NCBI RefSeq assembly: GCF_013391085.1
Contig: NZ_CP058334.1
Span: forward strand, 310,001-374,000
Reading direction: 5' to 3'
Source: Natronomonas halophila
GTDB lineage: Archaea; Halobacteriota; Halobacteria; Halobacteriales; Haloarculaceae
DNA: 64,000 nucleotides
Shown: piece after piece, positions 1 through 64,000 of the stretch
How positions within the stretch are numbered: position 1 is the first letter of the stretch
How the letters are laid out: the number at the start of each line of letters is the position of its first letter
The notes under the pieces: model-generated
Databases searched by the model: none
What the model saw: the letters and a program-made list of their open reading frames with translations, nothing else
What the model was told of the DNA's origin: nothing
Made by a program: the position numbers and the translations under genes

Positions 1-2330
1 AAGACCGAGCCGATGATGGCCAGCAGCGCAACGACTGCGCCGAAGCCGGCACCGTCACCGTCGGACATGCCGTCGGCGTCGTTGCCGCCGCCCATCGTTT
101 CGGTCCCTTCATTCATACTTTCGACCGTCAGCGAGGCGTCGTCGACGACCGCGCTCCCGTCTGCGGTGTAGGGGCCGTCGCTTTCGCCTTCACTGGAGAC
201 GAAGTCGTATTCCTCGTTGCCGTTCGTATCGAGGTGGGGCATGGCGACTGCCGTGCCGTCCTCCTCGTAGGAACTGTCCAGCGACACCTCGATGTCGGAG
301 TGCTGGCCGGCTTCGAGGTACTCGCTCGTGCCACGGACGCTGTCGAAGACCGCGCCGTCAAGCACGGAGCCGTCGTGGATGGTGACGAACCCGCCGTGGG
401 ACAGCGACGCGCTGTCGACCGTCACGGTGCTGCCGTCGGTGGTCTGGTCGCTGATGGAGACCTCCGCGGTCTGGACTGCCGAAACGTTCGCCGCGGCGAC
501 CACGGCGCCGCCACCGGCGACGTACGGCGCGTCCTCGGCGGCCTCACTGGAGACGAAGTCGTACTGCTGGTTGCCGTTCGTGTCCTGATGCGGCATCGCC
601 ACGAAGGTGTCCTCGCCGCCGGGCACCTCGTCGATCTCGACTTCGACGTTCTGGTGCGTGCCGGGGGCGAGGTACTCGCTCGTGCCACGGACGCTGTCGA
701 AGACGTCACCGTCGAGGACTGTCGAGTCGTGAATCGTCACGAAGCCACCGTTGTGGAGCGTGACGTTGTCGACCGTGACAGTGTTCTCGACGTTCTCCTG
801 GCTGGAGAAGGACACCTGCGCGAGCACGCTCATGCGAGCGGTGTCGACGACTGCGCCGCCAGCGTAGGTGTAGGGACCGTCGTCGGCGCCCTCACTGGTG
901 ACGAAGTCGTACTGCTCGTTGTCGTTCGTATCCTGGTGGGCCATCGGAACCACCGTCTGGGACGTCTTCAGCGGTTCGTCGAGCTGAATCGTGACGTTGT
1001 GGTGGTGGCCTGCTTCGAGGTACTGGCTCGTGCCACGGACGCTACCGAGGGTTTCGCCGGCGAAGAGCGAGGAGTCGTGAATCGTCACGAAGCCGCTCTC
1101 CGCGAGGTCGACGGTGTCGACGACGACCGTGTTACCGTTCACACGCGCGTTGTCCATGCTCACTTCCGCGGAGATGGTCGCGTTGGCCGTGTCGACGACC
1201 GCGTCATCGTCGTCGGTCGTGTACGGGCCGTCGTTTTCGCCTTCGCTGTCAGCGAAGTCGTATTCCTGATTGTCGTTCGTGTCGCGGTGGGCCATCGGGA
1301 CGAGGGTGTCGTCCTCTTCGAGCGGTTCGTCGAGGTGGATGCCCACGTTCCGGTGGAGACCCGGTTCGAGGTATTCGGAAGAGCCACGGATGCTACCGAA
1401 GACCTCGCCGTCGAGGACTGTCGAGTCGTGAACCGTCACGAAGCCACCCTCAGCGACGAACACCTCGTCGACGGTAACGTAGTGGCCGGAAGTCGCGGTG
1501 TCGTTCATCGTGACCGTGGTCTCGTCGGTCGGCGTCACGGCCGCGGTGTCGAGGACGGCTTCATCCTGGTCGTTGACGAAGGGGCCGTCCTCACCGCCCT
1601 CGGATTCCGCGAAGTCGTACTGCTGGTTGTCGTTCGTATCCTGGTGGGCCATCGGAATGAGGGTGTCCTCGTTCTGGAGTTCGTCGTCCAGTTGGACCCG
1701 AACGTTCTCGTGGACGCCGGCTTCGAGGTACTGGCTCGTGCCACGAATGCTGTCGAAGGTTGCGCTATCGAGCAGCGAGGAGTCGTGAATCGTCACGAAG
1801 CCGTCCTCGGAGAGCTCGACGCGGTCGACGACGACGGAGGAGCCGTCGGTCGGCTGGTCGCCCATCTGGACCGTCGCGCTGACGGTCACGTTGGCGGTGT
1901 TGACGACCGCCTCACCGTCGGCGGTGTAGGGGCCGTCGGCTTCCCCGCTGCTGGAGACGAACGAGTAAATCCGGTCACCGTCCGTATCACGGTGCGGCAT
2001 GGCGACGAGGGTGTCGTCCTCGGCAAGCGGCTCGTCGAGGGTCACGGTGACGTTCTCGTGGGTGCCCGGCTCCAAGTAGTCGGAGGAGCCACGCACGCTC
2101 GTGAAGACGGCTTCGCCGCCGTCGAGGACGGTCGAATCGTGGATGGTGACGAACCCGCCGTCGGGTACCGTCACTTCGTCGACGACGACCGTCGTGCCGC
2201 CGGAGGTCTGTTGGGAAATCGTTGCGTCTGCGGACTGACTCTGGGCGCCGACCGTTCCGGCGAACCCGAAGGCCACGCCGCTCGTGACCAGCAGGAACGC
2301 CATTAGGACAGCACCTATGCTACGATGCAT
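1..2330 (-). CDS. Secreted DUF7282 repeat surface protein (C-terminus cut by window edge)
   Basis: My own translation of the minus strand gives an open frame from the ATG at 2330 to the window edge. Residues 1-30 are a signal peptide ending in VGAQ. Six repeats of about 110-130 residues follow, each built on a VVVD-x-V start, an FVTIHDS core, then SxRG-[ST]S-x-YLEPG and a PMxHxDTNxNxxYDF segment. This is the haloarchaeal DUF7282 pattern. At least seven N-x-[ST] sequons are present. Before the cut, an acidic Gly/Asp stretch leads into GAGFGAVVALLAIIGS, a hydrophobic tail like archaeosortase (PGF-CTERM) anchors but with AGF. The protein is probably cell-surface; its ligand is unknown. The long plus-strand frame over the repeats is a shadow. 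Confidence 0.85.
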   Translation of the reverse strand, partial: MHRSIGAVLMAFLLVTSGVAFGFAGTVGAQSQSADATISQQTSGGTTVVVDEVTVPDGGFVTIHDSTVLDGGEAVFTSVRGSSDYLEPGTHENVTVTLDEPLAEDDTLVAMPHRDTDGDRIYSFVSSSGEADGPYTADGEAVVNTANVTVSATVQMGDQPTDGSSVVVDRVELSEDGFVTIHDSSLLDSATFDSIRGTSQYLEAGVHENVRVQLDDELQNEDTLIPMAHQDTNDNQQYDFAESEGGEDGPFVNDQDEAVLDTAAVTPTDETTVTMNDTATSGHYVTVDEVFVAEGGFVTVHDSTVLDGEVFGSIRGSSEYLEPGLHRNVGIHLDEPLEEDDTLVPMAHRDTNDNQEYDFADSEGENDGPYTTDDDDAVVDTANATISAEVSMDNARVNGNTVVVDTVDLAESGFVTIHDSSLFAGETLGSVRGTSQYLEAGHHHNVTIQLDEPLKTSQTVVPMAHQDTNDNEQYDFVTSEGADDGPYTYAGGAVVDTARMSVLAQVSFSSQENVENTVTVDNVTLHNGGFVTIHDSTVLDGDVFDSVRGTSEYLAPGTHQNVEVEIDEVPGGEDTFVAMPHQDTNGNQQYDFVSSEAAEDAPYVAGGGAVVAAANVSAVQTAEVSISDQTTDGSTVTVDSASLSHGGFVTIHDGSVLDGAVFDSVRGTSEYLEAGQHSDIEVSLDSSYEEDGTAVAMPHLDTNGNEEYDFVSSEGESDGPYTADGSAVVDDASLTVESMNEGTETMGGGNDADGMSDGDGAGFGAVVALLAIIGSV

Positions 2331-2347
2331 GGGTATACCTTCTCAAA

Positions 2348-2357
2348 CATATAAAAA
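2348..2357 (-). promoter_or_regulatory. TATA box of the DUF7282 protein gene
   Basis: Minus strand reads TTTTTATATG, centred about 23 bases before the ATG at 2330. This spacing predicts a leaderless transcript. The rest of the interval up to 2558 shows no further feature that I can support. Confidence 0.6.
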
Positions 2358-2558
2358 GGCGTTTGCCGAACTAAGGCCCAAATTCATCCCAGAGGAATAC
2401 AGAATCGACAGAAGAGACTCCATTCCGTCCGGTTCGTGTTCGCATCGCTACGGGAAGGTTTCGCTGAAATGATGTTATAAAACAGTTACCGGGCGACGGC
2501 GGGGGTTCGGTAGGCCGTGTCTACCGACGTGATGGAACCGTTCGGATGGGAAGGGCGG

Positions 2559-2864
2559 TCAGTCCCAGGTGACCCACGTCAGGAAGGCCAGCCCGATGAA
2601 CTGGAGCACGCGGAGCAACGCGAGGGCGGTCTGGGCGATGGGCGGGACCATCTGGTCGTTGTGAATCCAGGCGTTCAGTCCCGGATGGAGGATGAAGAAG
2701 TAGACCATCATCAGGTTCTCCCCGAGGAGGAAGAAGCTGAACATGACCAGCCCCAGCGTGTGTTTCGAGCGGATTTGCCACCAGTTGCGGCCCCAGACGT
2801 AGAGGAGCCCGGCAAGTAGGACGGTATTCAGGACGGCGAAGACCTGCACGATACGTACGAGCAC
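2559..2864 (-). CDS. Small three-helix membrane protein
   Basis: This is a 101-residue protein starting at a GTG (2864). Three hydrophobic segments lie at about 5-25, 37-60 and 75-97, with a WGRNWWQIRSKHT loop between the first two. I do not recognise a family with a known function. It lies 54 bases after a winged-helix regulator gene on the same strand, so the regulator may control it, but a good TATA-like sequence at 2889-2899 suggests its own promoter. The last residues (VTWD) sit at the membrane edge. Confidence 0.6.
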   Translation of the reverse strand: MLVRIVQVFAVLNTVLLAGLLYVWGRNWWQIRSKHTLGLVMFSFFLLGENLMMVYFFILHPGLNAWIHNDQMVPPIAQTALALLRVLQFIGLAFLTWVTWD

Positions 2865-2888
2865 TATACATCACCTTCCAATCTGACG

Positions 2889-2899
2889 TACATATACAC
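2889..2899 (-). promoter_or_regulatory. TATA-like box before the small membrane protein
   Basis: The sequence TACATATACAC (plus-strand letters) lies about 28 bases before the GTG start at 2864. This fits a leaderless archaeal promoter inside the gap between the regulator and the membrane protein genes. Confidence 0.45.
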
Positions 2900-2918
2900 T
2901 TTCCCAAATTCACCCATA

Positions 2919-3194
2919 TTAGGTCACCTTCTCCAAGATTTCCTCGACGGTGTCCCAGTGGACCCGCGTCGATTCGCTCGGCAAGTAGACCTTCCCGTAG
3001 TCGTCGCCGCTGTCGGTGACGACGTTGTTGTCTTCGAGCACCTCGAGATGGTGTCTGACCGTCTTGTAATCGAGTTCGAGGTCCTCAGCCAGTTGATTGG
3101 CGTTTCGCGGCCGCTCGTCCAGCGCCCGCAGGATGCGGGCGCGGTTCGCCCCACCCCGAGTTCCGGAGAGCACATACCAGAGGGCCGCCTCCAT
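2919..3194 (-). CDS. Winged-helix DNA-binding regulator (ArsR-like)
   Basis: The protein has 91 residues if it starts at the ATG at 3194, where the conserved MEAALWYVLSGTRGG begins; an in-frame start at 3215 would add seven residues. GGANRARILRAL, then NQLAEDLELDYKTVRHHLEVLEDNNVV, form a helix-turn-helix with recognition helix and are followed by a beta-wing (GDDYGKVYLPS). This is the pattern of haloarchaeal ArsR/MarR-like one-domain regulators. No metal-binding Cys motif is seen, so it is probably not a metal sensor. The next gene downstream is the small membrane protein. Confidence 0.75.
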   Translation of the reverse strand: MEAALWYVLSGTRGGANRARILRALDERPRNANQLAEDLELDYKTVRHHLEVLEDNNVVTDSGDDYGKVYLPSESTRVHWDTVEEILEKVT

Positions 3195-3245
3195 TACCAA
3201 CGCACACACAGGCATCCGACGTAAAAGAGGGGGATTCCGGCGGGT

Positions 3246-3530
3246 CTAGACAGTAAAAAGGTGTCCCTCAGTTGGCACCTCAAAGATGCCCATTCGCGCA
3301 CCCGCGTCCATCCACCCATGCCCGTACGAGAACGACGCCAGCGCGTTCACGAGGTCGTCCTCCTCGCGGAAGTGCCGGCCGTCTTCGAGATACGACCGGG
3401 CCATCTCCTCGTATTCCAGCGCGGCGTCGTGCAGCGGCGTTCCTTCCTGCGGGGCGATTTCGGCGGCGTCCAGCGCCTCCGCCAGCAGTCGCTCGTAGCG
3501 GTCCGTTTTCTCTTCGAGGTCGGCGGCCAT
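3246..3530 (-). CDS. DUF357 family protein
   Basis: A 94-residue, mostly helical protein. It has a Glu/Lys-rich start (LEEKTDRYERLLAEAL), then YEEMARSYLEDGRHFREEDDLVNALASFSYGHGWMDAG. The pattern of an alpha-helical hairpin with a conserved FSYGHGWMDAG matches the archaeal DUF357 family, which often sits near translation or RNA genes. The biochemical role is not known. It lies downstream of aIF2-beta on the same strand, but 195 bases with a hairpin cluster separate the two, so separate transcription is likely. Confidence 0.7.
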   Translation of the reverse strand: MAADLEEKTDRYERLLAEALDAAEIAPQEGTPLHDAALEYEEMARSYLEDGRHFREEDDLVNALASFSYGHGWMDAGARMGIFEVPTEGHLFTV

Positions 3531-3640
3531 AGCGAGGGTATCGACCGCCTACTAAAAGAGTACCAGCATCGGTTTTCGAGTAAGGAGATTCCTAAACGGT
3601 CGAACAGAGGGGCGGGTAAAACAGACGTTAGCATCCGCGA

Positions 3641-3689
3641 GCGAACGGAGTGAGCGAGCGGTTCGCGGCGCCGAGCGAAGCGAGGCGCC
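3641..3689. repeat. Two back-to-back intergenic hairpins
   Basis: GCGAAC (3641-3646) pairs with GTTCGC (3661-3666). Directly after it, GGCGCC (3667-3672) pairs with GGCGCC (3684-3689) around the 11-base spacer GAGCGAAGCGA. The pair lies 37-85 bases past the stop of the aIF2-beta gene (minus strand). The interval 3531-3725 holds no gene that I can support. Similar hairpins occur near 61050-61190. Confidence 0.6.
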
Positions 3690-3725
3690 GTAGCGCGCCA
3701 GACCGGCGGAGCGTGCAAAAAGTGG

Positions 3726-4130
3726 CTAGTTCCCAGCTGCCGACCGCGCGCCGCAGGCCTCACACCGGAGCAGTTCGGCGCCGTTTTCCTTCTCGATACG
3801 CGTGTCCGGAAGGCCACACTCCGGGCAGATGACGTAGCCGTCGACGTATTCGTCCATGGCCTCCTGAACCCGGTTGCGACGGAACTCGCCGGTCAGGCGG
3901 AGCCGCCCCCGTTCGTCGATGGTCGCGGAGGTCCCGAGTTCGTTCTGGAGGTATTTCATCACGTGGTCCTCGGTGCGGTCCAGCGTGTCGATAGTGGACT
4001 GGAAGTTCTCGTAGACAGTGACGTTGCCCTCCTGTCGGACGTCCGGGTCGGGAAGGTCGAAGCGGCTTGCGGCCTCCTCGATATCGGGCGTCTCCTCGAT
4101 GGCGCGGTCGAGTTGCTCTTCGTAGTCCAT
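3726..4130 (-). CDS. eif2b: Translation initiation factor aIF2 subunit beta
   Basis: The 134-residue length is normal for archaeal aIF2-beta. The N-terminal helix is followed by a core with EGNVTVYENFQSTIDTL and by the RNA-binding-like part (LGTSATIDERGRLRLTGEF). A C-terminal zinc ribbon has C-x2-C (VICPECGLPDTR) and C-x2-C (LRCEACGA). With the alpha and gamma subunits it forms the factor that brings initiator Met-tRNA to the small ribosomal subunit. The other subunit genes are not in this window. A palindrome overlaps its upstream region (4139-4159). Confidence 0.93.
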   Translation of the reverse strand: MDYEEQLDRAIEETPDIEEAASRFDLPDPDVRQEGNVTVYENFQSTIDTLDRTEDHVMKYLQNELGTSATIDERGRLRLTGEFRRNRVQEAMDEYVDGYVICPECGLPDTRIEKENGAELLRCEACGARSAAGN

Positions 4131-4138
4131 GACTACTC

Positions 4139-4159
4139 TTTTCCCCTCCTCGGGGAAAA
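4139..4159 (-). promoter_or_regulatory. Inverted repeat before aIF2-beta
   Basis: TTTTCCCC (4139-4146) and GGGGAAAA (4152-4159) form a perfect 8-base inverted repeat with a TCCTC spacer, ending 9 bases before the start codon at 4130. Read on the minus strand it also supplies a GGAGG purine run, so it could be an operator, a leader hairpin or a ribosome-binding element. The A/T run at 4156-4164 may act as the TATA element. Confidence 0.4.
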
Positions 4160-4290
4160 ATTTTCCCAGAAATCGACAGCCCTTGCCGGAAATCCGAAAC
4201 CGTTGGTAACGATACGCACGGAGCGTCTATCGGGGATATGTGTTAACCTGTGTCAGGATAGTTCTATATGTCCCGAGTCGCTACGCGCAT

Positions 4291-4533
4291 ATGACCATGA
4301 AAAAGCAGGAGCTCATTCATCTCCACGGCCTGCTTGCAGAGGTATGCAACCACTACGAGCAGGTAGCCGATTGTGAAGTCGAACACCAGAAATACACCGA
4401 ACTCGGCGTTCGACCGACATCGATCCACAAATCAAAAACCGACCACAAGGCAGCTGTTTTCGCGCTCGCTGACGGACTCACTGAAGAGATGAGCTCGGAA
4501 GCCGAGACGCCGGTCTCCGCAACGGCCGACTAA
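4291..4533 (+). CDS. UPF0058 family protein
   Basis: An 80-residue protein starting MTMKKQELIHLHGLLAEV. The KKQELIHLHGLL start, the CNHYEQ segment and the ELGVRPTSIHKSKTDHK block are typical of the archaeal UPF0058 family, in which a helical bundle is expected. The ATG at 4291 is preferred; 4297 is a close alternative, and the upstream extension to 4240 lacks coding character. The T/A-rich TTCTATATG at 4262-4270 is a suitable promoter element. Its function is unknown. Confidence 0.8.
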   Translation: MTMKKQELIHLHGLLAEVCNHYEQVADCEVEHQKYTELGVRPTSIHKSKTDHKAAVFALADGLTEEMSSEAETPVSATAD

Positions 4534-4584
4534 CCTCGCCGATAGCGCGGCGGTTCTCTCAGAACGCAACACCCGACAGCGGCG

Positions 4585-5025
4585 CTACTCGTCGATCAGT
4601 TCCTCGAACTCCGGGAGGACTTCGTCGTCGTCCTCGCCGTCGGAGTCCGTCTCCGACGTTTCGGCGGCCTCCGCTTCCTCCTCGTCCTCTTCGAGGACCT
4701 CGATTTCCAGAACCTCCAGCGGGATGTTCTTGAGGCGTTTGCCGATCTCCTTGCGGGCGATTCGGGCGGCGTGTTCGTCGCGCTCGACGTTGAAGACGGT
4801 CATCTCCAACTCCAGTGCGACCAACCCCTCGTCGGCCGCGATGAACGCGGGTTCGAGTTCGTCCGCACAATGCGGACAGTCACGGCTCCCCATGCTGATC
4901 TCGACGTAGTTAAGGTCGGGATTCAGCATCTCCCCCGTCTTCGAAATCGCGATTCGCACCGCCTCGTCGGCCGTTGATACGTCGTACACCGGTACCGCGG
5001 CTTCGACGACGACTCGGCAGTCCAT
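4585..5025 (-). CDS. UPF0212 / DUF555 family protein
   Basis: A 146-residue protein starting MDCRVVVEAAVPVYDV, followed by DEAVRIAISKTGEMLNPDLNYVEI and a CPHC pair, all typical of the archaeal DUF555 (UPF0212) family. The last 45 residues are a very acidic tail (repeated E, D). MTN upstream offers an alternative start at 5034. The CPHC pair suggests metal binding, but only one pair is visible. It is divergent from the DNA glycosylase gene with about 115 bases between them. Function is not known. Confidence 0.8.
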   Translation of the reverse strand: MDCRVVVEAAVPVYDVSTADEAVRIAISKTGEMLNPDLNYVEISMGSRDCPHCADELEPAFIAADEGLVALELEMTVFNVERDEHAARIARKEIGKRLKNIPLEVLEIEVLEEDEEEAEAAETSETDSDGEDDDEVLPEFEELIDE

Positions 5026-5140
5026 GTTAGTCATTAACGTCCGAACCGACATGAAGGTTCGGCCGCACGCGATTTGGGACTCACGACCACTCATCGGCGG
5101 GACTCGAAAGGCCGAAACCACCCGACACCTACGGGTAGGT

Positions 5141-6058
5141 ATGGAAACGGGGACGATTCCGATAGCGGACCTCGACGGCGGCCTCGATTTGCAGTCGACC
5201 GTCGAGAGCGGCCAGTCGTATCTGTGGCGCCGCGAGGACGACCGGATGTACGAAACCGACGCGGCCCACGGCGGCGACGCGTGGTATTACACCGTGCTTC
5301 CGGCGACCGAAACCGGGACGAACGAACCCGAAGTCGTCCGCGCGCGCCAGACCGACGGCCGTCTCGACTGGGAAGCGTCCACGCCCAATGCACCTGCCCA
5401 CCTCGAACACCTGCTCCGACTCGACGACGACCTCGATGCAATCATCGACACGACGCCGGAAGACCCGCTCATCGACCGCGCCTACGAGCAGTACGGCGGG
5501 CTCCGTCTCGTCCGGGACCCGCCGTTCGGCTGTCTCATCTCCTTCATCTGCTCAGCACAGATGCGCGTTTCCCGGATTTACGGGATGGTGACGACGCTGG
5601 CCGAGGAGTACGGCGATTCGGTCGCCTTCGACGGCGAGGAGTACCACGCCTTCCCGACGCCCGAACAACTCGCTGAAGCGACCGAAAGCGAACTGCGGGA
5701 CCTCTCTCTGGGCTACCGTGCGCCCTACGTCCAGCGGACCGCCGAGATGGTCGCCAGCGGCGAGGCGACGCCGGAGGAAGCACAGGGACTGGCCTACGAG
5801 GACGCCCGCGAATCGCTGACCCGCTTCGTCGGCGTCGGCGACAAGGTGGCCGACTGCCTCCTCCTGTTTTCGCTCGGCTATCTGGAGGCCGTCCCGCTGG
5901 ATACTTGGATTCGGACCGCCATCGAGGACTACTACCCGGACTGCGAACGCGGTTCCTACACAGACACGTCTCGCGCTATCCGCGAGCAGTTCGGCGGCGA
6001 TTACGCCGGCTATGCTCAGACGTACGTGTTCCATTACCTCCGCAACGGCGGCGAGTAA
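5141..6058 (+). CDS. ogg: 8-oxoguanine DNA glycosylase / AP lyase (OGG family)
   Basis: The product of 305 residues belongs to the HhH-GPD superfamily. An N-terminal OGG-type beta domain (LQSTVESGQSYLWR) precedes the helical part with PPFGCLISFICSAQ. The helix-hairpin-helix GVGDKVADC supplies the likely catalytic Lys (K235), and VPLDTW the Asp (D254), with conventional spacing. It would excise oxidised guanine paired with C and cut the abasic site. The start METGTIPIADLD is chosen because the upstream part of the frame looks non-coding and overlaps the neighbouring gene. The acylphosphatase gene follows 60 bases later. Confidence 0.9.
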   Translation: METGTIPIADLDGGLDLQSTVESGQSYLWRREDDRMYETDAAHGGDAWYYTVLPATETGTNEPEVVRARQTDGRLDWEASTPNAPAHLEHLLRLDDDLDAIIDTTPEDPLIDRAYEQYGGLRLVRDPPFGCLISFICSAQMRVSRIYGMVTTLAEEYGDSVAFDGEEYHAFPTPEQLAEATESELRDLSLGYRAPYVQRTAEMVASGEATPEEAQGLAYEDARESLTRFVGVGDKVADCLLLFSLGYLEAVPLDTWIRTAIEDYYPDCERGSYTDTSRAIREQFGGDYAGYAQTYVFHYLRNGGE

Positions 6059-6118
6059 TCCGGCGTCACCCCCCACGCGGACCTGACGTTTTTGAAGAAT
6101 CCCGCACCATGCACGCCC

Positions 6119-6397
6119 ATGAGCGACCGAACCCGCGCGCACGTCTTCGTCTCCGGGACGGTACAGGGCGTTTACTACCGAGCGACCACTCGCGATACGG
6201 CCCGCGAGCGTGGCGTCGACGGCTGGGTCAAGAACCTCGAGGACGGCCGCGTCGAAGCCGTCTTCGAGGGCGACGAGGACGCCGTCGAGGGGATGGTCGA
6301 GTGGTGTCACACGGGCAGTCCGCAGGCCCGCGTCGATGACGTCGAGGTCGAATACGAACCGCCGGAGGGCCTCGATGGCTTCGAAATACGGTACTGA
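6119..6397 (+). CDS. acyP: Acylphosphatase
   Basis: The 92-residue length and fold pattern match acylphosphatases. The motif VFVSGTVQGVYYRATTRDTA holds the phosphate-binding loop and catalytic Arg (normally GRVQGVGFR; here YYR). GWVKNLEDGRVEAVFEG carries the substrate Asn. It hydrolyses carboxyl-phosphate bonds such as acetyl phosphate in the cytoplasm. It is separated by about 40 bases from the NAD(P)HX repair gene and may be co-transcribed with it. Confidence 0.93.
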   Translation: MSDRTRAHVFVSGTVQGVYYRATTRDTARERGVDGWVKNLEDGRVEAVFEGDEDAVEGMVEWCHTGSPQARVDDVEVEYEPPEGLDGFEIRY

Positions 6398-6439
6398 CAC
6401 GCCGGAAAAATTACCCCCTGACCGCACGAAGCCTCACGT

Positions 6440-7873
6440 ATGATAACGAGCGAGGAGATGGCTGTCGTCGACGCGAACGCCGAGGCCCTCGGCGTGCCTC
6501 GCAAGCAGTTGATGGAGTCGTCGGGCAACGCCGTCGCTCGCGTCGTTCGCGAGCACGCCGCTCCGGGAGATTCCGTGACGCTGGTCTGTGGCCGCGGGAA
6601 CAACGGCGGCGACGCCTTCGTCACCGCGCGGTTCCTCTCGGAGTTCGACGTTACCGTGCTCCTGCTCGGCCGACCTGAGACAATCCGGACCGACATCGCG
6701 CGCGAGAACTGGGACGCCCTGCAGGAAGCCGAAATCGACGCCCGAACGGTGACTGATTCGGCCGGTTTCGACCTCGACGCTCCGGACGTCGTCGTCGACG
6801 CGATGCTCGGAACGGGCGTCACCGGCGCGCTCCGTGAACCCGAGGCGACCGCCGCGCAGGCCATCAACGCAACCGAGGCGACGGTCGTCTCCGTCGACGT
6901 CCCCTCCGGGGTCGACGCCGATACCGGCGAGGCGCCGGGTCCGGCCGTCGAGGCCGACCACGTCGTCACGTTCCACGACGAAAAGCCGGGACTCGCGGAC
7001 CTCGATGCGGACCTGACCGTCGCCGATATCGGCATTCCCGAAGCGGCCGAACTGTTCGTCGAACGGGGCGACCTCCAGCGACTCTCGCGGGACCCGACCG
7101 GACACAAGGGCGATTTCGGCTCCGTCCTCGTTGTCGGGGGCGGCCCCTACACCGGTGCACCGGCGCTGTCCGCACAGGCCGCGCTCCGGGCGGGCGCGGA
7201 CCTCGCCTACGTCGCCTGTCCCGAACCCGTCGCCCGCGAGGTACAGGGCTACAGCGAGAACCTCATCGTCGAAACGCTCCCCGGCGACTACCTCGCGCCG
7301 CCGCACGTCGAGAAGTTGCTGCAGTCGGCCGAGGACGCCGACTGTGTCGTCTTCGGTCCGGGCCTCGGCGACCAGGACGTGACGCTGGAGGCCGTCGCGG
7401 ACTTCCTCGAGGAGTTCTCGGGCACCGCAGTGGTCGACGCCGACGCCCTGCAGGTCGTACCCTCTGTCGAGACCGACGCGACGCTCGTCTGTACGCCCCA
7501 TCAGGGCGAGTTGCGGAAGATGGGCGGCGAGACCGACGACGACTGGCGCGAGCGTGCGGACCTCGTAGCAGACTTCGCCGACGAACTCGGCCACACGCTG
7601 CTGGTCAAGGGTGCTTACGACGTCATCTCGGACGGCGAGACGACCCGCATTAATCGGACGGGCAACCCCGGGATGACCGTCGGCGGTACCGGCGACGTTC
7701 TCGCAGGCGCGACGGGCGCGCTCGCTTGCGTGCTCGACCCCGACGATGCGGCCCCCCTCGCCGCCTACGCCAACGGCCGGGCCGGCGATATCGTCGTCGA
7801 CGAGCAGGGCTACGGTCTCACGGCGACGGACCTCTTCGAAGCCCTCCCGCGGGCGCTGTGGCCCGACGAGTGA
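6440..7873 (+). CDS. nnr: Bifunctional NAD(P)HX epimerase / ADP-dependent dehydratase
   Basis: A 477-residue fusion of two repair enzymes. The N-terminal YjeF domain (about 1-205) has LMESSGNAVARVV, CGRGNNGGDAF and the SVDVPSGVDADTG motif of the epimerase. The C-terminal part (about 215-470) is the ribokinase-like dehydratase with GHKGDFGSVLVVGG, TPHQGEL and the NPGMTVGGTGDVLAG nucleotide site. Together they turn hydrated, damaged NADH and NADPH back to active cofactor. moaC follows 60 bases later. Confidence 0.94.
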   Translation: MITSEEMAVVDANAEALGVPRKQLMESSGNAVARVVREHAAPGDSVTLVCGRGNNGGDAFVTARFLSEFDVTVLLLGRPETIRTDIARENWDALQEAEIDARTVTDSAGFDLDAPDVVVDAMLGTGVTGALREPEATAAQAINATEATVVSVDVPSGVDADTGEAPGPAVEADHVVTFHDEKPGLADLDADLTVADIGIPEAAELFVERGDLQRLSRDPTGHKGDFGSVLVVGGGPYTGAPALSAQAALRAGADLAYVACPEPVAREVQGYSENLIVETLPGDYLAPPHVEKLLQSAEDADCVVFGPGLGDQDVTLEAVADFLEEFSGTAVVDADALQVVPSVETDATLVCTPHQGELRKMGGETDDDWRERADLVADFADELGHTLLVKGAYDVISDGETTRINRTGNPGMTVGGTGDVLAGATGALACVLDPDDAAPLAAYANGRAGDIVVDEQGYGLTATDLFEALPRALWPDE

Positions 7874-7933
7874 GGGGCCTCCAGTCCGCTTCGACCCCGG
7901 TAGTTTTTCGCGCCGTGACTCTCACGTTCGGGT

Positions 7934-8425
7934 ATGAGCGACGAGTCCGACCTCACGCACGTGACCGACGAGGGCGACGCCCAGATGGTCGACGTCGGCG
8001 ACAAGCCCGACACGGCCCGGCGGGCGGTCGCCCGCGGGAAAATCAGTCTCGAATCGTCGACGGTCGACGCGATTCGGGACGACGGCATCGAGAAGGGCGA
8101 CGTGCTCGCCGTCGCCCGCGTCGGGGCGATTCAGGCCGTCAAACACACCTGGGAGACGGTTCCGATGTGCCACCAGATTCCGATTACGAACGTCGACACC
8201 GATTTCGAACTCGGCGAGGACCACGTGTCGCTGACCGTCGCCGTCGAGACGACGGGTAAGACCGGCTGTGAGATGGAGGCCCTCGAAGGCGTTACGACCG
8301 GCCTCAACACGGTCTGGGATATGGTCAAAGCCGCCGAGAAGGACGACGCGGGGCAGTATCCCGGAACGCGCATCTCCGATGTCGAAGTCGTTACGAAGGA
8401 AAAACGGCGGCTGGACGGGGAGTGA
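7934..8425 (+). CDS. moaC: Cyclic pyranopterin monophosphate synthase MoaC
   Basis: A 163-residue protein with the MoaC signature: THVTDEGDAQMVDVGDK at the start, GKISLE, AVKHTWETVPMCHQIPIT, and TGCEMEALEGVTTGLNTVWDMVK near the end, followed by an I-x-D-V-E-V-V-x-KEK tail. It makes cyclic pyranopterin monophosphate in molybdenum cofactor synthesis. No other moa gene is visible here. It is convergent with hflX, with about 45 bases between the stop codons. Confidence 0.95.
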   Translation: MSDESDLTHVTDEGDAQMVDVGDKPDTARRAVARGKISLESSTVDAIRDDGIEKGDVLAVARVGAIQAVKHTWETVPMCHQIPITNVDTDFELGEDHVSLTVAVETTGKTGCEMEALEGVTTGLNTVWDMVKAAEKDDAGQYPGTRISDVEVVTKEKRRLDGE

Positions 8426-8470
8426 CGGGTGGGAAGTACCGGCCGGTTAGAATAAATCCCGAAGCAAGCG

Positions 8471-9778
8471 TTATTCCGCCGTCGCGGGAACGAGGTCGCC
8501 CGCCTTCGCCCGGGCCTGTTCGACGATAGCGGGCCGAGCCTCGAAGTCGACGACGACCTGTTCGCCGTAGTCGACGTCTTCGACGTGGGCGTGGTCGTGG
8601 AGCCACGAGACGAGGCTCATCGTATCGTCGGCCATCGGGATGACGAGGCGTTCGTGGAGCCAGTCGGGGAGTTCGGCGTCGATGCGGGCCCGTAGTTCCG
8701 CGATGTTCTCACCGTCCTTCGCGCTGACGGCGACCGGGTCGGGCGCCAGCGCGTTCAGCGCGTCCTTCTTCCGTTCGAGTTCCTCGTCGTCGATTCTGTC
8801 TATCTTGTTGAGGACCGTTACGATGGGCGCCTCGTTGCGCTCATAGAGGGTGTCGTGGGAGGTCACCAGTTTCTCGCGAATCTCCTCGACGGAGTCGGAG
8901 ACGTCGACCACGAGCAGGACGAGGTCGGCCCGATAGACCTCCGAGAGCGTCGATTTGAACGATTCGACGAGCCAGTGCGGGAGGTCCGAGATGAAGCCGA
9001 CGGTGTCGGTGACCAGCACGTCGCGGCGGTCGAACTCCGCGCGTCGAGTAGTGGTTCCGAGCGTCGTGAACAGCCGATTTTCGGATTCGGCGGTCGCATC
9101 GAGGTCCGGGTGGAGACCCTCGTTTTCGTCGATATCGAGGTCCTCGGAGAGTCGGCGCAGTAGCGTCGATTTGCCGGCGTTGGTGTAGCCCGCCAGCGCG
9201 ACGAGGTCGAAGCCGGATTCCCGACGCTGTTCGCGGCGGTGTTCCTCGGTCTGCTCGATGCGTTCGAGTTCGTCCTTGATACGGCTTATCTGGGCCTTGA
9301 TGTCCTGTTCGCGGGACTCGTCGTACTCACCGAGGCCCATGAAGCCCGGTCGCTCGTCCCGTTTCGCGAGGGAGGCTTTCGCCTCAGCGCGCGGGAGTTC
9401 GTACCGCAGTTCCGCGAGTTCGACCTGTAGTTGCGCCTTCTTGGTCTGGGCGCGCTGGCCGAAGATATCGAGGATGAGTTTGAAGCGGTCCAGCACCTCG
9501 ACGCCCTCGGGGAGTTCGGTCCCGAGGTTGTACATCTGGTAGGGGCCGATGCGGTTGTCGAAAATCACCGTCGTCGCGTCGCTGTCGGCAACGACGGTGG
9601 CCAACTCCGCGACCTTCCCCTCCCCCATGTGGAGTGCGGGGTCCTCCTTTCGGGTCTGGGTCACCTCGCCGACGACGGTGTAGCCGGCCGCGCGAGCGAG
9701 GTCACGTACCTCTTCCGTATCGGGGTCTCCGTCGTCGACGCGCTTGGCGACGACGGCCTTTCCGTTAGTCCCTGTCAC
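8471..9778 (-). CDS. hflX: GTPase HflX
   Basis: A 435-residue protein with an N-terminal HflX domain (LHMGEGKVAEL; IFDNRIGPYQMYNL), a helical linker with ELAELRYELPRAEAK, and the GTPase domain with G1 GYTNAGKST, G3 DTVGFISDLP, G4 NKID and G5 SAKDG. HflX binds the large ribosomal subunit and rescues stalled ribosomes. The C-terminal domain of about 70 residues (LHERLVIPMAD) is the usual HflX extension. TTAAATA at 9805-9811 (plus-strand letters TATTTAA) is a good TATA element, about 30 bases before the start. Confidence 0.93.
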   Translation of the reverse strand: MTGTNGKAVVAKRVDDGDPDTEEVRDLARAAGYTVVGEVTQTRKEDPALHMGEGKVAELATVVADSDATTVIFDNRIGPYQMYNLGTELPEGVEVLDRFKLILDIFGQRAQTKKAQLQVELAELRYELPRAEAKASLAKRDERPGFMGLGEYDESREQDIKAQISRIKDELERIEQTEEHRREQRRESGFDLVALAGYTNAGKSTLLRRLSEDLDIDENEGLHPDLDATAESENRLFTTLGTTTRRAEFDRRDVLVTDTVGFISDLPHWLVESFKSTLSEVYRADLVLLVVDVSDSVEEIREKLVTSHDTLYERNEAPIVTVLNKIDRIDDEELERKKDALNALAPDPVAVSAKDGENIAELRARIDAELPDWLHERLVIPMADDTMSLVSWLHDHAHVEDVDYGEQVVVDFEARPAIVEQARAKAGDLVPATAE

Positions 9779-9845
9779 TTACTATAGGATAGATGGCCAC
9801 GGTATTTAAGCACCCGGACACCGTGTGATTCGTTGACAGTCGTGG

Positions 9846-10571
9846 CTATCGAGTCGAGATTTCGTCTTCGTCTTTGACAACCCGCGTTTCCGCCTCGCCG
9901 CTGGTCTCCTCGTTGACGAGGTCGTAGAACTCGTTTTGGAGGCCGGCCGGGAACTCCATGACACCGACCCACGACCCGTCTGATTGCCATTCCTCGCTTT
10001 TGAGGTCGCCGAACTGCCGGATTTGCGCCTGTGCGCTGCCGGCGTAGTCGGCGGGCACCTGTACCGCCATCACCACCTCGTCGAAGCGGATGGGGATGAC
10101 CGGCCGCAGGTCGTCCAGCGCCTCGTCGACCTGCTGTTCGACGGGTTCCATCGGGTCAACCTGGAAGCCCGCCTCTTCGAGGGCCCGTTCGATGCGTTCG
10201 GGCGGGTGTGGCGCGTCGTCCATCTGCGGGTTCACCGCGTTGCGCGCGATTTTGTTGACGAGCTGTTTGTGCTTCTGCTCCTGCATCTCGCGGCGCTGTT
10301 CGGCCGTAATCTGGATTTCCCCCTGCTTGATGACCTCGGGGATGATTTCGAGGGGGTCGGTCGTCCCGAAGACCTCTTCGAGGGCGTCCTCCGGCGGGCG
10401 GTCACCCGAGGAGGCGTCCTCGAAGACGTCCTCTGCGGCGATGACGTCCTCCAGGTCGCCGTCGAACTCGCCGCGTTTGATGGCCAGCGCCGCGTCGGGG
10501 TCGACGAGCACCTCGAACCGCTGTCCGTGGGATTCGAGACGGGCGGTGACCGCCTCGTCAAGGGATATCAT
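9846..10571 (-). CDS. Ribosome maturation protein SBDS
   Basis: A 241-residue SBDS family protein. The N-terminal FYSH-type domain carries RFEVLVDPDAALAIKRGE and the helical domain carries QITAEQRREMQEQKHKQLVNKIARNAVNP, both conserved in archaeal SBDS. The C-terminal ferredoxin-like domain includes PADYAGSAQAQIRQFG. With the EF-2-like partner it releases an anti-association factor from the large ribosomal subunit. The minus-strand CTTTTAG near 10597-10603 is a possible promoter. It is transcribed after the subtilase gene, on the same strand. Confidence 0.92.
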   Translation of the reverse strand: MISLDEAVTARLESHGQRFEVLVDPDAALAIKRGEFDGDLEDVIAAEDVFEDASSGDRPPEDALEEVFGTTDPLEIIPEVIKQGEIQITAEQRREMQEQKHKQLVNKIARNAVNPQMDDAPHPPERIERALEEAGFQVDPMEPVEQQVDEALDDLRPVIPIRFDEVVMAVQVPADYAGSAQAQIRQFGDLKSEEWQSDGSWVGVMEFPAGLQNEFYDLVNEETSGEAETRVVKDEDEISTR

Positions 10572-10642
10572 ACGTCTCGCTACGGGCGGGCGGGGCTAAA
10601 AGGTGTTTACAAAAAGGCGGGTCGAAAACAGCGGCGGCGCGC

Positions 10643-13600
10643 TCAGGTCTGCTGGCCGATGAGGACGTTTTGGTCCTCGCTGCCGACCGTCGAGGATTCG
10701 CTGCCGACTTCCTTGTTCTCGCCGGCATCGGGGTCGACTGCCACGGCCTCTGCGGGTCCGAAGGTGTACGGGCCGGACGCACCGGGGGATGCCGGGGCCT
10801 CGACGAAGTAGGTGAACGTCTCCGTGTCGTCGCCCGAAACGTCGCTCGAATCGACGGTCTCGTCGCTGACGTTCCCCGCATTGTCTTTGCGCACGAGTTG
10901 GATGCGAGTACGGCCGTCCTCCGTCTCCCCGTCGACGACTGCGTCGCTGTACTCGGTCTGCAGGGACCACTCCGACGGAATCACGTCGTAGAGTTCCGCC
11001 TCGTCCGTGAGGTCGTCGTTGAAACTCTCGAGGGTCACGTTGACCTCGTTGGTCTGCCCACCGAGGAAGACCGACCCATCGTCGCTTCGGGTCCCGGTCG
11101 CCGTGAAGTCGACGACCGGGTCATCGAACCGTGCGGCCGGCGAGAAGCCGACGTTGAAGTCGAAGTTCGCTTGCACGTCGTAGCCGTTGACGACGCCGGG
11201 GATGTTGACGATTTTCGCGACGACGTAGAAGGTTCGTTCGGTGGGTTCGTCCCGGGAGCCACGCGGGACGCTGACCGAGACGGAGGCCGACCCCTGTTCG
11301 CCCTGGTCGCTGGCGACGATGTTCGGTTCACCGTTCTGGCTTGGGTTCTCGGCGTCGTAGACGAACAGGTCGAGGTGCGGACTGCCCTTCGCCATTCCGT
11401 CGTTGCCGCCGCTGTAGTCGTCGAACTCGATTGAAGCCGTGAAATCCCCGCCCGGAACGGTCACGTAGCCGGCGACCGCGCGGGAGTCCTCGGGGATGTA
11501 CGTCCCGACGGATTCGCGGTACTCTTCGTCGTAGTCGCTGTCGCCCAGTTCCGGGAACACGTCATCGCCGAAGAGGTTCCGGGAGACGGCGTCGACGGCG
11601 GCGTCGGGGTTCGCACGTCCGAAACCCTCGTAGGGGTCGCGGCCGCCGTGGGTGTAAACCGGCGCGTGCGGTGGCGACTTCGCGGCGTGGTAGGGAGCGG
11701 CCGTAAAGGCCGTCTCGGAGGCCGTCGCGAGGATGACCTGCTTGAGGCGGTAGGTCCAGTCGAGCGCATCGCCCTTGTCCATGTTCGCCAGTTCCTCCGG
11801 CGTCGGCAGTTGGATGGAGTCGGGCGCTTCCTCCTCCATCGCCTGCGCGACGAGTCCGGAAACGCCACAGACGTACGGCGAGGCCATCGACGTGCCGCCG
11901 AGGGACGCGTAGTCACGCGGCGGGTCGTTGGCGTCGAAGGATTCGTCGGGACTCGCAGCGCTGACGGACCGGACGAGTTCGTAATAGGAGGGAACCGGGT
12001 ACGGCGTTCCGGCCACGCCCGTTCCGAGCAGGACCAGGAAGTCGTCGATGTCGCCGCCAGGGGCCGTCACGTCGGGCTTGCGGTCGACGTCGTTTTCGTC
12101 CTCGTCGATTGTGCCGACGCCACCCGCGGAGTACGGCGTCAGTCCGTCGAACGGGCCGGTCGCGGCGACCGAAATCGGCTCGTCCATGCCCGCAGGGACG
12201 CTGTTGCCGTTGGCGGGCGTCATGAAGTTACCGGCGGCGGCGACTGGCAGGATGCCGGCCTGTGCGATGTCCTTCAGCGACGCCGGCGTCTCATCGAGGG
12301 TGCCGCCGAAGGCACCGAGCGGGAGCCCGTAGGCGTAGCCCCACGACATGTTGACCGCGCGGATGTTGAACGTCTTCGCGAACTCCTCGGCGTGGTTGCC
12401 GAGGTCGACTGTCGGGCCGCTCAGACCCTGCAAGCCGACAAGCGACATATCCGGCGCGAGTCCGGGATGGACCGTCTGTGGGCCGCCCTCGGCGCGGGCA
12501 CCCTCGGTGACTTCGGCCGGCGGGATGTAGGAGCCGTAGGCGATTTCCTTGAGTCGGCCGGTGGTCGGGTTACCGTTCTGGGCCTGCTGGGCCGCGGGCG
12601 CCGCCGCGTTCGTCTCCATCGGACGGACCCGAACGGTGTAGGTCGCCGTTCCCGAATCGTGAACCGCGGGTTCGTCCGCGATAATGCTATCCAGTCGGAG
12701 CGGCGACTCGTGGACTATCTCGTCGTCGAGAACGATTTCGACCTTGACGTTCTCGCCGAGGGCCGACACGAACACCGACGACGTCGCGTGGACGTCAACC
12801 TCGTATTCGATGAAGTCGCCAGGCAGAAGGATGGCCTGTGGCTTGTCGACCTCCGTGTTATCGTAGTCGATGGCCGACCCACGGCCCGTCCCGGTCATGA
12901 TGCCCGCACAGTGGGAGCCGTGGCCGTTGGGGTCACGCGGCCTGTCGAAGTTGCCGTAGCGGCCGCCGGCGTCGTACCAGCCGACGGTCTTCGGCATCGG
13001 TTCGTCGCTGTCGTCGTCGAGGAACGCGAAGGGGTCGTCGGCCGGCTTCAGTTCACCGGAAACCTCGAACAGCGAGAGGGTAACCCGGAAGTCACAGTTC
13101 GTGTTCGTGTACTGCTCGGCGACGAACCGGTATGTCGCCTCGGGGTCGATTTCGACGCCCGAGAGCGTCTCGGGCATCCCCGCCGTCGCCGCTCGGGCGA
13201 CTTCCGACCACGAACCGTCCGGCCCCTGAATATCCAGCCGGAGTTCGAGGTCGTTCGTGTTGTCCTGATAGGGACTCCAGTGGAGTTCGGCGGCGAGCTG
13301 GACGGGGTCGCCGCTTTCGGACAGTTGCTCGGTCACCACGGTGCTCGGCACGAACGGTTCGGTCGTCACTTCCGATCCCTCGACGAAGGTTCCGGGACCG
13401 GCAGTTCCCGTTCGGAACTCCTCGATTTGGTCGCCAATCTGAGTGATATCACGGTCGCTCGCTTCGGGGTCGATGAGGCGAAGCCCGTCGTCCTCGATGA
13501 GAGCAGTAACCCCGTTGAACGGCCCGAGTTCGGGGTGGCGGGCGCTGATACCGGAGTCTGTCAGCGCCAGCGTCCGGTCGGGGCGGCCACGGAACCCGCG

Positions 13601-13789
13601 GTCCCAGACCTTCTGGGCTTCGACAGTCCGCCAGTTGAGCAGGCGACTGTCCAGTTCGAAGTCCTCGGCGGCCGCCGAACCGGCCGCGCCGAGTCCGAGG
13701 GCGCTGGCTCCGGCCATCGCCCCGGAGGCTTTCATGAACGTTCGCCTCGAAAACGCGTTTTCGTCGTCTTCCATCGGGTTCTTAGACAT
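10643..13789 (-). CDS. Tat-exported S8 (subtilisin-like) serine peptidase
   Basis: A 1048-residue protein. SRRTFMKASG at 14-23 plus a hydrophobic Ala/Gly run and AAAE form a Tat signal. The catalytic triad is D78 (LALTDSG), H290 (NGHGSHCAG) and S634 (GGTSMASP), with oxyanion N521 (AAAGNF). D-to-H spacing is over 200 residues, because a beta-rich module at about 150-250 is inserted; another module at about 315-395 lies between H and the second half. The region after 760 looks like further beta-sandwich domains. It is expected to be secreted and to degrade extracellular protein. No typical N-terminal propeptide domain is evident. Confidence 0.9.
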   Translation of the reverse strand: MSKNPMEDDENAFSRRTFMKASGAMAGASALGLGAAGSAAAEDFELDSRLLNWRTVEAQKVWDRGFRGRPDRTLALTDSGISARHPELGPFNGVTALIEDDGLRLIDPEASDRDITQIGDQIEEFRTGTAGPGTFVEGSEVTTEPFVPSTVVTEQLSESGDPVQLAAELHWSPYQDNTNDLELRLDIQGPDGSWSEVARAATAGMPETLSGVEIDPEATYRFVAEQYTNTNCDFRVTLSLFEVSGELKPADDPFAFLDDDSDEPMPKTVGWYDAGGRYGNFDRPRDPNGHGSHCAGIMTGTGRGSAIDYDNTEVDKPQAILLPGDFIEYEVDVHATSSVFVSALGENVKVEIVLDDEIVHESPLRLDSIIADEPAVHDSGTATYTVRVRPMETNAAAPAAQQAQNGNPTTGRLKEIAYGSYIPPAEVTEGARAEGGPQTVHPGLAPDMSLVGLQGLSGPTVDLGNHAEEFAKTFNIRAVNMSWGYAYGLPLGAFGGTLDETPASLKDIAQAGILPVAAAGNFMTPANGNSVPAGMDEPISVAATGPFDGLTPYSAGGVGTIDEDENDVDRKPDVTAPGGDIDDFLVLLGTGVAGTPYPVPSYYELVRSVSAASPDESFDANDPPRDYASLGGTSMASPYVCGVSGLVAQAMEEEAPDSIQLPTPEELANMDKGDALDWTYRLKQVILATASETAFTAAPYHAAKSPPHAPVYTHGGRDPYEGFGRANPDAAVDAVSRNLFGDDVFPELGDSDYDEEYRESVGTYIPEDSRAVAGYVTVPGGDFTASIEFDDYSGGNDGMAKGSPHLDLFVYDAENPSQNGEPNIVASDQGEQGSASVSVSVPRGSRDEPTERTFYVVAKIVNIPGVVNGYDVQANFDFNVGFSPAARFDDPVVDFTATGTRSDDGSVFLGGQTNEVNVTLESFNDDLTDEAELYDVIPSEWSLQTEYSDAVVDGETEDGRTRIQLVRKDNAGNVSDETVDSSDVSGDDTETFTYFVEAPASPGASGPYTFGPAEAVAVDPDAGENKEVGSESSTVGSEDQNVLIGQQT

Positions 13790-13944
13790 ACGTAGCTACC
13801 CGAGAGGTCGAACTACCCCGAATAAGGGATTCTGACAAAACCGTCCAAAGGATACGACCCCGACGAACGGGTCGGGTTGGCAACTATGCAGTCCCGTCAC
13901 CGGTCGCTATCCCGTTTGGAGAATCGAGAAAACGGCGAGTCGGG

Positions 13945-14691
13945 TTATTCCTCGTCTTCGTCGGCCAGCAGACCGTGTTCGGTGAGATGACTCTCAATCT
14001 CCTCGTCGGAGAGTTCGACGAAGTTCTCGTCGTCGACGGAGATGGTTGCCAGACCGATGCCCTCCGGGCGGAGTTCGTTGTCGTTGACCGACGCGAGCGC
14101 CTCCAGCGCGAGGCCGACGCCCTCATCGAGCGTGAGTTCCTCGTTGTAATGTTCTTCGAGGTAATCCTCGATTTCGCCGCGGTCGGCGCCGACAGCGAGC
14201 GCCTGCCACTCGTAGGGGGTCCCCGAGGGGTCCGTCTCGTAGAGGCGGGGTTCGCCGTTCTCGATGCCGCCGATGATGAGCGCGACACCGAAGGGGCGGG
14301 CGCCGCCGACCTGCGTGTACTGCTGGATGTGGTCGGTGACGGCCTTCGTCAGCGTCTCGACGCCGATGGGTTCGCCGTACCGGAGTTCGTTGACCTGTGC
14401 CTGACGGCGCGCGAAGTCGATGAGTTGGCGGGCGTCGGCCACGTGGCCGGCGCTGGCGATGCCGATGTGGTCGTCGGCCTTGTGGATTTTCTCGACGCTG
14501 GTGCGTTCCATCAGCGGCGAGCGGATGCGTTTGTCCACGGCCAGCACGACGCCGTCCTCGGTGCGAACACCGATAGACGCCGTCCCTCGCTTGACCGCCT
14601 CGCGCGCGTACTCGACCTGGTACAGACGTCCGTCCGGGGAGAAGATGGTAATCCCCCGGTCGTAGGCCTGCTGCTGCGATTGTCCCTGCAT
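13945..14691 (-). CDS. psmA: Proteasome subunit alpha
   Basis: A 248-residue alpha subunit. The N-terminal QQQAYDRGITIFSPDGRLYQVEYAREAV is the classic H0 helix and YDR gate motif. KRGTASIGVR, DHIGIASAGHVADARQLI and GGARPFGVALIIGG are typical of the family. The C-terminus is very acidic. It forms the outer rings of the 20S proteasome. Archaeal psmA genes are often beside the RNase P genes rnp2 and rnp3: rnp2 ends 2 bases before this start, and rnp3 is 1.6 kb away. The proteasome partner Cdc48 is also encoded in the window. Confidence 0.95.
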   Translation of the reverse strand: MQGQSQQQAYDRGITIFSPDGRLYQVEYAREAVKRGTASIGVRTEDGVVLAVDKRIRSPLMERTSVEKIHKADDHIGIASAGHVADARQLIDFARRQAQVNELRYGEPIGVETLTKAVTDHIQQYTQVGGARPFGVALIIGGIENGEPRLYETDPSGTPYEWQALAVGADRGEIEDYLEEHYNEELTLDEGVGLALEALASVNDNELRPEGIGLATISVDDENFVELSDEEIESHLTEHGLLADEDEE

Positions 14692-14693
14692 TG

Positions 14694-15179
14694 TTAGGTA
14701 TCCTGAATATCGAATGCTGTCGCGCCCACGCGGCCGCCGGCCATTTCGACGTCGACCCGGTCGCCCCGGATGACGGCCTGCCGGTCGGAACCCGCGAACG
14801 CGACGGTTCTCTCTTCGATTTCTTCCCGCGGGCGTCCTATATACTTTTCCTCACAGGCACGTACCGTCCCGCTAACGCCCCGAACGAAAACGCCCAACGG
14901 CTGGCCGTCGAGTTCCGAAATCGTCGCGAGAACGGCCCGCAGGCGCTCGGTCTCGCCACGGCGGGCCCGGATGACCGCCTCACCCTCACCGTCCTCGAAA
15001 CGGAAGTGGAGGACGCTCCCGTCGAGGTCGGCACTCCCGGCATCGCCGATGAGGTTCTGGGCCGCGAACCACAGTTCCCGCTGGAAGGACCGACGGTCGA
15101 TATCGGCATCGGGCCAGGATTCGAGGCCGACAGCCAGATACCGCCACCGCGGCCGGAGGTGTTTCGGGAGATGCTTCAC
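14694..15179 (-). CDS. rnp2: RNase P protein component 2 (Pop5 homolog)
   Basis: A Pop5/Rpp14 family protein of about 161 residues from a GTG start at 15179, where the conserved KHLPKHLRPRWRYLAV begins. An ATG at 15206 would add nine residues. FQRELWFAAQNLIGDAGSADLD and VIRARRGETERLRAVLATI are the expected core. It binds the RNase P RNA catalytic domain for tRNA 5' processing, together with component 3, whose gene is at 16799. The 2-base gap to psmA shows an operon. Confidence 0.9.
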   Translation of the reverse strand: MKHLPKHLRPRWRYLAVGLESWPDADIDRRSFQRELWFAAQNLIGDAGSADLDGSVLHFRFEDGEGEAVIRARRGETERLRAVLATISELDGQPLGVFVRGVSGTVRACEEKYIGRPREEIEERTVAFAGSDRQAVIRGDRVDVEMAGGRVGATAFDIQDT

Positions 15180-15262
15180 GCCGCCGAGTTCGGAAGCGAG
15201 CGGCAAAGAGCCAGCGGTTCAGGGGCGTGGCCGTCCGCAACTATTTTGTTAGGAGATTTACG

Positions 15263-15275
15263 TTTAAACTTTTAA
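15263..15275 (+). promoter_or_regulatory. TATA-like box of the histidine kinase gene
   Basis: TTTAAACTTTTAA is centred about 29 bases before the ATG at 15299. It is one reason for preferring that start over the earlier ATG at 15278, and suggests leaderless expression. Confidence 0.5.
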
Positions 15276-15298
15276 CCATGGTAAACAATGGATACGGT

Positions 15299-16792
15299 AT
15301 GTCCACGAAGCGAGGGCGAAAGGAGGGGCTACAGCCACTACTCGGTGCGGCTGTCATCGTCCTCGTGAGCCTCGTCGTTGCGTCGGTGCCGGTTTACGAC
15401 ATGTGGACCGACGTTCTCGACGGGAAGTCCCTCCTTAGCACGACGTTCGAGAACTTCCCCCTTCTGGGGCTGTCGACAGCCATCCTTGCCGGCGGGGTCC
15501 AACTGTATCTGTCGGGATGGGGTCCGGAGTACGTCCACACCATCGTCGCGTGGATGCTGTCGAGCGCTGCCTTCGTCACCGTGCTTTTCGTCTTCATCAT
15601 CGCTATCCAGCAGTACCTGCAGGACGAACTCCGACCGCTCATCATCGCTGCCGACGCCGTCGTGGTCGCGGCGCTCGGCGGCCTCCTCATCGGCGTCAGA
15701 ACCGCCGAACGGGAACGGGCCGAGGGGAACCGCTTCGACGCCCTCTTCGATAACGTCCCGAACCCCGTCGTCGAAACCGAGTTCGAGGACGGGACGGCCA
15801 TCGCCCGGCGTATCAACCCGGCGTTTACCGACGTGTTCGGCTTCGGGCAGTCGGAAATCGTCGGTGAACCGCTCGAAGAGTACATCGTCCCGCCGAACGG
15901 CGATATCAACCCCGTCGAGAAGACCGGCGACGACCGGGACTCCCCCGTCGACGTACTGGACCAGGAGACCATCGAACTCGAAACGATACACGGTCGCCGG
16001 GAGTTCATCCGACTGACCGTGCCCGGCGAGGCCGACGGTGCCAACGGCTACGGCATCTACATCGACGTGACCTCCCAGAAGCAGCGACAGGAACGACTCG
16101 CCGTCCTCGCACGTATCCTCCGACACGACATCCGGAACCGCGTCAGCGTCATCCTCGGATATACCCAGTATCTCGCCGACCAGGTCAGCGGGTCGGACGC
16201 GGAGAAACTCGAACGCATCGACGAGGCCGCCTCGGAACTCGCGAGCATCAGCGAACGGACGCGAATCGCCGAGGACTTGGCCGTCGAATCGACCGACCAG
16301 CGCACGATACGCCTCCGGCCGACCGTCGAGGAAGCCATCGAAGAACTCCCCGACATCGATGCCGACCCGCGAATCCGCGTAGACGTCCCCGAAGGGGCCT
16401 GTGTCAGGGCCACGACCGACCTCGGGACGGCAATCACCGAAATCGTCGAGAACGCCATCGTCCACAACGACGCGTCGACGCCCGAAATCGATGTCACGGC
16501 CGAACGAACCTACGACGGCGAGTATTACGAACTCCGCATCGATGACGACGGCCCCGGAATCGACCCCAGCCTCTACGAAGTCGTCCTCGGCGAGCGGGAG
16601 CGCTCGAAGGTCGACCACTCGAACGGACTGGGTATCTGGCTGGCCTACTGGGTCTGTCGGGCCAGCGGCGGCGAACTCGAATTCGAATCGGACGACGGTG
16701 GCACCGCCGTCATCCTCCGGATACCGGCGACAGACTGCGCCGACGACGCCGTCGTCTCCCACCCACACAGCAGTCGCCGCCCCGACGAGTAG
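15299..16792 (+). CDS. Membrane sensor histidine kinase with PAS domain
   Basis: A 497-residue protein from the ATG at 15299. Four membrane helices lie at about 13-33, 54-73, 80-104 and 112-134. A PAS domain (about 145-260) precedes the dimerisation helix with ILRHDIRN, where H276 is the likely phosphoryl acceptor. The ATPase domain has N-box EIVENAIVHN, and DDDGPGID and GLGIWLAYWV as the G boxes. No receiver domain or response-regulator gene is beside it. It lies on the opposite strand between rnp3 and rnp2, breaking a normally adjacent pair. The signal sensed is unknown. Confidence 0.9.
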   Translation: MSTKRGRKEGLQPLLGAAVIVLVSLVVASVPVYDMWTDVLDGKSLLSTTFENFPLLGLSTAILAGGVQLYLSGWGPEYVHTIVAWMLSSAAFVTVLFVFIIAIQQYLQDELRPLIIAADAVVVAALGGLLIGVRTAERERAEGNRFDALFDNVPNPVVETEFEDGTAIARRINPAFTDVFGFGQSEIVGEPLEEYIVPPNGDINPVEKTGDDRDSPVDVLDQETIELETIHGRREFIRLTVPGEADGANGYGIYIDVTSQKQRQERLAVLARILRHDIRNRVSVILGYTQYLADQVSGSDAEKLERIDEAASELASISERTRIAEDLAVESTDQRTIRLRPTVEEAIEELPDIDADPRIRVDVPEGACVRATTDLGTAITEIVENAIVHNDASTPEIDVTAERTYDGEYYELRIDDDGPGIDPSLYEVVLGERERSKVDHSNGLGIWLAYWVCRASGGELEFESDDGGTAVILRIPATDCADDAVVSHPHSSRRPDE

Positions 16793-16798
16793 GCCGCC

Positions 16799-17491
16799 TC
16801 AGCCGTCGTCGTCCGTCTCGATGCGAACCCCGGGTTCGATGTAGGCGTCGGACTGTCGGCGTCGGTTGCGTTCCACGATATCGCCCCACGCGTTCAGCCC
16901 GATTTCGATGGCCTCCCGGTCGAAGCCGACGGTTTCGCCGACGGCGAGCAACTCCCGCGGGCCGCGCAACTGGAGGTGGCTATAGGGGTCGGCGGTCACG
17001 ACGTAGGGGACGTCGTACTGGTCGACGAGTTCCCGGAGTTTGCGGAGCCCCTGAATCGCCTGCACGCGCGGGCCGCCGTCGGCGCGGAACACCCGGCCGA
17101 AGTTGAACTCCATGTGGACGCCGTTCTCGGCGGCGGCCTTCGCCAACACGTGATTCACGTCGCCGTCGCGCATCGGATGGGCGAGGACGTCCACCTTCGG
17201 TTGTTCGACGGCGAAGCGATTGAGCGACCCGCCGTGGACACAGATGACGTCCCGCTTCGAGCGATAATTCCCGATGAGGCCGCTGGCCTGGCCGGCCTCG
17301 TCGGTTCGGATTTCGATGCCAGCGGCCACGTCGATGTCGTACTCTTCGCCGATAGCCGCGGCGTCGTATTCGGTCTGGGCGTCGCCGTGATTGCGAACGA
17401 CTACCCCGTCGTAACCGTACTCGGCGGCTGTCTTGGCCAGCCGAGCGACGGTGGCTTCGCCGTCGGGGTGTGCGTGGACGCCCTCGTACAT
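16799..17491 (-). CDS. rnp3: RNase P protein component 3 (Rpp30 homolog)
   Basis: A 230-residue protein with TIM-barrel-like PHP organisation. MYEGVHAHPDGEATV at the start, VVVRNHG, AGIEIR, CVHGGSLNRFAVEQPKVDVLAHP and NGVHMEFNFGRVFRADGGPR are characteristic of Rpp30. It forms the specificity-domain protein pair with Rpp21 in archaeal RNase P. It ends 6 bases after the stop codon of the convergent histidine kinase gene; rnp2 lies on the far side of that gene. Confidence 0.93.
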   Translation of the reverse strand: MYEGVHAHPDGEATVARLAKTAAEYGYDGVVVRNHGDAQTEYDAAAIGEEYDIDVAAGIEIRTDEAGQASGLIGNYRSKRDVICVHGGSLNRFAVEQPKVDVLAHPMRDGDVNHVLAKAAAENGVHMEFNFGRVFRADGGPRVQAIQGLRKLRELVDQYDVPYVVTADPYSHLQLRGPRELLAVGETVGFDREAIEIGLNAWGDIVERNRRRQSDAYIEPGVRIETDDDG

Positions 17492-17563
17492 GGCCGTGAA
17501 TCGGTGCGGCCCGCTCTTTTGTGTTGTGTCTCGCCACGAGTCACGGGCGTCGCTGCCGCGGGG

Positions 17564-18550
17564 TCAGAGGACGTCCGACCACAACTCGCGGTCGGGATAG
17601 CGGTCCCCGCGGTCGGCAAGCGGGAAGACGACCACGTCGTCGGCATCGAAAGCCCCGCGTCGGTCGAGGCGGTCGATAAGCGCCGCACACCCGCCGCTGG
17701 ATGGGCCGACGAGGAACTCGCCGTCGACGCGCAGGTGGTCGCGGACGGCGTCCTCGGACCACTGCCCCGCATCCCGAATCGGAATCTCGTCGGCGTGTCG
17801 CTCCCGGAGCAGGCGGGCGAATTCGTGAGCCTCCGGCGTGTCGACGACGTGGTTGTCGTCGACGACGGCGGGGTCGTAGTTCGCCGGGACGAACTTCTCG
17901 GGGACGTGCATGGCCTTGAGCCCCGCGATGTCGTGGGCGCTGTCGGCCGGTTCGTAGCCGTGGACCGAGACGCCGCGGTCGGAGAGGGCCGTCCCGACGC
18001 CGACGACGGTGCCGGCCGACCCCATGCCGCCGACGAAGGCCGTCACCTCACCATCCGTCTGGCGGTGAATTTCGACGGCCGTCGTGGCCGCGTGAACGGC
18101 CGGATTCGCCGGGTCCGAATACTGGTCGAGCTTGTGGTATCGGTCGGGAAACTCGGCAGCGAGGCGGTCCCGCTTCTCGACGAAGGCATCGTAGCCGCGG
18201 TCGCTTGATACCGTCCGCACCTCGGCGCCGGCGTCCCGAACCGCGTCCAGTTTTCCCCGACCAGCGTCGTCGGGTGCGACGATTTCGACGTCGTAGCCCC
18301 GTTCGGTGCCGATACGAGCGACTGCGGCCCCGGTGTTGCCGCTGGAAGCCTCCAGAACCGTCGGATTACCGTCGAGGTCGCCACGGGCTTCGGCGGCATC
18401 GAGCATCGCCTTGGCGATGCGGGCCTTGACCGACCCGCCGCCGTGGGGCATCGACCCGAGATTGAACCACTCGGCCTTTCCGTAGACGGTCGGCGCGACG
18501 CCGAGGTCCAGTTCCACGAGCGGCGTCCCGCCGATTTCCGCGAGGTCCAT
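17564..18550 (-). CDS. PLP-dependent cysteine synthase / CBS family protein
   Basis: A 328-residue fold-type II PLP enzyme, starting MDLAEIGGTPLVEL. GGGSVKARIAKAML holds the PLP Lys (K42; usually SVKDR), SSGNTGA binds the phosphate substrate loop, and the 180s region has GGMGSAGTVVGVG. These match cysteine synthase and cystathionine beta-synthase-like proteins. The substrate cannot be fixed: O-acetyl- or O-phosphoserine sulfhydrylase and serine/threonine dehydratase-like activities are all possible. It is divergent from the FAD oxidoreductase, with 104 bases between. The long frame upstream to 18790 is not credible as coding. Confidence 0.83.
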   Translation of the reverse strand: MDLAEIGGTPLVELDLGVAPTVYGKAEWFNLGSMPHGGGSVKARIAKAMLDAAEARGDLDGNPTVLEASSGNTGAAVARIGTERGYDVEIVAPDDAGRGKLDAVRDAGAEVRTVSSDRGYDAFVEKRDRLAAEFPDRYHKLDQYSDPANPAVHAATTAVEIHRQTDGEVTAFVGGMGSAGTVVGVGTALSDRGVSVHGYEPADSAHDIAGLKAMHVPEKFVPANYDPAVVDDNHVVDTPEAHEFARLLRERHADEIPIRDAGQWSEDAVRDHLRVDGEFLVGPSSGGCAALIDRLDRRGAFDADDVVVFPLADRGDRYPDRELWSDVL

Positions 18551-18654
18551 ACCCGACGAATCGCGGCGGGCAGCCAAAAGCCTGGGGCAGCCCCGACACG
18601 TCGTCCGAACGGCGGACGGACAACCTGAAGCGACCGGCCGGCCAAACGCCCGAT

Positions 18655-19863
18655 ATGACCGATACGGACGTAATCGTTGTCGGCGGGGGCGCGACGGGCG
18701 TCGGAATCGTCCGCGACCTCGCCATGCGCGGCCTCGACGTGACGCTCTTCGAACGCGGCGGCCTCGGGTCCGGAACCACCGGCCGCTCACACGGCCTCCT
18801 GCACAGCGGCGCCCGCTATGCGACTGCCGACCCCGAAGGCGCGGCCCACTGTATTCAGGAGAACCGCATCCTCCGTGACATCGGCGGCGCCGCCATCGAG
18901 GAAACCGGCGGCCTGTTCGTCCAACTGGACGAGGACGACCCCGACCATTTCGAGGCCCGAATCGAAGCCTGCCGCGAGTTGGATATCCCCGCCACGGAAC
19001 TGTCGGCGAGCGAAGCGCGTGACCGAGTGCCCGAACTCACGGTGGACCTCCAGCGCGCCTTCGAGGTGCCGGATGGCGCCATCTACCCCTCGCGACTCGT
19101 CGCGGCAACGGCCGAAAGCGCCCGGCAGCACGGCGCTACGCTCCGGACGAACACGCCGATAGAGGACATCCGTATCGAGAACGGCCGTGTCGTCGGCGTC
19201 GAAGCCGACGGCGAGTTCGTCGCCGCGGACCACGTCGTCAACGCCGCGGGCGCATGGGCCGGCGAGATAGCCGCGATGGCAGGCCTCGACATCGAGATGG
19301 CACCGACGAAGGGCGTCATGGTCGCGGTCGACCGACCGACCGTCACCCCCGTTATCAATCGCTGTCGGCCGCCCACGGACGGCGATATCGCCGTCCCCCA
19401 CGAACACGGCGTCATCCTCGGGACGACGAGCACGCCAGTCGACGACTCAGACGCGGCGACCGAGGACGACGGCGACGCATCTAGCGAGGCCGTCGCGGCG
19501 ATGCTCGAAGAGGGCGCCGCCATGCTACCGGCAGTCGCCGAGGCGGATATCAACCGCGTCTACTGGGGCGTTCGCCCGCTGTACGGCGGCGCCGACGGAC
19601 ACGGTCGGGATGCATCCCGTGGATTTCAGATATTCGTCGGCGCCGAGGATGGTCGGCCGGGCATGACGACGGTCACCGGAGGCAAACTCACGACCTACCG
19701 GCTGATGGCCGAAGCGGTCGCTGACACCGTCTGCGAAAGTCTCGGCATCGACGAACCGTGTCGAACTGCCGAGGAGTCGCTGCCGGCCGGCGACGCCGAT
19801 ACTCTCGACGCTCTCGTCGCGGAGTTCTGTACCAACCACCCGGCCGACGAGGACGTCGTTTGA
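18655..19863 (+). CDS. FAD-dependent oxidoreductase, GlpA (glycerol-3-phosphate dehydrogenase)-like
   Basis: A 402-residue DAO-family protein. DVIVVGGGATGVGIVRDLAMRGLDVTLFER is the FAD-binding start, GSGTTGRSHGLLHSGARYA is the GlpA/GlpD hallmark, and VTGGKLTTYRLMAE closes the FAD site near the end. GlpA proteins are usually around 550-590 residues with a C-terminal BFD-like [2Fe-2S] domain. That domain is absent here, and glpB, glpC and glycerol kinase genes are not adjacent. Glycerol-3-phosphate or another hydroxy acid are possible substrates. Confidence 0.78.
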   Translation: MTDTDVIVVGGGATGVGIVRDLAMRGLDVTLFERGGLGSGTTGRSHGLLHSGARYATADPEGAAHCIQENRILRDIGGAAIEETGGLFVQLDEDDPDHFEARIEACRELDIPATELSASEARDRVPELTVDLQRAFEVPDGAIYPSRLVAATAESARQHGATLRTNTPIEDIRIENGRVVGVEADGEFVAADHVVNAAGAWAGEIAAMAGLDIEMAPTKGVMVAVDRPTVTPVINRCRPPTDGDIAVPHEHGVILGTTSTPVDDSDAATEDDGDASSEAVAAMLEEGAAMLPAVAEADINRVYWGVRPLYGGADGHGRDASRGFQIFVGAEDGRPGMTTVTGGKLTTYRLMAEAVADTVCESLGIDEPCRTAEESLPAGDADTLDALVAEFCTNHPADEDVV

Positions 19864-19868
19864 ACGAC

Positions 19869-20471
19869 TTAAGCTGTCTCTGCGTTCCTGTCGCCTGCTT
19901 CGGGACTCGTCGCATGTAGGAGCCGATACCGTCCGGCGACTGCGCCGACGAGGAACCCGGTGAAGTGGGCGACGAGCGCAACACCCGGCGAGGCCGTCGC
20001 GAGGGTGAGCAGACCACCCAGTACGCCGAAGATGAGTAGTGTGCCACGGAAGCCGAGAGACACCCACGAAAGCACGCGGTTCGATGCGGGGTTCCCGACG
20101 AGCAGGTAGCCGAACAGCCCGAAGATGGCGCCGCTAGCCCCGATAACCGACCCGCTGCCGAACGGCGCCATGACGGCGACCTGCGCGATTCCAGCCAGCG
20201 CTCCCGAAACGACGAAGAAGGCGTGATAGCGAAGCGGCGTCGAGAGATACGCCACCGCCGGTCCGACGACGGCCAAGGCGATAGTGTTGGCCGCCAGATG
20301 GCGGAGGTCCGCGTGGGCGTAGACGCTGACGACGAGCGTCCACGGCTGGTGGTCGAGGGGCAGCGCGAGCGTGAAGACGGACGCACTGAGGCCGACAGCG
20401 GTTCCGTAGACCTGCGTGAGGAAGACGACGGCGAAAAGCGCCAGCGTCGTCATCGTCGGATAGCCGTCCAT
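19869..20471 (-). CDS. Rhomboid family intramembrane serine protease
   Basis: A 200-residue integral membrane protein with about six helices. HADLRHLAANT is the helix-2 motif, GASGAIFGL holds the nucleophile S113, and ALVAHFTGFLVG holds H169, giving the rhomboid Ser-His dyad. It would cut transmembrane segments of other membrane proteins. MTTLALF at residue 7 is an alternative start. It ends 5 bases after the convergent stop of the oxidoreductase gene and is 45 bases from the DUF368 gene start side. Confidence 0.88.
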   Translation of the reverse strand: MDGYPTMTTLALFAVVFLTQVYGTAVGLSASVFTLALPLDHQPWTLVVSVYAHADLRHLAANTIALAVVGPAVAYLSTPLRYHAFFVVSGALAGIAQVAVMAPFGSGSVIGASGAIFGLFGYLLVGNPASNRVLSWVSLGFRGTLLIFGVLGGLLTLATASPGVALVAHFTGFLVGAVAGRYRLLHATSPEAGDRNAETA

Positions 20472-20516
20472 ACCCCTGATTCGAACGCGTCCGATTTCAA
20501 CGCCGCGGCCGAGGCG

Positions 20517-21461
20517 TCAGTATTCGAGGTCGTCGGTGTAGTAATCGAGCACGAAGACCACGCCCGCACCGACCACGAGCGGGCCGAGGACCACGAGCGC
20601 CACGGTCGCCGCCGACCCCTCGACATTCGTCGCGACCTCGGTAGCGGGCAACCGGAGCGCCCCGAGCATCAAGCTGACGAGGAAGACGAGTGTTGCTTCC
20701 CGATATCGGTCCAGTGCCGCCCGGACCGCGTAGGCGACCGAGAAGACGCCGACGACCGCGCCGCCGAGGAAGACCGCAAGCGGCGGCAGCGTCGACAGTA
20801 GTGGCCCCGTATCCCCGCCAACCGCGGCGATAACACCCTCGAAGGCGCGCCGCGGCAGGCCGCTGATGTATTCGTATTGACCCAACACGAGCAGGAGGAA
20901 AGCGCCCGAAATCCCCGGCAAGACCATCGCCGAGATACCGATTGCGCCGGCGACGAACAGCATCGGCAGCGAGGACCCGGTCGCCCCGTTCAACGCGGGG
21001 TCGGTAACCGCGAAGGCGAGGAGAAAGCCGACGACGCCGACGACTGCGCGCCGCGGCGTTCGGGCGTCGACGTGTCGATAGAGAACGACCGCCGACGCCG
21101 CGATAAGCCCGAAGAAGAACGCGTAGGTCGGTGCGGGATACTCGACGACGGCGGTATGCATCACCGTCGCGATGGTCGCGGCCGCCGAGAGAACGCCCGC
21201 GCCGAGGACGCAGAGGAAGGGCACGTCCATCCGAACGAGTTCGTCGGTCAGGGTGGCCCGCCCCTCGACAGTATGGATTCGCAGCAGTTCGCGGACGACG
21301 CTCGGTTCGAAGGAAGTAAGCGCAGTAATGAGTCGCTCGTAGATGCCGACGATGACGGCGATGGTCCCACCGGAGACGCCGGGGACGGTATCGGCGGCGC
21401 CCATGCAGGCGCCCTTCAGGTAGACGGTTAGCCACGCCCGAACGCCGGTTGGTGAGTCCAT
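20517..21461 (-). CDS. DUF368 membrane protein (putative lipid carrier transporter)
   Basis: A 314-residue polytopic membrane protein. The N-terminal LKGACMGAADTVPGVSGGTIAVIVGIY matches the DUF368 signature, and LPMLFVAGAIGISAMVLPGISGAFLLLVLGQYE repeats the PGISG pattern. At least eight hydrophobic segments follow. DUF368 proteins have been linked to recycling of polyprenyl-phosphate lipid carriers in other organisms. That fits its place nine bases after the aglB stop codon, since N-glycosylation frees dolichyl phosphates; the link here is inferred. Confidence 0.85.
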   Translation of the reverse strand: MDSPTGVRAWLTVYLKGACMGAADTVPGVSGGTIAVIVGIYERLITALTSFEPSVVRELLRIHTVEGRATLTDELVRMDVPFLCVLGAGVLSAAATIATVMHTAVVEYPAPTYAFFFGLIAASAVVLYRHVDARTPRRAVVGVVGFLLAFAVTDPALNGATGSSLPMLFVAGAIGISAMVLPGISGAFLLLVLGQYEYISGLPRRAFEGVIAAVGGDTGPLLSTLPPLAVFLGGAVVGVFSVAYAVRAALDRYREATLVFLVSLMLGALRLPATEVATNVEGSAATVALVVLGPLVVGAGVVFVLDYYTDDLEY

Positions 21462-21470
21462 CGAGGTGCG

Positions 21471-24278
21471 TTACTCGGAAGTGCTGTTACCGCTGTTCTG
21501 TTGGCCGGTCTGGGGCGTGCGACCCTCCTGAAGGTCGACCTGCACGGTGGTGTCGTTCTCGCCGAGGACCTGTCCCTCGGTCACCTCCGCGGGCGCACTC
21601 CAGGGCGTCCCGAGCGGGCTGTCTTCCTCGCTTTCGACCGCGAGGAACTCGTAGGAGCTGTTCGCACGCACGGAGACGTTCGTGTAACCGGCGTCGGTTC
21701 CGTACTCGTCGTAGCCGGTCGTCGAGTAGGGGACCGTCATCTCCCAGTTACCCTCGTCGTCGGTCTGGGCGAACTGGTTGTAGACGAACGTTTCGCCGGT
21801 CGAGTCGATCTCCATCACGACGCTGGCCTGGACCTCGGTGTTGGCGGGACCTGTTCCCTCGATTTTCGCACCCTCGACGCGCTCGAAGGTCTTCACCCAC
21901 GAGTGCTGCGGCACATCTTCCCACCGCTCACGAGGGACGGTGGCCCGGACGAGGGGTGCTGGTCGGTCGTATTCGCTGGCGTGGACCAGTCGGAAGTGCT
22001 CGAGGGCTTTGATGCGCTCGCTGGGCTGGCCGAAGACACCACCGTGGATGGCATTTGGATCCTGTTGGGCTGCCTGACGGGCCTCCTCCGAGGAGTTGTA
22101 CGGTTCATATAGCTGTTCTTCATCCGGTGTGGCGACGCCCGCCGTGGAATTGTATTGGTCGAACCGCATGACGAACCGCGATGGTTCCATCGCACTGCCG
22201 TGGTGCTGATAGAGCCGGACGCGCATGCTCTCGAAGCCACGCTGGGTCTCGGCACCGTACAGCGGCCGGCCAGTCTGTGGGTCGATGACGGTTACGCCGA
22301 CGTCACCGTCACTGACGTTGTGCTCGGATTCGAAGGCGGTCGGCGCGTTGTACTTGAGCGTGCCGGCGAAGCCGAGCTGGTAATCGACCATGACGTAGCG
22401 GACGCCCTCGCCCTCACTGCTGTCCTCTTCGAGTATTTCGAGGGATTCGGTTTCGTTGTCCGCGAGCAGGAAGTCGGCGGACTCGGTGGCGTGCTGCTGG
22501 AATGGGTTGGCGACCGGGATTCGCTCGCCGCGAGTGGTGATGTAGTGGCCGTAGTCCCACCACGCGAGGACGCCGTATTCGCCGTCCTGGTACTCGAAGT
22601 CCTGAGTCGGCTCGTAGGTGCCGTAGTACTCGAGACGGGTGTCCTCCGCGCCACTACCGTATGCGCCCGGCGCGGGCGTGTTCTCATTCATCCAATCGAG
22701 GCTGCTATCCCATTGCTGCATGCTGCCGGGCTGTGAGGATTGGTCCGCAGCACTGACCGTCGCGCCGGTTGCGACGAGGGGGCCGGCGACGACGAAGAGG
22801 ATGGCGACGACGATGAGGATCTGATACGGTTTGACGTTCGCGATGTCGCGTCGGACGTCGTCGAGGTCGACGAAGTTGTAGATCCAGCCGACGAGGACCG
22901 CGTTTCCGGCACCGACTGCCGCCACGAAGTAGTAGTCGAAGCGGTTCTGGGTGAGCGTAAAGAGCAGCATCATCACCGCAAACACGAGGACGAGAAGCTG
23001 TTCCGCACGGGGGCGTTCGGCGGCGAGTCCCTGGTAAGCGAGCAGAACGAAGCCCCCGAGCGCGGTGACGAAGGCGAGGCCGTAGCTTCCGTAGAAGAAC
23101 TGTCCGGGGTTCGAGACGGCCTGTGCCTCGCCGACGGTTGCTGCGGTGTCGGTCGAGCCGAGGCCGGCGATTCGGAGAACCTGTCGGGTGAAGTAGTCAA
23201 TAACATCAGGCGCTGCAATCGCCACGACGCCGATTGCAACGAGGCCAACGCCGAGAATACCTGCAGGATAGGCGATTCGGGGCACGTCGTCGAGACGGTC
23301 CCAGAACCGGGCGACGGCCGCCATGAATACGGTCCCGAACGCGACTGCGAGTGCGAGGAACGGTTGGGCAACGGAGATGCTGGTCGTTTCGAACCCGGAG
23401 GCACCCATAAAGGGAAGGAGTAGAACCGCGGCGACGAGCATGGAGACGGTCGCCGGGATGGCAACGTGGTCGGGGCTGTAGCCACGGACGAACTCCGCCG
23501 AGAGGTGGACGAACAGGAAGACGGCGAAGATGCCGAAGAGGAACATCGCCGGCGGCCAGACGAGAATCGTCAGCACGATAGCGATGCCGAAGGCGACGCC
23601 CCACTTCAGGGGACGTTTCAGGAGGTCGAACTCCCGGGTTTCGATGAACTCGTATATCGGTTGCTCCCGCTGAGCGACGGTCACCATGACCATCCCGATC
23701 CAGAGAGCGACGAACGCGCCGAGCGCCTCGGCGATGTGGTGGTCGAAGAAGCCGGCGACACTGCGGGAGAGGAAGCTTCCCGGCGTGAGCGCCAGAATGA
23801 CGACGCCGATGAGGCCGCCGAACCGACCGCCCAGGCGCTTGCCGATGAAGTAGACCGGGATGGCACAGAGCGTGCCGATGACCGGTACTGCCATGAGCGT
23901 GGTCATGACGATGGTCGATTGGTCGGGCGACCCGAAGCCGACGATGAGCGCCGCCGTCGCGACGACCTGGTCGAACAGCGTGCCGAACTGCCCGACCTGT
24001 TGGCCGGCGTCGAAGCCGGTCCAGGGGTCGAACGGCATGGTGAACGGGTAGTTCTCGATGACGTAGTTCGTAGACCGGTAGTGGTAGAACGGGTCGTTGC
24101 CGCGGTAGAGCGGCTGGCCGTCCGGGCCGATATGCCGGCTATAGTGGCGCACCCGGACCCACAGCATGAAGACCATGAGGGCTGCGAGAACGGGGATGTG
24201 ATACAGTTGGTATACCGTGTCGATTTGGGACTCGTAATCGTCGAGTCGTTCCTCGAGTTGGTCCCACCGCTTACTCAT
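21471..24278 (-). CDS. aglB: Oligosaccharyltransferase AglB
   Basis: A 935-residue STT3/AglB protein starting MSKRWDQLEERLDDYE. About a dozen membrane helices fill the first 510 residues. GNDPFYHYR (D61) is the first acidic metal site and GFFDHHIAE (about 177-185) the second. The soluble half carries LAWWDYGHYI, with the catalytic WWDYG at 573-577. The C-terminal part contains beta-domains and an N-rich tail. It transfers the lipid-linked glycan to Asn of N-x-[ST] sites on the outer face. AglJ, which begins the glycan, is encoded divergently next to it. Confidence 0.93.
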   Translation of the reverse strand: MSKRWDQLEERLDDYESQIDTVYQLYHIPVLAALMVFMLWVRVRHYSRHIGPDGQPLYRGNDPFYHYRSTNYVIENYPFTMPFDPWTGFDAGQQVGQFGTLFDQVVATAALIVGFGSPDQSTIVMTTLMAVPVIGTLCAIPVYFIGKRLGGRFGGLIGVVILALTPGSFLSRSVAGFFDHHIAEALGAFVALWIGMVMVTVAQREQPIYEFIETREFDLLKRPLKWGVAFGIAIVLTILVWPPAMFLFGIFAVFLFVHLSAEFVRGYSPDHVAIPATVSMLVAAVLLLPFMGASGFETTSISVAQPFLALAVAFGTVFMAAVARFWDRLDDVPRIAYPAGILGVGLVAIGVVAIAAPDVIDYFTRQVLRIAGLGSTDTAATVGEAQAVSNPGQFFYGSYGLAFVTALGGFVLLAYQGLAAERPRAEQLLVLVFAVMMLLFTLTQNRFDYYFVAAVGAGNAVLVGWIYNFVDLDDVRRDIANVKPYQILIVVAILFVVAGPLVATGATVSAADQSSQPGSMQQWDSSLDWMNENTPAPGAYGSGAEDTRLEYYGTYEPTQDFEYQDGEYGVLAWWDYGHYITTRGERIPVANPFQQHATESADFLLADNETESLEILEEDSSEGEGVRYVMVDYQLGFAGTLKYNAPTAFESEHNVSDGDVGVTVIDPQTGRPLYGAETQRGFESMRVRLYQHHGSAMEPSRFVMRFDQYNSTAGVATPDEEQLYEPYNSSEEARQAAQQDPNAIHGGVFGQPSERIKALEHFRLVHASEYDRPAPLVRATVPRERWEDVPQHSWVKTFERVEGAKIEGTGPANTEVQASVVMEIDSTGETFVYNQFAQTDDEGNWEMTVPYSTTGYDEYGTDAGYTNVSVRANSSYEFLAVESEEDSPLGTPWSAPAEVTEGQVLGENDTTVQVDLQEGRTPQTGQQNSGNSTSE

Positions 24279-24404
24279 TGCACTGACACACTGGCAAAAC
24301 GCGCATAAGCCTTTTCCATTGGGCGTCGAAGGGGCCGTCCCGACGCCGCCCGTGCCCCGCCCGAAACTCAGCCTTTTTAGGGCTCGGTGTCGCACCTACA
24401 GGCG
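24279..24404. promoter_or_regulatory. Shared divergent promoter region of aglB and aglJ
   Basis: Of the 126 bases, GCATAAGCC near 24301-24311 gives a minus-strand TATA-like CTTATGC about 28 bases before aglB. GCCTTTTTAGG at 24371-24380 lies about 28 bases before aglJ. Both genes may be leaderless and coregulated. Confidence 0.45.
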
Positions 24405-25343
24405 ATGCCCGACCGCGACGACGTGTGTGTCCTCCTGCCGACGCTTAACGAGGCCGAGACCATCGGGACCGTCATCGACGGGTTCCGCGAGGCCGGGTTC
24501 GACCATATCCTCGTCGTCGACGGCGACTCCGAAGACGATACGCGAACCATCGCTCGCGAGCACGGTGCGGACGTCATCATCCAGTCGGGAAGCGGCAAGG
24601 GACAGGCCGTCCGCGAAGGCGTCGACCACATCGACCAGCCTTACGTGCTGATGGCCGACGGCGACGGGACCTATCGGCCCGAAGATGCTGACCAGATGCT
24701 GGACCCGCTGTTCGACGGGCGGGCCGACCACGTCATCGGAAACCGCTTTGCGGACATGGAAGACGGCGCGATGACGCGGCTCAACAAGGTCGGCAACCGC
24801 CTGATAAACCGCCTGTTCGGCGTGGTTCACGGTCGGAAACTGAAGGACATCCTCTCTGGGTATCGGGCATTCACCCGCGAGTCCTTCGAGCGGTTCCAGT
24901 TGGACGCCGACGGGTTCGGTATCGAGACCGAACTGGCCGTCGAATGCGTCCGGCAGGGCCTTGAGACGGACGTCGTCCCGATTCGCTACCGGGCCCGCCC
25001 CGGCGGGTCGGAGACGAACCTCCACCCACTGAAGGACGGTGGGCGAATCATCCTGACCCTCTATACGCTCGCACGCACGAACAACCCGATTTTCTACTTC
25101 GGGAGCGTCGCCTTCGTCGGGATGTTCCTCGGCGTCGGCCTCGGCGGGTTCGTCGGCTACGAGTACTTCGTTAACGGCATTTCCCGGGAGGTTATGGCGC
25201 TTTTGTCGGCGTTCACGATTCTCCTGTCGGTCCAGATTCTGATGTTCGGCGTCCTTTCGGACGTCATCGTTACGGTCAACCGCGAGCAGGCCCGGCGACT
25301 CGACGACATCTCCGACCGACTCCGCGATATCGAGGACGACTAG
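24405..25343 (+). CDS. aglJ: Dolichyl-phosphate glycosyltransferase AglJ
   Basis: A 312-residue GT2 family protein. VCVLLPTLNEAETIGTVID begins the domain, HILVVDGDSEDDT and VLMADGDGTYRPED hold the nucleotide-sugar Asp sites, and ILSGYRAFTRESFERF is the acceptor-side segment. Two membrane helices lie at the end (SVAFVGMFLGVGLGGFVGYE and LLSAFTILLSVQILMFGVLS). In Haloferax, AglJ adds the first hexose to dolichyl phosphate on the cytoplasmic side. The start at 24405 suits the upstream TATA-like box. The next gene overlaps its end by 4 bases on the other strand. Confidence 0.92.
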   Translation: MPDRDDVCVLLPTLNEAETIGTVIDGFREAGFDHILVVDGDSEDDTRTIAREHGADVIIQSGSGKGQAVREGVDHIDQPYVLMADGDGTYRPEDADQMLDPLFDGRADHVIGNRFADMEDGAMTRLNKVGNRLINRLFGVVHGRKLKDILSGYRAFTRESFERFQLDADGFGIETELAVECVRQGLETDVVPIRYRARPGGSETNLHPLKDGGRIILTLYTLARTNNPIFYFGSVAFVGMFLGVGLGGFVGYEYFVNGISREVMALLSAFTILLSVQILMFGVLSDVIVTVNREQARRLDDISDRLRDIEDD

Positions 25344-25669
25344 AAGGGAAGCATCGCGCGGAGTCGGCCAAAAACGGAGTTTCCCGCGCGTTCGCGTTCG
25401 GCCTCGAAAATCGGATGCAGCACGTTCAATAGCTCCTGTCTTGTTTCGAAGCGTTTGATGTGCGTGTTGTCGAGCGCGCGCTTCAGGGAGATGGTATCAC
25501 CCGCGGCGTCGTACGGAATCCCGGGATTGCCGAGTTCCTCCAGAAGCGTCTCCTGTGTGACCGGAAACGTCAGGTCCGCGTTATCGAGATGTGCGTCAAG
25601 CGCCGCGATGCCGAACGCGACGGCTTCCGGCTCCTCGTCGTCGCTCTGCTGTGGTGGCCGAACTCCCAT
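25340..25669 (-). CDS. DUF5789 family protein
   Basis: A 109-residue haloarchaeal protein with AFGIAALDAHLDNADLTFPVTQETLLEELGNPGIPYD and ISLKRALDNTHIKRFETRQELLNVLHP, the pattern that I associate with DUF5789. The structure is expected to be small alpha/beta. Related proteins are short and of unknown role. It overlaps the last 4 bases of aglJ on the other strand. Confidence 0.7.
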   Translation of the reverse strand: MGVRPPQQSDDEEPEAVAFGIAALDAHLDNADLTFPVTQETLLEELGNPGIPYDAAGDTISLKRALDNTHIKRFETRQELLNVLHPIFEAERERAGNSVFGRLRAMLPF

Positions 25670-25781
25670 TACCCCTCGCTAACAGCCACACCACCGTAAA
25701 GGCCTACGGAGTCGGACAAGCGCGGGGAACGGTTCGGCCAGTTGGACAACGCCTATCCGCTCGGACCCCCTCCGAGTCGGT

Positions 25782-25991
25782 ATGACCGATTACACGACGG
25801 TGTCCATCCCCAAGGAGTTGGCCGACCGCGTCGAGGAAACCATCGAGGGAACGAGCTTTTCGTCGACGAGCGACCTCGTCCGCTTTCTCCTGCGGAGCAT
25901 CGTTATCCAGCACCAACAGCACGATGAACTGACCGAAGCCGACTTCGACGAGATTACCGAGCAACTGCAGGAACTCGGCTACCTGGAGTAA
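25782..25991 (+). CDS. Ribbon-helix-helix (CopG-type) DNA-binding protein
   Basis: A 69-residue protein. TTVSIPKELADRVEETIEGTSFSSTSDLVRFLLRSIVIQ is a textbook ribbon-helix-helix domain: a beta strand, then two helices. The C-terminal part (HDELTEADFDEITEQLQELGYLE) is acidic and helical. Such proteins bind DNA as dimers. No toxin gene is next to it, so it is likely a free regulator rather than an antitoxin. Its end overlaps the convergent gene at 25979 by 13 bases. Confidence 0.85.
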   Translation: MTDYTTVSIPKELADRVEETIEGTSFSSTSDLVRFLLRSIVIQHQQHDELTEADFDEITEQLQELGYLE

Positions 25992-26398
25992 TCGCCGCCG
26001 TCGACCTGTCCTGCCGGTGGTTCAGCATCGACGATATCTAGCGGCTGTTCCTCGCCGGAACGATTGAAGGCGGCGACGCTGTCCTCGTCGTAGGGCGGCA
26101 CCGCAATGAGAACGACCCGATGGAGGTCATCCGCCGTCGTCAATTCGAGGTGGCCCTCGGGGTGGGAGAGAAACCGGCCGTCCGAATCGGGCGTCGAGAG
26201 GTCCATGCCGAAGACGGCCGTAACCGACCCGCCCGTATCGGGGAGGTACATATCCGTGAAGACGGGCGTCCCCGACGGGAGGTTGGTATCGAACTCCTCC
26301 GCCGGCATCGTTGCCAGAGCGACGGTCACTGACCCCGGGTCGCGGTCCGCCGCGTACTCCAGCAGGGCAGTCAACAGTCCGCGCGTGATGTAGACCAC
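25979..26398 (-). CDS. Uncharacterised protein with degenerate JAMM/MPN-like motif
   Basis: The GTG at 26398 gives 139 residues starting MVYITRGLLTALLEYA; a TTG at 26425 would add nine residues. The order of a helix ITRGLLTALLEYAADRDP, strand blocks, VFTDMYLP, and then LSHPEGHLELTTADD recalls the JAB1/MPN deubiquitinase and Cys-releasing fold. There the motif would be HSHP followed by a Ser and Asp about ten residues on. One His of that motif is replaced by Leu here, so activity is doubtful. GTATTTGTG near 26424-26432 is a possible TATA element. A different fold cannot be excluded. Confidence 0.65.
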   Translation of the reverse strand: MVYITRGLLTALLEYAADRDPGSVTVALATMPAEEFDTNLPSGTPVFTDMYLPDTGGSVTAVFGMDLSTPDSDGRFLSHPEGHLELTTADDLHRVVLIAVPPYDEDSVAAFNRSGEEQPLDIVDAEPPAGQVDGGDYSR

Positions 26399-26470
26399 GT
26401 CCCCTGTAGGGGCGCTGGCGCACAAATACCTTGGTTGGTCCGGTCGCGCCGGTGGCCGCAGTTCCGGGCC

Positions 26471-27136
26471 TCAGAACCCGAGGAACGATTTGGCGGTCTT
26501 CAGGTAGAGTTGCGGCGTTTTGATTCGCGACCCCGATATCGCGGAGTCGATGGCCTCAGGAACGTCCTCATCGAGGCCCTCGCCGTGGCCGACGAGCAGC
26601 CGTTCGGGGTCGTAGTCGGTCAGCGATTTCGGCGGCAGCAAGCGCAACATCGGGTGAACGCCGACGCGTTCGCCGGATGTCGTGAAGTAATCGACAGTTC
26701 CCAGGGCTTCGGGGACGACCAGCGTCTCGCCATCGAAGAGGGCGGCCTCCTGCCAGGCCGGGTTGTCGACCAGCCGTTCGGCCTCGAAGCCAGCGATTTC
26801 GTCGCCGAACCGTTCTACCGGCGCGTCGATATCCTCTTCGACGCCGCTCATCCACGAGGGGACGTGGACGGCGACGTCGTGTCGTCGCGCTATCGCGGCG
26901 GAATCGCGCTTGTGGCGGTCCAACAGCACGATGACGCCCGCTACCTCGCCGTATTCGGCGAGCAGGTCATCGAGGCCGTCGGCGTCGACGGGGTCGATGA
27001 GCCAGACGTCGCCGTCCCGTTCGACCGCGTGTGAGGCCCGTTGCATCGACTCGTTCGGATAGGCGAGCCAGCCCACCCCGTAGTCGTGCTGGTCGATTAC
27101 GGTCAGGTCAGCCGTCCCCGAGGCTTTCATCGGCAT
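26471..27136 (-). CDS. Uncharacterised protein, degenerate metallo-beta-lactamase-like fold
   Basis: A 221-residue protein. After short strands (VERDGDVWLIDPVDADGL), AGVIVLLDRHKRDS sits where the HxHxDH metal site of metallo-beta-lactamases is expected, with most ligands missing. HDVAVHVPSWM and, near the end, RLLVGHGEGL fit the later MBL positions. The pattern is therefore a catalytically altered MBL-like protein, probably not a hydrolase. The C-terminus is basic. It is divergent from the VOC gene at 27266. Confidence 0.6.
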   Translation of the reverse strand: MPMKASGTADLTVIDQHDYGVGWLAYPNESMQRASHAVERDGDVWLIDPVDADGLDDLLAEYGEVAGVIVLLDRHKRDSAAIARRHDVAVHVPSWMSGVEEDIDAPVERFGDEIAGFEAERLVDNPAWQEAALFDGETLVVPEALGTVDYFTTSGERVGVHPMLRLLPPKSLTDYDPERLLVGHGEGLDEDVPEAIDSAISGSRIKTPQLYLKTAKSFLGF

Positions 27137-27265
27137 ATCCCTCTCGACGGCTGGAAGCCGCTTAAAGCCCCGAGTGCCGGCAGACTCCCTCTCATTCGGC
27201 TGCCGTGTGAGGCTCTACGCCGGCCAGCCCCGGGGTTTATCGCCACGCGGGCCGGCGTGACTACC

Positions 27266-27967
27266 ATGCTGGGTGCCTGTCGCTGGCTGGCGCTTGAGGT
27301 CAAGTATCCCGAGCCTGTCGTCGACTTCTACCGGCGGGTTCTCGATACGCCCGTCGTCGCCGAATCCGAACGCGAGGTCGCAGTTGCCGTGGGCGGCGGC
27401 TCCGAACTCCGATTCCGTCGACCGGACGGCGTTCCACGGGGCGGCCTCCATACGCACTACGCGCTTTCGTGTCCGTCCAACGCCTACGACGCGTGGTGGG
27501 ACCGACTCGACGAGGAGTTCGACCTACAGGAGATGGATTTCGGCGGGATGCGTTCGTTGTATTTCTACGACCCGGCGGACAACTGCGTCGAAGTCGGGAG
27601 TCGGGCCGACCCCACCGACTCCGGCGACCCGGAGCTTTCGGGCATCTTCGAGGTGGTCTTCGAGGTCGAGGACCTGCCGACCGCCGAATCTTTTTATACC
27701 GACCTCGGGTTCGAAGTCGTCGACAGGGGCGAAGACCGCAAGCGGACGCGGCTGACGACCGGTCCGTTCGATATCGAACTGTGGGAGCCGCATCTCGGCC
27801 TCGCCAACGCTCGCGGCGGCGTCCACGTCGACGTCGGCGTCGTCTCACAGAATCCCGTGCAAGCAGCCGATTCGGTCGCTGCACGCGTGACCAGACGGGA
27901 GCGGGTCGAGGAAGGCCTTCGGATTCGCGACCCGGACGGGCATTATCTGACGCTCGTCGACCAGTAG
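27266..27967 (+). CDS. VOC (glyoxalase/dioxygenase superfamily) protein, two modules
   Basis: A 233-residue protein with two VOC modules. CRWLALEVKYPEPVVDFYRRVLDTPVV starts the first, and SGIFEVVFEVEDLPTAESFYTDLGFEVVDRG the second. The first module ends in SLYFYDPADNCVEVGSR and the last in IRDPDGHYLTLVD; His/Glu metal ligands are plausible in both. The reaction is not clear: glyoxalase-like, ring-cleaving or non-catalytic binding are all possible. The ATG at 27266 follows a non-coding upstream part of the frame. Confidence 0.8.
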   Translation: MLGACRWLALEVKYPEPVVDFYRRVLDTPVVAESEREVAVAVGGGSELRFRRPDGVPRGGLHTHYALSCPSNAYDAWWDRLDEEFDLQEMDFGGMRSLYFYDPADNCVEVGSRADPTDSGDPELSGIFEVVFEVEDLPTAESFYTDLGFEVVDRGEDRKRTRLTTGPFDIELWEPHLGLANARGGVHVDVGVVSQNPVQAADSVAARVTRRERVEEGLRIRDPDGHYLTLVDQ

Positions 27968-27989
27968 CGATTCGCGGGCGGCCGCCTCG

Positions 27990-28280
27990 TTATTCCAGTC
28001 GGTCAGTGTCGATGTCCCGCCCCGGCGGCGAGACCACGAGGAAGTCCCGGAAGTGCATGAGTTCGCCGCCGAGGTCACGGATGTCGCGGGCGAAGGGTGC
28101 CGCGAGTTCGTTCAGGTCGCCCTCGACGTTCAACACGAGGATGTCGTCGTTTTCGACGTGTTCGACCCATTCGAGGGGGTCAGTCGTTCCATCGAGGACG
28201 CCGAGGACGACCCGGCCGCCGTTTTCGGGTTCGTCGAGTTCGCCCTCCGCCGTCTGTAAATCGAGGTCTAAATCGCTCAT
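27990..28280 (-). CDS. DUF5779 family protein
   Basis: A 96-residue acidic protein starting MSDLDLDLQTAEGELDEP. GRVVLGVLDGTTDPLEWVEHVENDDILVLNVEGDLNELAAPFARDIRDLGGELMHFRDFLVVSPPG is the pattern that I associate with DUF5779. An ATG at 28358 would add 26 residues, but that segment uses codons (AGA, CCT, TTT, GTA) unlike the rest, so I favour 28280. Function is unknown. Confidence 0.72.
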   Translation of the reverse strand: MSDLDLDLQTAEGELDEPENGGRVVLGVLDGTTDPLEWVEHVENDDILVLNVEGDLNELAAPFARDIRDLGGELMHFRDFLVVSPPGRDIDTDRLE

Positions 28281-28390
28281 ATCCGGGAGTGTCCCGCCGG
28301 ACCGGAAAAAGTCTACCCACTCCCGAGGGTGTCTCGCAAACTCTGCCAACAGCTTCATGACTTATTTTTGATGAGGTATATCCGTCGGGT

Positions 28391-28636
28391 GTGGTACACA
28401 TCAACGTCGAGTATTGCGCACCCTGTCGCCTCGGTGGCGAGGCGGTGACGACACAGCGCGTTCTTTCGGACCGGTTGCGGAAATACGACGAAATCGAGGC
28501 CATCTCGCTGGACCCTTCCGGCGAACGTACCTTCCAAGTCAACGTCAACGGCGAGTCCGTCTGGCGGGCCGACCCGAGCGACGATATCGACCCGATGGAG
28601 GCGGTCGCCGCGGTCCGAGAGCGTCTCTCCGCATAG
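28391..28636 (+). CDS. Rdx family thioredoxin-like protein (SelW/SelT-type, Cys version)
   Basis: An 81-residue protein with a GTG start. VHINVEYCAPCRLGGEAVTTQRVLSDRL holds a C-x-x-C pair (YCAPC) after the first strand, exactly as in SelW/Rdx proteins where selenocysteine is often found. A GERTFQVNVNGESVWRADPSDD segment follows. A thioredoxin-like redox role is expected. It has a divergent start 110 bases from the DUF5779 gene and is close to the helicase gene. Confidence 0.83.
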   Translation: MVHINVEYCAPCRLGGEAVTTQRVLSDRLRKYDEIEAISLDPSGERTFQVNVNGESVWRADPSDDIDPMEAVAAVRERLSA

Positions 28637-28684
28637 CCGTCCCGACGCGGGCCGCTTTTGTCCGCCCGCCACGTAAGGCGGGTA

Positions 28685-30667
28685 GTGACTGACGACGCCG
28701 CCACGGACCCCCCGACGGAGACTGACGCAGACGCCGATAGCGAGGACGACCCCGGGCCATCGGCCGATGAGTCGCCGGTCGACATCGACACCTTCTACGA
28801 CGCGCTTGAGGACCGCGCCCGCCCGGTCGTGACCGCCAGCGAAGTCGCCCGTATCGCCGACTGCTCACAGGCCGAGGCGGCAAAAGCCCTGCAGCAGCTC
28901 GCCGACGATGGCCGTCTCACGCGCTTCGACGCCGAGCGGGACCCCGTCGTCTGGTTCCCGAGCGACTACCGCGAGACGGCGGCCCGCGAACGCCTGACAG
29001 TCTTCCCGAAGCGCCGGGAGATTATCGCCGACCAGCCAACCCAGTTCACCCGTGCGCGACTCTCGCAGTTCGCTCATCTCCGGGATACGAACCACGAATC
29101 CGGTTACATCTACGAGGTCCGCGAACAGGACATCTGGAACGTCCCACACGAGACCTACGAGGAGTTGCGGACGACGATGCGGTCGGCCCTCGGTGGCCGC
29201 TACGAGGCCCTCGAAGAGTGGGTCGAAGGCCAGTGGGAGCGGGCCCACAAGTTCCGGCTTGCGACCCACGAGGACGGCTACGTCGTCCTCGAGGCCCAGA
29301 GCGCAGACCTGCTCGGCAACGTCGCCGAACAGCACCTCGCCGACGGCGTGTTGCGGGCCCGCATCGGCGATACCACCGCGTGGGTCGCCGACGACAAGAC
29401 GGCCGAAGTCAAGCGCACGCTCTACGAGGCCGGCTATCCCGTACAGGACCACCGAGACCTCGAAACCGGCGACGCTCTGCCCGTCGAACTCACCCTCGAC
29501 CTCCGGCCGTATCAGGCCGACTGGGTCCAGCGCTTCGCGGACGCCAAATCGGGCGTTCTCGTCGGCCCGCCGGGGTCGGGCAAGACCGTCGCCGCGCTCG
29601 GCATCATGGCCGACATCAAAGGTGAGACGCTGATTCTGGTTCCCTCCCGCGATTTGGCGAGCCAATGGCACGAGCGCATCCTCGAAGACACCAATCTCAC
29701 ACCGGACCAGATCGGCGAGTACCACGGCGGGTCGAAGGAAATCCGGCCGGTCACCATCGCCACCTACCAGACGGCAGGGATGGACCGCCATCGGATGCTC
29801 TTCGACTCCCGGAAGTGGGGCCTCATCGTCTACGACGAGTGCCAGCACATCCCCTCGCCGGTCAGTCGCCGAAGCGCCGACTTACAGACCAAGCATCGCC
29901 TCGGTCTCTCGGCGACGCCGATTCGGGAAGACGACAAGGAACAGCAGATTTACACCCTCATCGGGCCGCCCATCGGCACCGACTGGGAGGCGCTGTTCGA
30001 GGCCGGCTACGTCGCCGAACCCGAGGTGGAACTCCGATACCTCCCGTGGGCTTCGGAGATGCACCGCAACGAGTACGGCTCCAGCGAGGGCCACGAGAAA
30101 CGCCAACTCGCGGCGACCAACCCCGCGAAGGTTCAGGAGATTCAGGCCATCCTCCGGGCCAACCGCGGTTCGAAGGCCATCATCTTCGTCGAGTTCATCG
30201 ACCAGGGCGACGCCATCGCCGAGGCGCTGAACGTCCCATTTATAAGCGGCGAGACGCCGCACGCCCGCCGGAGCCGGCTGTTCGGTGAGTTCCGCTCGGG
30301 GTCGCTGGATACCATCGTCGTCTCGCGGGTCGGCGACGAGGGCATCGACCTACCCGACACCGAAGTCGCCATTGCGGCCTCGGGACTGGGTGGCTCGCGA
30401 CGACAGGGCGCCCAGCGCGCGGGGCGGACGATGCGACCCGTCGGGAAAGCACGGATGTACGTCCTCGCGACGCGCGGCACGCGCGAGGAGGATTTCGCCC
30501 GCCAGCGCACCCAGCATCTCGCGGCACGCGGCGTCAGGGTCCGTGAGGCCGAACCCGAGGCCTTCAGCGGCGGGCGCGTCGCCGGCGAGGACGACGAGAC
30601 GGCGACGCTCAACGGGCCGGAAGAAGGAACGGCAGCCGACGAGGACGCCGCCAGCGACGAGGAGTAA
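28685..30667 (+). CDS. XPB/Rad25-type superfamily 2 DNA helicase
   Basis: A 660-residue helicase with GTG start (MTDDAATDPPTETDAD). The N-terminal part has an acidic leader, then a winged helix (about 32-95) and a beta/helical part with CxxC-free damage-recognition-like sequence. Motif I GPPGSGKT is at 294-301, motif II is DECQH (384-388), LGLSATPIREDD is motif III, and QRAGRTMRP is motif VI. The acidic tail is disordered. XPB homologs act in archaeal DNA repair, often with Bax1 nuclease; no Bax1 gene is nearby. A TTG at 28658 would add nine residues. Confidence 0.85.
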   Translation: MTDDAATDPPTETDADADSEDDPGPSADESPVDIDTFYDALEDRARPVVTASEVARIADCSQAEAAKALQQLADDGRLTRFDAERDPVVWFPSDYRETAARERLTVFPKRREIIADQPTQFTRARLSQFAHLRDTNHESGYIYEVREQDIWNVPHETYEELRTTMRSALGGRYEALEEWVEGQWERAHKFRLATHEDGYVVLEAQSADLLGNVAEQHLADGVLRARIGDTTAWVADDKTAEVKRTLYEAGYPVQDHRDLETGDALPVELTLDLRPYQADWVQRFADAKSGVLVGPPGSGKTVAALGIMADIKGETLILVPSRDLASQWHERILEDTNLTPDQIGEYHGGSKEIRPVTIATYQTAGMDRHRMLFDSRKWGLIVYDECQHIPSPVSRRSADLQTKHRLGLSATPIREDDKEQQIYTLIGPPIGTDWEALFEAGYVAEPEVELRYLPWASEMHRNEYGSSEGHEKRQLAATNPAKVQEIQAILRANRGSKAIIFVEFIDQGDAIAEALNVPFISGETPHARRSRLFGEFRSGSLDTIVVSRVGDEGIDLPDTEVAIAASGLGGSRRQGAQRAGRTMRPVGKARMYVLATRGTREEDFARQRTQHLAARGVRVREAEPEAFSGGRVAGEDDETATLNGPEEGTAADEDAASDEE

Positions 30668-30698
30668 CTTCAAACCGGTCGGCCGCCATATCCGAGTC

Positions 30699-31259
30699 GT
30701 GACGAACGGCGACGACACGGTGGACGATTCGGAGGGAGACGAAACGGCCGGCGAGCGGCGCCACGACCGACTGGCGCGCCACCCGACGCCCGGCCCCGGC
30801 AACTCCCTCATGTCGTGGCCCGACGCCAAGCATCCCCTTCGGGTCGCGTTCAACTACGCCTTTATCGTCGCGGCCCGCCACTCGCCGAGCCTTCGCCTCA
30901 AGAACTGGCTACTCAGTCGCATCGGCGTCGACGTCGAGTCTGGTGTCTCGTGGGGACTGGAATCGACGCCGGACGTCTTCTGGCCGGAACTCGTGACCGT
31001 CGAAGAGGACGCCATCGTCGGCTACGACGCGACGCTGCTGTGCCACGAGTTCCTGCAGGACGAATACCGAACTGGGGAAGTCCACGTCGGCGAGCGAGCG
31101 ATGATCGGAGCAGGTGCTATCGTCCTCCCGGGTGTGACTATCGGCGACGAGGCACAGGTCGCGGCCAACTCGCTCGTTACCGAGGACGTCCCACCGGGCG
31201 AGACGTGGGCGGGCGTGCCGGCCGAACCGGTCGGCGAGAGCGACATCGAGGACGTATAA
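30699..31259 (+). CDS. Hexapeptide-repeat acyltransferase (LbH family)
   Basis: A 186-residue protein with GTG start. The N-terminal part is acidic. LLSRIGVDVESGVSWGLESTPDVFWPELVTVEEDAIVGYDA, then VHVGERAMIGAGAIVLPGVTIGDEAQVAANSLVTEDVPPGETWAGVPAEPV, show the left-handed beta-helix repeats and the typical end of acetyltransferases. The substrate is unknown. It starts 32 bases after the helicase stop, so co-transcription is possible. Confidence 0.83.
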   Translation: MTNGDDTVDDSEGDETAGERRHDRLARHPTPGPGNSLMSWPDAKHPLRVAFNYAFIVAARHSPSLRLKNWLLSRIGVDVESGVSWGLESTPDVFWPELVTVEEDAIVGYDATLLCHEFLQDEYRTGEVHVGERAMIGAGAIVLPGVTIGDEAQVAANSLVTEDVPPGETWAGVPAEPVGESDIEDV

Positions 31260-31277
31260 GAAGTCCGACGGTCCGAT

Positions 31278-31502
31278 TCAGTCCTCGGCCGCGACTTCGC
31301 TCTGAACTTTCTGCTTCAGTTCGGCAAACGACGTTTCGGCAGAGACCCGCGTTTCACCGAGCGTGGCTCCGGCGAGGCCGCCGACGGCGCCGCCAGTACT
31401 CGCCGCGTTTCGGCTCAGCAGGCCACCGACGGCCGCCCCGATAGCGGCGCCGATGGCTGCGTATTTCGCGCGACCGACTGCCGTCTTGATGCGAGAGCGC
31501 AT
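31278..31502 (-). CDS. Small glycine-zipper protein
   Basis: A 74-residue protein. A basic start (RSRIKTAVGRAKYAA) is followed by IGAAIGAAVGGLLSRNAASTGGAVGGLAGATLG, with Gly/Ala spaced every four residues as in glycine-zipper membrane proteins. The last part is amphipathic and helical. It may insert into or lie along the membrane. The role is unknown. It is convergent with the acyltransferase gene, 18 bases away. Confidence 0.6.
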   Translation of the reverse strand: MRSRIKTAVGRAKYAAIGAAIGAAVGGLLSRNAASTGGAVGGLAGATLGETRVSAETSFAELKQKVQSEVAAED

Positions 31503-31607
31503 GGTTCAACTATCGCCGGGAGTTCGGAAAAGGATACTCCCCGGTTGGCTCACGAACTGTGTCATAACTTCCCAAAGAGGCATACGGCTCTCCGCCGTCC
31601 GTTCGGT

Positions 31608-32087
31608 ATGCTCTCGGATATCGAGAACGTCCGTAAGATGGTCGAGTTGCTCGGCGACGAGGGGTTCGTCGAGGCGCTGACGAACGCCGAGAAACTGGTC
31701 GAGGACGTGGACGAGACGCTCGACCGCGTCGAGCGAATCGAGGGCGACGCCGAGGAAGCCGTCCGGGAGGCCAACGAGGCGCTGACGGCGGTCGATAACC
31801 GACTGGGGAAGTTCGACGAGACCATCTCCCTTCTCGAAGCCAAAATCGAGGCCGGTTTCAGCGTCGGCTTCTTTTTCTTCGCGCTCAGCACCTGGCGGGG
31901 CGGCGACGTCTTCCTCGCTGCCGGCCTGTTCTTCATGGGGCTTTTGGGCGCCTCGTCGCTCGTAGTGACGGTCGTCAATCTGCCACAGGTTCGTCGCCTC
32001 CGTCAGGCGGGTCGATACACGATACAGCGACTCACGGAAGACGAAAGCGAAACCGCACCGGCCGACGAAAACGGCCGGGATTCGTAG
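31608..32087 (+). CDS. Coiled-coil membrane protein
   Basis: A 159-residue protein from the ATG at 31608 (MLSDIENVRKMVELLG). A long helical stretch to about residue 85 is rich in E, D, V and L in a coiled-coil pattern (KLVEDVDETLDRVERIEGDAEEAVREA). Two hydrophobic helices follow (SVGFFFFALSTW and FLAAGLFFMGLLGASSLVVTVV), then a short polar tail. It resembles small haloarchaeal membrane coiled-coil proteins of unknown function. The upstream frame to 31545 is non-coding. Confidence 0.65.
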   Translation: MLSDIENVRKMVELLGDEGFVEALTNAEKLVEDVDETLDRVERIEGDAEEAVREANEALTAVDNRLGKFDETISLLEAKIEAGFSVGFFFFALSTWRGGDVFLAAGLFFMGLLGASSLVVTVVNLPQVRRLRQAGRYTIQRLTEDESETAPADENGRDS

Positions 32088-32096
32088 TGCCCGGGG

Positions 32097-32882
32097 TCAA
32101 CTCCGGACCCGCATCGCGCCGTCCCGGAGGACCTTCCGATTCGGAATCATGTACTCCTCGCCTTCGCTTTCGACGTAGGTGACGAAGACGTCGACCTCCT
32201 GGACGATGCCGCGATTGCCGTCGATTTCGACCTCGTCGCCGATGCTGTAGGGTTCGGTCAACAGGAGATAGATGCCGGCGGCGGCCGACGACAGCAGGTC
32301 CTTGAACGCGAGGCCGCTGAGGAGGACGATGCCGAAGGCGTAGGCCGCGAGCAACACGAGCAGCGCGCCCGTCGCGACGCCGAGTTGTGAGAGGGCGATG
32401 AGCGCGGCGATATACAGGATGGAAAACTTCACCAGCGTCGGCAGCAGCGTCACCTCGGGGAGTTTGATGCTTCGGAGCCGTTCGCCGACGAGGAGTTCGG
32501 CCTTGTCGGCCAGCAGGATGCCGACGATGACGACGAGGACGGCGATGAACAGTTGCGGGAGGAAGGTTCTGAGTTCGGTCAGGAACGCGGCGGAGGGGAG
32601 TATATCCATCGTCCCGGCCGCGTAGATGGCAGCGACGATGAAGACGAACAGGCCACAGAGCCATGCGAGAATGCGTACGGTCGAACTGCCGAGGCGGCGA
32701 GCGGTCCGTTCGAACGGCGTGCCTTCGACGGCCTCACCGACGCCGAAGGCCATCAGAATGCGGCGAACCAGCCACGCCGTCGCTGCCCCCAGAATGAGGC
32801 CGGCCAGCAGCACCGCAACCGCGATTGTGAGGTTCTGTTCGGGTATCGACAGACCGGAAAACCACTCGCGGACCGATACCAT
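32097..32882 (-). CDS. MscS family mechanosensitive ion channel
   Basis: A 261-residue membrane protein. Four hydrophobic helices are followed by the pore helix (VLLSGLAFKDLLSSAAAGIYLLLTEPYSIGDEVEIDG) and the beta domain that in MscS is DxV...P (VQEVDVFVTYVES, EYMIPNRKVLRDGAM). It opens on membrane tension and releases solutes on osmotic downshift. The gene begins 2 bases after the dacZ stop, so the two are one operon. Confidence 0.88.
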   Translation of the reverse strand: MVSVREWFSGLSIPEQNLTIAVAVLLAGLILGAATAWLVRRILMAFGVGEAVEGTPFERTARRLGSSTVRILAWLCGLFVFIVAAIYAAGTMDILPSAAFLTELRTFLPQLFIAVLVVIVGILLADKAELLVGERLRSIKLPEVTLLPTLVKFSILYIAALIALSQLGVATGALLVLLAAYAFGIVLLSGLAFKDLLSSAAAGIYLLLTEPYSIGDEVEIDGNRGIVQEVDVFVTYVESEGEEYMIPNRKVLRDGAMRVRS

Positions 32883-32884
32883 CG

Positions 32885-33694
32885 TCAGTAATCCTCCGGG
32901 TCCAGTTCGAGGACGATCTCGCCGCCCGTGAAGGCTCGAACGAGCGCGTCGGACTCCGAGAGGACGATGGCGACGGCGTTCGTATCACGCGTGATGGCGC
33001 CGGCCGCCATGTGGCGGGCACCGAGGCCCTTCGGGATGTCGACGCCTTCCGCCGAAGGTTCGAGATAGCGGTAGGCGGAGACGATTTTCCCCGAGTCGCT
33101 GATGACGAAGGCGCCGTCGAGGCGGGAGAATTCCTTGAGCATCACGTTCACGATGGGGTCGCCGACGTGGACGTGACTCTTCTCGAAGGGGTTGTACGAC
33201 AGCGGGCGGGACTTGTTCATCACCTTGCCGGCGTCGCCGACGACGAACAGCGCGCCGACCTGTTTGCCCTTCTGGCCCTTCTTGCCGAGTTCGATGGCGA
33301 CCTCCAGCACGTCCCGGATGACGCCGGGTTCCGGGCGGGTGTTGACGAAGAGGTCGTAGACGCCCGAGTGTTCGAAATCGCCGACGCGGACGCGCGTAAC
33401 GGTATCGAGGTCCTCGGCGAACATCTTCGCCGCGCAGGCGACGTAGTCGCCCTCCTCGACGAACTCGTTTTCGAGCGCGCCCTCGATGCCGAACCGGATG
33501 CGGTCCCGCATGTCCTCGAATTCGAGGGGTAACTCGACGTACTGCTCGGCGTCGACGGCGTTTTCCGGCGAAACAACGACCGTAGGCGTGTCCGTTTCGG
33601 CGAACCGCTCGTAGATCGAGCCGCTCGGGGAAAACAGAAACACGCTGTCCACGTCCGCGACGATATCGTCTATCAGGTCCCCGAGTTCACTCAT
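32885..33694 (-). CDS. dacZ: Diadenylate cyclase DacZ (c-di-AMP synthase)
   Basis: A 269-residue protein. The C-terminal DisA_N-type domain has LDGAFVISDSGKI (DGA at 193-195) and GARHMAAGAIT (RHMAAG at 227-232), the catalytic motifs that bind ATP. The N-terminal domain (1-130) includes acidic strands and an ENEFVEEGDYVACAAKMF segment. It makes cyclic di-AMP from two ATP, a signal for osmotic control and cell size in Haloferax. Its operon partner is a mechanosensitive channel, which fits osmoregulation. Confidence 0.93.
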   Translation of the reverse strand: MSELGDLIDDIVADVDSVFLFSPSGSIYERFAETDTPTVVVSPENAVDAEQYVELPLEFEDMRDRIRFGIEGALENEFVEEGDYVACAAKMFAEDLDTVTRVRVGDFEHSGVYDLFVNTRPEPGVIRDVLEVAIELGKKGQKGKQVGALFVVGDAGKVMNKSRPLSYNPFEKSHVHVGDPIVNVMLKEFSRLDGAFVISDSGKIVSAYRYLEPSAEGVDIPKGLGARHMAAGAITRDTNAVAIVLSESDALVRAFTGGEIVLELDPEDY

Positions 33695-33719
33695 CGTTCG
33701 TTTATCGATTCCGACAGGA

Positions 33720-33731
33720 AAAAGGTTTATG
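33720..33731 (-). promoter_or_regulatory. Likely TATA region of the dacZ-mscS operon
   Basis: Minus strand reads ATAAACCTTTTT about 26-37 bases before the dacZ ATG at 33694. The remaining bases to 33856 hold no gene that I can support. Confidence 0.45.
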
Positions 33732-33856
33732 GGGAGTCTGACGACTGAGGGGCATCTATCACAGTCCTGAAACCATCGAATCGCCGTGGGGCGTCGGGTC
33801 GAGGCGAGAGTCTCGGTTCGGCTGCTGTGAGGCCGGAGTCTCGTTTTCAGTCGGCC

Positions 33857-34105
33857 CTAGCACTCCCGGTCGTAGCAGTGACCAGTCAGCAGGGCGACGA
33901 TGTTTATACAGAACACCGCCGCCAAAAGCGGGAGCCAGCCGCGCGGCTGTATCGCGACGAGTCCCAGCGCGACGAACGGGAGGCCGACGGCCGCCCAGAA
34001 CCCGGTTCGTCTGAACGCGCGGCCGGCGAGTAGCCGTCCGGTCGATGCCGCGGTCTCGTGATACGTCCCATCCCCGCCGTCCCCGGAACCGTTCGCCTGC
34101 GCCAT
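33857..34105 (-). CDS. Small membrane protein
   Basis: An 82-residue protein starting MAQANGSGDGGDG. After a polar N-terminus, two hydrophobic helices (TGFWAAVGLPFVALGLVAI and WLPLLAAVFCINIVALLTG) end in HCYDREC. A GTG at 34120 would add five residues. The paired Cys at the end could bind metal or form a disulphide, but this is not established. Function unknown. Confidence 0.5.
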   Translation of the reverse strand: MAQANGSGDGGDGTYHETAASTGRLLAGRAFRRTGFWAAVGLPFVALGLVAIQPRGWLPLLAAVFCINIVALLTGHCYDREC

Positions 34106-34179
34106 ATTCGGAGATGCCACTCTCCCTTCAAGAACGTTGTTCGAACTCTCTTCGAACTCTCACCCAAATTCGGCGGCGT

Positions 34180-34356
34180 TTATAAAACTTCGTCGAGGGA
34201 GCGAACCGTATCGGACATGATCCAGGCGTCCTCGTTGTCCGGGTCCTCGATGCTGAGGGCATAAAACGAGTCACGGCCGTCGTCGACGGAGATACGGTAC
34301 CCCTGGCTCGTCAGCGGGAATTCCTCGGATGGTGGTTCGGGTGTCGAATCGCTCAC
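34180..34356 (-). CDS. Small acidic conserved-type protein
   Basis: A 58-residue protein from a GTG at 34356 (VSDSTPEPPSEEFPLTSQ). GYRISVDDGRDSFYALSIEDPDNEDAWIMSDTVRSLDEVL has strand-turn-strand character and good haloarchaeal codon usage, whereas the upstream frame is full of Arg and unlike protein. Similar short proteins are common in haloarchaea, and none known to me has a function. A plausible small regulator or adaptor, but this is a guess. Confidence 0.55.
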   Translation of the reverse strand: MSDSTPEPPSEEFPLTSQGYRISVDDGRDSFYALSIEDPDNEDAWIMSDTVRSLDEVL

Positions 34357-34466
34357 ATCCCCTCTCAGGGATTGGTAGGGATAACCCGCACGATTCGGCC
34401 GAACGTGGCCTAAATTACCGGCAATCGGGCCGCTGCTGTGGGTTTGGGAAACGCGGCGAAACGGGG

Positions 34467-35636
34467 CTAGTAACTCCGCGGCAGTCCCAGTTCGTGTTCG
34501 CCGATGTAGTTCAGTACCATCTCGTTGGAGACGGGGGCGGTCTGGGTCAGCCGGAGGTTCTGCCAGATGTCGTAGACTTCGTATTCGTGAGTGAACCCGT
34601 TGCCGCCGTGGGCCTGAATGGCCCGGTCGGCGGCCTCGGTGCCGGCCTGCGAGGCCAGCAGTTTGGCGACGTTGGCTTCGAGTCCACACTCCTCCTCGTC
34701 GTCCCACTTGTTTGCGCCCTTATAAAGAATCTCGCGAGCGGCCATGAGTTTGGCGTAGGATTCGGCGATGGGGTGCTGGATGGCCTGATGGGCGCCGATG
34801 GGTTGGCCGAAGACGTTGCGGTCGCCCGCGTAATCGACCGCGAGGTCGATAGCCCGGAGGCCGCCGCCGAGCGCGGAGGCCGCGCCGGCGAGACGTTCGG
34901 TGTTGAGGGTGTCCCACAGGAGATAGAGGCCGCCGTCCTTCGTCCCGAGGATGTCGTCCTCGGTGACCTCGAGGTCGTCGTAGGTGACCTGATACTGGCG
35001 TTCGAACCACGGGACGGCCGTATCCAGTTCCGAGAGGCTGATGCCGTCGCGCTCGGCGGGGTCGTCGACGACGAAGAGCGTCACGCCGTGGGTCGGGTTC
35101 GACTTGTCGAACTCCGAGGTCCGGGCGACAAGGAGCATCGAATCGGCGTTCTCGACGCCGCTGATGAACGTCTTTTGACCGTTGACGTGGAAGGTGCCGT
35201 CCTCGACTTCCTCGGCGTGGGTGGAGATGTTGAGCGTGTTCGTCCCGGCCTCGGGTTCGGTCAGCGCCATGCAGAACTTCATCTCGCCGTCGGCGATTTT
35301 CGGGAGGTACTCCTCCTTCTGTTCCTCGCTGCCGTGCCGCTGGATGCCGATGCCGCCGAAGACGGGCGTGAGAACGAAGATGATGCCGCCCTGTCCGCCA
35401 CCGCGGGACAGTTCCTCGATGATGATACTCATCTCCAGCATGCCGAGGCCCTCGCCGCCGTACTCCTCGGGGATGGTGACGCCGAGCCAGCCATCGTCGG
35501 CCAGCGCCTGCCAGTACTCTTCTGGGAACTCCTTTTCCTCGATGTGTTCGCGCCAGTACTCGCGGTCGAAATCGTCTGCGATTCCCTGTACCGATTCCCG
35601 GATGAGGTCGTGGAGTTCCGTCTCGCCTCGTGCCAT
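34467..35636 (-). CDS. Acyl-CoA dehydrogenase
   Basis: A 389-residue flavoprotein. FCMALTEPEAGTNTLN and NGQKTFISGVENADSMLLVART are the FAD-binding signatures, and NTERLAGAASALGGGLRAID with YAGDRNVFGQPIGAHQAIQHPIAESYAKLMAAR are the helical-domain motifs. The C-terminal IQAHGGNGFTHEYEVYDIWQNLRLTQ holds the region of FAD and the likely catalytic Glu. It makes the 2,3-enoyl-CoA from an acyl-CoA. The chain length is not known. Close to the acyl-CoA carboxylase gene and about 20 kb from paa genes. Confidence 0.92.
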   Translation of the reverse strand: MARGETELHDLIRESVQGIADDFDREYWREHIEEKEFPEEYWQALADDGWLGVTIPEEYGGEGLGMLEMSIIIEELSRGGGQGGIIFVLTPVFGGIGIQRHGSEEQKEEYLPKIADGEMKFCMALTEPEAGTNTLNISTHAEEVEDGTFHVNGQKTFISGVENADSMLLVARTSEFDKSNPTHGVTLFVVDDPAERDGISLSELDTAVPWFERQYQVTYDDLEVTEDDILGTKDGGLYLLWDTLNTERLAGAASALGGGLRAIDLAVDYAGDRNVFGQPIGAHQAIQHPIAESYAKLMAAREILYKGANKWDDEEECGLEANVAKLLASQAGTEAADRAIQAHGGNGFTHEYEVYDIWQNLRLTQTAPVSNEMVLNYIGEHELGLPRSY

Positions 35637-35715
35637 GGTCCGTGTAAACTGTACCCACTATTAGAGTTTGCGCAGGTCCAAACGGGTGGAGCGAAAACGA
35701 AAGAAAGCGCGGCGG

Positions 35716-36396
35716 TTACTCGCCGAGTTCGTCCAGCAGCGTCCGTGCGGCGGCCGCCGAAGAGGCCGGACCACGGGCGGTAATCAGGTCGCCGTCGACT
35801 TTCACGCTCGTGTCGGCGTCGAGTTCGGCGTCCCACTCGCCGCCGACGGCCTTGACCTCGTCTTCGACCCAATAGGGGAGTTTGCGGCCGTCGGGCAGGC
35901 GGTCGAACTCGTCGACGATGTCCTCCTCCCACGCGTTCGGGAAGCCGGTGACCTCGCGGTCCTTGACGAGATAGGATCCATCGGCTTCGCGAGTGAACCC
36001 GAGGATGCCGACGGCGTGGCAGACGACGAGCGCGAGGCCCTCGTCGCCGGCGACCGCATCCAGCAGGAGTTGGCGGGCGTGGCGGTCCTGCGTGATGTCC
36101 CACTCGGTCCCGTGGCCACCGGGGAAGACGACGACGTCGTGCTCGCCGGGCGTCGCCCGCGCGAGCGGAATCGGGTTGTTCAGTTTGGGGTGGTTCTCGT
36201 CGACCTCGCGGACCCGTTCGGCCGTCTCCTCGCCGACCTCCTCGGGGTCCGCGGACCCCTCGTCGATGACGGGTTCGCCGCCGGTCGGCGTCGCGACGGT
36301 TACGTCGATGCCGGCGTCTTCCAGCGTGGTCAGCGGCTCGACGCATTCCTCGCCCCAGTAGCCCTCTTCGCTGACGACGAATAGTGCAGAAGTCAT
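35716..36396 (-). CDS. DJ-1/PfpI family (Hsp31-like) protein
   Basis: A 226-residue protein starting MTSALFVVSEEGYWGEEC. HDVVVFPGGHGTEWD and LALVVCHAVGIL hold the nucleophile region: C126 with H127, and an acidic partner near E17 and D100. VTGFPNAWEEDIVDEF and the last block resemble Hsp31-type DJ-1 proteins with glyoxalase III or deglycase activity. It is divergent from the carboxylase gene with 179 bases between. An upstream extension to 36567 is unlikely. Confidence 0.82.
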   Translation of the reverse strand: MTSALFVVSEEGYWGEECVEPLTTLEDAGIDVTVATPTGGEPVIDEGSADPEEVGEETAERVREVDENHPKLNNPIPLARATPGEHDVVVFPGGHGTEWDITQDRHARQLLLDAVAGDEGLALVVCHAVGILGFTREADGSYLVKDREVTGFPNAWEEDIVDEFDRLPDGRKLPYWVEDEVKAVGGEWDAELDADTSVKVDGDLITARGPASSAAAARTLLDELGE

Positions 36397-36575
36397 ACAC
36401 TCACCTGTTGGAGCAGGCCACTCAAAAGGGGACGACGACCGGCAGCCGCTGCCGTGGGTGGGCCATTTATCCGTGCGCGCTCGGGCACCCACAATATTAT
36501 TTACCTGCGTTGGTATATCACGGCATACACAGAGGCTGGAAACTCTAAACATCAGGTGAGTTTCCACGAGCTACC

Positions 36576-38276
36576 ATGGAAATCAAAATCGACGACGAAA
36601 CCGACGAGGAGATCGCACAGGCCATCGCAACGGCTGTCTCGGAGCATCTGGGCCGCGGCGTGGAATTAGTGGACAAAGGCGGCGGCAAACTCGCCGAGGC
36701 CGGCGAAAACTGGAGCGAGGAAGGCGCCGTTATCACCGAGCGCGAGGAGGCCATCCGCGAGGATATCGAGGCCATCATGTCCGGCGGGCCCGAGCGCGGA
36801 TTCGACAAAATCGACAACCTCGGGAAGGTCTTCGCCCGCGACCGCCTCGACATGATCTTCGACGAAATCGAGTACGAGGACGGCTCCTTCGCCCGCTACG
36901 GCGACGACGACGAACTCCCCGCCGACGGCCTCATCACCGGCATCGGGACCATCGACGGCCGGAAGGTCGCCTTCACCGCCAACGACTACACCGTCAAAGC
37001 CGGCTCGCTCGGCCAGATGGGCGTCGAGAAGGTCATCCGCATCCAGGAACGCGCGATGGACCTCGGTATCCCCATGCTCCGCCTCGTCGACTCGACGGGC
37101 GCCCGACTCAACGCCGAGGAACGCGAACCCGGCGACACCCACATGGACCGATACCGTGGCGGCAAGATGTTCTACAATCAGTGTCGGATGTCCGGCGAAA
37201 TCCCGCAAATCGGCGTCCTCTACGGCCCCGACGTCGCCGGGTCGGCCTACACCCCCGTCTTCTGTGACTACCTCATCATGGTCGAGGAGATTTCGGGTAT
37301 GGCCATCGCCTCGCCACGCATCGTCGAGGCGATGACCGGCGAACAGGTCGATATGCAGGCGCTCGGCGGCCCGCAGGTCCACGCCGAGGAGTCCGGCAGC
37401 GCCGACCTCGTCGTCCCCGACGAGGAGACCGCCGCCGAGAATGCCCAGGAAATCCTCAAACTCCTCCCGCAGAACTACGGCGAGGACCCGCCGGAAAAGA
37501 CCGCCAAACCGCCGAAGAAGAACCCCTACAGCCTCGACGACATCATCCCGGACGAACCGAACAAGGCCTACGACGTCACCGAGGTCATCGACCGCGTCGT
37601 CGACCGGGATTCCTTCATCGAGATGAAGCCCGATTTCGCGCCGGAACTCGTCACCGGCCTCGGGCGCATCGACGGCCAAGTCGTCGGCATCGTCGCCAAC
37701 AACCCCGAACACGTTTCGGGCGCCATCTTCCCCGATTCCGCGGACAAGGGCGCCGGGTTCGTCTGGACCTGCGACGCCTACAACATCCCTCTCGTCTACC
37801 TCTGCGACACGCCGGGCTACATGATCGGCTCACAGGTCGAAAAGGAGGGCGTCCTCCGAAAAGGCCGCAAATTCATCTACGCCACCTCGAACGCCCAAGT
37901 GCCGAAGTTCTGTGTCATCACCCGCAAGGCCTACGGCGCCGGCATCTACGCGATGGCCGGGCCCTCCTTCGGCCCCGACGCGACGCTCGCGCTCCCATCC
38001 GCCGAAATATCCGTTATGGGCCCCGACGCCGCCGTCCACGCCCTCTTCGGCGGCCAAATCGAGGACATGGAGGGCGACGCCAAGGACGCCTTCATCGAAT
38101 CGGCCAAACAGGAGTTCGACAAGTACATCGACATCAAAAAGCAGGCCAGCAAGATGCAGGTCGACGAACTGATTCCCGCGGGTGACCTTCGCGAGCAACT
38201 GGAAGTCCGCCTCGACACCTACCGGACGAAGCAGCGAGACGACAGGCCGCGGCATCACGGGACCGTTTTCTTTTAA
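36576..38276 (+). CDS. Acyl-CoA carboxylase beta (carboxyltransferase) subunit
   Basis: A 566-residue carboxyltransferase of the AccD/PccB type. Two crotonase-like halves are visible, with DSTGARLNAEE, GKMFYNQCRMSGEIPQIGVLYG and VEAMTGEQVDMQALGGPQVHAEESGSAD in the first, and SGAIFPDSADKGAGFVWTCDAYNIPLVYLCDTPGYMIGSQVE and ITRKAYGAGIYAMAGP in the second. The biotin carboxylase/BCCP subunit gene is not beside it. Acetyl-CoA or propionyl-CoA are likely substrates. It is a little longer than the usual 510-530 residues owing to an acidic N-terminal helix of about 50 residues. Confidence 0.9.
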   Translation: MEIKIDDETDEEIAQAIATAVSEHLGRGVELVDKGGGKLAEAGENWSEEGAVITEREEAIREDIEAIMSGGPERGFDKIDNLGKVFARDRLDMIFDEIEYEDGSFARYGDDDELPADGLITGIGTIDGRKVAFTANDYTVKAGSLGQMGVEKVIRIQERAMDLGIPMLRLVDSTGARLNAEEREPGDTHMDRYRGGKMFYNQCRMSGEIPQIGVLYGPDVAGSAYTPVFCDYLIMVEEISGMAIASPRIVEAMTGEQVDMQALGGPQVHAEESGSADLVVPDEETAAENAQEILKLLPQNYGEDPPEKTAKPPKKNPYSLDDIIPDEPNKAYDVTEVIDRVVDRDSFIEMKPDFAPELVTGLGRIDGQVVGIVANNPEHVSGAIFPDSADKGAGFVWTCDAYNIPLVYLCDTPGYMIGSQVEKEGVLRKGRKFIYATSNAQVPKFCVITRKAYGAGIYAMAGPSFGPDATLALPSAEISVMGPDAAVHALFGGQIEDMEGDAKDAFIESAKQEFDKYIDIKKQASKMQVDELIPAGDLREQLEVRLDTYRTKQRDDRPRHHGTVFF

Positions 38277-38290
38277 GCCACTTTTTGCAC

Positions 38291-38479
38291 GAGAACACGG
38301 GTCGCGCCCGCTTCGGGGCGCGACCCCGGTTCTCGGCAAAAACATAGTGAAAATATGCGCGCCTCCTTTCTGCCGCCGCGCTCCCTACGGTCGCGCGGCG
38401 TTAGTCAGTCGGCGCTACGGCGGCTCGGCCTCCGGCCTCGCCGCCGGGAACCGCCTCGGGGGCCTTCTTCGAAGGCCCC
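38291..38479. repeat. Cluster of four GC-rich hairpins after the carboxylase gene
   Basis: In order: 38291-38309 pairs with 38316-38334 (17 of 19 bases match) around GCTTCG; GCCGCGC (38375-38381) pairs with GCGCGGC (38393-38399) around an 11-base spacer; GGCGGC (38419-38424) with GCCGCC (38440-38445); and GGGGCCTTC (38459-38467) with GAAGGCCCC (38471-38479) around TTC. The first could be a transcription terminator of the carboxylase gene. The interval 38277-38519 has no gene that I can support. Confidence 0.6.
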
Positions 38480-38519
38480 GCTCGGCGGATGCTACTTAAA
38501 AGGAGATCAATCAGCCGAT

Positions 38520-38654
38520 TCAGGCCGAAACGCCGAGTTCTTCGAGTTGCTCGTCCGTAAATTCCTCGCGGAGTTCCTCCTCGTCGTGTTCCTCGCGTAT
38601 CTCCTCAATGACCGCCTCATCGTAGTTCTCGATAGGGATGTTATGGTGGCACAT
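38520..38654 (-). CDS. Small acidic protein, 44 residues
   Basis: An ATG at 38654 opens a 44-codon frame: MCHHNIPIENYDEAVIEEI, then an E-rich helix (REEHDEEELREEF) and TDEQLEELGVSA, with a TGA at 38520-38522. It is too short for most gene finders. Support: good codon use, and a strong TATA sequence about 30 bases before the start (38681-38687). CHH near the start could bind metal. No family is recognised. A different explanation is a chance frame in an acidic context, so I am only moderately sure. Confidence 0.6.
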   Translation of the reverse strand: MCHHNIPIENYDEAVIEEIREEHDEEELREEFTDEQLEELGVSA

Positions 38655-38680
38655 CGTGGTATCGAATAGCACGCGAGAGC

Positions 38681-38687
38681 ATATAAA
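38681..38687 (-). promoter_or_regulatory. TATA box before the 44-residue protein
   Basis: Minus strand TTTATAT, about 27-33 bases from the ATG at 38654. It is one of the clearest TATA boxes in the window. Confidence 0.6.
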
Positions 38688-38704
38688 CCCCACTCAGTTG
38701 CACG

Positions 38705-38998
38705 CTATCGGAGAAAGTCGAAATTCGGGTCGGCGCTGTTGATATTCGTCTCGACCTCACGGCCCTCCTCGAATTTCACGAAGCTCAGATAGTAGGGTTC
38801 GCCACAGCCCTCGCCACCGGTTTCAGCGGCGCCACAGACGATGACCACGCCGTCTTCGTCCTCGAAATCCTCGTAGGCGTCTGCGTACTCCCACCCGTCG
38901 AGCGGGTCCGGGGTGACGCATTTGTCATTTAAATACGCGTCCCGTTCGAGTTCGGCGATGGCACCGCAACGCGGGCAGTGATAGGAGACGGTGACCAT
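38705..38998 (-). CDS. Zinc-ribbon-type small protein
   Basis: A 97-residue acidic protein. TVSYHCPRCGAIAELERDAYL gives one C-x2-C pair, and VCGAAETGGEGCGEPYYLSF supplies further Cys that could complete a zinc site. The middle (LDGWEYADAYEDFEDEDG) is very acidic. I do not know a function; it looks like one of many haloarchaeal zinc-ribbon proteins. It is divergent from the eIF2B-like gene, 80 bases away. Confidence 0.65.
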   Translation of the reverse strand: MVTVSYHCPRCGAIAELERDAYLNDKCVTPDPLDGWEYADAYEDFEDEDGVVIVCGAAETGGEGCGEPYYLSFVKFEEGREVETNINSADPNFDFLR

Positions 38999-39078
38999 AC
39001 CGCTTCTTGGGCAGCAACCGCCATAGGGCCGTCGGACGCTCCCGAAGGCATATGGGACGGCCCTGCGATGTTTCGGGC

Positions 39079-39933
39079 ATGATAGACGAGACCGTCGAAG
39101 AGATACAGGAGATGCAGACCCACTCCTCGTCGACCGTCGCCATCAAGGCCGCCGAGGCCCTCCGGGAGTTGCTCGACCGGGAGTTCGCGACCGTCGAGGA
39201 GTACGTCCGCTCGCTGGACCGCAACAGCAGCGCCCTCCGACGCGCCCAGCCCTCGCATGCCTCGCTTTTCAACACGCAGCGGGAAATCGTCACCCGCGTC
39301 GAGGACGCCGACGCCGAGAGCGTCGAGGACGCCAAAGACGTGACTGAAGCAGCCATCGACGACATCGTCGACGAGGTCGAACACGCCAAACACGAAGCCG
39401 CCCAGCAGGCCGTCGAACTCCTCCCCGACGGGGCGACGATTCTCACCCACGACTACTCCTCGACGGTGCTGGAGGCCATCGAACTCGCCGCCCAGGAGGG
39501 CCACCACCTCGACGTCTACGTCACTGAGGCCCGACCCCGCTTTCTCGGCCGCAAAACGGCACGCACTCTCGCCAGCGTCGACCGCGTGAACGCCACCCTC
39601 ATCGTCGACAGCGCCGCCGGCCACTACCTCGACGAGTGCGACCGGGTCGCGCTCGGCATGTCCTGTATCGTCGACGAGACGCTCTACAACCGCGTCGGCA
39701 CGTTCCCCATCGCCGCGACGGCCGCGGAACTGGCAGTGCCCGTCTCCGTCTTCGGCGCGAGCGCGAAAATCATCGAGGAAGGCTTCGCCTTCGAAAACGA
39801 GTTCCGCTCGCCCAGCGAGGTCATGCGGGAACCCGCGGAGGGCTTCGACGTCGCCAACCCCGCCTACGACGCGACGCCGAAACACCTGCTGGATAGCATC
39901 GTCACCGACGAAGGGATTCGAAACCTGCAGTAG
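39079..39933 (+). CDS. eIF2B-alpha/beta/delta-like protein (NagB/RpiA-DeoR superfamily)
   Basis: A 284-residue protein from the ATG at 39079 (MIDETVEEIQEMQTHSSSTVAIKAAEAL). The N-terminal helices and the Rossmann-like second half (ILTHDYSSTVLEAI, DVYVTEARPRFLGRKTARTL, VDSAAGHYL and GMSCIVDETLYNRVGTFPIAATAAE) match the eIF2B-type family that also includes ribose-1,5-bisphosphate isomerase and methylthioribose-1-phosphate isomerase. Archaea lack the eukaryotic eIF2B exchange system, so a sugar-phosphate isomerase or other role is more likely than translation control. The exact substrate is open. Confidence 0.8.
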   Translation: MIDETVEEIQEMQTHSSSTVAIKAAEALRELLDREFATVEEYVRSLDRNSSALRRAQPSHASLFNTQREIVTRVEDADAESVEDAKDVTEAAIDDIVDEVEHAKHEAAQQAVELLPDGATILTHDYSSTVLEAIELAAQEGHHLDVYVTEARPRFLGRKTARTLASVDRVNATLIVDSAAGHYLDECDRVALGMSCIVDETLYNRVGTFPIAATAAELAVPVSVFGASAKIIEEGFAFENEFRSPSEVMREPAEGFDVANPAYDATPKHLLDSIVTDEGIRNLQ

Positions 39934-39950
39934 ACCTCCACGATTGCGAT

Positions 39951-40202
39951 ATGAGTTACGCGGAAACCGCAGCGACGGTGGTCGGAAGCGCGCTGTTCAT
40001 CGGCGGTATCGCGCTCTCGACGGCATTTATCGGTAGGGGGACTCGAGACCCCGTCGCAACTCTCGTGCTCGGTGACTACTCCCTCCTCGTCGCGATTGCC
40101 GGCATCCTCGGGGGCCTCGTAGTGATGGCCTGTGGCCTCGTCATCGGCGTCAGAGTGGGGAACATGGAGAAGTATCACGAGGGCACGGACGACGGCCAGT
40201 AG
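39951..40202 (+). CDS. Small two-helix membrane protein
   Basis: An 83-residue protein, 17 bases after the eIF2B-like gene. Hydrophobic helices lie at about 6-27 (TAATVVGSALFIGGIALSTAFI) and 44-70 (SLLVAIAGILGGLVVMACGLVIGVRV), with a short charged tail. It is likely inserted in the membrane. Nothing else in its sequence tells a function. Possibly co-transcribed with the preceding gene. Confidence 0.6.
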   Translation: MSYAETAATVVGSALFIGGIALSTAFIGRGTRDPVATLVLGDYSLLVAIAGILGGLVVMACGLVIGVRVGNMEKYHEGTDDGQ

Positions 40203-40249
40203 GCTACCGCGGTTTAATAAAGAAATAAAACCGAATCAGTCAGCGGGCG

Positions 40250-42526
40250 TTACTGGAACGTCCGGCTGACTTCGCGTTCTTCCGGCTCGCGGCCGGGGGT
40301 GAACTCTTCCTCGATTTCCTCGTACTGTTCGCGGGTCTCGTCGTCAACGCTGGCGCCGACCTCGTCGAGGGCGTCCTCGAAGTGCTCGGCGGTGATGCGG
40401 ACGTTGCCGACGCTTTGGACGGCCTCCTCACGGGAGACGCTGTTGATGAACTCCCGCGTCGCGGCCATGGAGGCTTCACGGCAGACCGCCTCGATGTCGG
40501 CACCCACGTAGCCGTCCGTCTTTTCGGCCAGTTCGTCGAGGTCGACGTCGTCGGCCAGCGGCTTGTTCCGGGTGTGGACCTGGAAGATGGCCTTCCGGGC
40601 GTCCTCGTCGGGGACGGGGACGTGGACGTGGCGGTCCAGTCGACCGGGGCGCAAGAGCGCCGAGTCGATGAGGTCCGGTCGGTTGGTCGTCGCGATAACG
40701 ACGACGTCCTCGAGGTCCTCTAGCCCGTCGAGTTCGGTCAGCAGCTGGGAGACGACGCGTTCGCCGACGCCGGAGTCGCCCATCCGCTGGCCGCGTTCGC
40801 CCGCGATGGAGTCGATTTCGTCGAAGAAGACGACGGTCGGTGCGTTCGACCGCGCCTTCTCGAAGACCTCACGGACGCCCTTCTCGGACTCGCCGACGTA
40901 CTTGTTGAGCAGTTCGGGGCCCTTGATGGAGATGAAGTTCGACTCCGCCTCGTTGGCGATGGCCTTCGCCATCAGGGTCTTACCCGTACCCGGCGGGCCG
41001 TACAGCAGGACGCCCTTGGGGGCCTGCATGTCCATCTCCTCGAAGACCTCGGGGTATTCGAGCGGCCACTGGATGGTTTCGCGGAGCCGTTCCTTGGTGT
41101 CTTCGAGGCCGCCGACGCTCTCCCAGGAGGTATCGGGAACCTCGACGAACACCTCGCGCATCGCCGAGGGCGTGACCTGCTTGAGGGCGTCCTTGAAGTC
41201 CTGCTCGGTGACCGTCATCGCCTCCAGGACCTCGGCGTCGAGTTCCTCCTGTTCGAGGTCGAGTTCGGGCCGGATGCGGCGGAGCGCGTTCATCGCCGAC
41301 TCCTTGGTCAGCGACGCGAGGTCCGCGCCCACGAAGCCGTGGGTGTTCTCGGCGTACTGGTCGAGGTCGATGCCCTCGGCCAGCGGCATCCCGCGGGTGT
41401 GGACCTGCAGGATTTCCTTCCGGCCGCCCTTATCGGGCGCGCCGATTTCGATTTCGCGGTCGAAGCGGCCGCCACGGCGGAGCGCGGGGTCGAGTGCGTC
41501 GACACGGTTGGTCGCGCCGATGACGATGACGTCGCCGCGCTCTTCGAGACCGTCCATCAGCGAGAGGAGTTGGGCGACGACACGGCGTTCGACGTCGCCG
41601 CTGGTCTCGCCGCGCTTGGGCGCGATGGAGTCCAGTTCGTCGATGAAGATGATGGCCGGGGCGTTCTCCTCGGCCTCCTCGAAGACCTCACGGAGTTGCT
41701 CCTCGGATTCCCCGTAGTATTTCGACATGATTTCGGGGCCCGAGATGTTCGTGAAGTAGGCGTCAATCTCGCTGGCGACGGCCTTGGCCATGAGCGTCTT
41801 CCCGGTGCCGGGCGGGCCGTGCAGGAGGACGCCCTTCGGCGGCTCGATACCGAGCTGCTGGAACAGTTCGGGGTGCCGCATCGGGAGTTCGATCATCTCC
41901 CGGACCTGTTCGAGTTCCTCGTCGAGGCCGCCGATGTCCTCGTAGGTGACCGAAGGCGTGCTGCCCTCGCCGCCGGCTGCACCGCCCGCACCACCGGCCT
42001 GCTGGGCGATTTGCTCGGCGGGCTTTTCGCTGACCTCGATTTTGGTCGAATCGGTCACGACGACCGTTCCGTCGGGGTCGGTGTCGGCGATTTTCAGCGG
42101 GATACGCTGGCCGCTCTGCGAGGAGAGCGGGCCGAGGCCGAGCGAGAAGGGCACGTTCTGTCCCTTCGTGACGGCCTGTCCGCTGAGTTTGTCACGGATG
42201 TGGGGGCCGATGTTCCCGCGAATACGGAGGTTCTGCGGGAGGGCGACCGTGACCTGTTTTGCGGGGTTGACGTCCGCCGCCTCGACGGTAACGCTGTCGT
42301 CGATGCCGACGTCGGCCTCCTGACGGAGGCGGCCGTCGATGCGAATGACGCCCTTCCCCTCGTCTTCGGGGTATCCGGGCCAGACGCGCGCGACCGCGCG
42401 GGCATCACCCTCGATGACGATGTAATCGCCGTTCTCGAGGTCGAGTTCGTCCATCGCGGCGCGGTCGATGGCGGCGAGTCCGCGGCCGGCGTCCTTCTGC
42501 TTGAGGGGTTTGACCGTCAGTTTCAT
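40250..42526 (-). CDS. cdc48: Cdc48/VCP-like AAA ATPase
   Basis: A 758-residue double-AAA protein. The N-domain (1-170) binds substrates; the two AAA modules have Walker A GPPGTGKT at 237-244 and 510-517, and Walker [10 protein letters not shown] and VVFFDEIDS. Arg fingers follow the [10 protein letters not shown] and IGATNRVD blocks. The protein unfolds substrates and feeds the archaeal proteasome, whose alpha subunit gene is in this window. The linker with [11 protein letters not shown] at 179-188 is unusual in being very Gly-rich. The DUF7127 gene ends 2 bases before its start. Confidence 0.94.
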
Positions 42527-42528
42527 CG

Positions 42529-42765
42529 TTATCGCTCCACCTCGATAGTAACGATTCCGTTGTTCATAATAGCACGGGACGAGCCCTCGGGAACCTCGAA
42601 CTCGTGTTGGTCGCCGTCGATGACGACGATAGCCGTGCCGTCAACTACGTCGACGTGGCCGTCGGTGACGCCGAAGTCCGCGACGAGGACGGTTTCATCC
42701 TCGTACTCGTAGGTACGTGCCATACCGTCCGTGTCGCCGCGAATCGCCTTCGTAAATTCTGTCAT
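42529..42765 (-). CDS. DUF7127 family protein, Hsp20-like core
   Basis: A 78-residue protein. [62 protein letters not shown] shows the strand pattern and the final N-G-V-T-I-E motif of the Hsp20/alpha-crystallin core. I associate this with DUF7127. It precedes cdc48 by 2 bases, so it may help choose substrates for, or protect, that unfoldase; this is inference. A start at 42723 (MARTYEY) is possible, but the promoter position favours 42765. Confidence 0.72.
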
Positions 42766-42766
42766 A

Positions 42767-42781
42767 CTAACTCAGAGTTAG
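42767..42781 (-). promoter_or_regulatory. Palindrome at the promoter of the DUF7127-cdc48 operon
   Basis: CTAACTC (42767-42773) and GAGTTAG (42775-42781) form a perfect 7-base inverted repeat around one A. It lies between the TATA box and the start codon (42765), over the expected transcription start. A bound repressor here would block initiation. The sequence can also be a chance palindrome, but its place supports an operator. Confidence 0.5.
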
Positions 42782-42789
42782 CCGTCAAA

Positions 42790-42799
42790 CTATATAAAC
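42790..42799 (-). promoter_or_regulatory. TATA box of the DUF7127-cdc48 operon
   Basis: Minus strand GTTTATATAG is centred about 30 bases before the ATG at 42765. It overlaps no gene; the interval to 42943 holds nothing else that I can support. Confidence 0.6.
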
Positions 42800-42943
42800 C
42801 TTTCTTCGATACCCCTCTTACGTGCGGGGGTTGCATCTGAACGGTTGATTTGCGGTTCACACTCGAAACGGCTGCGCACAGGCGGGCCTCGAAGGACAAT
42901 CGAGCCGAAAAGAGACCGGAAAACGGCTGGATACCGACGCTCG

Positions 42944-43792
42944 TCAGTCGGCCATCTCGGTGAGGCGCTGGATGCGCTTTTCGGTCGGCGGGTGCGTCGA
43001 GAAAACCGACGCAAGCAGGCCGCGCTCGCCGCCGAAAATACACATCGATGCTGTCGCACCGTCGACGTCAGGGGCCTTCTCGTGGGTGCCGACTTCCTGA
43101 ATCACCGACAGCGCCCGCGCGAGCGCGTCGGGGTTGCCGGTGTGTTCGGCGGCCTCCTCGTCGGCGACGTACTCCCGGTACCGGGAGATGGCCAGCACGA
43201 ACACCATCACGAGCATCTGGGTGATGACGCTCAGCAGGTAGGCGACGATGAACCCGACGATAGGGATGTCGTCGGTGACCAACTGGACGATGAAAAAGAC
43301 CGTCAGGCCGATAATCGACGCGATGGACTGACCGAGCAACATCACGACGACGTCGCGGTTCTTGATGTGGGCCAGTTCGTGTGCGAGGACGCCCTCCAGT
43401 TCGTCCATCGACATATGGCCTTCCTTGACCATCTGGAGCATCGATTCGGAGACCACGACCGTACCGGCGCCTTTCCGCCCGATAGCGAAGGCGTTCGGCA
43501 GACCCATCTGGCCGGCCATTAGCCGGGGTTTGTCGATGTCCATCGATTCGGCCAGTGCCTCAACGCGCTCGTGAATCTCCGGATGTGCCTCCGGCGACAG
43601 GTCGGTCGCGTTGACGCTTCGGAGCGCGAGTTTCTTGCCGACGACGTACTGGACGCCAACGAAGAGGACGCTGCCGGCGAGAACGACTGGGATACCGACG
43701 ATGGGCGCGAACAGCGCCGCGACGAACACGTAAAACCCGAACAGGATGCTCATCGCGACGACCATTCGCGCTTGCAGACCACGGTGTGCCAT
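42944..43792 (-). CDS. htpX: Membrane zinc metalloprotease HtpX
   Basis: A 282-residue protein starting MAHRGLQARM. Two N-terminal helices precede HPEIHERVEALAESMDIDKPRL and NAFAIGRKGAGTVVVSESML. The zinc site is LEGVLAHELAHIKNRD, with the third ligand in ISRYREYVADEEAAEHTG. Two more helices lie between them. The C-terminus has VFSTHPPTEKRIQRL, typical of HtpX. It degrades damaged membrane proteins. The frame continues upstream to 44617 without stop, but that part is antisense to the hydrolase gene. Confidence 0.93.
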   Translation of the reverse strand: MAHRGLQARMVVAMSILFGFYVFVAALFAPIVGIPVVLAGSVLFVGVQYVVGKKLALRSVNATDLSPEAHPEIHERVEALAESMDIDKPRLMAGQMGLPNAFAIGRKGAGTVVVSESMLQMVKEGHMSMDELEGVLAHELAHIKNRDVVVMLLGQSIASIIGLTVFFIVQLVTDDIPIVGFIVAYLLSVITQMLVMVFVLAISRYREYVADEEAAEHTGNPDALARALSVIQEVGTHEKAPDVDGATASMCIFGGERGLLASVFSTHPPTEKRIQRLTEMAD

Positions 43793-43915
43793 GCGGTCTC
43801 GATCCACAGGTTCGGCAATAAAATTTTGCTCCGTGTGGCGTGCCGAAACGTCTCGACGCCAGCCCCTATCGCCGCAGTCGCCGTGTTTATCGGCCGACCG
43901 GGCGAGGGGGCAATC

Positions 43916-44677
43916 ATGGACACCGTCACCCACCACGGCCGGACGACCGCCTATCGACGGACGGACTTCGGCGACGGCCCCCGCGTCTGCTACATCCACG
44001 GCGCGGGCGGCAGCCACGACGTCTGGGTCGAACAGTACGGCGACCGCGAGGGCCCGCCCGCCGTCGCCGTCGACCTCTCGGGCCACGGCGACAGCGACGA
44101 CGTCGACACCGAACCCGGTACCGAGACGCTCGACGCCTACGCCGACGACGTGGTCGCGGTCTGCGAGCAGACGGACGCCTCGGTGCTCTGCGGCAACTCG
44201 ATGGGCGGGGCCGTCGCGCTGTGGGTCGCCCTCGAACGCGACCTCGACCTCGATGGGCTCGTTCTCGCCGATACCGGCGCGAAACTCGGCGTCGACGAGG
44301 GGTTCCGGGAATCGCTCGCCCGGAACTTCGAGGCCGCAATCGCCTCGATGCACACGCCGGACACCCTCTTTCACGAACCCACCGACGAGCTCATCGAAGT
44401 CTCCAAGGAGGGCCTGCTGCGGACCGGACAGGCCGTCACCGTTCGGGACTTCGAGACCTGCGACGAGTTCGACGTCCGCGACCGCCTCGACGAGATTACG
44501 ATGCCCGCTCTCGCGCTGTGCGGGGAACACGACCCGATGACGCCGCCGATGTTCAGCGAGTTCCTCGAAGCCGAACTGCCCGATTGTGAGTACCGAGAAA
44601 TCGCCGACGCCGCCCACATGCCGATGCTCGAACGCCCGGACGTCTTCAACAGCGCCGTGCGGGCGTTCCTCGCCTAG
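43916..44677 (+). CDS. Alpha/beta-fold hydrolase
   Basis: A 253-residue protein from the ATG at 43916. VCYIHGAGGSHDVW is the oxyanion segment, LCGNSMGGAVALWVA holds the nucleophile (S95), ALCGEHDPMTPP the acid (D206), and IADAAHMPMLERPDVF the His (H234), all in the expected order. An esterase or similar hydrolase; the substrate is unknown. It is divergent from htpX, with about 120 bases between. The upstream frame (from 43571) reads over htpX and is not real. Confidence 0.9.
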   Translation: MDTVTHHGRTTAYRRTDFGDGPRVCYIHGAGGSHDVWVEQYGDREGPPAVAVDLSGHGDSDDVDTEPGTETLDAYADDVVAVCEQTDASVLCGNSMGGAVALWVALERDLDLDGLVLADTGAKLGVDEGFRESLARNFEAAIASMHTPDTLFHEPTDELIEVSKEGLLRTGQAVTVRDFETCDEFDVRDRLDEITMPALALCGEHDPMTPPMFSEFLEAELPDCEYREIADAAHMPMLERPDVFNSAVRAFLA

Positions 44678-44734
44678 CGGGACCGCTTACGTACGGCAAT
44701 CAGATTCTTAAAAAGAGCCGCCGAACGTCGTCCC

Positions 44735-45007
44735 ATGAGCCGAATAATGCGCGTTTTGAGCGGCCTCCTACAGACCGTCGTCACGTTCGCGGTGCTGATA
44801 ATCCTCGGTACGCTCGCCTTCTACGTGACCGTCTTCGTCGTCTCGACTGGGGCGGGATTGGCGGGCTATGAGAACGTCAGCGGCGACTTCGTCGTCCTCT
44901 CGGCGGCCCTGCTCGTCGTCGCGGCCCTTTTAGGTGGGATACCGCTGAGCGCCGCCCCACAGCGGGGCGACGAAGACGACCGGGAACCGAACGCCGGCTT
45001 CGAATAA
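44735..45007 (+). CDS. Small two-helix membrane protein
   Basis: A 90-residue protein, MSRIMRVLSGLLQTVVTF onward. Hydrophobic helices lie at about 8-40 and 52-70 (VLSAALLVVAALLGGIPL). A polar C-terminal tail is rich in D/E. An A-rich TATA-like sequence (ATTCTTAAAAAG) at 44702-44713 is about 27 bases upstream. Function is unknown. Its stop codon touches the stop of the convergent small gene. Confidence 0.6.
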   Translation: MSRIMRVLSGLLQTVVTFAVLIILGTLAFYVTVFVVSTGAGLAGYENVSGDFVVLSAALLVVAALLGGIPLSAAPQRGDEDDREPNAGFE

Positions 45008-45208
45008 TCACTCGGCGGCCCGCGCCTCCAGCCAGTCGACGATGTGTGCGGGCACGTCGACGTCCGGAACCGCGGCGTTCAGCGCCTCGAATTCGCAGGT
45101 CGCGTTCATCTCGTGGGCGGATACCTGGTTTTCGTCCCCATAGTCCACAGTTACTTGGGAATCGCGCCTGACACCGATGGTATGCCGCTTGGTACCGCGA
45201 AGCGCCAC
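45008..45208 (-). CDS. Small hypothetical protein, start uncertain
   Basis: An open frame of 66 codons; the last 33 (from the ATG at 45109, MNATCEFEALNAAVPDVDVPAHIVDWLEARAAE in part) have good coding character. A GTG at 45148 is also possible. The longest form would overlap the divergent SMP-30-like gene by 27 bases, so it is probably too long. The end is acidic and helical. No family is recognised, and this may not be a gene. Confidence 0.35.
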   Translation of the reverse strand: MALRGTKRHTIGVRRDSQVTVDYGDENQVSAHEMNATCEFEALNAAVPDVDVPAHIVDWLEARAAE

Positions 45209-46273
45209 CCGGTCGCGACCGGGCTTGCGCTGTTGGGCACCGTTGTGACGGCCGGCTGGCTCGCCGAATCGCGTCTCGACCCCGCCGAATGGTATCCGCC
45301 GGACCCGCCGCCGATGGAGGGGCTACTCGCCTCCGGCGACGAACTGGTCGGCGCCGACACCGTCCTTCGGTGTGAGGGCCCCGAAGACGTGGCTTTCGAC
45401 GACGAGGACCGCCTCTATACGGGGAGCGAGGACGGCCGTATCATCCGGACGGTCGACCCGGTAACGCCTGAGACAACCGACGCCGACACCGAGACGTTCG
45501 CCCTGACACAGGGTCGCCCGCTCGGGATGACCTTCGACGGTGAGGACCTGCTGGTCTGTGCGGAGGACGCCGGCCTCATTTCGGTTGACCCCGCAGGCGA
45601 GGTGACGACGCTGGCGGATTCGGCGGGGGGCCGCGACATCGCCTTCGCCGACGACCTCTATATCGCCGACGACGGTACCATCTACTTCACCGACGCCACC
45701 GAGCACGAAATCTTTCAGGACGAACTATTCGAGTTGGAGGATACCGGCCGCCTGCTGGCGTACCACCCCGATTCGGGGGAGACGACCGTCGAATTGACCG
45801 GTCTCGGCTTCGCCAACGGCATCTGCACGCACGCCGACGGCGAATCGGTGCTCATCACCGAAACCTCCCGATATCGGGTGACCCGTTTCTGGATCGACGG
45901 CGACCTCGAAGGCGACGAGCGACTGTTCGCCGAGAACCTCGTGGGCTACCCGGACAACATCGAGGCCGTGGGCGACGGCACCTACTGGGTGGCGATTCCG
46001 AGCCTCCGTGACGAGACCCTCGACGGCCTCCACGAACACGCGTGGGTCAAGCGCCAACTCGGTAAGTTCCCGACGGCGGTCCTGGAGCAGGTCAGCGGCG
46101 ACCCCTACGGACTCGTGCTCCGACTCGATGAATCCGGGACGGTTATCGAGAGCTTTCACGACCCCGAGGGAGACGTCCACGGCGTTACCTCAGCGACACC
46201 CAAACCCGACCACGACGCGCTGTATCTCGGCTCGCTGTTCGGCGAGAAGGTCTCGCGGTACTCGTTGGAGTAA
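45182..46273 (+). CDS. SMP-30/gluconolactonase/strictosidine synthase-like beta-propeller
   Basis: A 363-residue protein. An N-terminal hydrophobic helix (about 12-27) would anchor it to the membrane or act as a signal. GPEDVAFDDEDRLYTGSEDGRIIRTVDP, GRPLGMTFDGEDLLVCAEDAGLISVDP, and DLYIADDGTIYFTDATEHEIFQDEL are blades of the propeller, and FANGICTHADGESVLITETSRYRVTRFWIDGD is the strictosidine synthase/APMAP-like pattern. Extracellular ester or lactone hydrolysis is possible. The earlier frame from 45044 is non-coding. Confidence 0.83.
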   Translation: MPLGTAKRHPVATGLALLGTVVTAGWLAESRLDPAEWYPPDPPPMEGLLASGDELVGADTVLRCEGPEDVAFDDEDRLYTGSEDGRIIRTVDPVTPETTDADTETFALTQGRPLGMTFDGEDLLVCAEDAGLISVDPAGEVTTLADSAGGRDIAFADDLYIADDGTIYFTDATEHEIFQDELFELEDTGRLLAYHPDSGETTVELTGLGFANGICTHADGESVLITETSRYRVTRFWIDGDLEGDERLFAENLVGYPDNIEAVGDGTYWVAIPSLRDETLDGLHEHAWVKRQLGKFPTAVLEQVSGDPYGLVLRLDESGTVIESFHDPEGDVHGVTSATPKPDHDALYLGSLFGEKVSRYSLE

Positions 46274-46345
46274 CCGCGACCGCACCGGCTTTACTTCCAC
46301 CGCGCTCTCGCAACCTTATAGGCGACCGTCCCGCTATCGACGGGT

Positions 46346-47566
46346 ATGCCACGGCTCCCGGGCGTCGAACCGCCCGAACAGGTGGTCTGTCACGTCGACA
46401 TGGACTGCTTTTATGCCGCCTGTGAGCGCCTCAAGGAGCCACAACTGGAGGGCGAACCGGTCGTCGTCGGGATGGGCTACGAGGACGGCGAGGAACACGG
46501 TGCCGTCGCCACTGCGAGTTACGATGCCCGGGAGTACGGCATCGAGTCGGCGATGGCCATCTCCGAGGCCCTCGAAAAACTCCCCCGGCGAGCGACGGCC
46601 GACGACCCCGAGGACACGGGCATCTACCGGCCCGTCGACATGGCCTTCTACGAGGCGGTCAGCGCCGACGTCAAATCGGTGCTCGGGGACTTCGCCGACA
46701 CCGTCCGGAACGTCTCCATCGACGAGGCGTATCTCGATTTGGGCGACCCCTCGTGGGACGACGTCGCGGATATCGGCCGTGAACTCAAAGCCGAAATCGA
46801 GGCGGAGGCCGGTGTCGTCGCCTCGGTCGGTATCGCCCCGAGTATGACGACCGCGAAACTCGCCTCCGACGCCGACAAACCGGACGGCCTCGTCGTCGTC
46901 GAACCCGACGAAGTGCGGGAGTTCCTCGCACCGATGGACGTGGCGGACCTCCACGGCGTCGGCCCCGTCACCGCCCGCGAGCTGCGGGAGATGGGCTTCG
47001 AGACGGCCGGCGACATCGCTTCGGCCGAGGAGGCGACGCTGGTCGAAACCTTCGGCGAACGGGGCCGAGACATCTACGCGCAGGCCCGCGGCGAGGACGA
47101 CCGCGAGGTCGAACCGAAGGGTCGTCCCAAGAGCCTCTCCAGCGAGTCGGCCTTCGTCGAGGCGACCGACGACATGGAAGCGAAACGTGAGAAAGTGCGG
47201 GCGCTGGCCGACGAGGTCGCAGAGCGAGCGACGGCGAAAGGCGCTCTCTACAAGACCATCGGCATCAAGGCCGTCGAACCGCCCTTCGAGGTCAACACCC
47301 GCGCCCGGTCGCTGTCGGGGCCGGTCGACGCACCGGACCTCGTCGAAGGGATTGCCCTCGATTTGCTCGACGAATTCGAGGACGCGACCGTGCGGAAACT
47401 CGGGGTTCGCGTCTCGAACCTCTCCTTCGACGAGCGCGACCAGACCAGCCTCGATACGTGGGAAGTCGACGGCGCGGAGACGGCGAGCGGTGACTCCCAC
47501 GACATCCGCGAGCGCCACCGCGAACGCTCCTCGGGCGGGCAAGCCAGCCTCACGGATTTCGAGTGA
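46346..47566 (+). CDS. dinB: DNA polymerase IV (Y-family, DinB)
   Basis: A 406-residue Y-family polymerase. CHVDMDCFYAACE and VRNVSIDEAYLDLG carry the three catalytic acids; GVGPVTARELREMGFETAGDIA is the thumb helix-hairpin-helix, and the little-finger domain spans about 235-345. The C-terminal QASLTDFE is a PIP box that binds PCNA. It copies past damaged bases. The ATG at 46346 is 70 bases after the preceding stop; CTTATAGG near 46315-46322 could be the TATA element. Confidence 0.93.
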   Translation: MPRLPGVEPPEQVVCHVDMDCFYAACERLKEPQLEGEPVVVGMGYEDGEEHGAVATASYDAREYGIESAMAISEALEKLPRRATADDPEDTGIYRPVDMAFYEAVSADVKSVLGDFADTVRNVSIDEAYLDLGDPSWDDVADIGRELKAEIEAEAGVVASVGIAPSMTTAKLASDADKPDGLVVVEPDEVREFLAPMDVADLHGVGPVTARELREMGFETAGDIASAEEATLVETFGERGRDIYAQARGEDDREVEPKGRPKSLSSESAFVEATDDMEAKREKVRALADEVAERATAKGALYKTIGIKAVEPPFEVNTRARSLSGPVDAPDLVEGIALDLLDEFEDATVRKLGVRVSNLSFDERDQTSLDTWEVDGAETASGDSHDIRERHRERSSGGQASLTDFE

Positions 47567-47608
47567 CGGGAGCGTATCCTTTTGGCCCTCGCTGCCGAAG
47601 GCGGTCGT

Positions 47609-47908
47609 ATGAACCATCTCGCCGTCGTCAACGAGGAGACGTGGCGACTCGCTCGCCATGCCCACGTCATCGTCCACGAGACCAGCGACGGCAACGAGTT
47701 CATCACCGTCTACGACTGCGGCGCGGCCCAGAAGCCGCCCTCCGCCCAACTCATCGGTAACCTCGTCCGGGTCGACGCCGACCACGAACTCCTCGACCAG
47801 CCGACGGGCTATATCGCCAAATTGCGCGAGCCATCGGTACTGATTCGACAGGACGAGAACCACTGGGTCATCCGCGCGGCCCCTGAGTCGGACCCACAGG
47901 CTGATTGA
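47609..47908 (+). CDS. Small uncharacterised protein
   Basis: A 99-residue protein from the ATG at 47609 (MNHLAVVNEETWRLARHAHVIVHETSDGNEF). It looks like a mixed alpha/beta domain with a YDCGAAQKPPSAQLIGNLVRVDADHELLDQPTGYIAKL middle. I recognise no family with known activity. It is 40 bases after dinB and 22 bases before the acyltransferase, on the same strand. Confidence 0.6.
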   Translation: MNHLAVVNEETWRLARHAHVIVHETSDGNEFITVYDCGAAQKPPSAQLIGNLVRVDADHELLDQPTGYIAKLREPSVLIRQDENHWVIRAAPESDPQAD

Positions 47909-47929
47909 CCACCGGTCGGACGCGATGAT

Positions 47930-48364
47930 ATGGAAATCGACGGGACGGCCCGCATCGAGAACTCGACGGTTGCCGAAGCCGACGGCCAAATCCGCGAGTA
48001 CGTGACGATACACGATTCCGAGATAGCCGCCGGCGTGCGAATCTACGAGCGCACGTCCCTCAAGAAATCCACCGTCGCCGGACCGACGGATATCAACGCC
48101 AACTGCTACGTCGAGAACGCGGACATCGGCGAGGAAGTCCAGATCGGCCCGAACAGTTCCGTCGTCGGCGTCACCCACGACCTCGACGACGAGGGGATGA
48201 CCTTCCGGGAGGACACCTTCGAGGAAGTCGTGCTGGAAGACGGGGCGTTTCTCGGTGCCGGCGTGACCGTCCTGCCGGGCGTTACCGTCGGTGAGAACGC
48301 CGTCATCGGGGCTGGTGTCACGGTGACCGAGGACGTCGCTCCCGGCGACGTGGTCCGCGAGTAA
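47930..48364 (+). CDS. Hexapeptide-repeat acyltransferase (LbH family)
   Basis: A 144-residue protein. Imperfect hexapeptide turns start at EIDGTARIENSTVAEADGQIREYVTIHDSEIAAGVRIYERTSL and continue to LEDGAFLGAGVTVLPGVTVGENAVIGAGVTVTEDVAPGDVV, the usual end of the fold. A left-handed beta-helix and a trimer are expected. The acceptor is not predictable; nucleotide-sugar or small-molecule acylation are possible. Its stop codon is adjacent to the convergent GIDE-like gene stop. Confidence 0.83.
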   Translation: MEIDGTARIENSTVAEADGQIREYVTIHDSEIAAGVRIYERTSLKKSTVAGPTDINANCYVENADIGEEVQIGPNSSVVGVTHDLDDEGMTFREDTFEEVVLEDGAFLGAGVTVLPGVTVGENAVIGAGVTVTEDVAPGDVVRE

Positions 48365-49375
48365 CTACGGAATCACCATCCACAGCAACCCAATACCACC
48401 GAACAGTGCGAGTCCGCCGCCAACCGCGAGGTTTCGGCTGGTCGCCTTCGACAGCGAGGTGGCGACGCTTTCGAAGTCGCCCTTCGCGATGAACGTCCCC
48501 GGTGTCGTACAGCGCAGGACAGTCTCGCCGAAGCCCTCGCCCTGTTCGGCTTCCCCGGCGACGACGACCGATTCGCCGGGCGTGATGGTCGTCTCCTTGA
48601 ATCGGAGTTCCCGCTCGGCGCGGCCGTCGCTCGTCAGCGGCAGCGGGTCGAACACGTCGGTCGTCCGGAAGCGCTCCGGGACGCGTTCGCCGGCTTCGAC
48701 GACCTGTTCGGTTTCTGCGGGCCCGCCGGTGAAGGCGCCCTCGACGTTCGGTTCGACGTCGGTCGGCGACCCCGACACGAGACTCACCCACGCGCCCTCG
48801 GGGTCGACCGAGGCGGTGCCGAACGCCCCGTCGACGTCGAACGGCTGGGTCTCGACGTCGTAGGCGGTGATGAAGTAGGTGCCCGACGAGCGCATCGGCC
48901 GGGATTTGTACTGGGCGACGGAGGTGACATAACAGACCGCCGGGTCGCCCGAGACGGGGGCTTCGAGCGGCGCCTCGCCATCGGGGACCGCCGCCGTTCC
49001 GGCGACGATGTTGGAGCCGTCGGGCGTGAGTTCGTCGGGGTCGCCGCCCGCCTGTTCGATGTAGTCGGCCCGCGGGCGGTTGGCGACGGCAATGACGCCG
49101 ATATAGAGGCCGCCGATGTAGAGGCCAGCCGCGATTACCCACGCGAATTCGGAGATATCGCCACCCTTCGTCGCTAGTGGGACGAGGATTAGCAACGACA
49201 GCAGGGCGGCGGGAACCGTCTGCCGGCGCGTGAGACCGCTCTGATAGGCGGCGTATTTATACGGCGCTCGGAGGCCGCCCTCGGGAACCCAGGCCGCGAG
49301 GACCCACCAGACGACGCCACCGATGATGAGGAGGGCGATGCCGTAGGTGAACAGGTCGACGGTCGAAAGCGGCAT
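48365..49375 (-). CDS. Membrane protein with GIDE-like domain
   Basis: A 336-residue protein. Three N-terminal helices (FTYGIALLIIGGVVWWVLAAW; VPAALLSLLILVPLA; FAWVIAAGLYIGGLYIGVIAVA) precede a long soluble domain, and one more helix closes it (AVGGGLALFGGIGLLWMVIP). VPDGEAPLEAPVSGDPAVCYVTSVAQYKSR... resembles the GIDE (BAM-like) domain of MUL1-type E3 ligases. No RING finger is present, so it is not a ubiquitin ligase by itself. The topology suggests a membrane-bound scaffold. The link to ubiquitin-like (SAMP) pathways is only a guess. Confidence 0.65.
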   Translation of the reverse strand: MPLSTVDLFTYGIALLIIGGVVWWVLAAWVPEGGLRAPYKYAAYQSGLTRRQTVPAALLSLLILVPLATKGGDISEFAWVIAAGLYIGGLYIGVIAVANRPRADYIEQAGGDPDELTPDGSNIVAGTAAVPDGEAPLEAPVSGDPAVCYVTSVAQYKSRPMRSSGTYFITAYDVETQPFDVDGAFGTASVDPEGAWVSLVSGSPTDVEPNVEGAFTGGPAETEQVVEAGERVPERFRTTDVFDPLPLTSDGRAERELRFKETTITPGESVVVAGEAEQGEGFGETVLRCTTPGTFIAKGDFESVATSLSKATSRNLAVGGGLALFGGIGLLWMVIP

Positions 49376-49492
49376 TCGGCGGTACTGGCTCGCGAACCCT
49401 TATAAATAGCCGGCTCCGGTCGAGCGCCGAAACCGACCGCATGACGCCCGTCTGACGGACAACTATGTGGGGCGGGCGCCACGTGATTGCCG

Positions 49493-51409
49493 ATGGGCGA
49501 GGAAACGATTACCGTCGGAGAAATCAGTCGTGGCGACGAGGAGGGGACCCCCGTCGAACTTCCCGTCGTGGACGTGTTAACGGGCCGCTCCTTTGTGACC
49601 GGTAAATCCGGGTCCGGGAAGTCCAACACTGCGAGTGTCATCTGTGAGAAAATGCTCGATAAGGGCTTCGGCATCCTCATCGTCGACATCGACGGCGAGT
49701 ATTACGGCCTCAAGGAGGAATACGAGATCCTCCACGTCGGCGGCGACGAGGAGTGTGACCTGCAGGTCACCGAGGAACACGCGGGCAAAATCGCCGAACT
49801 CGCCCTCGAGCAGAACGTCCCGATAATCCTGGACGTCTCCAGTTTCCTCGACGAATCCGAGGCGCGGGCGCTTCTGACCGAAGTGACCAAACACCTCTTC
49901 GCGAAGGAGAAGAAGGTCAAACAGCCCTTCCTGATGCTTGTCGAGGAGATTCACGAATACATACCGGAGGGCGGCGGCGTCGACGAATGCGGCCGGATGC
50001 TTATCAAGGTCTCAAAGCGGGGCCGCAAGCACGGCCTCGGCATCGTCGGCATCAGCCAGCGGCCCGCCGACGTCAAGAAGGACTTCATTACCCAGTGTGA
50101 CTGGCTGGTCTGGCATCGGCTGACCTGGAACAACGACACGAAAGTCGTCGGCCGGATTCTCGGCAACGAATACGCCGACCACATCGAGGAGATGGACGAC
50201 GGCGAGTGTTTCCTGATGACCGACTGGGCCGAGGACATCCGCGTCGTCCAGTTCGAACGCAAGCGGACTTTCGACGCTGGCGCGACCCCGGGCCTCGACG
50301 ATTTCGAACGGCCCGAACTCAAAAGCGTCTCCGGCGACCTCGTCGAGGAACTCGAAGAGATATCCGAGACCAAGGAGCGCCGCGAGAACCGCATCGAGGA
50401 ACTCCAGCGCGAACTCGAATCGAAGGACGAGCGCATCCATGACCTCGAACGCCAACTGAAGGAGGCCCGCGACCTCAAGAAGATGGCCGACCGCTTCTCG
50501 CGGGCGATGATGGAACAGGTGACGGGCCGGCCCCTCTCCGCTGCACCGGGCCGACAGAGCGAACTCGACGAGGCTGCCGGGCCCGTCCGTCGGGACCCCG
50601 AAATCGAAGCCGAACTAAAGGCCATCCGCAACGGCGAGAAGGAACGGGAATCCAGCCCCGTGCCGGTCGCCGGGAACGATGACGACGCCAGCGAGGAGGC
50701 CGAAGACGACGCCGTAGACGAGACGACCGACGACGAATCTCCGCCCGATTCGGAAACTACGGAAACCGAACCGGAACCCACGGCCGAAACCACCGAGACA
50801 CGGGCTGAAACCCAATCGGGCGAGGAGACCACCTCCGAGACGAGCGACTGGCCGACCGAATCGGACAGCCAGTCGTTCGGCTTCGGCGGCATCGACCGGG
50901 TCACAGGCGACACCGGAGTCGACACCGACGACTCACCGACGGTTTCGGACGTCGCAAGCGGGAGCGCCCGAGAGCCGACGGCTTCGCCCGCCCTTTCCGG
51001 AGGGGAGCGACTCGTCGACCGACTCCAATCGGAGATTCGGGCCCTCGACGACGTCGCCGTCGAGATGCTGCGGGTCTACCGGGCTCGCGGCCCGCTGACG
51101 CCACAGGAGGCCCACGAGGCGGCCGGGGGGTCAGGCGACCGGACCGGCGCGTATTCGATGAATCGCCAACTCCGCGAACGCGGTTTCGTCGCCCACGCAA
51201 GCCGTGGCCGCCACGAGTACGCCCTCCCCGAACTCGTCGCCGAGGAGACGGTCGACCCGTTCAATCCGAACCAACCGGTCGACGGCACCGAACACGACCT
51301 GCTCGTGCAGGCCGTCGAGTCCGTGTTCGTCGACGGTATTGACGCCCCCGAGACCGTCGACGCGGCGGCAGAAGTAGCGACTGACGGCGGCACTGATTCG
51401 GATAACTGA
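49493..51409 (+). CDS. HerA-type ATPase with coiled coil and winged helix
   Basis: A 638-residue protein from the ATG at 49493 (a TTG two codons earlier is ignored). Walker A GKSGSGKS is at 38-45, Walker B with LMLVEEIHEY near 147-154, and ISQRP at 188-192 is a sensor. A coiled coil fills about 282-335, then an acidic disordered linker (about 385-505), then a winged helix (about 508-582; VAVEMLRVYRARGPLTPQEAHEAAG). HerA-like ATPases move DNA or proteins with NurA; no nurA gene is near. The fusion to a winged helix is uncommon in what I know. Confidence 0.85.
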   Translation: MGEETITVGEISRGDEEGTPVELPVVDVLTGRSFVTGKSGSGKSNTASVICEKMLDKGFGILIVDIDGEYYGLKEEYEILHVGGDEECDLQVTEEHAGKIAELALEQNVPIILDVSSFLDESEARALLTEVTKHLFAKEKKVKQPFLMLVEEIHEYIPEGGGVDECGRMLIKVSKRGRKHGLGIVGISQRPADVKKDFITQCDWLVWHRLTWNNDTKVVGRILGNEYADHIEEMDDGECFLMTDWAEDIRVVQFERKRTFDAGATPGLDDFERPELKSVSGDLVEELEEISETKERRENRIEELQRELESKDERIHDLERQLKEARDLKKMADRFSRAMMEQVTGRPLSAAPGRQSELDEAAGPVRRDPEIEAELKAIRNGEKERESSPVPVAGNDDDASEEAEDDAVDETTDDESPPDSETTETEPEPTAETTETRAETQSGEETTSETSDWPTESDSQSFGFGGIDRVTGDTGVDTDDSPTVSDVASGSAREPTASPALSGGERLVDRLQSEIRALDDVAVEMLRVYRARGPLTPQEAHEAAGGSGDRTGAYSMNRQLRERGFVAHASRGRHEYALPELVAEETVDPFNPNQPVDGTEHDLLVQAVESVFVDGIDAPETVDAAAEVATDGGTDSDN

Positions 51410-51424
51410 GAACGCGCTTCCTTT

Positions 51425-52374
<950 letters not shown>

Positions 52375-52905
52375 CTAATCTTTTCGCTTGACCACGTCGC
52401 CGAGGGTCGTCTCGCCCGCCGAGGACCCACCGGACCACTCGCTGTCGTCGCCGGAACCGCCGGCCGAAAGCGAGATGCCCAGCGCCTTTTCGAGTTTGGT
52501 CTGGACCTTGTCGCTCGGGAGGACGTCGCCGCGTTCGAGTTTGCGGATAAGGCTCGCCTTCTCGTTGAGTTGGTCGGCGAGTTCCTCCTGAGTGAGGCCC
52601 TCGGATTCGCGGGCGTTCCGGATGCGCTCGTCGTAGTCCTGAACGACCTCGTCCATCTCGTCGAACATGTCGCGGCGACTGCCGCCACCGCCGCCCGAGG
52701 AACTGCTCGACGAACTGGACGTCGAAGAGGAGGAAGAACTCCCCGAGGAGGACGTGGAGTATTTCGTCGAGGACGAGGAGGTTTCCTGCGTTTTCACCTC
52801 CGTGCCGAAATCGGCGCAGTTGTCACAGACGTCGAGTTCCGCGCCTTCGACCTTGACCGTCTTCGGGTCGCTGGTGTTGGCGCCACACATCTCACATTGA
52901 ACCAT
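52375..52905 (-). CDS. Multiprotein bridging factor 1 homolog (MBF1)
   Basis: A 176-residue protein starting MVQCEMCGANTSDP. A zinc ribbon has C4, C7, C27 and C30. Residues 43-76 are a low-complexity linker of Ser and Gly. The C-terminal HTH (about 95-145; AREGLTQEEL-type RNARESEGLTQEELADQLNEKASLIRKLERGDVLPS) is the MBF1 domain. In archaea MBF1 links TBP and translation; here the long Ser linker is unusual in size. The ATG at 52905 is preferred over a start 5 codons earlier. Confidence 0.92.
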   Translation of the reverse strand: MVQCEMCGANTSDPKTVKVEGAELDVCDNCADFGTEVKTQETSSSSTKYSTSSSGSSSSSSTSSSSSSSSGGGGGSRRDMFDEMDEVVQDYDERIRNARESEGLTQEELADQLNEKASLIRKLERGDVLPSDKVQTKLEKALGISLSAGGSGDDSEWSGGSSAGETTLGDVVKRKD

Positions 52906-52989
52906 ACTGGAGCCTAACACTCCGTCGCAAAAGGGTTTTCCGCCCGGCCCGGCGGGCGTCTCATTCGATGGGACACTGCTGCCGCCGAT

Positions 52990-52996
52990 TTATATG
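52990..52996 (+). promoter_or_regulatory. TATA box of the DUF2249 gene
   Basis: TTATATG, about 24 bases before the ATG at 53017. Leaderless start is likely. Confidence 0.5.
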
Positions 52997-53016
52997 TGGG
53001 ACACTACGTCTCATCT

Positions 53017-53355
53017 ATGAACGCCGACCTCGAACCGCGGCCGTCGGAACGACGCCCCGTCGTGAAACCCCTCGCCGAGGAGTCTCCCGACTGGATTCTC
53101 GACACTCGGCAGATGACACAACCCCGACTCGGGGCCGTCATCGACGCGCTGGGAGACGCCGAGGTCGGTGACACTGTGGTCGTCATCACCCCTATCTCGC
53201 CGGTGCCGCTGTACGACCACCTCAACGAGCGTGGCTGGGGCTACGAGGTCGACCGAATCTCGCCCGACGAATGGCAGGTTCGTATCACCGTCGGCGAGCA
53301 GCCCGGCGATTCCGGCGAGCGACTCCGCCGGCCGCGGCGGCGCCGCCTCCGATAA
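53017..53355 (+). CDS. DUF2249 domain protein
   Basis: A 112-residue protein. After a short basic leader (MNADLEPRPSERRPVVKPLA), SPDWILDTRQMTQPRLGAVIDALGDAEVGDTVVVITPISPVPLYDHLNERGWGYEVDRISPDEWQVRI is the TusA-like two-layer fold of DUF2249. This family often binds or transfers sulfur or interacts with metals; a Cys is absent here. The C-terminus is basic (RRPRRRRLR). Sits between MBF1 and the MaoC gene. Confidence 0.8.
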   Translation: MNADLEPRPSERRPVVKPLAEESPDWILDTRQMTQPRLGAVIDALGDAEVGDTVVVITPISPVPLYDHLNERGWGYEVDRISPDEWQVRITVGEQPGDSGERLRRPRRRRLR

Positions 53356-53401
53356 CTCAATTCAGGCAAATATTATCAACTCTGGGTGTGAGTGCCATGG
53401 T

Positions 53402-53866
53402 ATGCCGTACAGTTACGAGCCACATCACTTCGAGGACATGGAGGTCGGCAAGACCTTCGAGAGCGCCGGACGAACGATTACGGAGACGGATTTCGTCTTC
53501 CACTCGATGTTCACCGGCGACTGGACGGAACTGCATACGAACGCGGAATACTCCGAGGAAGGACCGTTCGGCGCCCGCATCGCACAGGGGCCGATGACGT
53601 TCATCATCGCGACCGGGCTCTTCCAGCGGACCGGCATCGTCGAACGCACCGTCGTCGCCTTCCTCGGCATGAACTACATGGACGTCCCGAACCCGGTCTT
53701 TATCGGCGACACCATCAGCGCCGAATACGAATGTGCCGAAAAGCGGGAACTCGACAGTCGGGACGATGCCGGCTACATCGAGATTGATACCCTGATGACG
53801 AATCAGGACGGCGAGTCGGTCTTCGAGGGCGACATGAAGTTCCTCTTCAAGAGAAGGGAATCGTAA
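53402..53866 (+). CDS. MaoC family enoyl-CoA hydratase
   Basis: A 154-residue hot-dog fold protein from the ATG at 53402. HFEDMEVGKTFESAGRTITETDFVFHSMFTGDWTELHTNAEYSEEGPFGARIAQGPMTFII has the hydratase D-x4-H-region (GDWTELHTN) and GARIAQGP of MaoC R-hydratases. AAATATTATC near 53369-53378 is a possible TATA element. It may hydrate enoyl-CoA during aromatic or fatty acid degradation; the paa genes are 1.6 kb away on the same strand, with two unrelated genes in between. Confidence 0.87.
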   Translation: MPYSYEPHHFEDMEVGKTFESAGRTITETDFVFHSMFTGDWTELHTNAEYSEEGPFGARIAQGPMTFIIATGLFQRTGIVERTVVAFLGMNYMDVPNPVFIGDTISAEYECAEKRELDSRDDAGYIEIDTLMTNQDGESVFEGDMKFLFKRRES

Positions 53867-53942
53867 GGTGTCGATATCGGCATCCGGAGCCGTCTAACCC
53901 CGCACAGAATTTATTACCAGTCCCCTGATTGACGTGACATCG

Positions 53943-54734
53943 ATGCAGCGAACCGTCCGTATCGGGTTGCTGGTTCTCTGTGTCACGCTGGTACTCGGCA
54001 GCGGCGTCACCGTGTTCGAACCGCACCGACCGCTTACGGACCAGCAGACCGAGTACTTCGTCTCGCCGGACATCTCAACGTCCGCGCTGTGGTCACACGC
54101 GCGACTCAATACGAAGCAGGCGTCCCATACGATGGTCGTCGAGAAATACGCACCCGCATCCAACGAGACACGCTTCTCGAAGCGCGTCTATCGGTACGAC
54201 CCGCAGTCGCGACAGGTTCGCTCGACCCTCTATTATCGGAACGACGGCGGCTGGGGCACCTCACATGTCTACTTCGGCGAACAGGTCAAGGCCACGGCCA
54301 TCGGCGACGCGTCGTCCCCGACTCGCTCCGCCGTGTCGGACGTCTCGGCCCGCACCACGACCCAGTATAACGCGTTCGTTCGTGCGACCGACGACTATCT
54401 GACCGCCGAACAGGGGGCGTATGCACTCAAACACCTGAACACGACGTCACAGCACCTCGTCGTCGGGGTTACGACCGCCGACGGCTACGCGGATTTCCAC
54501 CAAATCGAGGACGAGCGCATACTGAACGGCAGTTCGTATCGGGCGTACGTCGACCGCGACACCGGCCGCGTGACGAAGGTCGTGGAAACGCGCCGCTACC
54601 GGGATACCGACAACGAGACGCGGTCGGTCCGAACCGTCATCAGGTTCGAGCGGTTCGGGAACACGACCGTCTCACGCCCCGACTGGGCCGAATGGAGCCC
54701 GCTGGAACTCGTCTACGATGCGCTGTCGCTGTGA
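53943..54734 (+). CDS. Secreted or membrane-anchored uncharacterised protein
   Basis: A 263-residue protein starting MQRTVRIGLLVLCVTLVLGSGVTVFE, a signal anchor. The rest is hydrophilic and beta-rich (SKRVYRYDPQSRQVRSTLYYRNDGGWGTSHVYFGEQ; FHQIEDERILNGSSYRAYVDRDTGRVTKVVETRRY), with several N-x-[ST] sites, which fits an extracellular domain that may be glycosylated. It ends in PLELVYDALSL. A LolA-like or similar beta-barrel fold is possible; I do not recognise it surely. It is convergent with the HTH regulator, 11 bases away. Confidence 0.6.
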   Translation: MQRTVRIGLLVLCVTLVLGSGVTVFEPHRPLTDQQTEYFVSPDISTSALWSHARLNTKQASHTMVVEKYAPASNETRFSKRVYRYDPQSRQVRSTLYYRNDGGWGTSHVYFGEQVKATAIGDASSPTRSAVSDVSARTTTQYNAFVRATDDYLTAEQGAYALKHLNTTSQHLVVGVTTADGYADFHQIEDERILNGSSYRAYVDRDTGRVTKVVETRRYRDTDNETRSVRTVIRFERFGNTTVSRPDWAEWSPLELVYDALSL

Positions 54735-54745
54735 CCGGCGCGCGC

Positions 54746-55381
54746 TCAGTTCAACAGGCGGTCGAACAGTTCGGACTGGGCGCGCCGGAGCCGCTCCAGA
54801 AACGCCGATTTCGAGATGCCGACCGCGTCGGCGACCTCCTGGGCCGTGGCGCCTTTCGGCACGTCAAAATAGCCCAGTCGGTGGGCGGTTCTGAGCGCCT
54901 CGGCCTGTGCTGGCGTGAGGTTCCAGCGGGTCGAAATCCCGTCGTCTGCCTCCTCGCCGAGCGGCGAGATGCGTTCGAGTTGCACGCCGACGGCCTCGCC
55001 GGCGGCTTCGAGGACGCCGTGGAGGACCTCCTGACCGACCACGGCACCGAGATGTCGTTCGACGCCGTCGACGTAGCGGACCGTCTCGACGAGAAAACCC
55101 TCGTCGATGAGCCGATGGACGACACACCGTTCCTTGGAGAGACACCGGTAGGTGTCGCGCCCGTCGGCGGCCGCACGATGGAGATATCGGATGCGGTCGT
55201 CGGCATCGAGCACGTCGCCGACCCGCGATTCATCGGTCGAAAACCGGAGGAGAGTGTAGCCGTCCTCGCGCAACAGCGGCGGCGACGCCTCGACGGTCCC
55301 TCCGGTGGCCCGCGTGGCGTCCGCGAGCGGACACTCGTCGCCGGTCACCTGGAACTCGACGACGAGACACTCCGATATCAC
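54746..55381 (-). CDS. Bat-type HTH_10 transcriptional regulator
   Basis: A 211-residue protein. The N-terminal domain (about 1-145) is the sensor-like part common in bacterio-opsin-activator type regulators. The C-terminal LTPAQAEALRTAHRLGYFDVPKGATAQEVADAVGISKSAFLERLRRAQSELFDRLL is an HTH_10 domain. No metal-site Cys pair is visible. It is divergent from paaA with 87 bases between, so it probably controls the phenylacetate genes; two direct repeats in the gap could be its target. Confidence 0.85.
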   Translation of the reverse strand: MISECLVVEFQVTGDECPLADATRATGGTVEASPPLLREDGYTLLRFSTDESRVGDVLDADDRIRYLHRAAADGRDTYRCLSKERCVVHRLIDEGFLVETVRYVDGVERHLGAVVGQEVLHGVLEAAGEAVGVQLERISPLGEEADDGISTRWNLTPAQAEALRTAHRLGYFDVPKGATAQEVADAVGISKSAFLERLRRAQSELFDRLLN

Positions 55382-55395
55382 GTGTTACGATAGCA

Positions 55396-55439
55396 TGAAC
55401 CAATATTTAAAACCAGCCTATGGGCGGGTGAACCAGTAT
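55396..55439 (+). promoter_or_regulatory. Two direct repeats and TATA in the regulator-paaA gap
   Basis: TGAACCAATAT (55396-55406) and TGAACCAGTAT (55429-55439) differ in one base and are 33 bases apart, about three helical turns. ATATTTAAAACC at 55403-55414 lies in the first copy and can act as the TATA box. Binding of a regulator dimer to both is plausible. Confidence 0.5.
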
Positions 55440-55468
55440 GGTACTCCGTCACATTAGTTCTTGTAGTG

Positions 55469-56410
55469 ATGGACCTCCAGACCGCCACGGAGCGCGCGGG
55501 GCCGCGGGAGTTCGGCCCTGCCGACGACATGCCCCGGGAGTACAGGGAGGCGGCGACCCGGATGATTCAGTTCCACGCCAACAGCGAGATTATGGGCGCC
55601 TACATCGAGCGACCGTTCATCCGGCAGGCGCCGAGTCTGGACCGCAAACTCGCGGTCAGCGCACAGGTCCAGGACGAAATCGGCCACGGCCAGTTGCTCT
55701 ACCGGGCCGCCGAGGAGTTGGGCATCAAGACCCGCGAGGAGATGCTTGACGAACTCGCCGCCGGGGAAGGGAAGTTCCTCAACTGCTTTCACTACCCGCT
55801 GGACGACTGGTACGAACTGCCGATGATCATGTTCTTCGTCGACGGCGCGGCGATGCGCCGGCAGGCGACCCTCAAGCGGACCTCGTGGGAGCCGTACGCC
55901 CACGCCATCGACAAGATTTGCTTCGAGGAGGGGTTCCACATCAAGCACGGCGAGGACATTCTCCGAACGATTGCGACGGGCAGTCGCAAGGACCAGGAAC
56001 GCCTGCAGGAGGCCTTCGACAAGTGGTGGCCGCGCATCCTGCAGTTCTTCGGGCCGACGGACGACCAGTCGACCCACGGCGATTTCTCGATGGAGGTCGG
56101 GCTGAAGACGATGAGCAATGACGACCTGCGGAACGCCTTCCTGAACGCCTACGTCCCGAAGGCTCGGAAATACGGCCTCGAATTGCCGGAGTATCCCCGA
56201 ATCGAGTACCACGAGGCCGACGATTACTACGAGGTCTACGAGGAGGACCTCGATTGGGACGAGTTCTTCACTGTCGCCAAGAACGAACTCCCGACCGGTG
56301 CCGGCCAGATCGACAAGCGCAAGCGGTCCCAGGAGGCCGTCGAGTGGGTCCGCGAGGTCATCGAATCACCCCAGCAGGGCGGGGGTAACCCTGCGGCCGC
56401 GGACGATTAA
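55469..56410 (+). CDS. paaA: 1,2-phenylacetyl-CoA epoxidase subunit PaaA
   Basis: A 313-residue di-iron subunit (ATG at 55469; a GTG is one codon earlier). Ferritin-like helices carry the ligands: FHANSEIMGAYIE, VQDEIGHGQLLYRAAEE, CFEEGFHIKHGEDIL with E and H-x-x-E-type sites. It epoxidises the phenyl ring of phenylacetyl-CoA with O2 as part of a PaaABCE complex. It is 2 bases before paaB in a tight operon with paaBCD. Confidence 0.95.
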   Translation: MDLQTATERAGPREFGPADDMPREYREAATRMIQFHANSEIMGAYIERPFIRQAPSLDRKLAVSAQVQDEIGHGQLLYRAAEELGIKTREEMLDELAAGEGKFLNCFHYPLDDWYELPMIMFFVDGAAMRRQATLKRTSWEPYAHAIDKICFEEGFHIKHGEDILRTIATGSRKDQERLQEAFDKWWPRILQFFGPTDDQSTHGDFSMEVGLKTMSNDDLRNAFLNAYVPKARKYGLELPEYPRIEYHEADDYYEVYEEDLDWDEFFTVAKNELPTGAGQIDKRKRSQEAVEWVREVIESPQQGGGNPAAADD

Positions 56411-56412
56411 TC

Positions 56413-56742
56413 ATGAAATGGGAAGTGTTCCGTCAGGAGAAGAAGAAGGACTACCACACCCACGTCGGCAACGTGCACGCGCCGAACGCGGAGATGGCAA
56501 AGCAGTACGCCCAGATTATGCACGCACGGCGGAAACCCGCCAATAGCCTGTGGGTCGTCCCGAAAGAGGACATCGAGGAGGTTCATGCCGACGAGCAGGG
56601 CATCGAGATGGGCGGGACCACCCAGAAGGCCTACCGTTGGGCGACGAACTACAACACCGACGAGACGTTCGCCGAGGAAATCGAGGACAGCCAGCGCGAA
56701 CAGGAACAGGCCGAAAAGGACCTCGCGGAGGCCGACAAATGA
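56413..56742 (+). CDS. paaB: Phenylacetyl-CoA epoxidase subunit PaaB
   Basis: A 109-residue PaaB. KWEVFRQEKKKDYHTHVGNVHAPNAEMAKQYAQIMHARRKPANSLWVV is the typical family core. The C-terminus is acidic and helical. PaaB bridges PaaA-PaaC dimers. It overlaps the start of paaC by 4 bases. Confidence 0.94.
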   Translation: MKWEVFRQEKKKDYHTHVGNVHAPNAEMAKQYAQIMHARRKPANSLWVVPKEDIEEVHADEQGIEMGGTTQKAYRWATNYNTDETFAEEIEDSQREQEQAEKDLAEADK

Positions 56743-57593
56743 CGTCGAACGCCGACGCCCTCGGTGGACCCGACGAACTGAACGACCGCGAGCGCGCGGC
56801 CGTCGAGGCCGAGCTCCGGTGTCTCGCCGACGACGAGTTCGTCGTCGCCGAACGCTATACCGAGTGGCAGGTCCGGGGGCCGACGCTGGAATCCGACATC
56901 GGCATCGCGAACATCGCACAGGACGAACTCGGGCACGCGCGCCTGTGGTACGACCTGCTGGAGGACTTCGGCTACGATCAGGTCGACCTCATATGGGAAC
57001 GGGACCCCGCCGACTTCCGCCATTCCACGCTGGTCGAACAGCCCTTCGAGTCGGGCGACTGGGCCGACTGTATCGTTCGTGGGTACTTCTACGACACCTA
57101 CGAGCACCTGCGTCTCGAATCGCTCGAATCGACGACCTATCCGCGCATCGCCGACCGGGTCGGGAAGGTCCTCGGCGAGGAGGATTATCACCGCGAGCAC
57201 GCCCAGAACTGGCTCGAACGACTCTGTGAGGACAGCGAGGGGCGACGCCGGGTTCAGGAGGCCGTCGACCGCCTGTTCCCCTACGCGCTGACGCTCTTCG
57301 CACGCACCGACCACGAGGAAGATATCGTCGACCTCGGAATCCGGCCGGACTGCCTCTCGGAACTCCGCGAGGAGTGGCGGACCATCGTGTCGTCGTTCCT
57401 CACTGGCCTCGGTATCGACGTGCCAGTCGCTGACCACGACGAACTCCGCCCGGAGGCCGTCGGCCGCGACGGCACCCACACCGACGCGTGGCAATCCCTC
57501 TACAACGAGTTCACGTTCACCTACGAGCAACTGGACCGCAGCGAGGCGCCCGCGCTGATGCCGGACCCCGACGAGGCCGAAAGCGATGTCTGA
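56739..57593 (+). CDS. paaC: Phenylacetyl-CoA epoxidase structural subunit PaaC
   Basis: A 284-residue ferritin-like protein starting MTSNADALGGPDELNDRE. LADDEFVVAERYTEWQVRGPTLESDIGIANIAQDELGHARLWYDLLEDFGYDQVDL and EDYHREHAQNWLERL are the family helices; some metal-ligand positions are changed, as usual for the non-catalytic PaaC. It stabilises PaaA. The ATG overlaps paaB by 4 bases, and paaD overlaps its end by 8. Confidence 0.93.
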   Translation: MTSNADALGGPDELNDRERAAVEAELRCLADDEFVVAERYTEWQVRGPTLESDIGIANIAQDELGHARLWYDLLEDFGYDQVDLIWERDPADFRHSTLVEQPFESGDWADCIVRGYFYDTYEHLRLESLESTTYPRIADRVGKVLGEEDYHREHAQNWLERLCEDSEGRRRVQEAVDRLFPYALTLFARTDHEEDIVDLGIRPDCLSELREEWRTIVSSFLTGLGIDVPVADHDELRPEAVGRDGTHTDAWQSLYNEFTFTYEQLDRSEAPALMPDPDEAESDV

Positions 57594-58026
57594 ACCCACT
57601 GACTTCGACGCAACCGGGGATATCGAAGGTGCCGACAGTCCCTCCTATTGCGCGTACACGGAGTACGAACACGGCGTCGACCCCGAAGACCTGCCGGCAA
57701 CCGGCGAGGGCGCGGAGGGTGTCGAGGCCGACGTTTTCGAGGAACTCTACGAGGTTGAAGACCCCGAGATGCCCATCTCCGTCGTCGATTTGGGGCTCAT
57801 CTACGGCGTCGCTGTCGAGGACGGCCACGCGACGGTGACGATGACGCTGACCTACACCGGGTGTCCTGCGCGTGACTACCTACAGGAGGACGTTCGGCAG
57901 GCCGCAGAACGCGCGGAGGGCGTCGACTCCGCCGAGGTCGAACTCGTCTGGAGTCCCGAGTGGAACCTTGAGTTGGTGACCGAGGCCGGTAAGAACGACC
58001 TGCGGGAGTTCGGGGTGAGCGTATGA
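57586..58026 (+). CDS. paaD: PaaD, MIP18/DUF59 part only
   Basis: A 146-residue protein. An N-terminal extension of about 45 acidic residues precedes EELYEVEDPEMPISVVDLGLIYGVAVEDGHATVTMTLTYTGCPARDYLQEDVRQA, the MIP18/DUF59 fold. The usual PaaD C-terminal zinc ribbon is missing here and is encoded by the next gene, which overlaps by 4 bases. PaaD helps assemble iron in the PaaA complex. An intact cysteine is present in TGCPARD. Confidence 0.9.
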   Translation: MSEPTDFDATGDIEGADSPSYCAYTEYEHGVDPEDLPATGEGAEGVEADVFEELYEVEDPEMPISVVDLGLIYGVAVEDGHATVTMTLTYTGCPARDYLQEDVRQAAERAEGVDSAEVELVWSPEWNLELVTEAGKNDLREFGVSV

Positions 58027-58193
58027 GGGGACGACCGGACCCCTCGACGGAGACCGACGACGATGCCGACCCCGCCGAGTGTCCCTACTGTGGGTCGGCG
58101 GATACCGAGCGCGAACATCCGAAGGGGCCGTCGCTGTGTCGGTCGATGCATTACTGCAACGAGTGCGGGGAACCCTTCGAAGCCTTCGGGTAG
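58023..58193 (+). CDS. PaaD zinc-ribbon domain on a separate gene
   Basis: A 56-residue frame, too short for standard gene calls: MRGRPDPSTETDDDADPAECPYCGSADTEREHPKGPSLCRSMHYCNECGEPFEAFG in summary of motifs ECPYCGS, LCRSMHYCNECGEPFEAF. C-x2-C, one Cys, then C-x2-C are the expected zinc-ligand pattern of the PaaD C-terminus (ending EPF-x-x-F). Its ATG overlaps the paaD stop (ATGA). It should restore PaaD by binding it. Confidence 0.85.
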   Translation: MRGRPDPSTETDDDADPAECPYCGSADTEREHPKGPSLCRSMHYCNECGEPFEAFG

Positions 58194-58267
58194 ACCCCTT
58201 CGCGATAGCTCAAATACCCTTTTTACCCTCCTGAAGGCACTTATCAGGGCCGGCAGAATCGGCGTGT

Positions 58268-58783
58268 ATGCAACGACGGAGGCTACTCGCCGCGCTCGGG
58301 GCGACGTCGACGGCCGTGCTGGCCGGCTGTCTCGGCAGCGGTGACCCCGGTGACGGGACCGAGACGCCGACGCCGGAACCGTGTACCGTCGACCGCGAGA
58401 CGCCCGTCGACGTGGAGAACGAGGAGATAGACGTCCGGGAACTCCCCGAGAAACCCGACGAATGGACCGAGTCGTCGGTCGAAACGTACGTCCGGGAATA
58501 CGAGGCGGCCTACCGGCAGCACAAACTTTACTCGGCGGAGATGACGTCGTACGGCCACAGCGAGAGCACGGAGAACATCCGCCAGACGGACCGCGGCTGG
58601 CGCGTCGAACTCCGAACGAACTTCTACTGGAACGAGGACACCGACGACGGAAACGTCCACGCTGACAGCCCCTATTATACCGTGGTCTATCTCGTCGCCG
58701 ATGACCGCCTGCTTCGGGCCGCAAGCGAACAGCACGACGCGGACCCGAGCCTCGACGATGCCACGACGCTGGAGTGCTGGTAA
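58268..58783 (+). CDS. Lipoprotein of unknown function
   Basis: A 171-residue protein with a Tat-like RRRLLAALGATSTAVLAGC signal in which C21 is the lipobox Cys. A Thr/Pro-rich linker follows (GDGTETPTPEPCT), then a mixed alpha/beta domain to SLDDATTLECW. Haloarchaeal lipoproteins of this kind are common and poorly known. It follows the paa genes by 74 bases but is likely separate. Confidence 0.75.
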   Translation: MQRRRLLAALGATSTAVLAGCLGSGDPGDGTETPTPEPCTVDRETPVDVENEEIDVRELPEKPDEWTESSVETYVREYEAAYRQHKLYSAEMTSYGHSESTENIRQTDRGWRVELRTNFYWNEDTDDGNVHADSPYYTVVYLVADDRLLRAASEQHDADPSLDDATTLECW

Positions 58784-58839
58784 TTCGTCGTGCGGTCGGA
58801 TAACTTTTGAAGGAGTCCACGAAACCCCAAACTAGAACG

Positions 58840-59112
58840 ATGTCCCGAGAAGACCACCTCGAAGACGCGGCGGACGCGCTCCGGCAAGCAAGCGATGCGG
58901 CGGACGGCGAGGCGGCCGAACGCCTGACGAAGAAAGCCGACAGCTTCGAAGAGGCAGCCGCAGAGGCCAAGACCCTCGACCACGGCACGCTCGCACGTCA
59001 CGAACACGGCCTGCGAGAAGTCTCCGATGACGAAGGCGGTGCCGTGGCCGACCACGTCGACGATGCGCTCGAAGCGATTACCGAGTACCGGTCGACGGTC
59101 GAAGGCGTCTAA
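58840..59112 (+). CDS. Small helical protein (DUF7553-like)
   Basis: A 90-residue acidic protein from the ATG at 58840 (MSREDHLEDAADALRQASDAADGEAAERL). It is all-helical with Ala, Glu and Lys and resembles the haloarchaeal DUF7553 group. KKADSFEEAAAEAKTLDHGTLARHEHGLREV adds a His-rich middle. Function unknown. It is convergent with the rhodanese gene, 1 base away. Confidence 0.6.
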   Translation: MSREDHLEDAADALRQASDAADGEAAERLTKKADSFEEAAAEAKTLDHGTLARHEHGLREVSDDEGGAVADHVDDALEAITEYRSTVEGV

Positions 59113-59113
59113 A

Positions 59114-59908
59114 TCAGTTTTCGACGGTTTCCAACTGCCCGCCTTCCTGCTCCCATTCGGTGAGGCTGCCCTCGTAGAAGGCCAATTCCTCGTAGCCGAG
59201 GGCTCGCAGAACGGTGTAAGTGTGGCTGATGCGGCGGGCGGTGTTACAGTAGAGGAGCACGTGCTTGTCGGGCGTGACGCCCCTGCCTTCGAGGAGTTCG
59301 CGCATCTCGGATTCCGACCGGAGGCCGCGCGTGTCGTCGTCGACGAGTTCGCGCCAGTCGACGCGGACGGCACCGGGGATGTGGCCCTCCTCGTACTCCC
59401 ACTCCTCGCGCGTGTCGACGATGACGGCATCAGGGTCATCCAGTGTGTCGCGGACGAACTCGATGCCGACGAGGGGGCCGTCCTCGTCGAAGGCCGCGTC
59501 GTACGTGCCCGGGCCGAGATTCGGCTCCTCGCTGCTGACCTCGTGTTCGAGGTTCCACGAGGAGTAATCGCCATTGAGCAGGTGGAGTTTGGAGGGGTCG
59601 TGACCGTAGAGTTCGGCGGTCACCAGAAACCGGGCGGCGAAAACGCCGTGGGTGTCGTCGTAGGCGACGATATCCGAGTCGTTGTCGATGCCGGCCGCCT
59701 CCGCGAGCGCGACGAAGGCGTCGGCACCGGGGAGCATCCCGGCTTCGGCCTCGCCGTGTTCTTCGGCCCGGAACTCGTCGAAGGGGATGTTCACGGCGGT
59801 CGGAATGTGGCCGATACCGTCGTACTCCCAGGCGTCCCGGACGTCGACGACGGCCACCTCGTCGAGTCGGTCGGCGACCCACTCGGCGGCGACGACGCGT
59901 TGGTTCAT
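59114..59908 (-). CDS. Thiosulfate sulfurtransferase (rhodanese, two domains)
   Basis: A 264-residue protein. The first rhodanese domain has VAYDDTHGVF with Asp in place of the active Cys. The second has LLYCNTARRISH, with active C221. EWEYEEGHIPGAVRVDW and LTEWEQEGGQ are typical ends. It moves sulfur from thiosulfate or mercaptopyruvate to thiophile acceptors. A second rhodanese gene lies divergently 280 bases away. Confidence 0.9.
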   Translation of the reverse strand: MNQRVVAAEWVADRLDEVAVVDVRDAWEYDGIGHIPTAVNIPFDEFRAEEHGEAEAGMLPGADAFVALAEAAGIDNDSDIVAYDDTHGVFAARFLVTAELYGHDPSKLHLLNGDYSSWNLEHEVSSEEPNLGPGTYDAAFDEDGPLVGIEFVRDTLDDPDAVIVDTREEWEYEEGHIPGAVRVDWRELVDDDTRGLRSESEMRELLEGRGVTPDKHVLLYCNTARRISHTYTVLRALGYEELAFYEGSLTEWEQEGGQLETVEN

Positions 59909-60189
59909 ACGGTTGGGTTGTCCACCATCCGGTTTAAGGCTCGCGTGTCTGCCGTTTTGTCCCGATGCTCCCCGGAAGCGGAAATTTAGACCGCTATCGT
60001 GTGTACAGGCCGACCGAGCAATTGGGCCTATTAAACTATATAGGCGGACCAACGGGCTTATTTTCGAATCTGGGAGCGTTACAGGGCGTCACTGGTTCAG
60101 GGGCGTTTCTTGCCGTAAGCGGGGAGGGACGGCACTACAGGCCGTTAAGGTGTGGTAATATAAGATGGGGTGTCGTATGTAGGAGCGTA
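59909..60189. other. Intergenic region between divergent rhodanese genes
   Basis: The 281 bases hold two TATA-like sites: TTAAACTATATAGG at 60031-60044 and TAATATAAG at 60156-60164. The second is 30 bases before the ATG at 60190 and is the likely promoter for the plus-strand gene. The first points to a second transcript, maybe non-coding, or an upstream promoter. No protein-coding frame that I can support is here, although the rhodanese frame stays open upstream. Confidence 0.5.
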
Positions 60190-61050
60190 ATGAGCGATTA
60201 CGCGAAAGACGTGCTCGTTTCGGCCGACGAGGTCGAAGCGCAGCTCGACGAATTCGAGAGCGACGATTCGGACAAGCGACTGGTAGAGGTTGACGTGGAC
60301 ACCGAGGCCTACGACGAGGCCCACGCCCCCGGTGCCATCGGCTTCAACTGGGAGACGGACCTGCAGGACCAGACCACCCGCGACATCCTCTCGAAGGAGG
60401 ACTTCGAGAACCTGCTGGGTGCCCACGGCATCACCGAGGACAGCACGGTCGTCCTCTACGGTGACAACTCCAACTGGTTCGCGGCCTACACCTACTGGCA
60501 GTTCAAGTACTACGGCCACGACGACGTGAAACTCCTCGACGGCGGCCGCGAATACTGGATCGAGAACGACTACCCGACCACGGACGAGGTTCCGGAGTTC
60601 TCGGCTGTCGACTACGAGGCCTCCGGCCCGCGCGAGTCCATCCGTGCCTACCGAGAGGACGTCGAGAACGCCATCGACCGCGACCTGCCGCTGGTCGACG
60701 TCCGCTCGCCCGAGGAGTTCACGGGCGAAATCCTCGCCCCCTCGGGCCTGCAGGAGACCGCCCAGCGTGGCGGCCACGTCCCCGGCGCCCAGAACATCTC
60801 GTGGGCGGCCGTGACGAACGACGACGGCACCTTCAAGGACCGCGACGAACTCGAGACCCTCTACGCCGAGTACGGCATCGACGGCGACGAGACGACCGTC
60901 GCCTACTGCCGTATCGGCGAGCGCTCGTCGGTCGCCTGGTTCGCTCTGCACGAGCTGCTGGGCTACGAGGACGCCATCAACTACGACGGGTCCTGGACCG
61001 AGTGGGGCAACCTCGTCGGCGCCCCCATCGAGAAGGGCGAGGCTGAGTAA
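60190..61050 (+). CDS. Thiosulfate sulfurtransferase (rhodanese, two domains)
   Basis: A 286-residue protein. The N-domain has VVLYGDNSNWFAAYTYW with no active Cys. The C-domain has TVAYCRIGERSSVAWFAL, with active C240 and Arg at 241 and 245 in the thiosulfate-type loop. PLVDVRSPEEFTGEI and GGHVPGAQNISW mark the family. Paralog of the gene on the other side. Its last codons GGCGAGGCTGAGTAA recur 138 bases downstream. Confidence 0.9.
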   Translation: MSDYAKDVLVSADEVEAQLDEFESDDSDKRLVEVDVDTEAYDEAHAPGAIGFNWETDLQDQTTRDILSKEDFENLLGAHGITEDSTVVLYGDNSNWFAAYTYWQFKYYGHDDVKLLDGGREYWIENDYPTTDEVPEFSAVDYEASGPRESIRAYREDVENAIDRDLPLVDVRSPEEFTGEILAPSGLQETAQRGGHVPGAQNISWAAVTNDDGTFKDRDELETLYAEYGIDGDETTVAYCRIGERSSVAWFALHELLGYEDAINYDGSWTEWGNLVGAPIEKGEAE

Positions 61051-61188
61051 CGGGAGATTCGAGCGGAGCGAGAATCTCCGTATGGGCGAGCGGGGAGCGA
61101 AGCGACCCGCGAGCCGCGAAGCGCACGAGGCCTCGTAGCGAAGCGGTGAGCCCGTAGGGCGAACCGCAGAGCAGGCGAGGCTGAGTAA
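61036..61188. repeat. Hairpin-rich block bounded by a 15-base direct repeat
   Basis: GGCGAGGCTGAGTAA occurs at 61036-61050 (gene end) and at 61174-61188. Between are hairpins: GGAGATTC/GAATCTCC (61053-61079) around GAGCGGAGCGA; GCGGG/CCCGC (61090-61110) around GAGCGAAGCGA; the palindrome ACGAGGCCTCGT (61125-61136); and GCCC/GGGC (61050s region of the next line, 61150-61160). It has no protein-coding frame that I can support. It lies 3' of the rhodanese gene. Confidence 0.65.
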
Positions 61189-61284
61189 GCCCACCCCTTG
61201 GCCGACCGTCGTATCGTCACCTAACTGCACCATTTTTCGCGCCGGACCACACCCTTCAAGCGGTGCGTCTCCCAAGTGGGTCGC

Positions 61285-61911
61285 ATGAACCCCGACGAAT
61301 TCATCGACGCGGTCGCCTCGGAGAACGAAACCGCCCTCTCGCGACTCGGTTCCTCGAAATCCCTCTATGCCGACACGGAAGGCGAGATGGAATCCGAGGA
61401 GGTCCTGACCGCCGCGGCGACGGCCGAACACCACGCCGCGGAGACCTACGAAGCGTGGGCCGACGACGAAGAGGGCGACGTCGCAGAGGCCTTCGCGGAG
61501 ACGGCCGCCGAGGAACGTGACCACTACGACACTGTCGTTGGCGAACTCGACGACCACGAACCCGGTGAGGTTCCGGCGATTCAGGAGTACCTTCGGGACC
61601 TCGACGGTACCGTCGAACGCATCGGCGGGTTCGTCGGCCGGACGCTGGCCGCCGAGAAATCCAAGGGGCAGTTGACCGGCTTCTTCACCGGGCAGGCCGA
61701 CCCCCAGACGGCGAGTCTCTTCCGCGGCATGGGCGGCGACCTGGAGGACCAACTGGAACGGGCGACCGACCTGCTGGAAGCCGAATGCGGCGACGACGAG
61801 GAGTGCTGGGAGCGCGCACAGGAGGCCGCCACGGGCGCGATTCAGGCCGCCTACGACGAGTACACCGAGCGCCTCGAAAGCATGGGCGTCAACCCGAAGC
61901 CAGTCTGCTGA
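61285..61911 (+). CDS. Ferritin-like (rubrerythrin-type) protein
   Basis: A 208-residue helical protein. LTAAATAEHHAAETYEAWADDEEGDVAEAFAETAAEERDHYDTVV has E-x2-H-H and E-x2-D/H ligand-like sites of a di-iron bundle; a second half (LAAEKSKGQLTGFFTG) follows. No C-terminal rubredoxin domain is seen, although C-terminal Cys are present (AECGDDEECWER). Peroxide protection or iron handling is possible. The ATG at 61285 follows a hairpin-rich region. Confidence 0.72.
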   Translation: MNPDEFIDAVASENETALSRLGSSKSLYADTEGEMESEEVLTAAATAEHHAAETYEAWADDEEGDVAEAFAETAAEERDHYDTVVGELDDHEPGEVPAIQEYLRDLDGTVERIGGFVGRTLAAEKSKGQLTGFFTGQADPQTASLFRGMGGDLEDQLERATDLLEAECGDDEECWERAQEAATGAIQAAYDEYTERLESMGVNPKPVC

Positions 61912-61994
61912 GGGGGTCGGACGCGCTGATTTTCGGGCGCCGGTAACGCCGGTGTTAGCGGGAACTCAAGTGTCGCGCGGGCGAACGAAGCCGT

Positions 61995-62636
61995 ATGGAA
62001 GGACCACATCAGGACCAGCCGCTCGTCACGGCTGGCGCACCGCTGGATGCCGCCGACGCTGCCGTCGTCCTCGTTCACGGACGGGGCGCCACGGCCCAGA
62101 GTATCGTTCAGATGGCCGACGAGTTCTACCACCACGGCGTCGCGTTTCTCGCGCCGCAGGCCGCCCGCAACACCTGGTATCCGAACTCGTTCCTGGCACC
62201 CGTCGAGGCCAACGAACCGGGCCGCTCTTCGGGCTTGCAGGCCATCGAGGACGCTATCGAGTCGGCCAACGAGGCCGACATTCCCACCGAGCGCGTGATG
62301 TTGCTCGGCTTCTCGCAGGGCGCCTGTCTCGCCAGCGAGTACGTCGCCCAGAACCCGCGTCGGTACGGCGGCCTCGCGGTCCTCAGCGGTGGCGTCATCG
62401 GCCCCGAAGGCAAAGAGATGGATTACGAGGGCGACCTCGAAGGCACGCCCGTCTTCCTCGGGTGTAGCGACACGGACCCGCACATCCCCGAGGAGCGCGT
62501 CCACGAGACGGCCGAGGTGTTCGAGGCGATGGGCGCCGATGTGACAACGCGCATCTACGAAGGGATGGGCCACGGCGTCAACGAGGACGAAATCGACCAC
62601 GTCTCCGAGATGGTCGAGAACCTGGTCGAGGAGTAG
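61995..62636 (+). CDS. Phospholipase/carboxylesterase family hydrolase (MhqD-like)
   Basis: A 213-residue alpha/beta hydrolase. VVLVHGRGATAQSI is the oxyanion segment, MLLGFSQGACLASEYVA holds S107, CSDTDPHIP D161 and GMGHGVNEDE H193. MhqD of Bacillus is beside ring-cleaving dioxygenases, as here; that pair is linked to quinone and catechol stress. The neighbouring VOC gene starts 2 bases after the stop. Confidence 0.88.
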   Translation: MEGPHQDQPLVTAGAPLDAADAAVVLVHGRGATAQSIVQMADEFYHHGVAFLAPQAARNTWYPNSFLAPVEANEPGRSSGLQAIEDAIESANEADIPTERVMLLGFSQGACLASEYVAQNPRRYGGLAVLSGGVIGPEGKEMDYEGDLEGTPVFLGCSDTDPHIPEERVHETAEVFEAMGADVTTRIYEGMGHGVNEDEIDHVSEMVENLVEE

Positions 62637-62638
62637 GT

Positions 62639-63562
62639 ATGCGCCCGCCAACGGCCGGACTCCACCACGTTTCGACGCTCGCGGGTGACCCACAGGCCAA
62701 CGTCGACTTTTATATCAGCGTTCTTGGCTTGCGATTCGTCAAACGAACGGTGAATTTCGACGATAAGTTCAGTTACCACCTCTACTACGGTGACCGCGAA
62801 GCGACCCCCGGCACGCTGCTGACCTGCTTTCCGTACCCACACGGCGAGTCGGGACGCATCGGTCGGCCACAGCCCCGGTCGGTCGCATTCGCTGTACCCG
62901 AGGACTCGACCGGATTCTGGCACGAACGCCTCGAATCCCGAGGCATCGACATCGAGGAGGAAACCCGCTTCGGCGATTCGGTGATTCGGTTCCGGGACCA
63001 CGATGGCCTCCGCGTCGAGTTGGTCGAAACCGAATCGCCTCGTCCGCCAGCGACCGATGCCATCCCCGAAGAGTACGCGATTCGGAACCTCCACAGCGTG
63101 ACCCTGCTGTCGACCAGCGTCTATCACACCGCCGCGACGCTGGAGGTACTGGGCTACGAGTTGGACGACCAGGAGGGCGACCGGGTCCGGTATCGGTCGC
63201 CCGGCGAATACGGAACCGTCATCGACCTGCTGGACACCGAGGCACCTTACGGCCGGGAGGGCGAGGGGACGATTCATCACGTCGCGTTCAAGGCCGGCGA
63301 CCTCTCGCTCCCGGAGTGGCGCGACCGAATGCTGGAGGCGGGTCTGGAGCCGACCTTTATCAAGGACCGACACTACTTCGAATCGATTTACTTCCGGGAA
63401 CCGGGCGGCCTGCTGTTCGAGATAGCGACCGAGAAACCGGGATTTACCGTCGACGAATCCGTCGAGGGGTTGGGTTCCTCGCTGCAGTTGCCGCCGTGGT
63501 TCGAGGAGGACCGCGAGATGATAGAACGGCAACTACCCGAACTGACCGGCCCCGAAGTGTAG
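62639..63562 (+). CDS. Ring-cleaving dioxygenase (VOC family, MhqO-like)
   Basis: A 307-residue protein of two VOC modules. GLHHVSTLAGDPQANVDFYISVLGLRFVKRTVNFDD starts the first; the His of LHHV, the second-module LHSVTLL and GTIHHVAFKAGD provide possible metal ligands, and FREPGGLLFEIATEKPGF ends the second with a Glu. This matches extradiol-type dioxygenases for hydroquinones. The gene is tightly linked to the esterase gene. Confidence 0.87.
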   Translation: MRPPTAGLHHVSTLAGDPQANVDFYISVLGLRFVKRTVNFDDKFSYHLYYGDREATPGTLLTCFPYPHGESGRIGRPQPRSVAFAVPEDSTGFWHERLESRGIDIEEETRFGDSVIRFRDHDGLRVELVETESPRPPATDAIPEEYAIRNLHSVTLLSTSVYHTAATLEVLGYELDDQEGDRVRYRSPGEYGTVIDLLDTEAPYGREGEGTIHHVAFKAGDLSLPEWRDRMLEAGLEPTFIKDRHYFESIYFREPGGLLFEIATEKPGFTVDESVEGLGSSLQLPPWFEEDREMIERQLPELTGPEV

Positions 63563-63612
63563 AGCCCGCCGCGAGCCAAGCCGTTTTCCCCTCCGGGCGC
63601 CTTTTGACGTGT

Positions 63613-64000
63613 ATGCCTACGGACATTCCCGGTATCCACCACGTCACGGCCATCGCTGGCGACCCCGAGCGGAACTTCGAGTTCTACACGGACACGCTCG
63701 GCCTGCGGCTCGTCAAGAAGAGCGTCAATCAGGACGACGTTCACGTCTACCACCTCTTCTATGCCGACCACGGTGGCTCGCCGGGCACGAGCATGACCTT
63801 CTTCCCCTACACGAACGCCCGACAGGGCCGCATCGGGACCGGGCAGGTCAGCACGACCCAGTTCCTCATTCCCGAGGACTCGGTCGACTACTGGACCGAC
63901 CGCCTCGAATCGAAAGACGTCGGCTTCGTCACCAGCGAACGCTTCGGCGATACGGTCATCGGCTTCGAGGACCCCGACGGCCTGCCGCTGGAACTGGTCG
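63613..64000 (+). CDS. Second ring-cleaving dioxygenase (MhqO-like), cut by window edge
   Basis: The first 129 codons are visible. GIHHVTAIAGDPERNFEFYTDTLGLRLVKKSVNQDDVHVYHLFYADHGGSPGTSMTFFPY is close in pattern to the gene just before it. It is a tandem paralog with 50 bases between. The frame is open to the window edge. The second VOC module lies outside the window. Confidence 0.85.
   Translation, partial: MPTDIPGIHHVTAIAGDPERNFEFYTDTLGLRLVKKSVNQDDVHVYHLFYADHGGSPGTSMTFFPYTNARQGRIGTGQVSTTQFLIPEDSVDYWTDRLESKDVGFVTSERFGDTVIGFEDPDGLPLELV

What the first reader, a model, noticed from the sequence alone, without database searches (positions are those of the whole stretch)
3641..3689. Hairpins with variable stems but a shared 11-base spacer (first site)
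GGCGCC-GAGCGAAGCGA-GGCGCC at 3667-3689 has the same spacer as two hairpins near 61.05-61.11 kb whose stems differ (GGAGATTC and GCGGG). A fixed loop with free stems is unusual: known REP-like elements conserve the stem. The three sites follow gene ends. They could be a family of mobile or RNA elements, or a protein-binding loop.
Basis: partly seen in the sequence, partly recalled or inferred. Interest (0 to 1): 0.6.

Follow-up and report, generated by a model that had tools for sequence, protein, structure and literature searches.

The report
Haloarchaeal gene-end hairpin elements
The odd hairpin is a piece of a repeated, folded DNA element that salt-loving archaea carry directly behind the ends of important genes; it probably acts as a two-way stop signal for transcription, and I found no description of it.

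Summary
In 464 kb of this genome, 58% of GAGCGRAGCGA copies have arms of at least 5 bp, against 0.2% for random 11-nt spacers.

The spacer is not truly fixed. It reads GA|NC|GNA|GN'|GA: a C(GNA)G triloop, two Watson-Crick pairs (the outer one covarying), a tandem G.A/A.G step, then a free stem. Among 144 possible 2x2 mismatch steps, GA/GA occurs 21 times; the others average 0.14.

Site 1 is the second hairpin of an internally deleted copy (3630-3725) of a multi-copy element, "type A". This genome has about 84 copies, and a covariance model hits 133 of 391 Halobacteria genomes. Skeleton bases are conserved while stems covary. The 3' end (GTGCAAAAAGTGG) lies 2-9 nt from a convergent gene's stop codon in most copies; at site 1 it touches the stop of eIF2-beta. 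In several genera the element sits behind thermosome genes.

The 61-kb hairpins are a related sense-strand island behind a rhodanese gene, flanked by a 15-bp direct repeat that includes the stop codon.

Best reading: a portable two-sided terminator at gene ends, built from minihairpins that are unusually stable as DNA and spread by copying. Termination is inferred, not shown. I found no Rfam or literature match.

The parts
3630..3725 (+). Type A gene-end element, internally deleted copy (AGCATCCGC ... GTGCAAAAAGTGG), antisense to its host gene
   Evidence: Same ends and linkers as other copies; deletion between two GGCGCCGTAGCGCGC stretches shown by comparison with full copies
3635..3661 (+). 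First hairpin: CCGC stem, two tandem GA steps, C(GGA)G tip
3666..3690 (+). Second hairpin, the one reported: CGGCGCC stem, GA step, GC(GAA)GC tip
   Evidence: same stem with other tips in other copies
3684..3698 (+). GGCGCCGTAGCGCGC, the stretch shared by second hairpin and last hairpin of full copies; probable deletion junction
3713..3725 (+). 3' box GTGCAAAAAGTGG; on the host (minus) strand it gives the T5 tract CCACTTTTTGCAC directly behind the stop codon
   Evidence: 83 exact GTGCAAAAAGT in the genome, none for the reversed control
3726..4130 (-). Host gene of site 1, translation initiation factor eIF2-beta
   Evidence: PF01873, E 3e-38
38278..38493 (-). Full-length type A copy in the same window, convergent with the gene that ends about 4 nt from its 3' box (5' end approximate)
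   Evidence: Covariance model hit G000:348278-348417, E 2e-26; boundaries; host distance
60190..61050 (+). Rhodanese-family gene; its stop codon TAA is 61048-61050
   Evidence: PF00581, E 3e-31
61036..61050 (+). First copy of the direct repeat GGCGAGGCTGAGTAA, including the stop codon
61053..61079 (+). Sense-strand hairpin with stem GGAGATTC and tip GAGCGGAGCGA
61085..61115 (+). Sense-strand hairpin GGC-GA-GCGGG-GA-GC(GAA)GC-GA-CCCGC-GA-GCC
   Evidence: similar two-hairpin modules elsewhere
61143..61167 (+).
61175..61189 (+). Second copy of the direct repeat GGCGAGGCTGAGTAA

Best explanation
The first-site hairpin belongs to a family of portable gene-end elements of Halobacteria. SHOWN: multi-copy elements with a conserved skeleton and covarying stems; hairpin tips obeying C(GNA)G plus a tandem GA step; the 3' end placed a few nt behind the stop codon (in one case a tRNA 3' end) of a gene on the other strand; the same placement behind thermosome genes in several genera; strong copy-number differences between congeners. 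INFERRED: the element is a two-sided terminator. For the host gene it puts a T5 tract (CCACTTTTTGCAC) directly behind the stop codon. For transcripts arriving from the other side, full copies offer a GC-rich stem followed by ATTTT or TTTTT and then a second T5, so antisense read-through into the host gene would be blocked. Spread is by copying and by recombination between copies; no mobilising enzyme was identified. The deleted copy at site 1 keeps only the host-side T5 and two hairpins. The 61-kb island is a sense-strand relative that would act as a block of 3'-UTR hairpins (mRNA end protection or termination).
For: Position: in 37 of 47 copies a convergent gene ends 2-23 nt past the 3' box, 34 of them within 9 nt; 11 of 13 copies in another genus lie 1-7 nt from a convergent stop, and one lies 5 nt from the 3' end of a tRNA-Met. 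Orthologous hosts in different genera. A T5 within 17 nt of a stop is otherwise uncommon: 13 of 545 genes, 7 of them type A. T5C terminates 95% of transcripts in Haloferax volcanii (PMC7237163). Covariation at 11 of 27 pairs. Model hits in 133 of 391 genomes.
Against: No transcript data. The element-side T tracts are missing in the site-1 copy. The structured part is far larger than an archaeal T-tract terminator needs. The near absence of wobble pairs and of GNRA loops is unusual for a structure selected as RNA. In 16 of 47 copies the next gene on the 5' side does not point toward the element, so no antisense transcript needs blocking there. Ten of 47 copies have no convergent gene end assigned, possibly through gene-finder errors.
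Confidence: 0.5

Rival explanations
1. REP/REPIN-like selfish DNA: hairpins folded in single-stranded DNA are recognised and copied by an HUH (Y1) transposase or a similar enzyme. The position behind stop codons is a target preference, or simply where insertions are harmless.
For: High copy number in one genome and few in congeners; GNA tips are hyperstable in DNA (PMC4686876); one coherent strand per island in 40 of 42; direct repeats including the stop codon around the window island, a G134 island and an insert in L360; two-hairpin modules inserted within other hairpins.
Against: Only one Y1 gene in this genome, and congeners with few elements have as many or more. No consistent target duplication for type A (boundaries). 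Distances of 2-9 nt to stop codons and the same host genes across genera suggest maintained function.
Confidence: 0.27
2. A structured non-coding RNA transcribed toward the host gene, acting as an antisense or regulatory RNA with a protein-binding internal loop (GACTAM / RCWGGA).
For: Conserved unpaired skeleton bases and a conserved internal loop; T tracts at the element's own 3' side; TATA-like sequences upstream of some copies.
Against: No consistent promoter spacing; no GNRA tetraloops among 153 hairpins; almost no G-U pairs; the site-1 copy lacks the conserved loop.
Confidence: 0.12
3. A mutational by-product: single-stranded ends fold back on hyperstable GNA tips and are copied, making perfect inverted repeats with any stem sequence, without selection on function.
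For: Free stems, near-perfect Watson-Crick pairing, few mismatches; the P1 domain differs as a block at one locus shared by two congeners.
Against: Does not explain the GA/GA steps, the conserved skeleton, or the fixed position behind the same genes. It may still explain how stems turn over.
Confidence: 0.08
4. Chance matches in GC-rich DNA.
For: The 11-mer also occurs without long arms (5 of 12 copies have arms under 5 bp in 464 kb).
Against: Arm excess of about 280-fold; GA/GA 21 against 3.5 in fourth-order Markov sequence; 41 of 42 hairpins intergenic in seven genomes; compensatory changes.
Confidence: 0.01

Closest known systems
REP / BIME / REPIN elements of bacteria (GTAG and CGTC families, RAYT-associated)
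   Same: Short intergenic palindromes in many copies, often behind genes; proposed roles in termination and mRNA protection; possible single-stranded DNA mobility (PMC3733652, PMC3116915)
   Different: REP stems are family-conserved with a GTAG or CGTC tag and often show G-T pairs (PMC3733652). Here stems are free, the tip grammar is conserved, wobble is nearly absent, larger elements have conserved linkers, and no RAYT link was found.
Archaeal T-tract terminators (Haloferax volcanii T5C; aCPSF1-dependent termination)
   Same: T5 right behind the gene 3' end on the host strand (PMC7237163)
   Different: Those are simple T tracts, sometimes with a nearby hairpin, not a multi-copy structured element
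GNA DNA minihairpins, d(GCGAAGC)
   Same: The tip GC(GAA)GC is exactly this sequence; GNA loops on at least two G-C pairs (PMC4686876)
   Different: Known from in vitro work and aptamers; here a natural, repeated genomic tip combined with tandem GA steps
MITEs and non-coding insertion sequences of haloarchaea
   Same: Multi-copy, non-coding, patchy between species
   Different: No terminal inverted repeats in type A, no consistent target duplication, stems not homologous between copies

Membership tests
REP/REPIN | Family-conserved stem sequence in a 20-40 bp palindrome | tested here: not met
   Stems differ freely between copies and covary
REP/REPIN | GTAG or CGTC tag at the foot of the hairpin | tested here: not met
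   No constant tag at the hairpin feet in the listed islands; some feet are followed by TAGCG, part of the type A linker
REP/REPIN | Associated RAYT (Y1 transposase) in the genome | tested here: inconclusive
   One PF01797 gene in this genome and in G131; up to five in congeners, copy number unrelated to element number; RAYT type not determined
REP/REPIN | Many intergenic copies behind genes | tested here: met
Archaeal transcription terminator | T tract a short distance behind the gene end | tested here: met
   CTTTTTGCAC 2-9 nt behind most host stop codons
Archaeal transcription terminator | RNA 3' ends form at the site | not testable with these tools
MITE | Terminal inverted repeats | tested here: not met
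   Type A ends AGCATCC and GTGCAAAAAGTGG are not inverted repeats apart from a 4-nt GCAT/GTGC pairing
MITE | Target-site duplication | tested here: inconclusive
   Direct repeats flank the 61-kb island and a few others; none evident for type A by inspection of the boundaries
GNA DNA minihairpin | C(GNA)G loop on at least two base pairs | tested here: met
   104 of 148 GA-flanked tips have GNA loops; 86 of 132 triloops in type A are C(GNA)G
Rfam families | Match at gathering score | tested here: not met
   Only tRNAs in loci holding the elements; none in the window

The most novel reading that the evidence does not exclude
A class-wide structural code in haloarchaeal DNA: gene-end elements whose identity lies in a DNA-stable fold (C(GNA)G tip, tandem sheared GA steps, one conserved internal loop) rather than in stem sequence. 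They would be read on single-stranded DNA by an unknown protein, be kept behind the same housekeeping genes over long times, and also be able to multiply to more than 80 copies in one genome.
Probability: 0.25. Interest if true: 0.8.

Novelty: new variant of a known kind. Interest (0 to 1): 0.62.

Why it matters
Repeated palindromes are usually defined by conserved stems. Here the stem is free and the fold is kept, with strong covariation and a tight link to stop codons of housekeeping genes. It gives a testable case for portable terminators in archaea, for DNA-level constraint on hairpins (GNA loops, almost no wobble pairs), and for how structured repeats spread and exchange parts. It also supplies a covariance model for an apparently undescribed feature that is detectable in about a third of the Halobacteria genomes sampled.

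Tried and rejected
Plain 3'-UTR RNA hairpins on the sense strand: rejected for site 1 and type A, which are antisense to the host. Chance: rejected. Energy-model test of DNA against RNA triloops: uninformative, because the available parameter sets do not distinguish triloops. G-T versus A-C mismatch asymmetry: too few mismatches, 11 in all. Kink-turn: considered, not fitting, since no 3-nt bulge is seen. Rfam: no match. Y1 transposase partner: no copy-number link. Empty site for site 1: L072, L082 and L083 lack the element behind eIF2-beta, but synteny there was not established. Genome-wide stop-spanning direct repeats: few, and no more than similar repeats inside coding regions (6 against 10), so only the cases around hairpin islands are cited. 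The first gene finder gave wrong strands for some genes and was replaced; the second is also home-made and imperfect. Literature searches for haloarchaeal palindromic repeats gave nothing matching.

Full report
OBSERVATION. The window is from a 3.21-Mb, single-contig genome in class Halobacteria (inferred from named records sharing a 21-mer of the first hairpin). The genus is probably Natronomonas, because the congener G037 has the contig length I recall for N. moolapensis; that is memory, not a test. The three hairpins are present. The 11-mer is over-represented in the window, occurs 95 times in the genome, and is present in all 145 sampled Halobacteria genomes, 58 of 58 genera. The built-in control, the pattern read backwards, is confounded because GAGCGAAGCGAG contains both. 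In 464 contiguous kb, 58% of copies have arms of 5 bp or more, against 0.2% for random spacers.

WHAT THE SPACER IS. GAGCGAAGCGA reads as GA|GC|GAA|GC|GA: a C(GNA)G triloop on two Watson-Crick pairs, then a tandem G.A/A.G step, then the free stem. Among 148 sites with GA on both sides and at least 5 outer pairs, the closing pair is C-G in 107, the loop is GNA in 104, and the second pair is G-C 48, C-G 45, A-T 27, with few non-pairs. Of 144 possible 2x2 steps inside C(GNA)G hairpins, GA/GA occurs 21 times and the others 0.14 on average; a fourth-order Markov control gives 3.5 for a similar count. GA steps can repeat, as in the first hairpin at 3635-3661. In 1.66 Mb from seven genomes, 41 of 42 such hairpins are intergenic. 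Numbers are highest in this genome and in one congener and low in the other five, so the strict form is unevenly distributed. C(GNA)G with two G-C pairs is known as a hyperstable DNA minihairpin, Tm 78 C for GCGAAGC (PMC4686876).

THE ELEMENTS. Hairpins cluster in islands; in 40 of 42 multi-hairpin islands all lie on one strand. Islands resolve into at least two multi-copy elements. Type A runs from AGCATCCGC to GTGCAAAAAGTGG (or TTCG, TTTC, GTTC endings), about 83-346 bp, with conserved linkers: [hairpin]-TTCC-[hairpin]-TAGCG..GACTAAC-[hairpin]-GGCTGGA..CGCGCATATTTTCNCCACGTTTTTGCC-[hairpin]-GTGCAAAAAGTGG. An alignment of 25 copies from three genomes gives 27 predicted pairs, 11 with compensatory changes, and almost no G-U. 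The genome has 83 exact 3' boxes and none for the reversed control, and 84 model hits. Across 391 Halobacteria genomes 133 have a hit at E up to 0.001, in 42 of 86 genera. At most 9 candidates per genome were scored there, so copy numbers are lower bounds, and weak hits near the threshold may include chance. Strong hits (E below 1e-20) are in the same family; good ones (about 1e-19 to 1e-10) also in family f2.

SITE 1. 3630-3725 is a type A copy with an internal deletion. GGCGCCGTAGCGCGC occurs in the second-hairpin region of some full copies and in the last hairpin of another; the window copy joins the two. It keeps two hairpins and the 3' box but lacks the P1 domain, the CATATTTT tract and TTTTTGC. 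Its 3' box touches the stop codon of eIF2-beta (PF01873). A full copy is at about 38278-38493 on the minus strand.

POSITION. In 37 of 47 copies a gene on the other strand ends 2-23 nt past the 3' box, 34 within 9 nt. In G131 (its first contig has the length of PXQV01000001.1), 11 of 13 copies lie 1-7 nt from the stop of a convergent gene, and a twelfth lies 5 nt from the 3' end of a tRNA-Met (L290); the thirteenth (L295) abuts a tRNA-like 3' end that neither tRNA search called. At least 11 head-to-head pairs exist (coordinates), as expected if each copy belongs to its own gene. Host genes, read from their protein sequences, include thermosome, eIF2-beta and other housekeeping genes; names other than the Pfam-tested ones are my reading. 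Five G131 host proteins match G000 host proteins, covering four G000 genes, although only 47 of the 83 G000 copies were readable. Behind thermosome genes type A is found in G000 (two paralogs), G131 (two), several genomes of genus g3, G007 and G035. In other genomes the same spot carries sense-strand hairpins: L357, L366, L365, L359. In yet others it carries neither.

THE 61-KB ISLAND. It follows the stop codon of a rhodanese gene (PF00581) on the sense strand and resembles the two-hairpin module behind thermosome stops in other families. It is flanked by GGCGAGGCTGAGTAA, which includes the stop codon. Similar direct repeats occur around one island in G134 and around an insert in L360. Genome-wide such repeats are rare, so this is suggestive only.

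MECHANISM. On the host strand the 3' box reads CCACTTTTTGCAC, a T5 tract right behind the stop. T5C terminates 95% of transcripts in Haloferax volcanii (PMC7237163). T5 within 17 nt of a stop is otherwise uncommon: 13 of 545 genes, 7 of them type A. In the other direction a GC-rich stem is followed by ATTTT or TTTTT and another TTTTT. Hence the inferred two-sided terminator. Against a purely RNA-level structure: in 153 hairpins of at least 6 bp there are no GNRA loops, 132 are triloops and 86 of these are C(GNA)G, and wobble pairs are nearly absent. A DNA-level fold during transfer or replication is therefore a serious alternative or addition. At one locus shared by two congeners, flanks and most of the element match while the P1 domain differs as a block, which points to exchange between copies.

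COMPARISON. It works like REP elements and like T-tract terminators, but it is not a REP family by the tested features (stem conservation and tag not met). No Rfam or literature match was found within the libraries searched, which miss most subscription papers. I rate it a new variant of a known kind.

Noticed in passing
G000 C1 1055540-1056150, 1235820-1236420, 2063000-2063650, 2330700-2331250, 2420750-2421220 (L240-L255): A second multi-copy element (type B, about 600 bp): two arms diverging from a central TTTATAAA, each ending in a covarying domain CCTGGTGGACT(GA/CG)AAGGGCGARGC ... GTCGCTA[hairpin]TAGCGACCGCC ... GCYGAGGGCTTY, with the GA strand pointing outward. 16 matches to ACTSRAAGGGCGAR in the genome; three loci holding it gave no Rfam match.
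   Followed up: partly
G000 C1 2477398-2477541, 1695755-1695974, 682308-682482, 664149-664364: Two-hairpin modules of about 60 bp appear inserted inside the tips of other hairpins or in element linkers, so elements are nested.
   Followed up: partly
L305 and L306 (G049 and G037): The same type A copy at an orthologous place in two congeners: flanks and last hairpin match, but the P1 hairpin domain is replaced as a block.
   Followed up: partly
G037 C1 about 342948-343439 (offset 142948-143439 of the sample starting at 200001; L187): A long intergenic island with a 235-bp repeat of three GA hairpins, and further GA hairpins on the opposite strand.
   Followed up: no
L135 and L152: The exact 21-mer GAGCGAACGGAGTGAGCGAGC also occurs in records labelled Gemmatimonadota (twice, 58 bp apart) and Xanthobacteraceae; L152 holds one GA hairpin. 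Could be wider distribution or contaminating contigs.
   Followed up: no
   Followed up: yes
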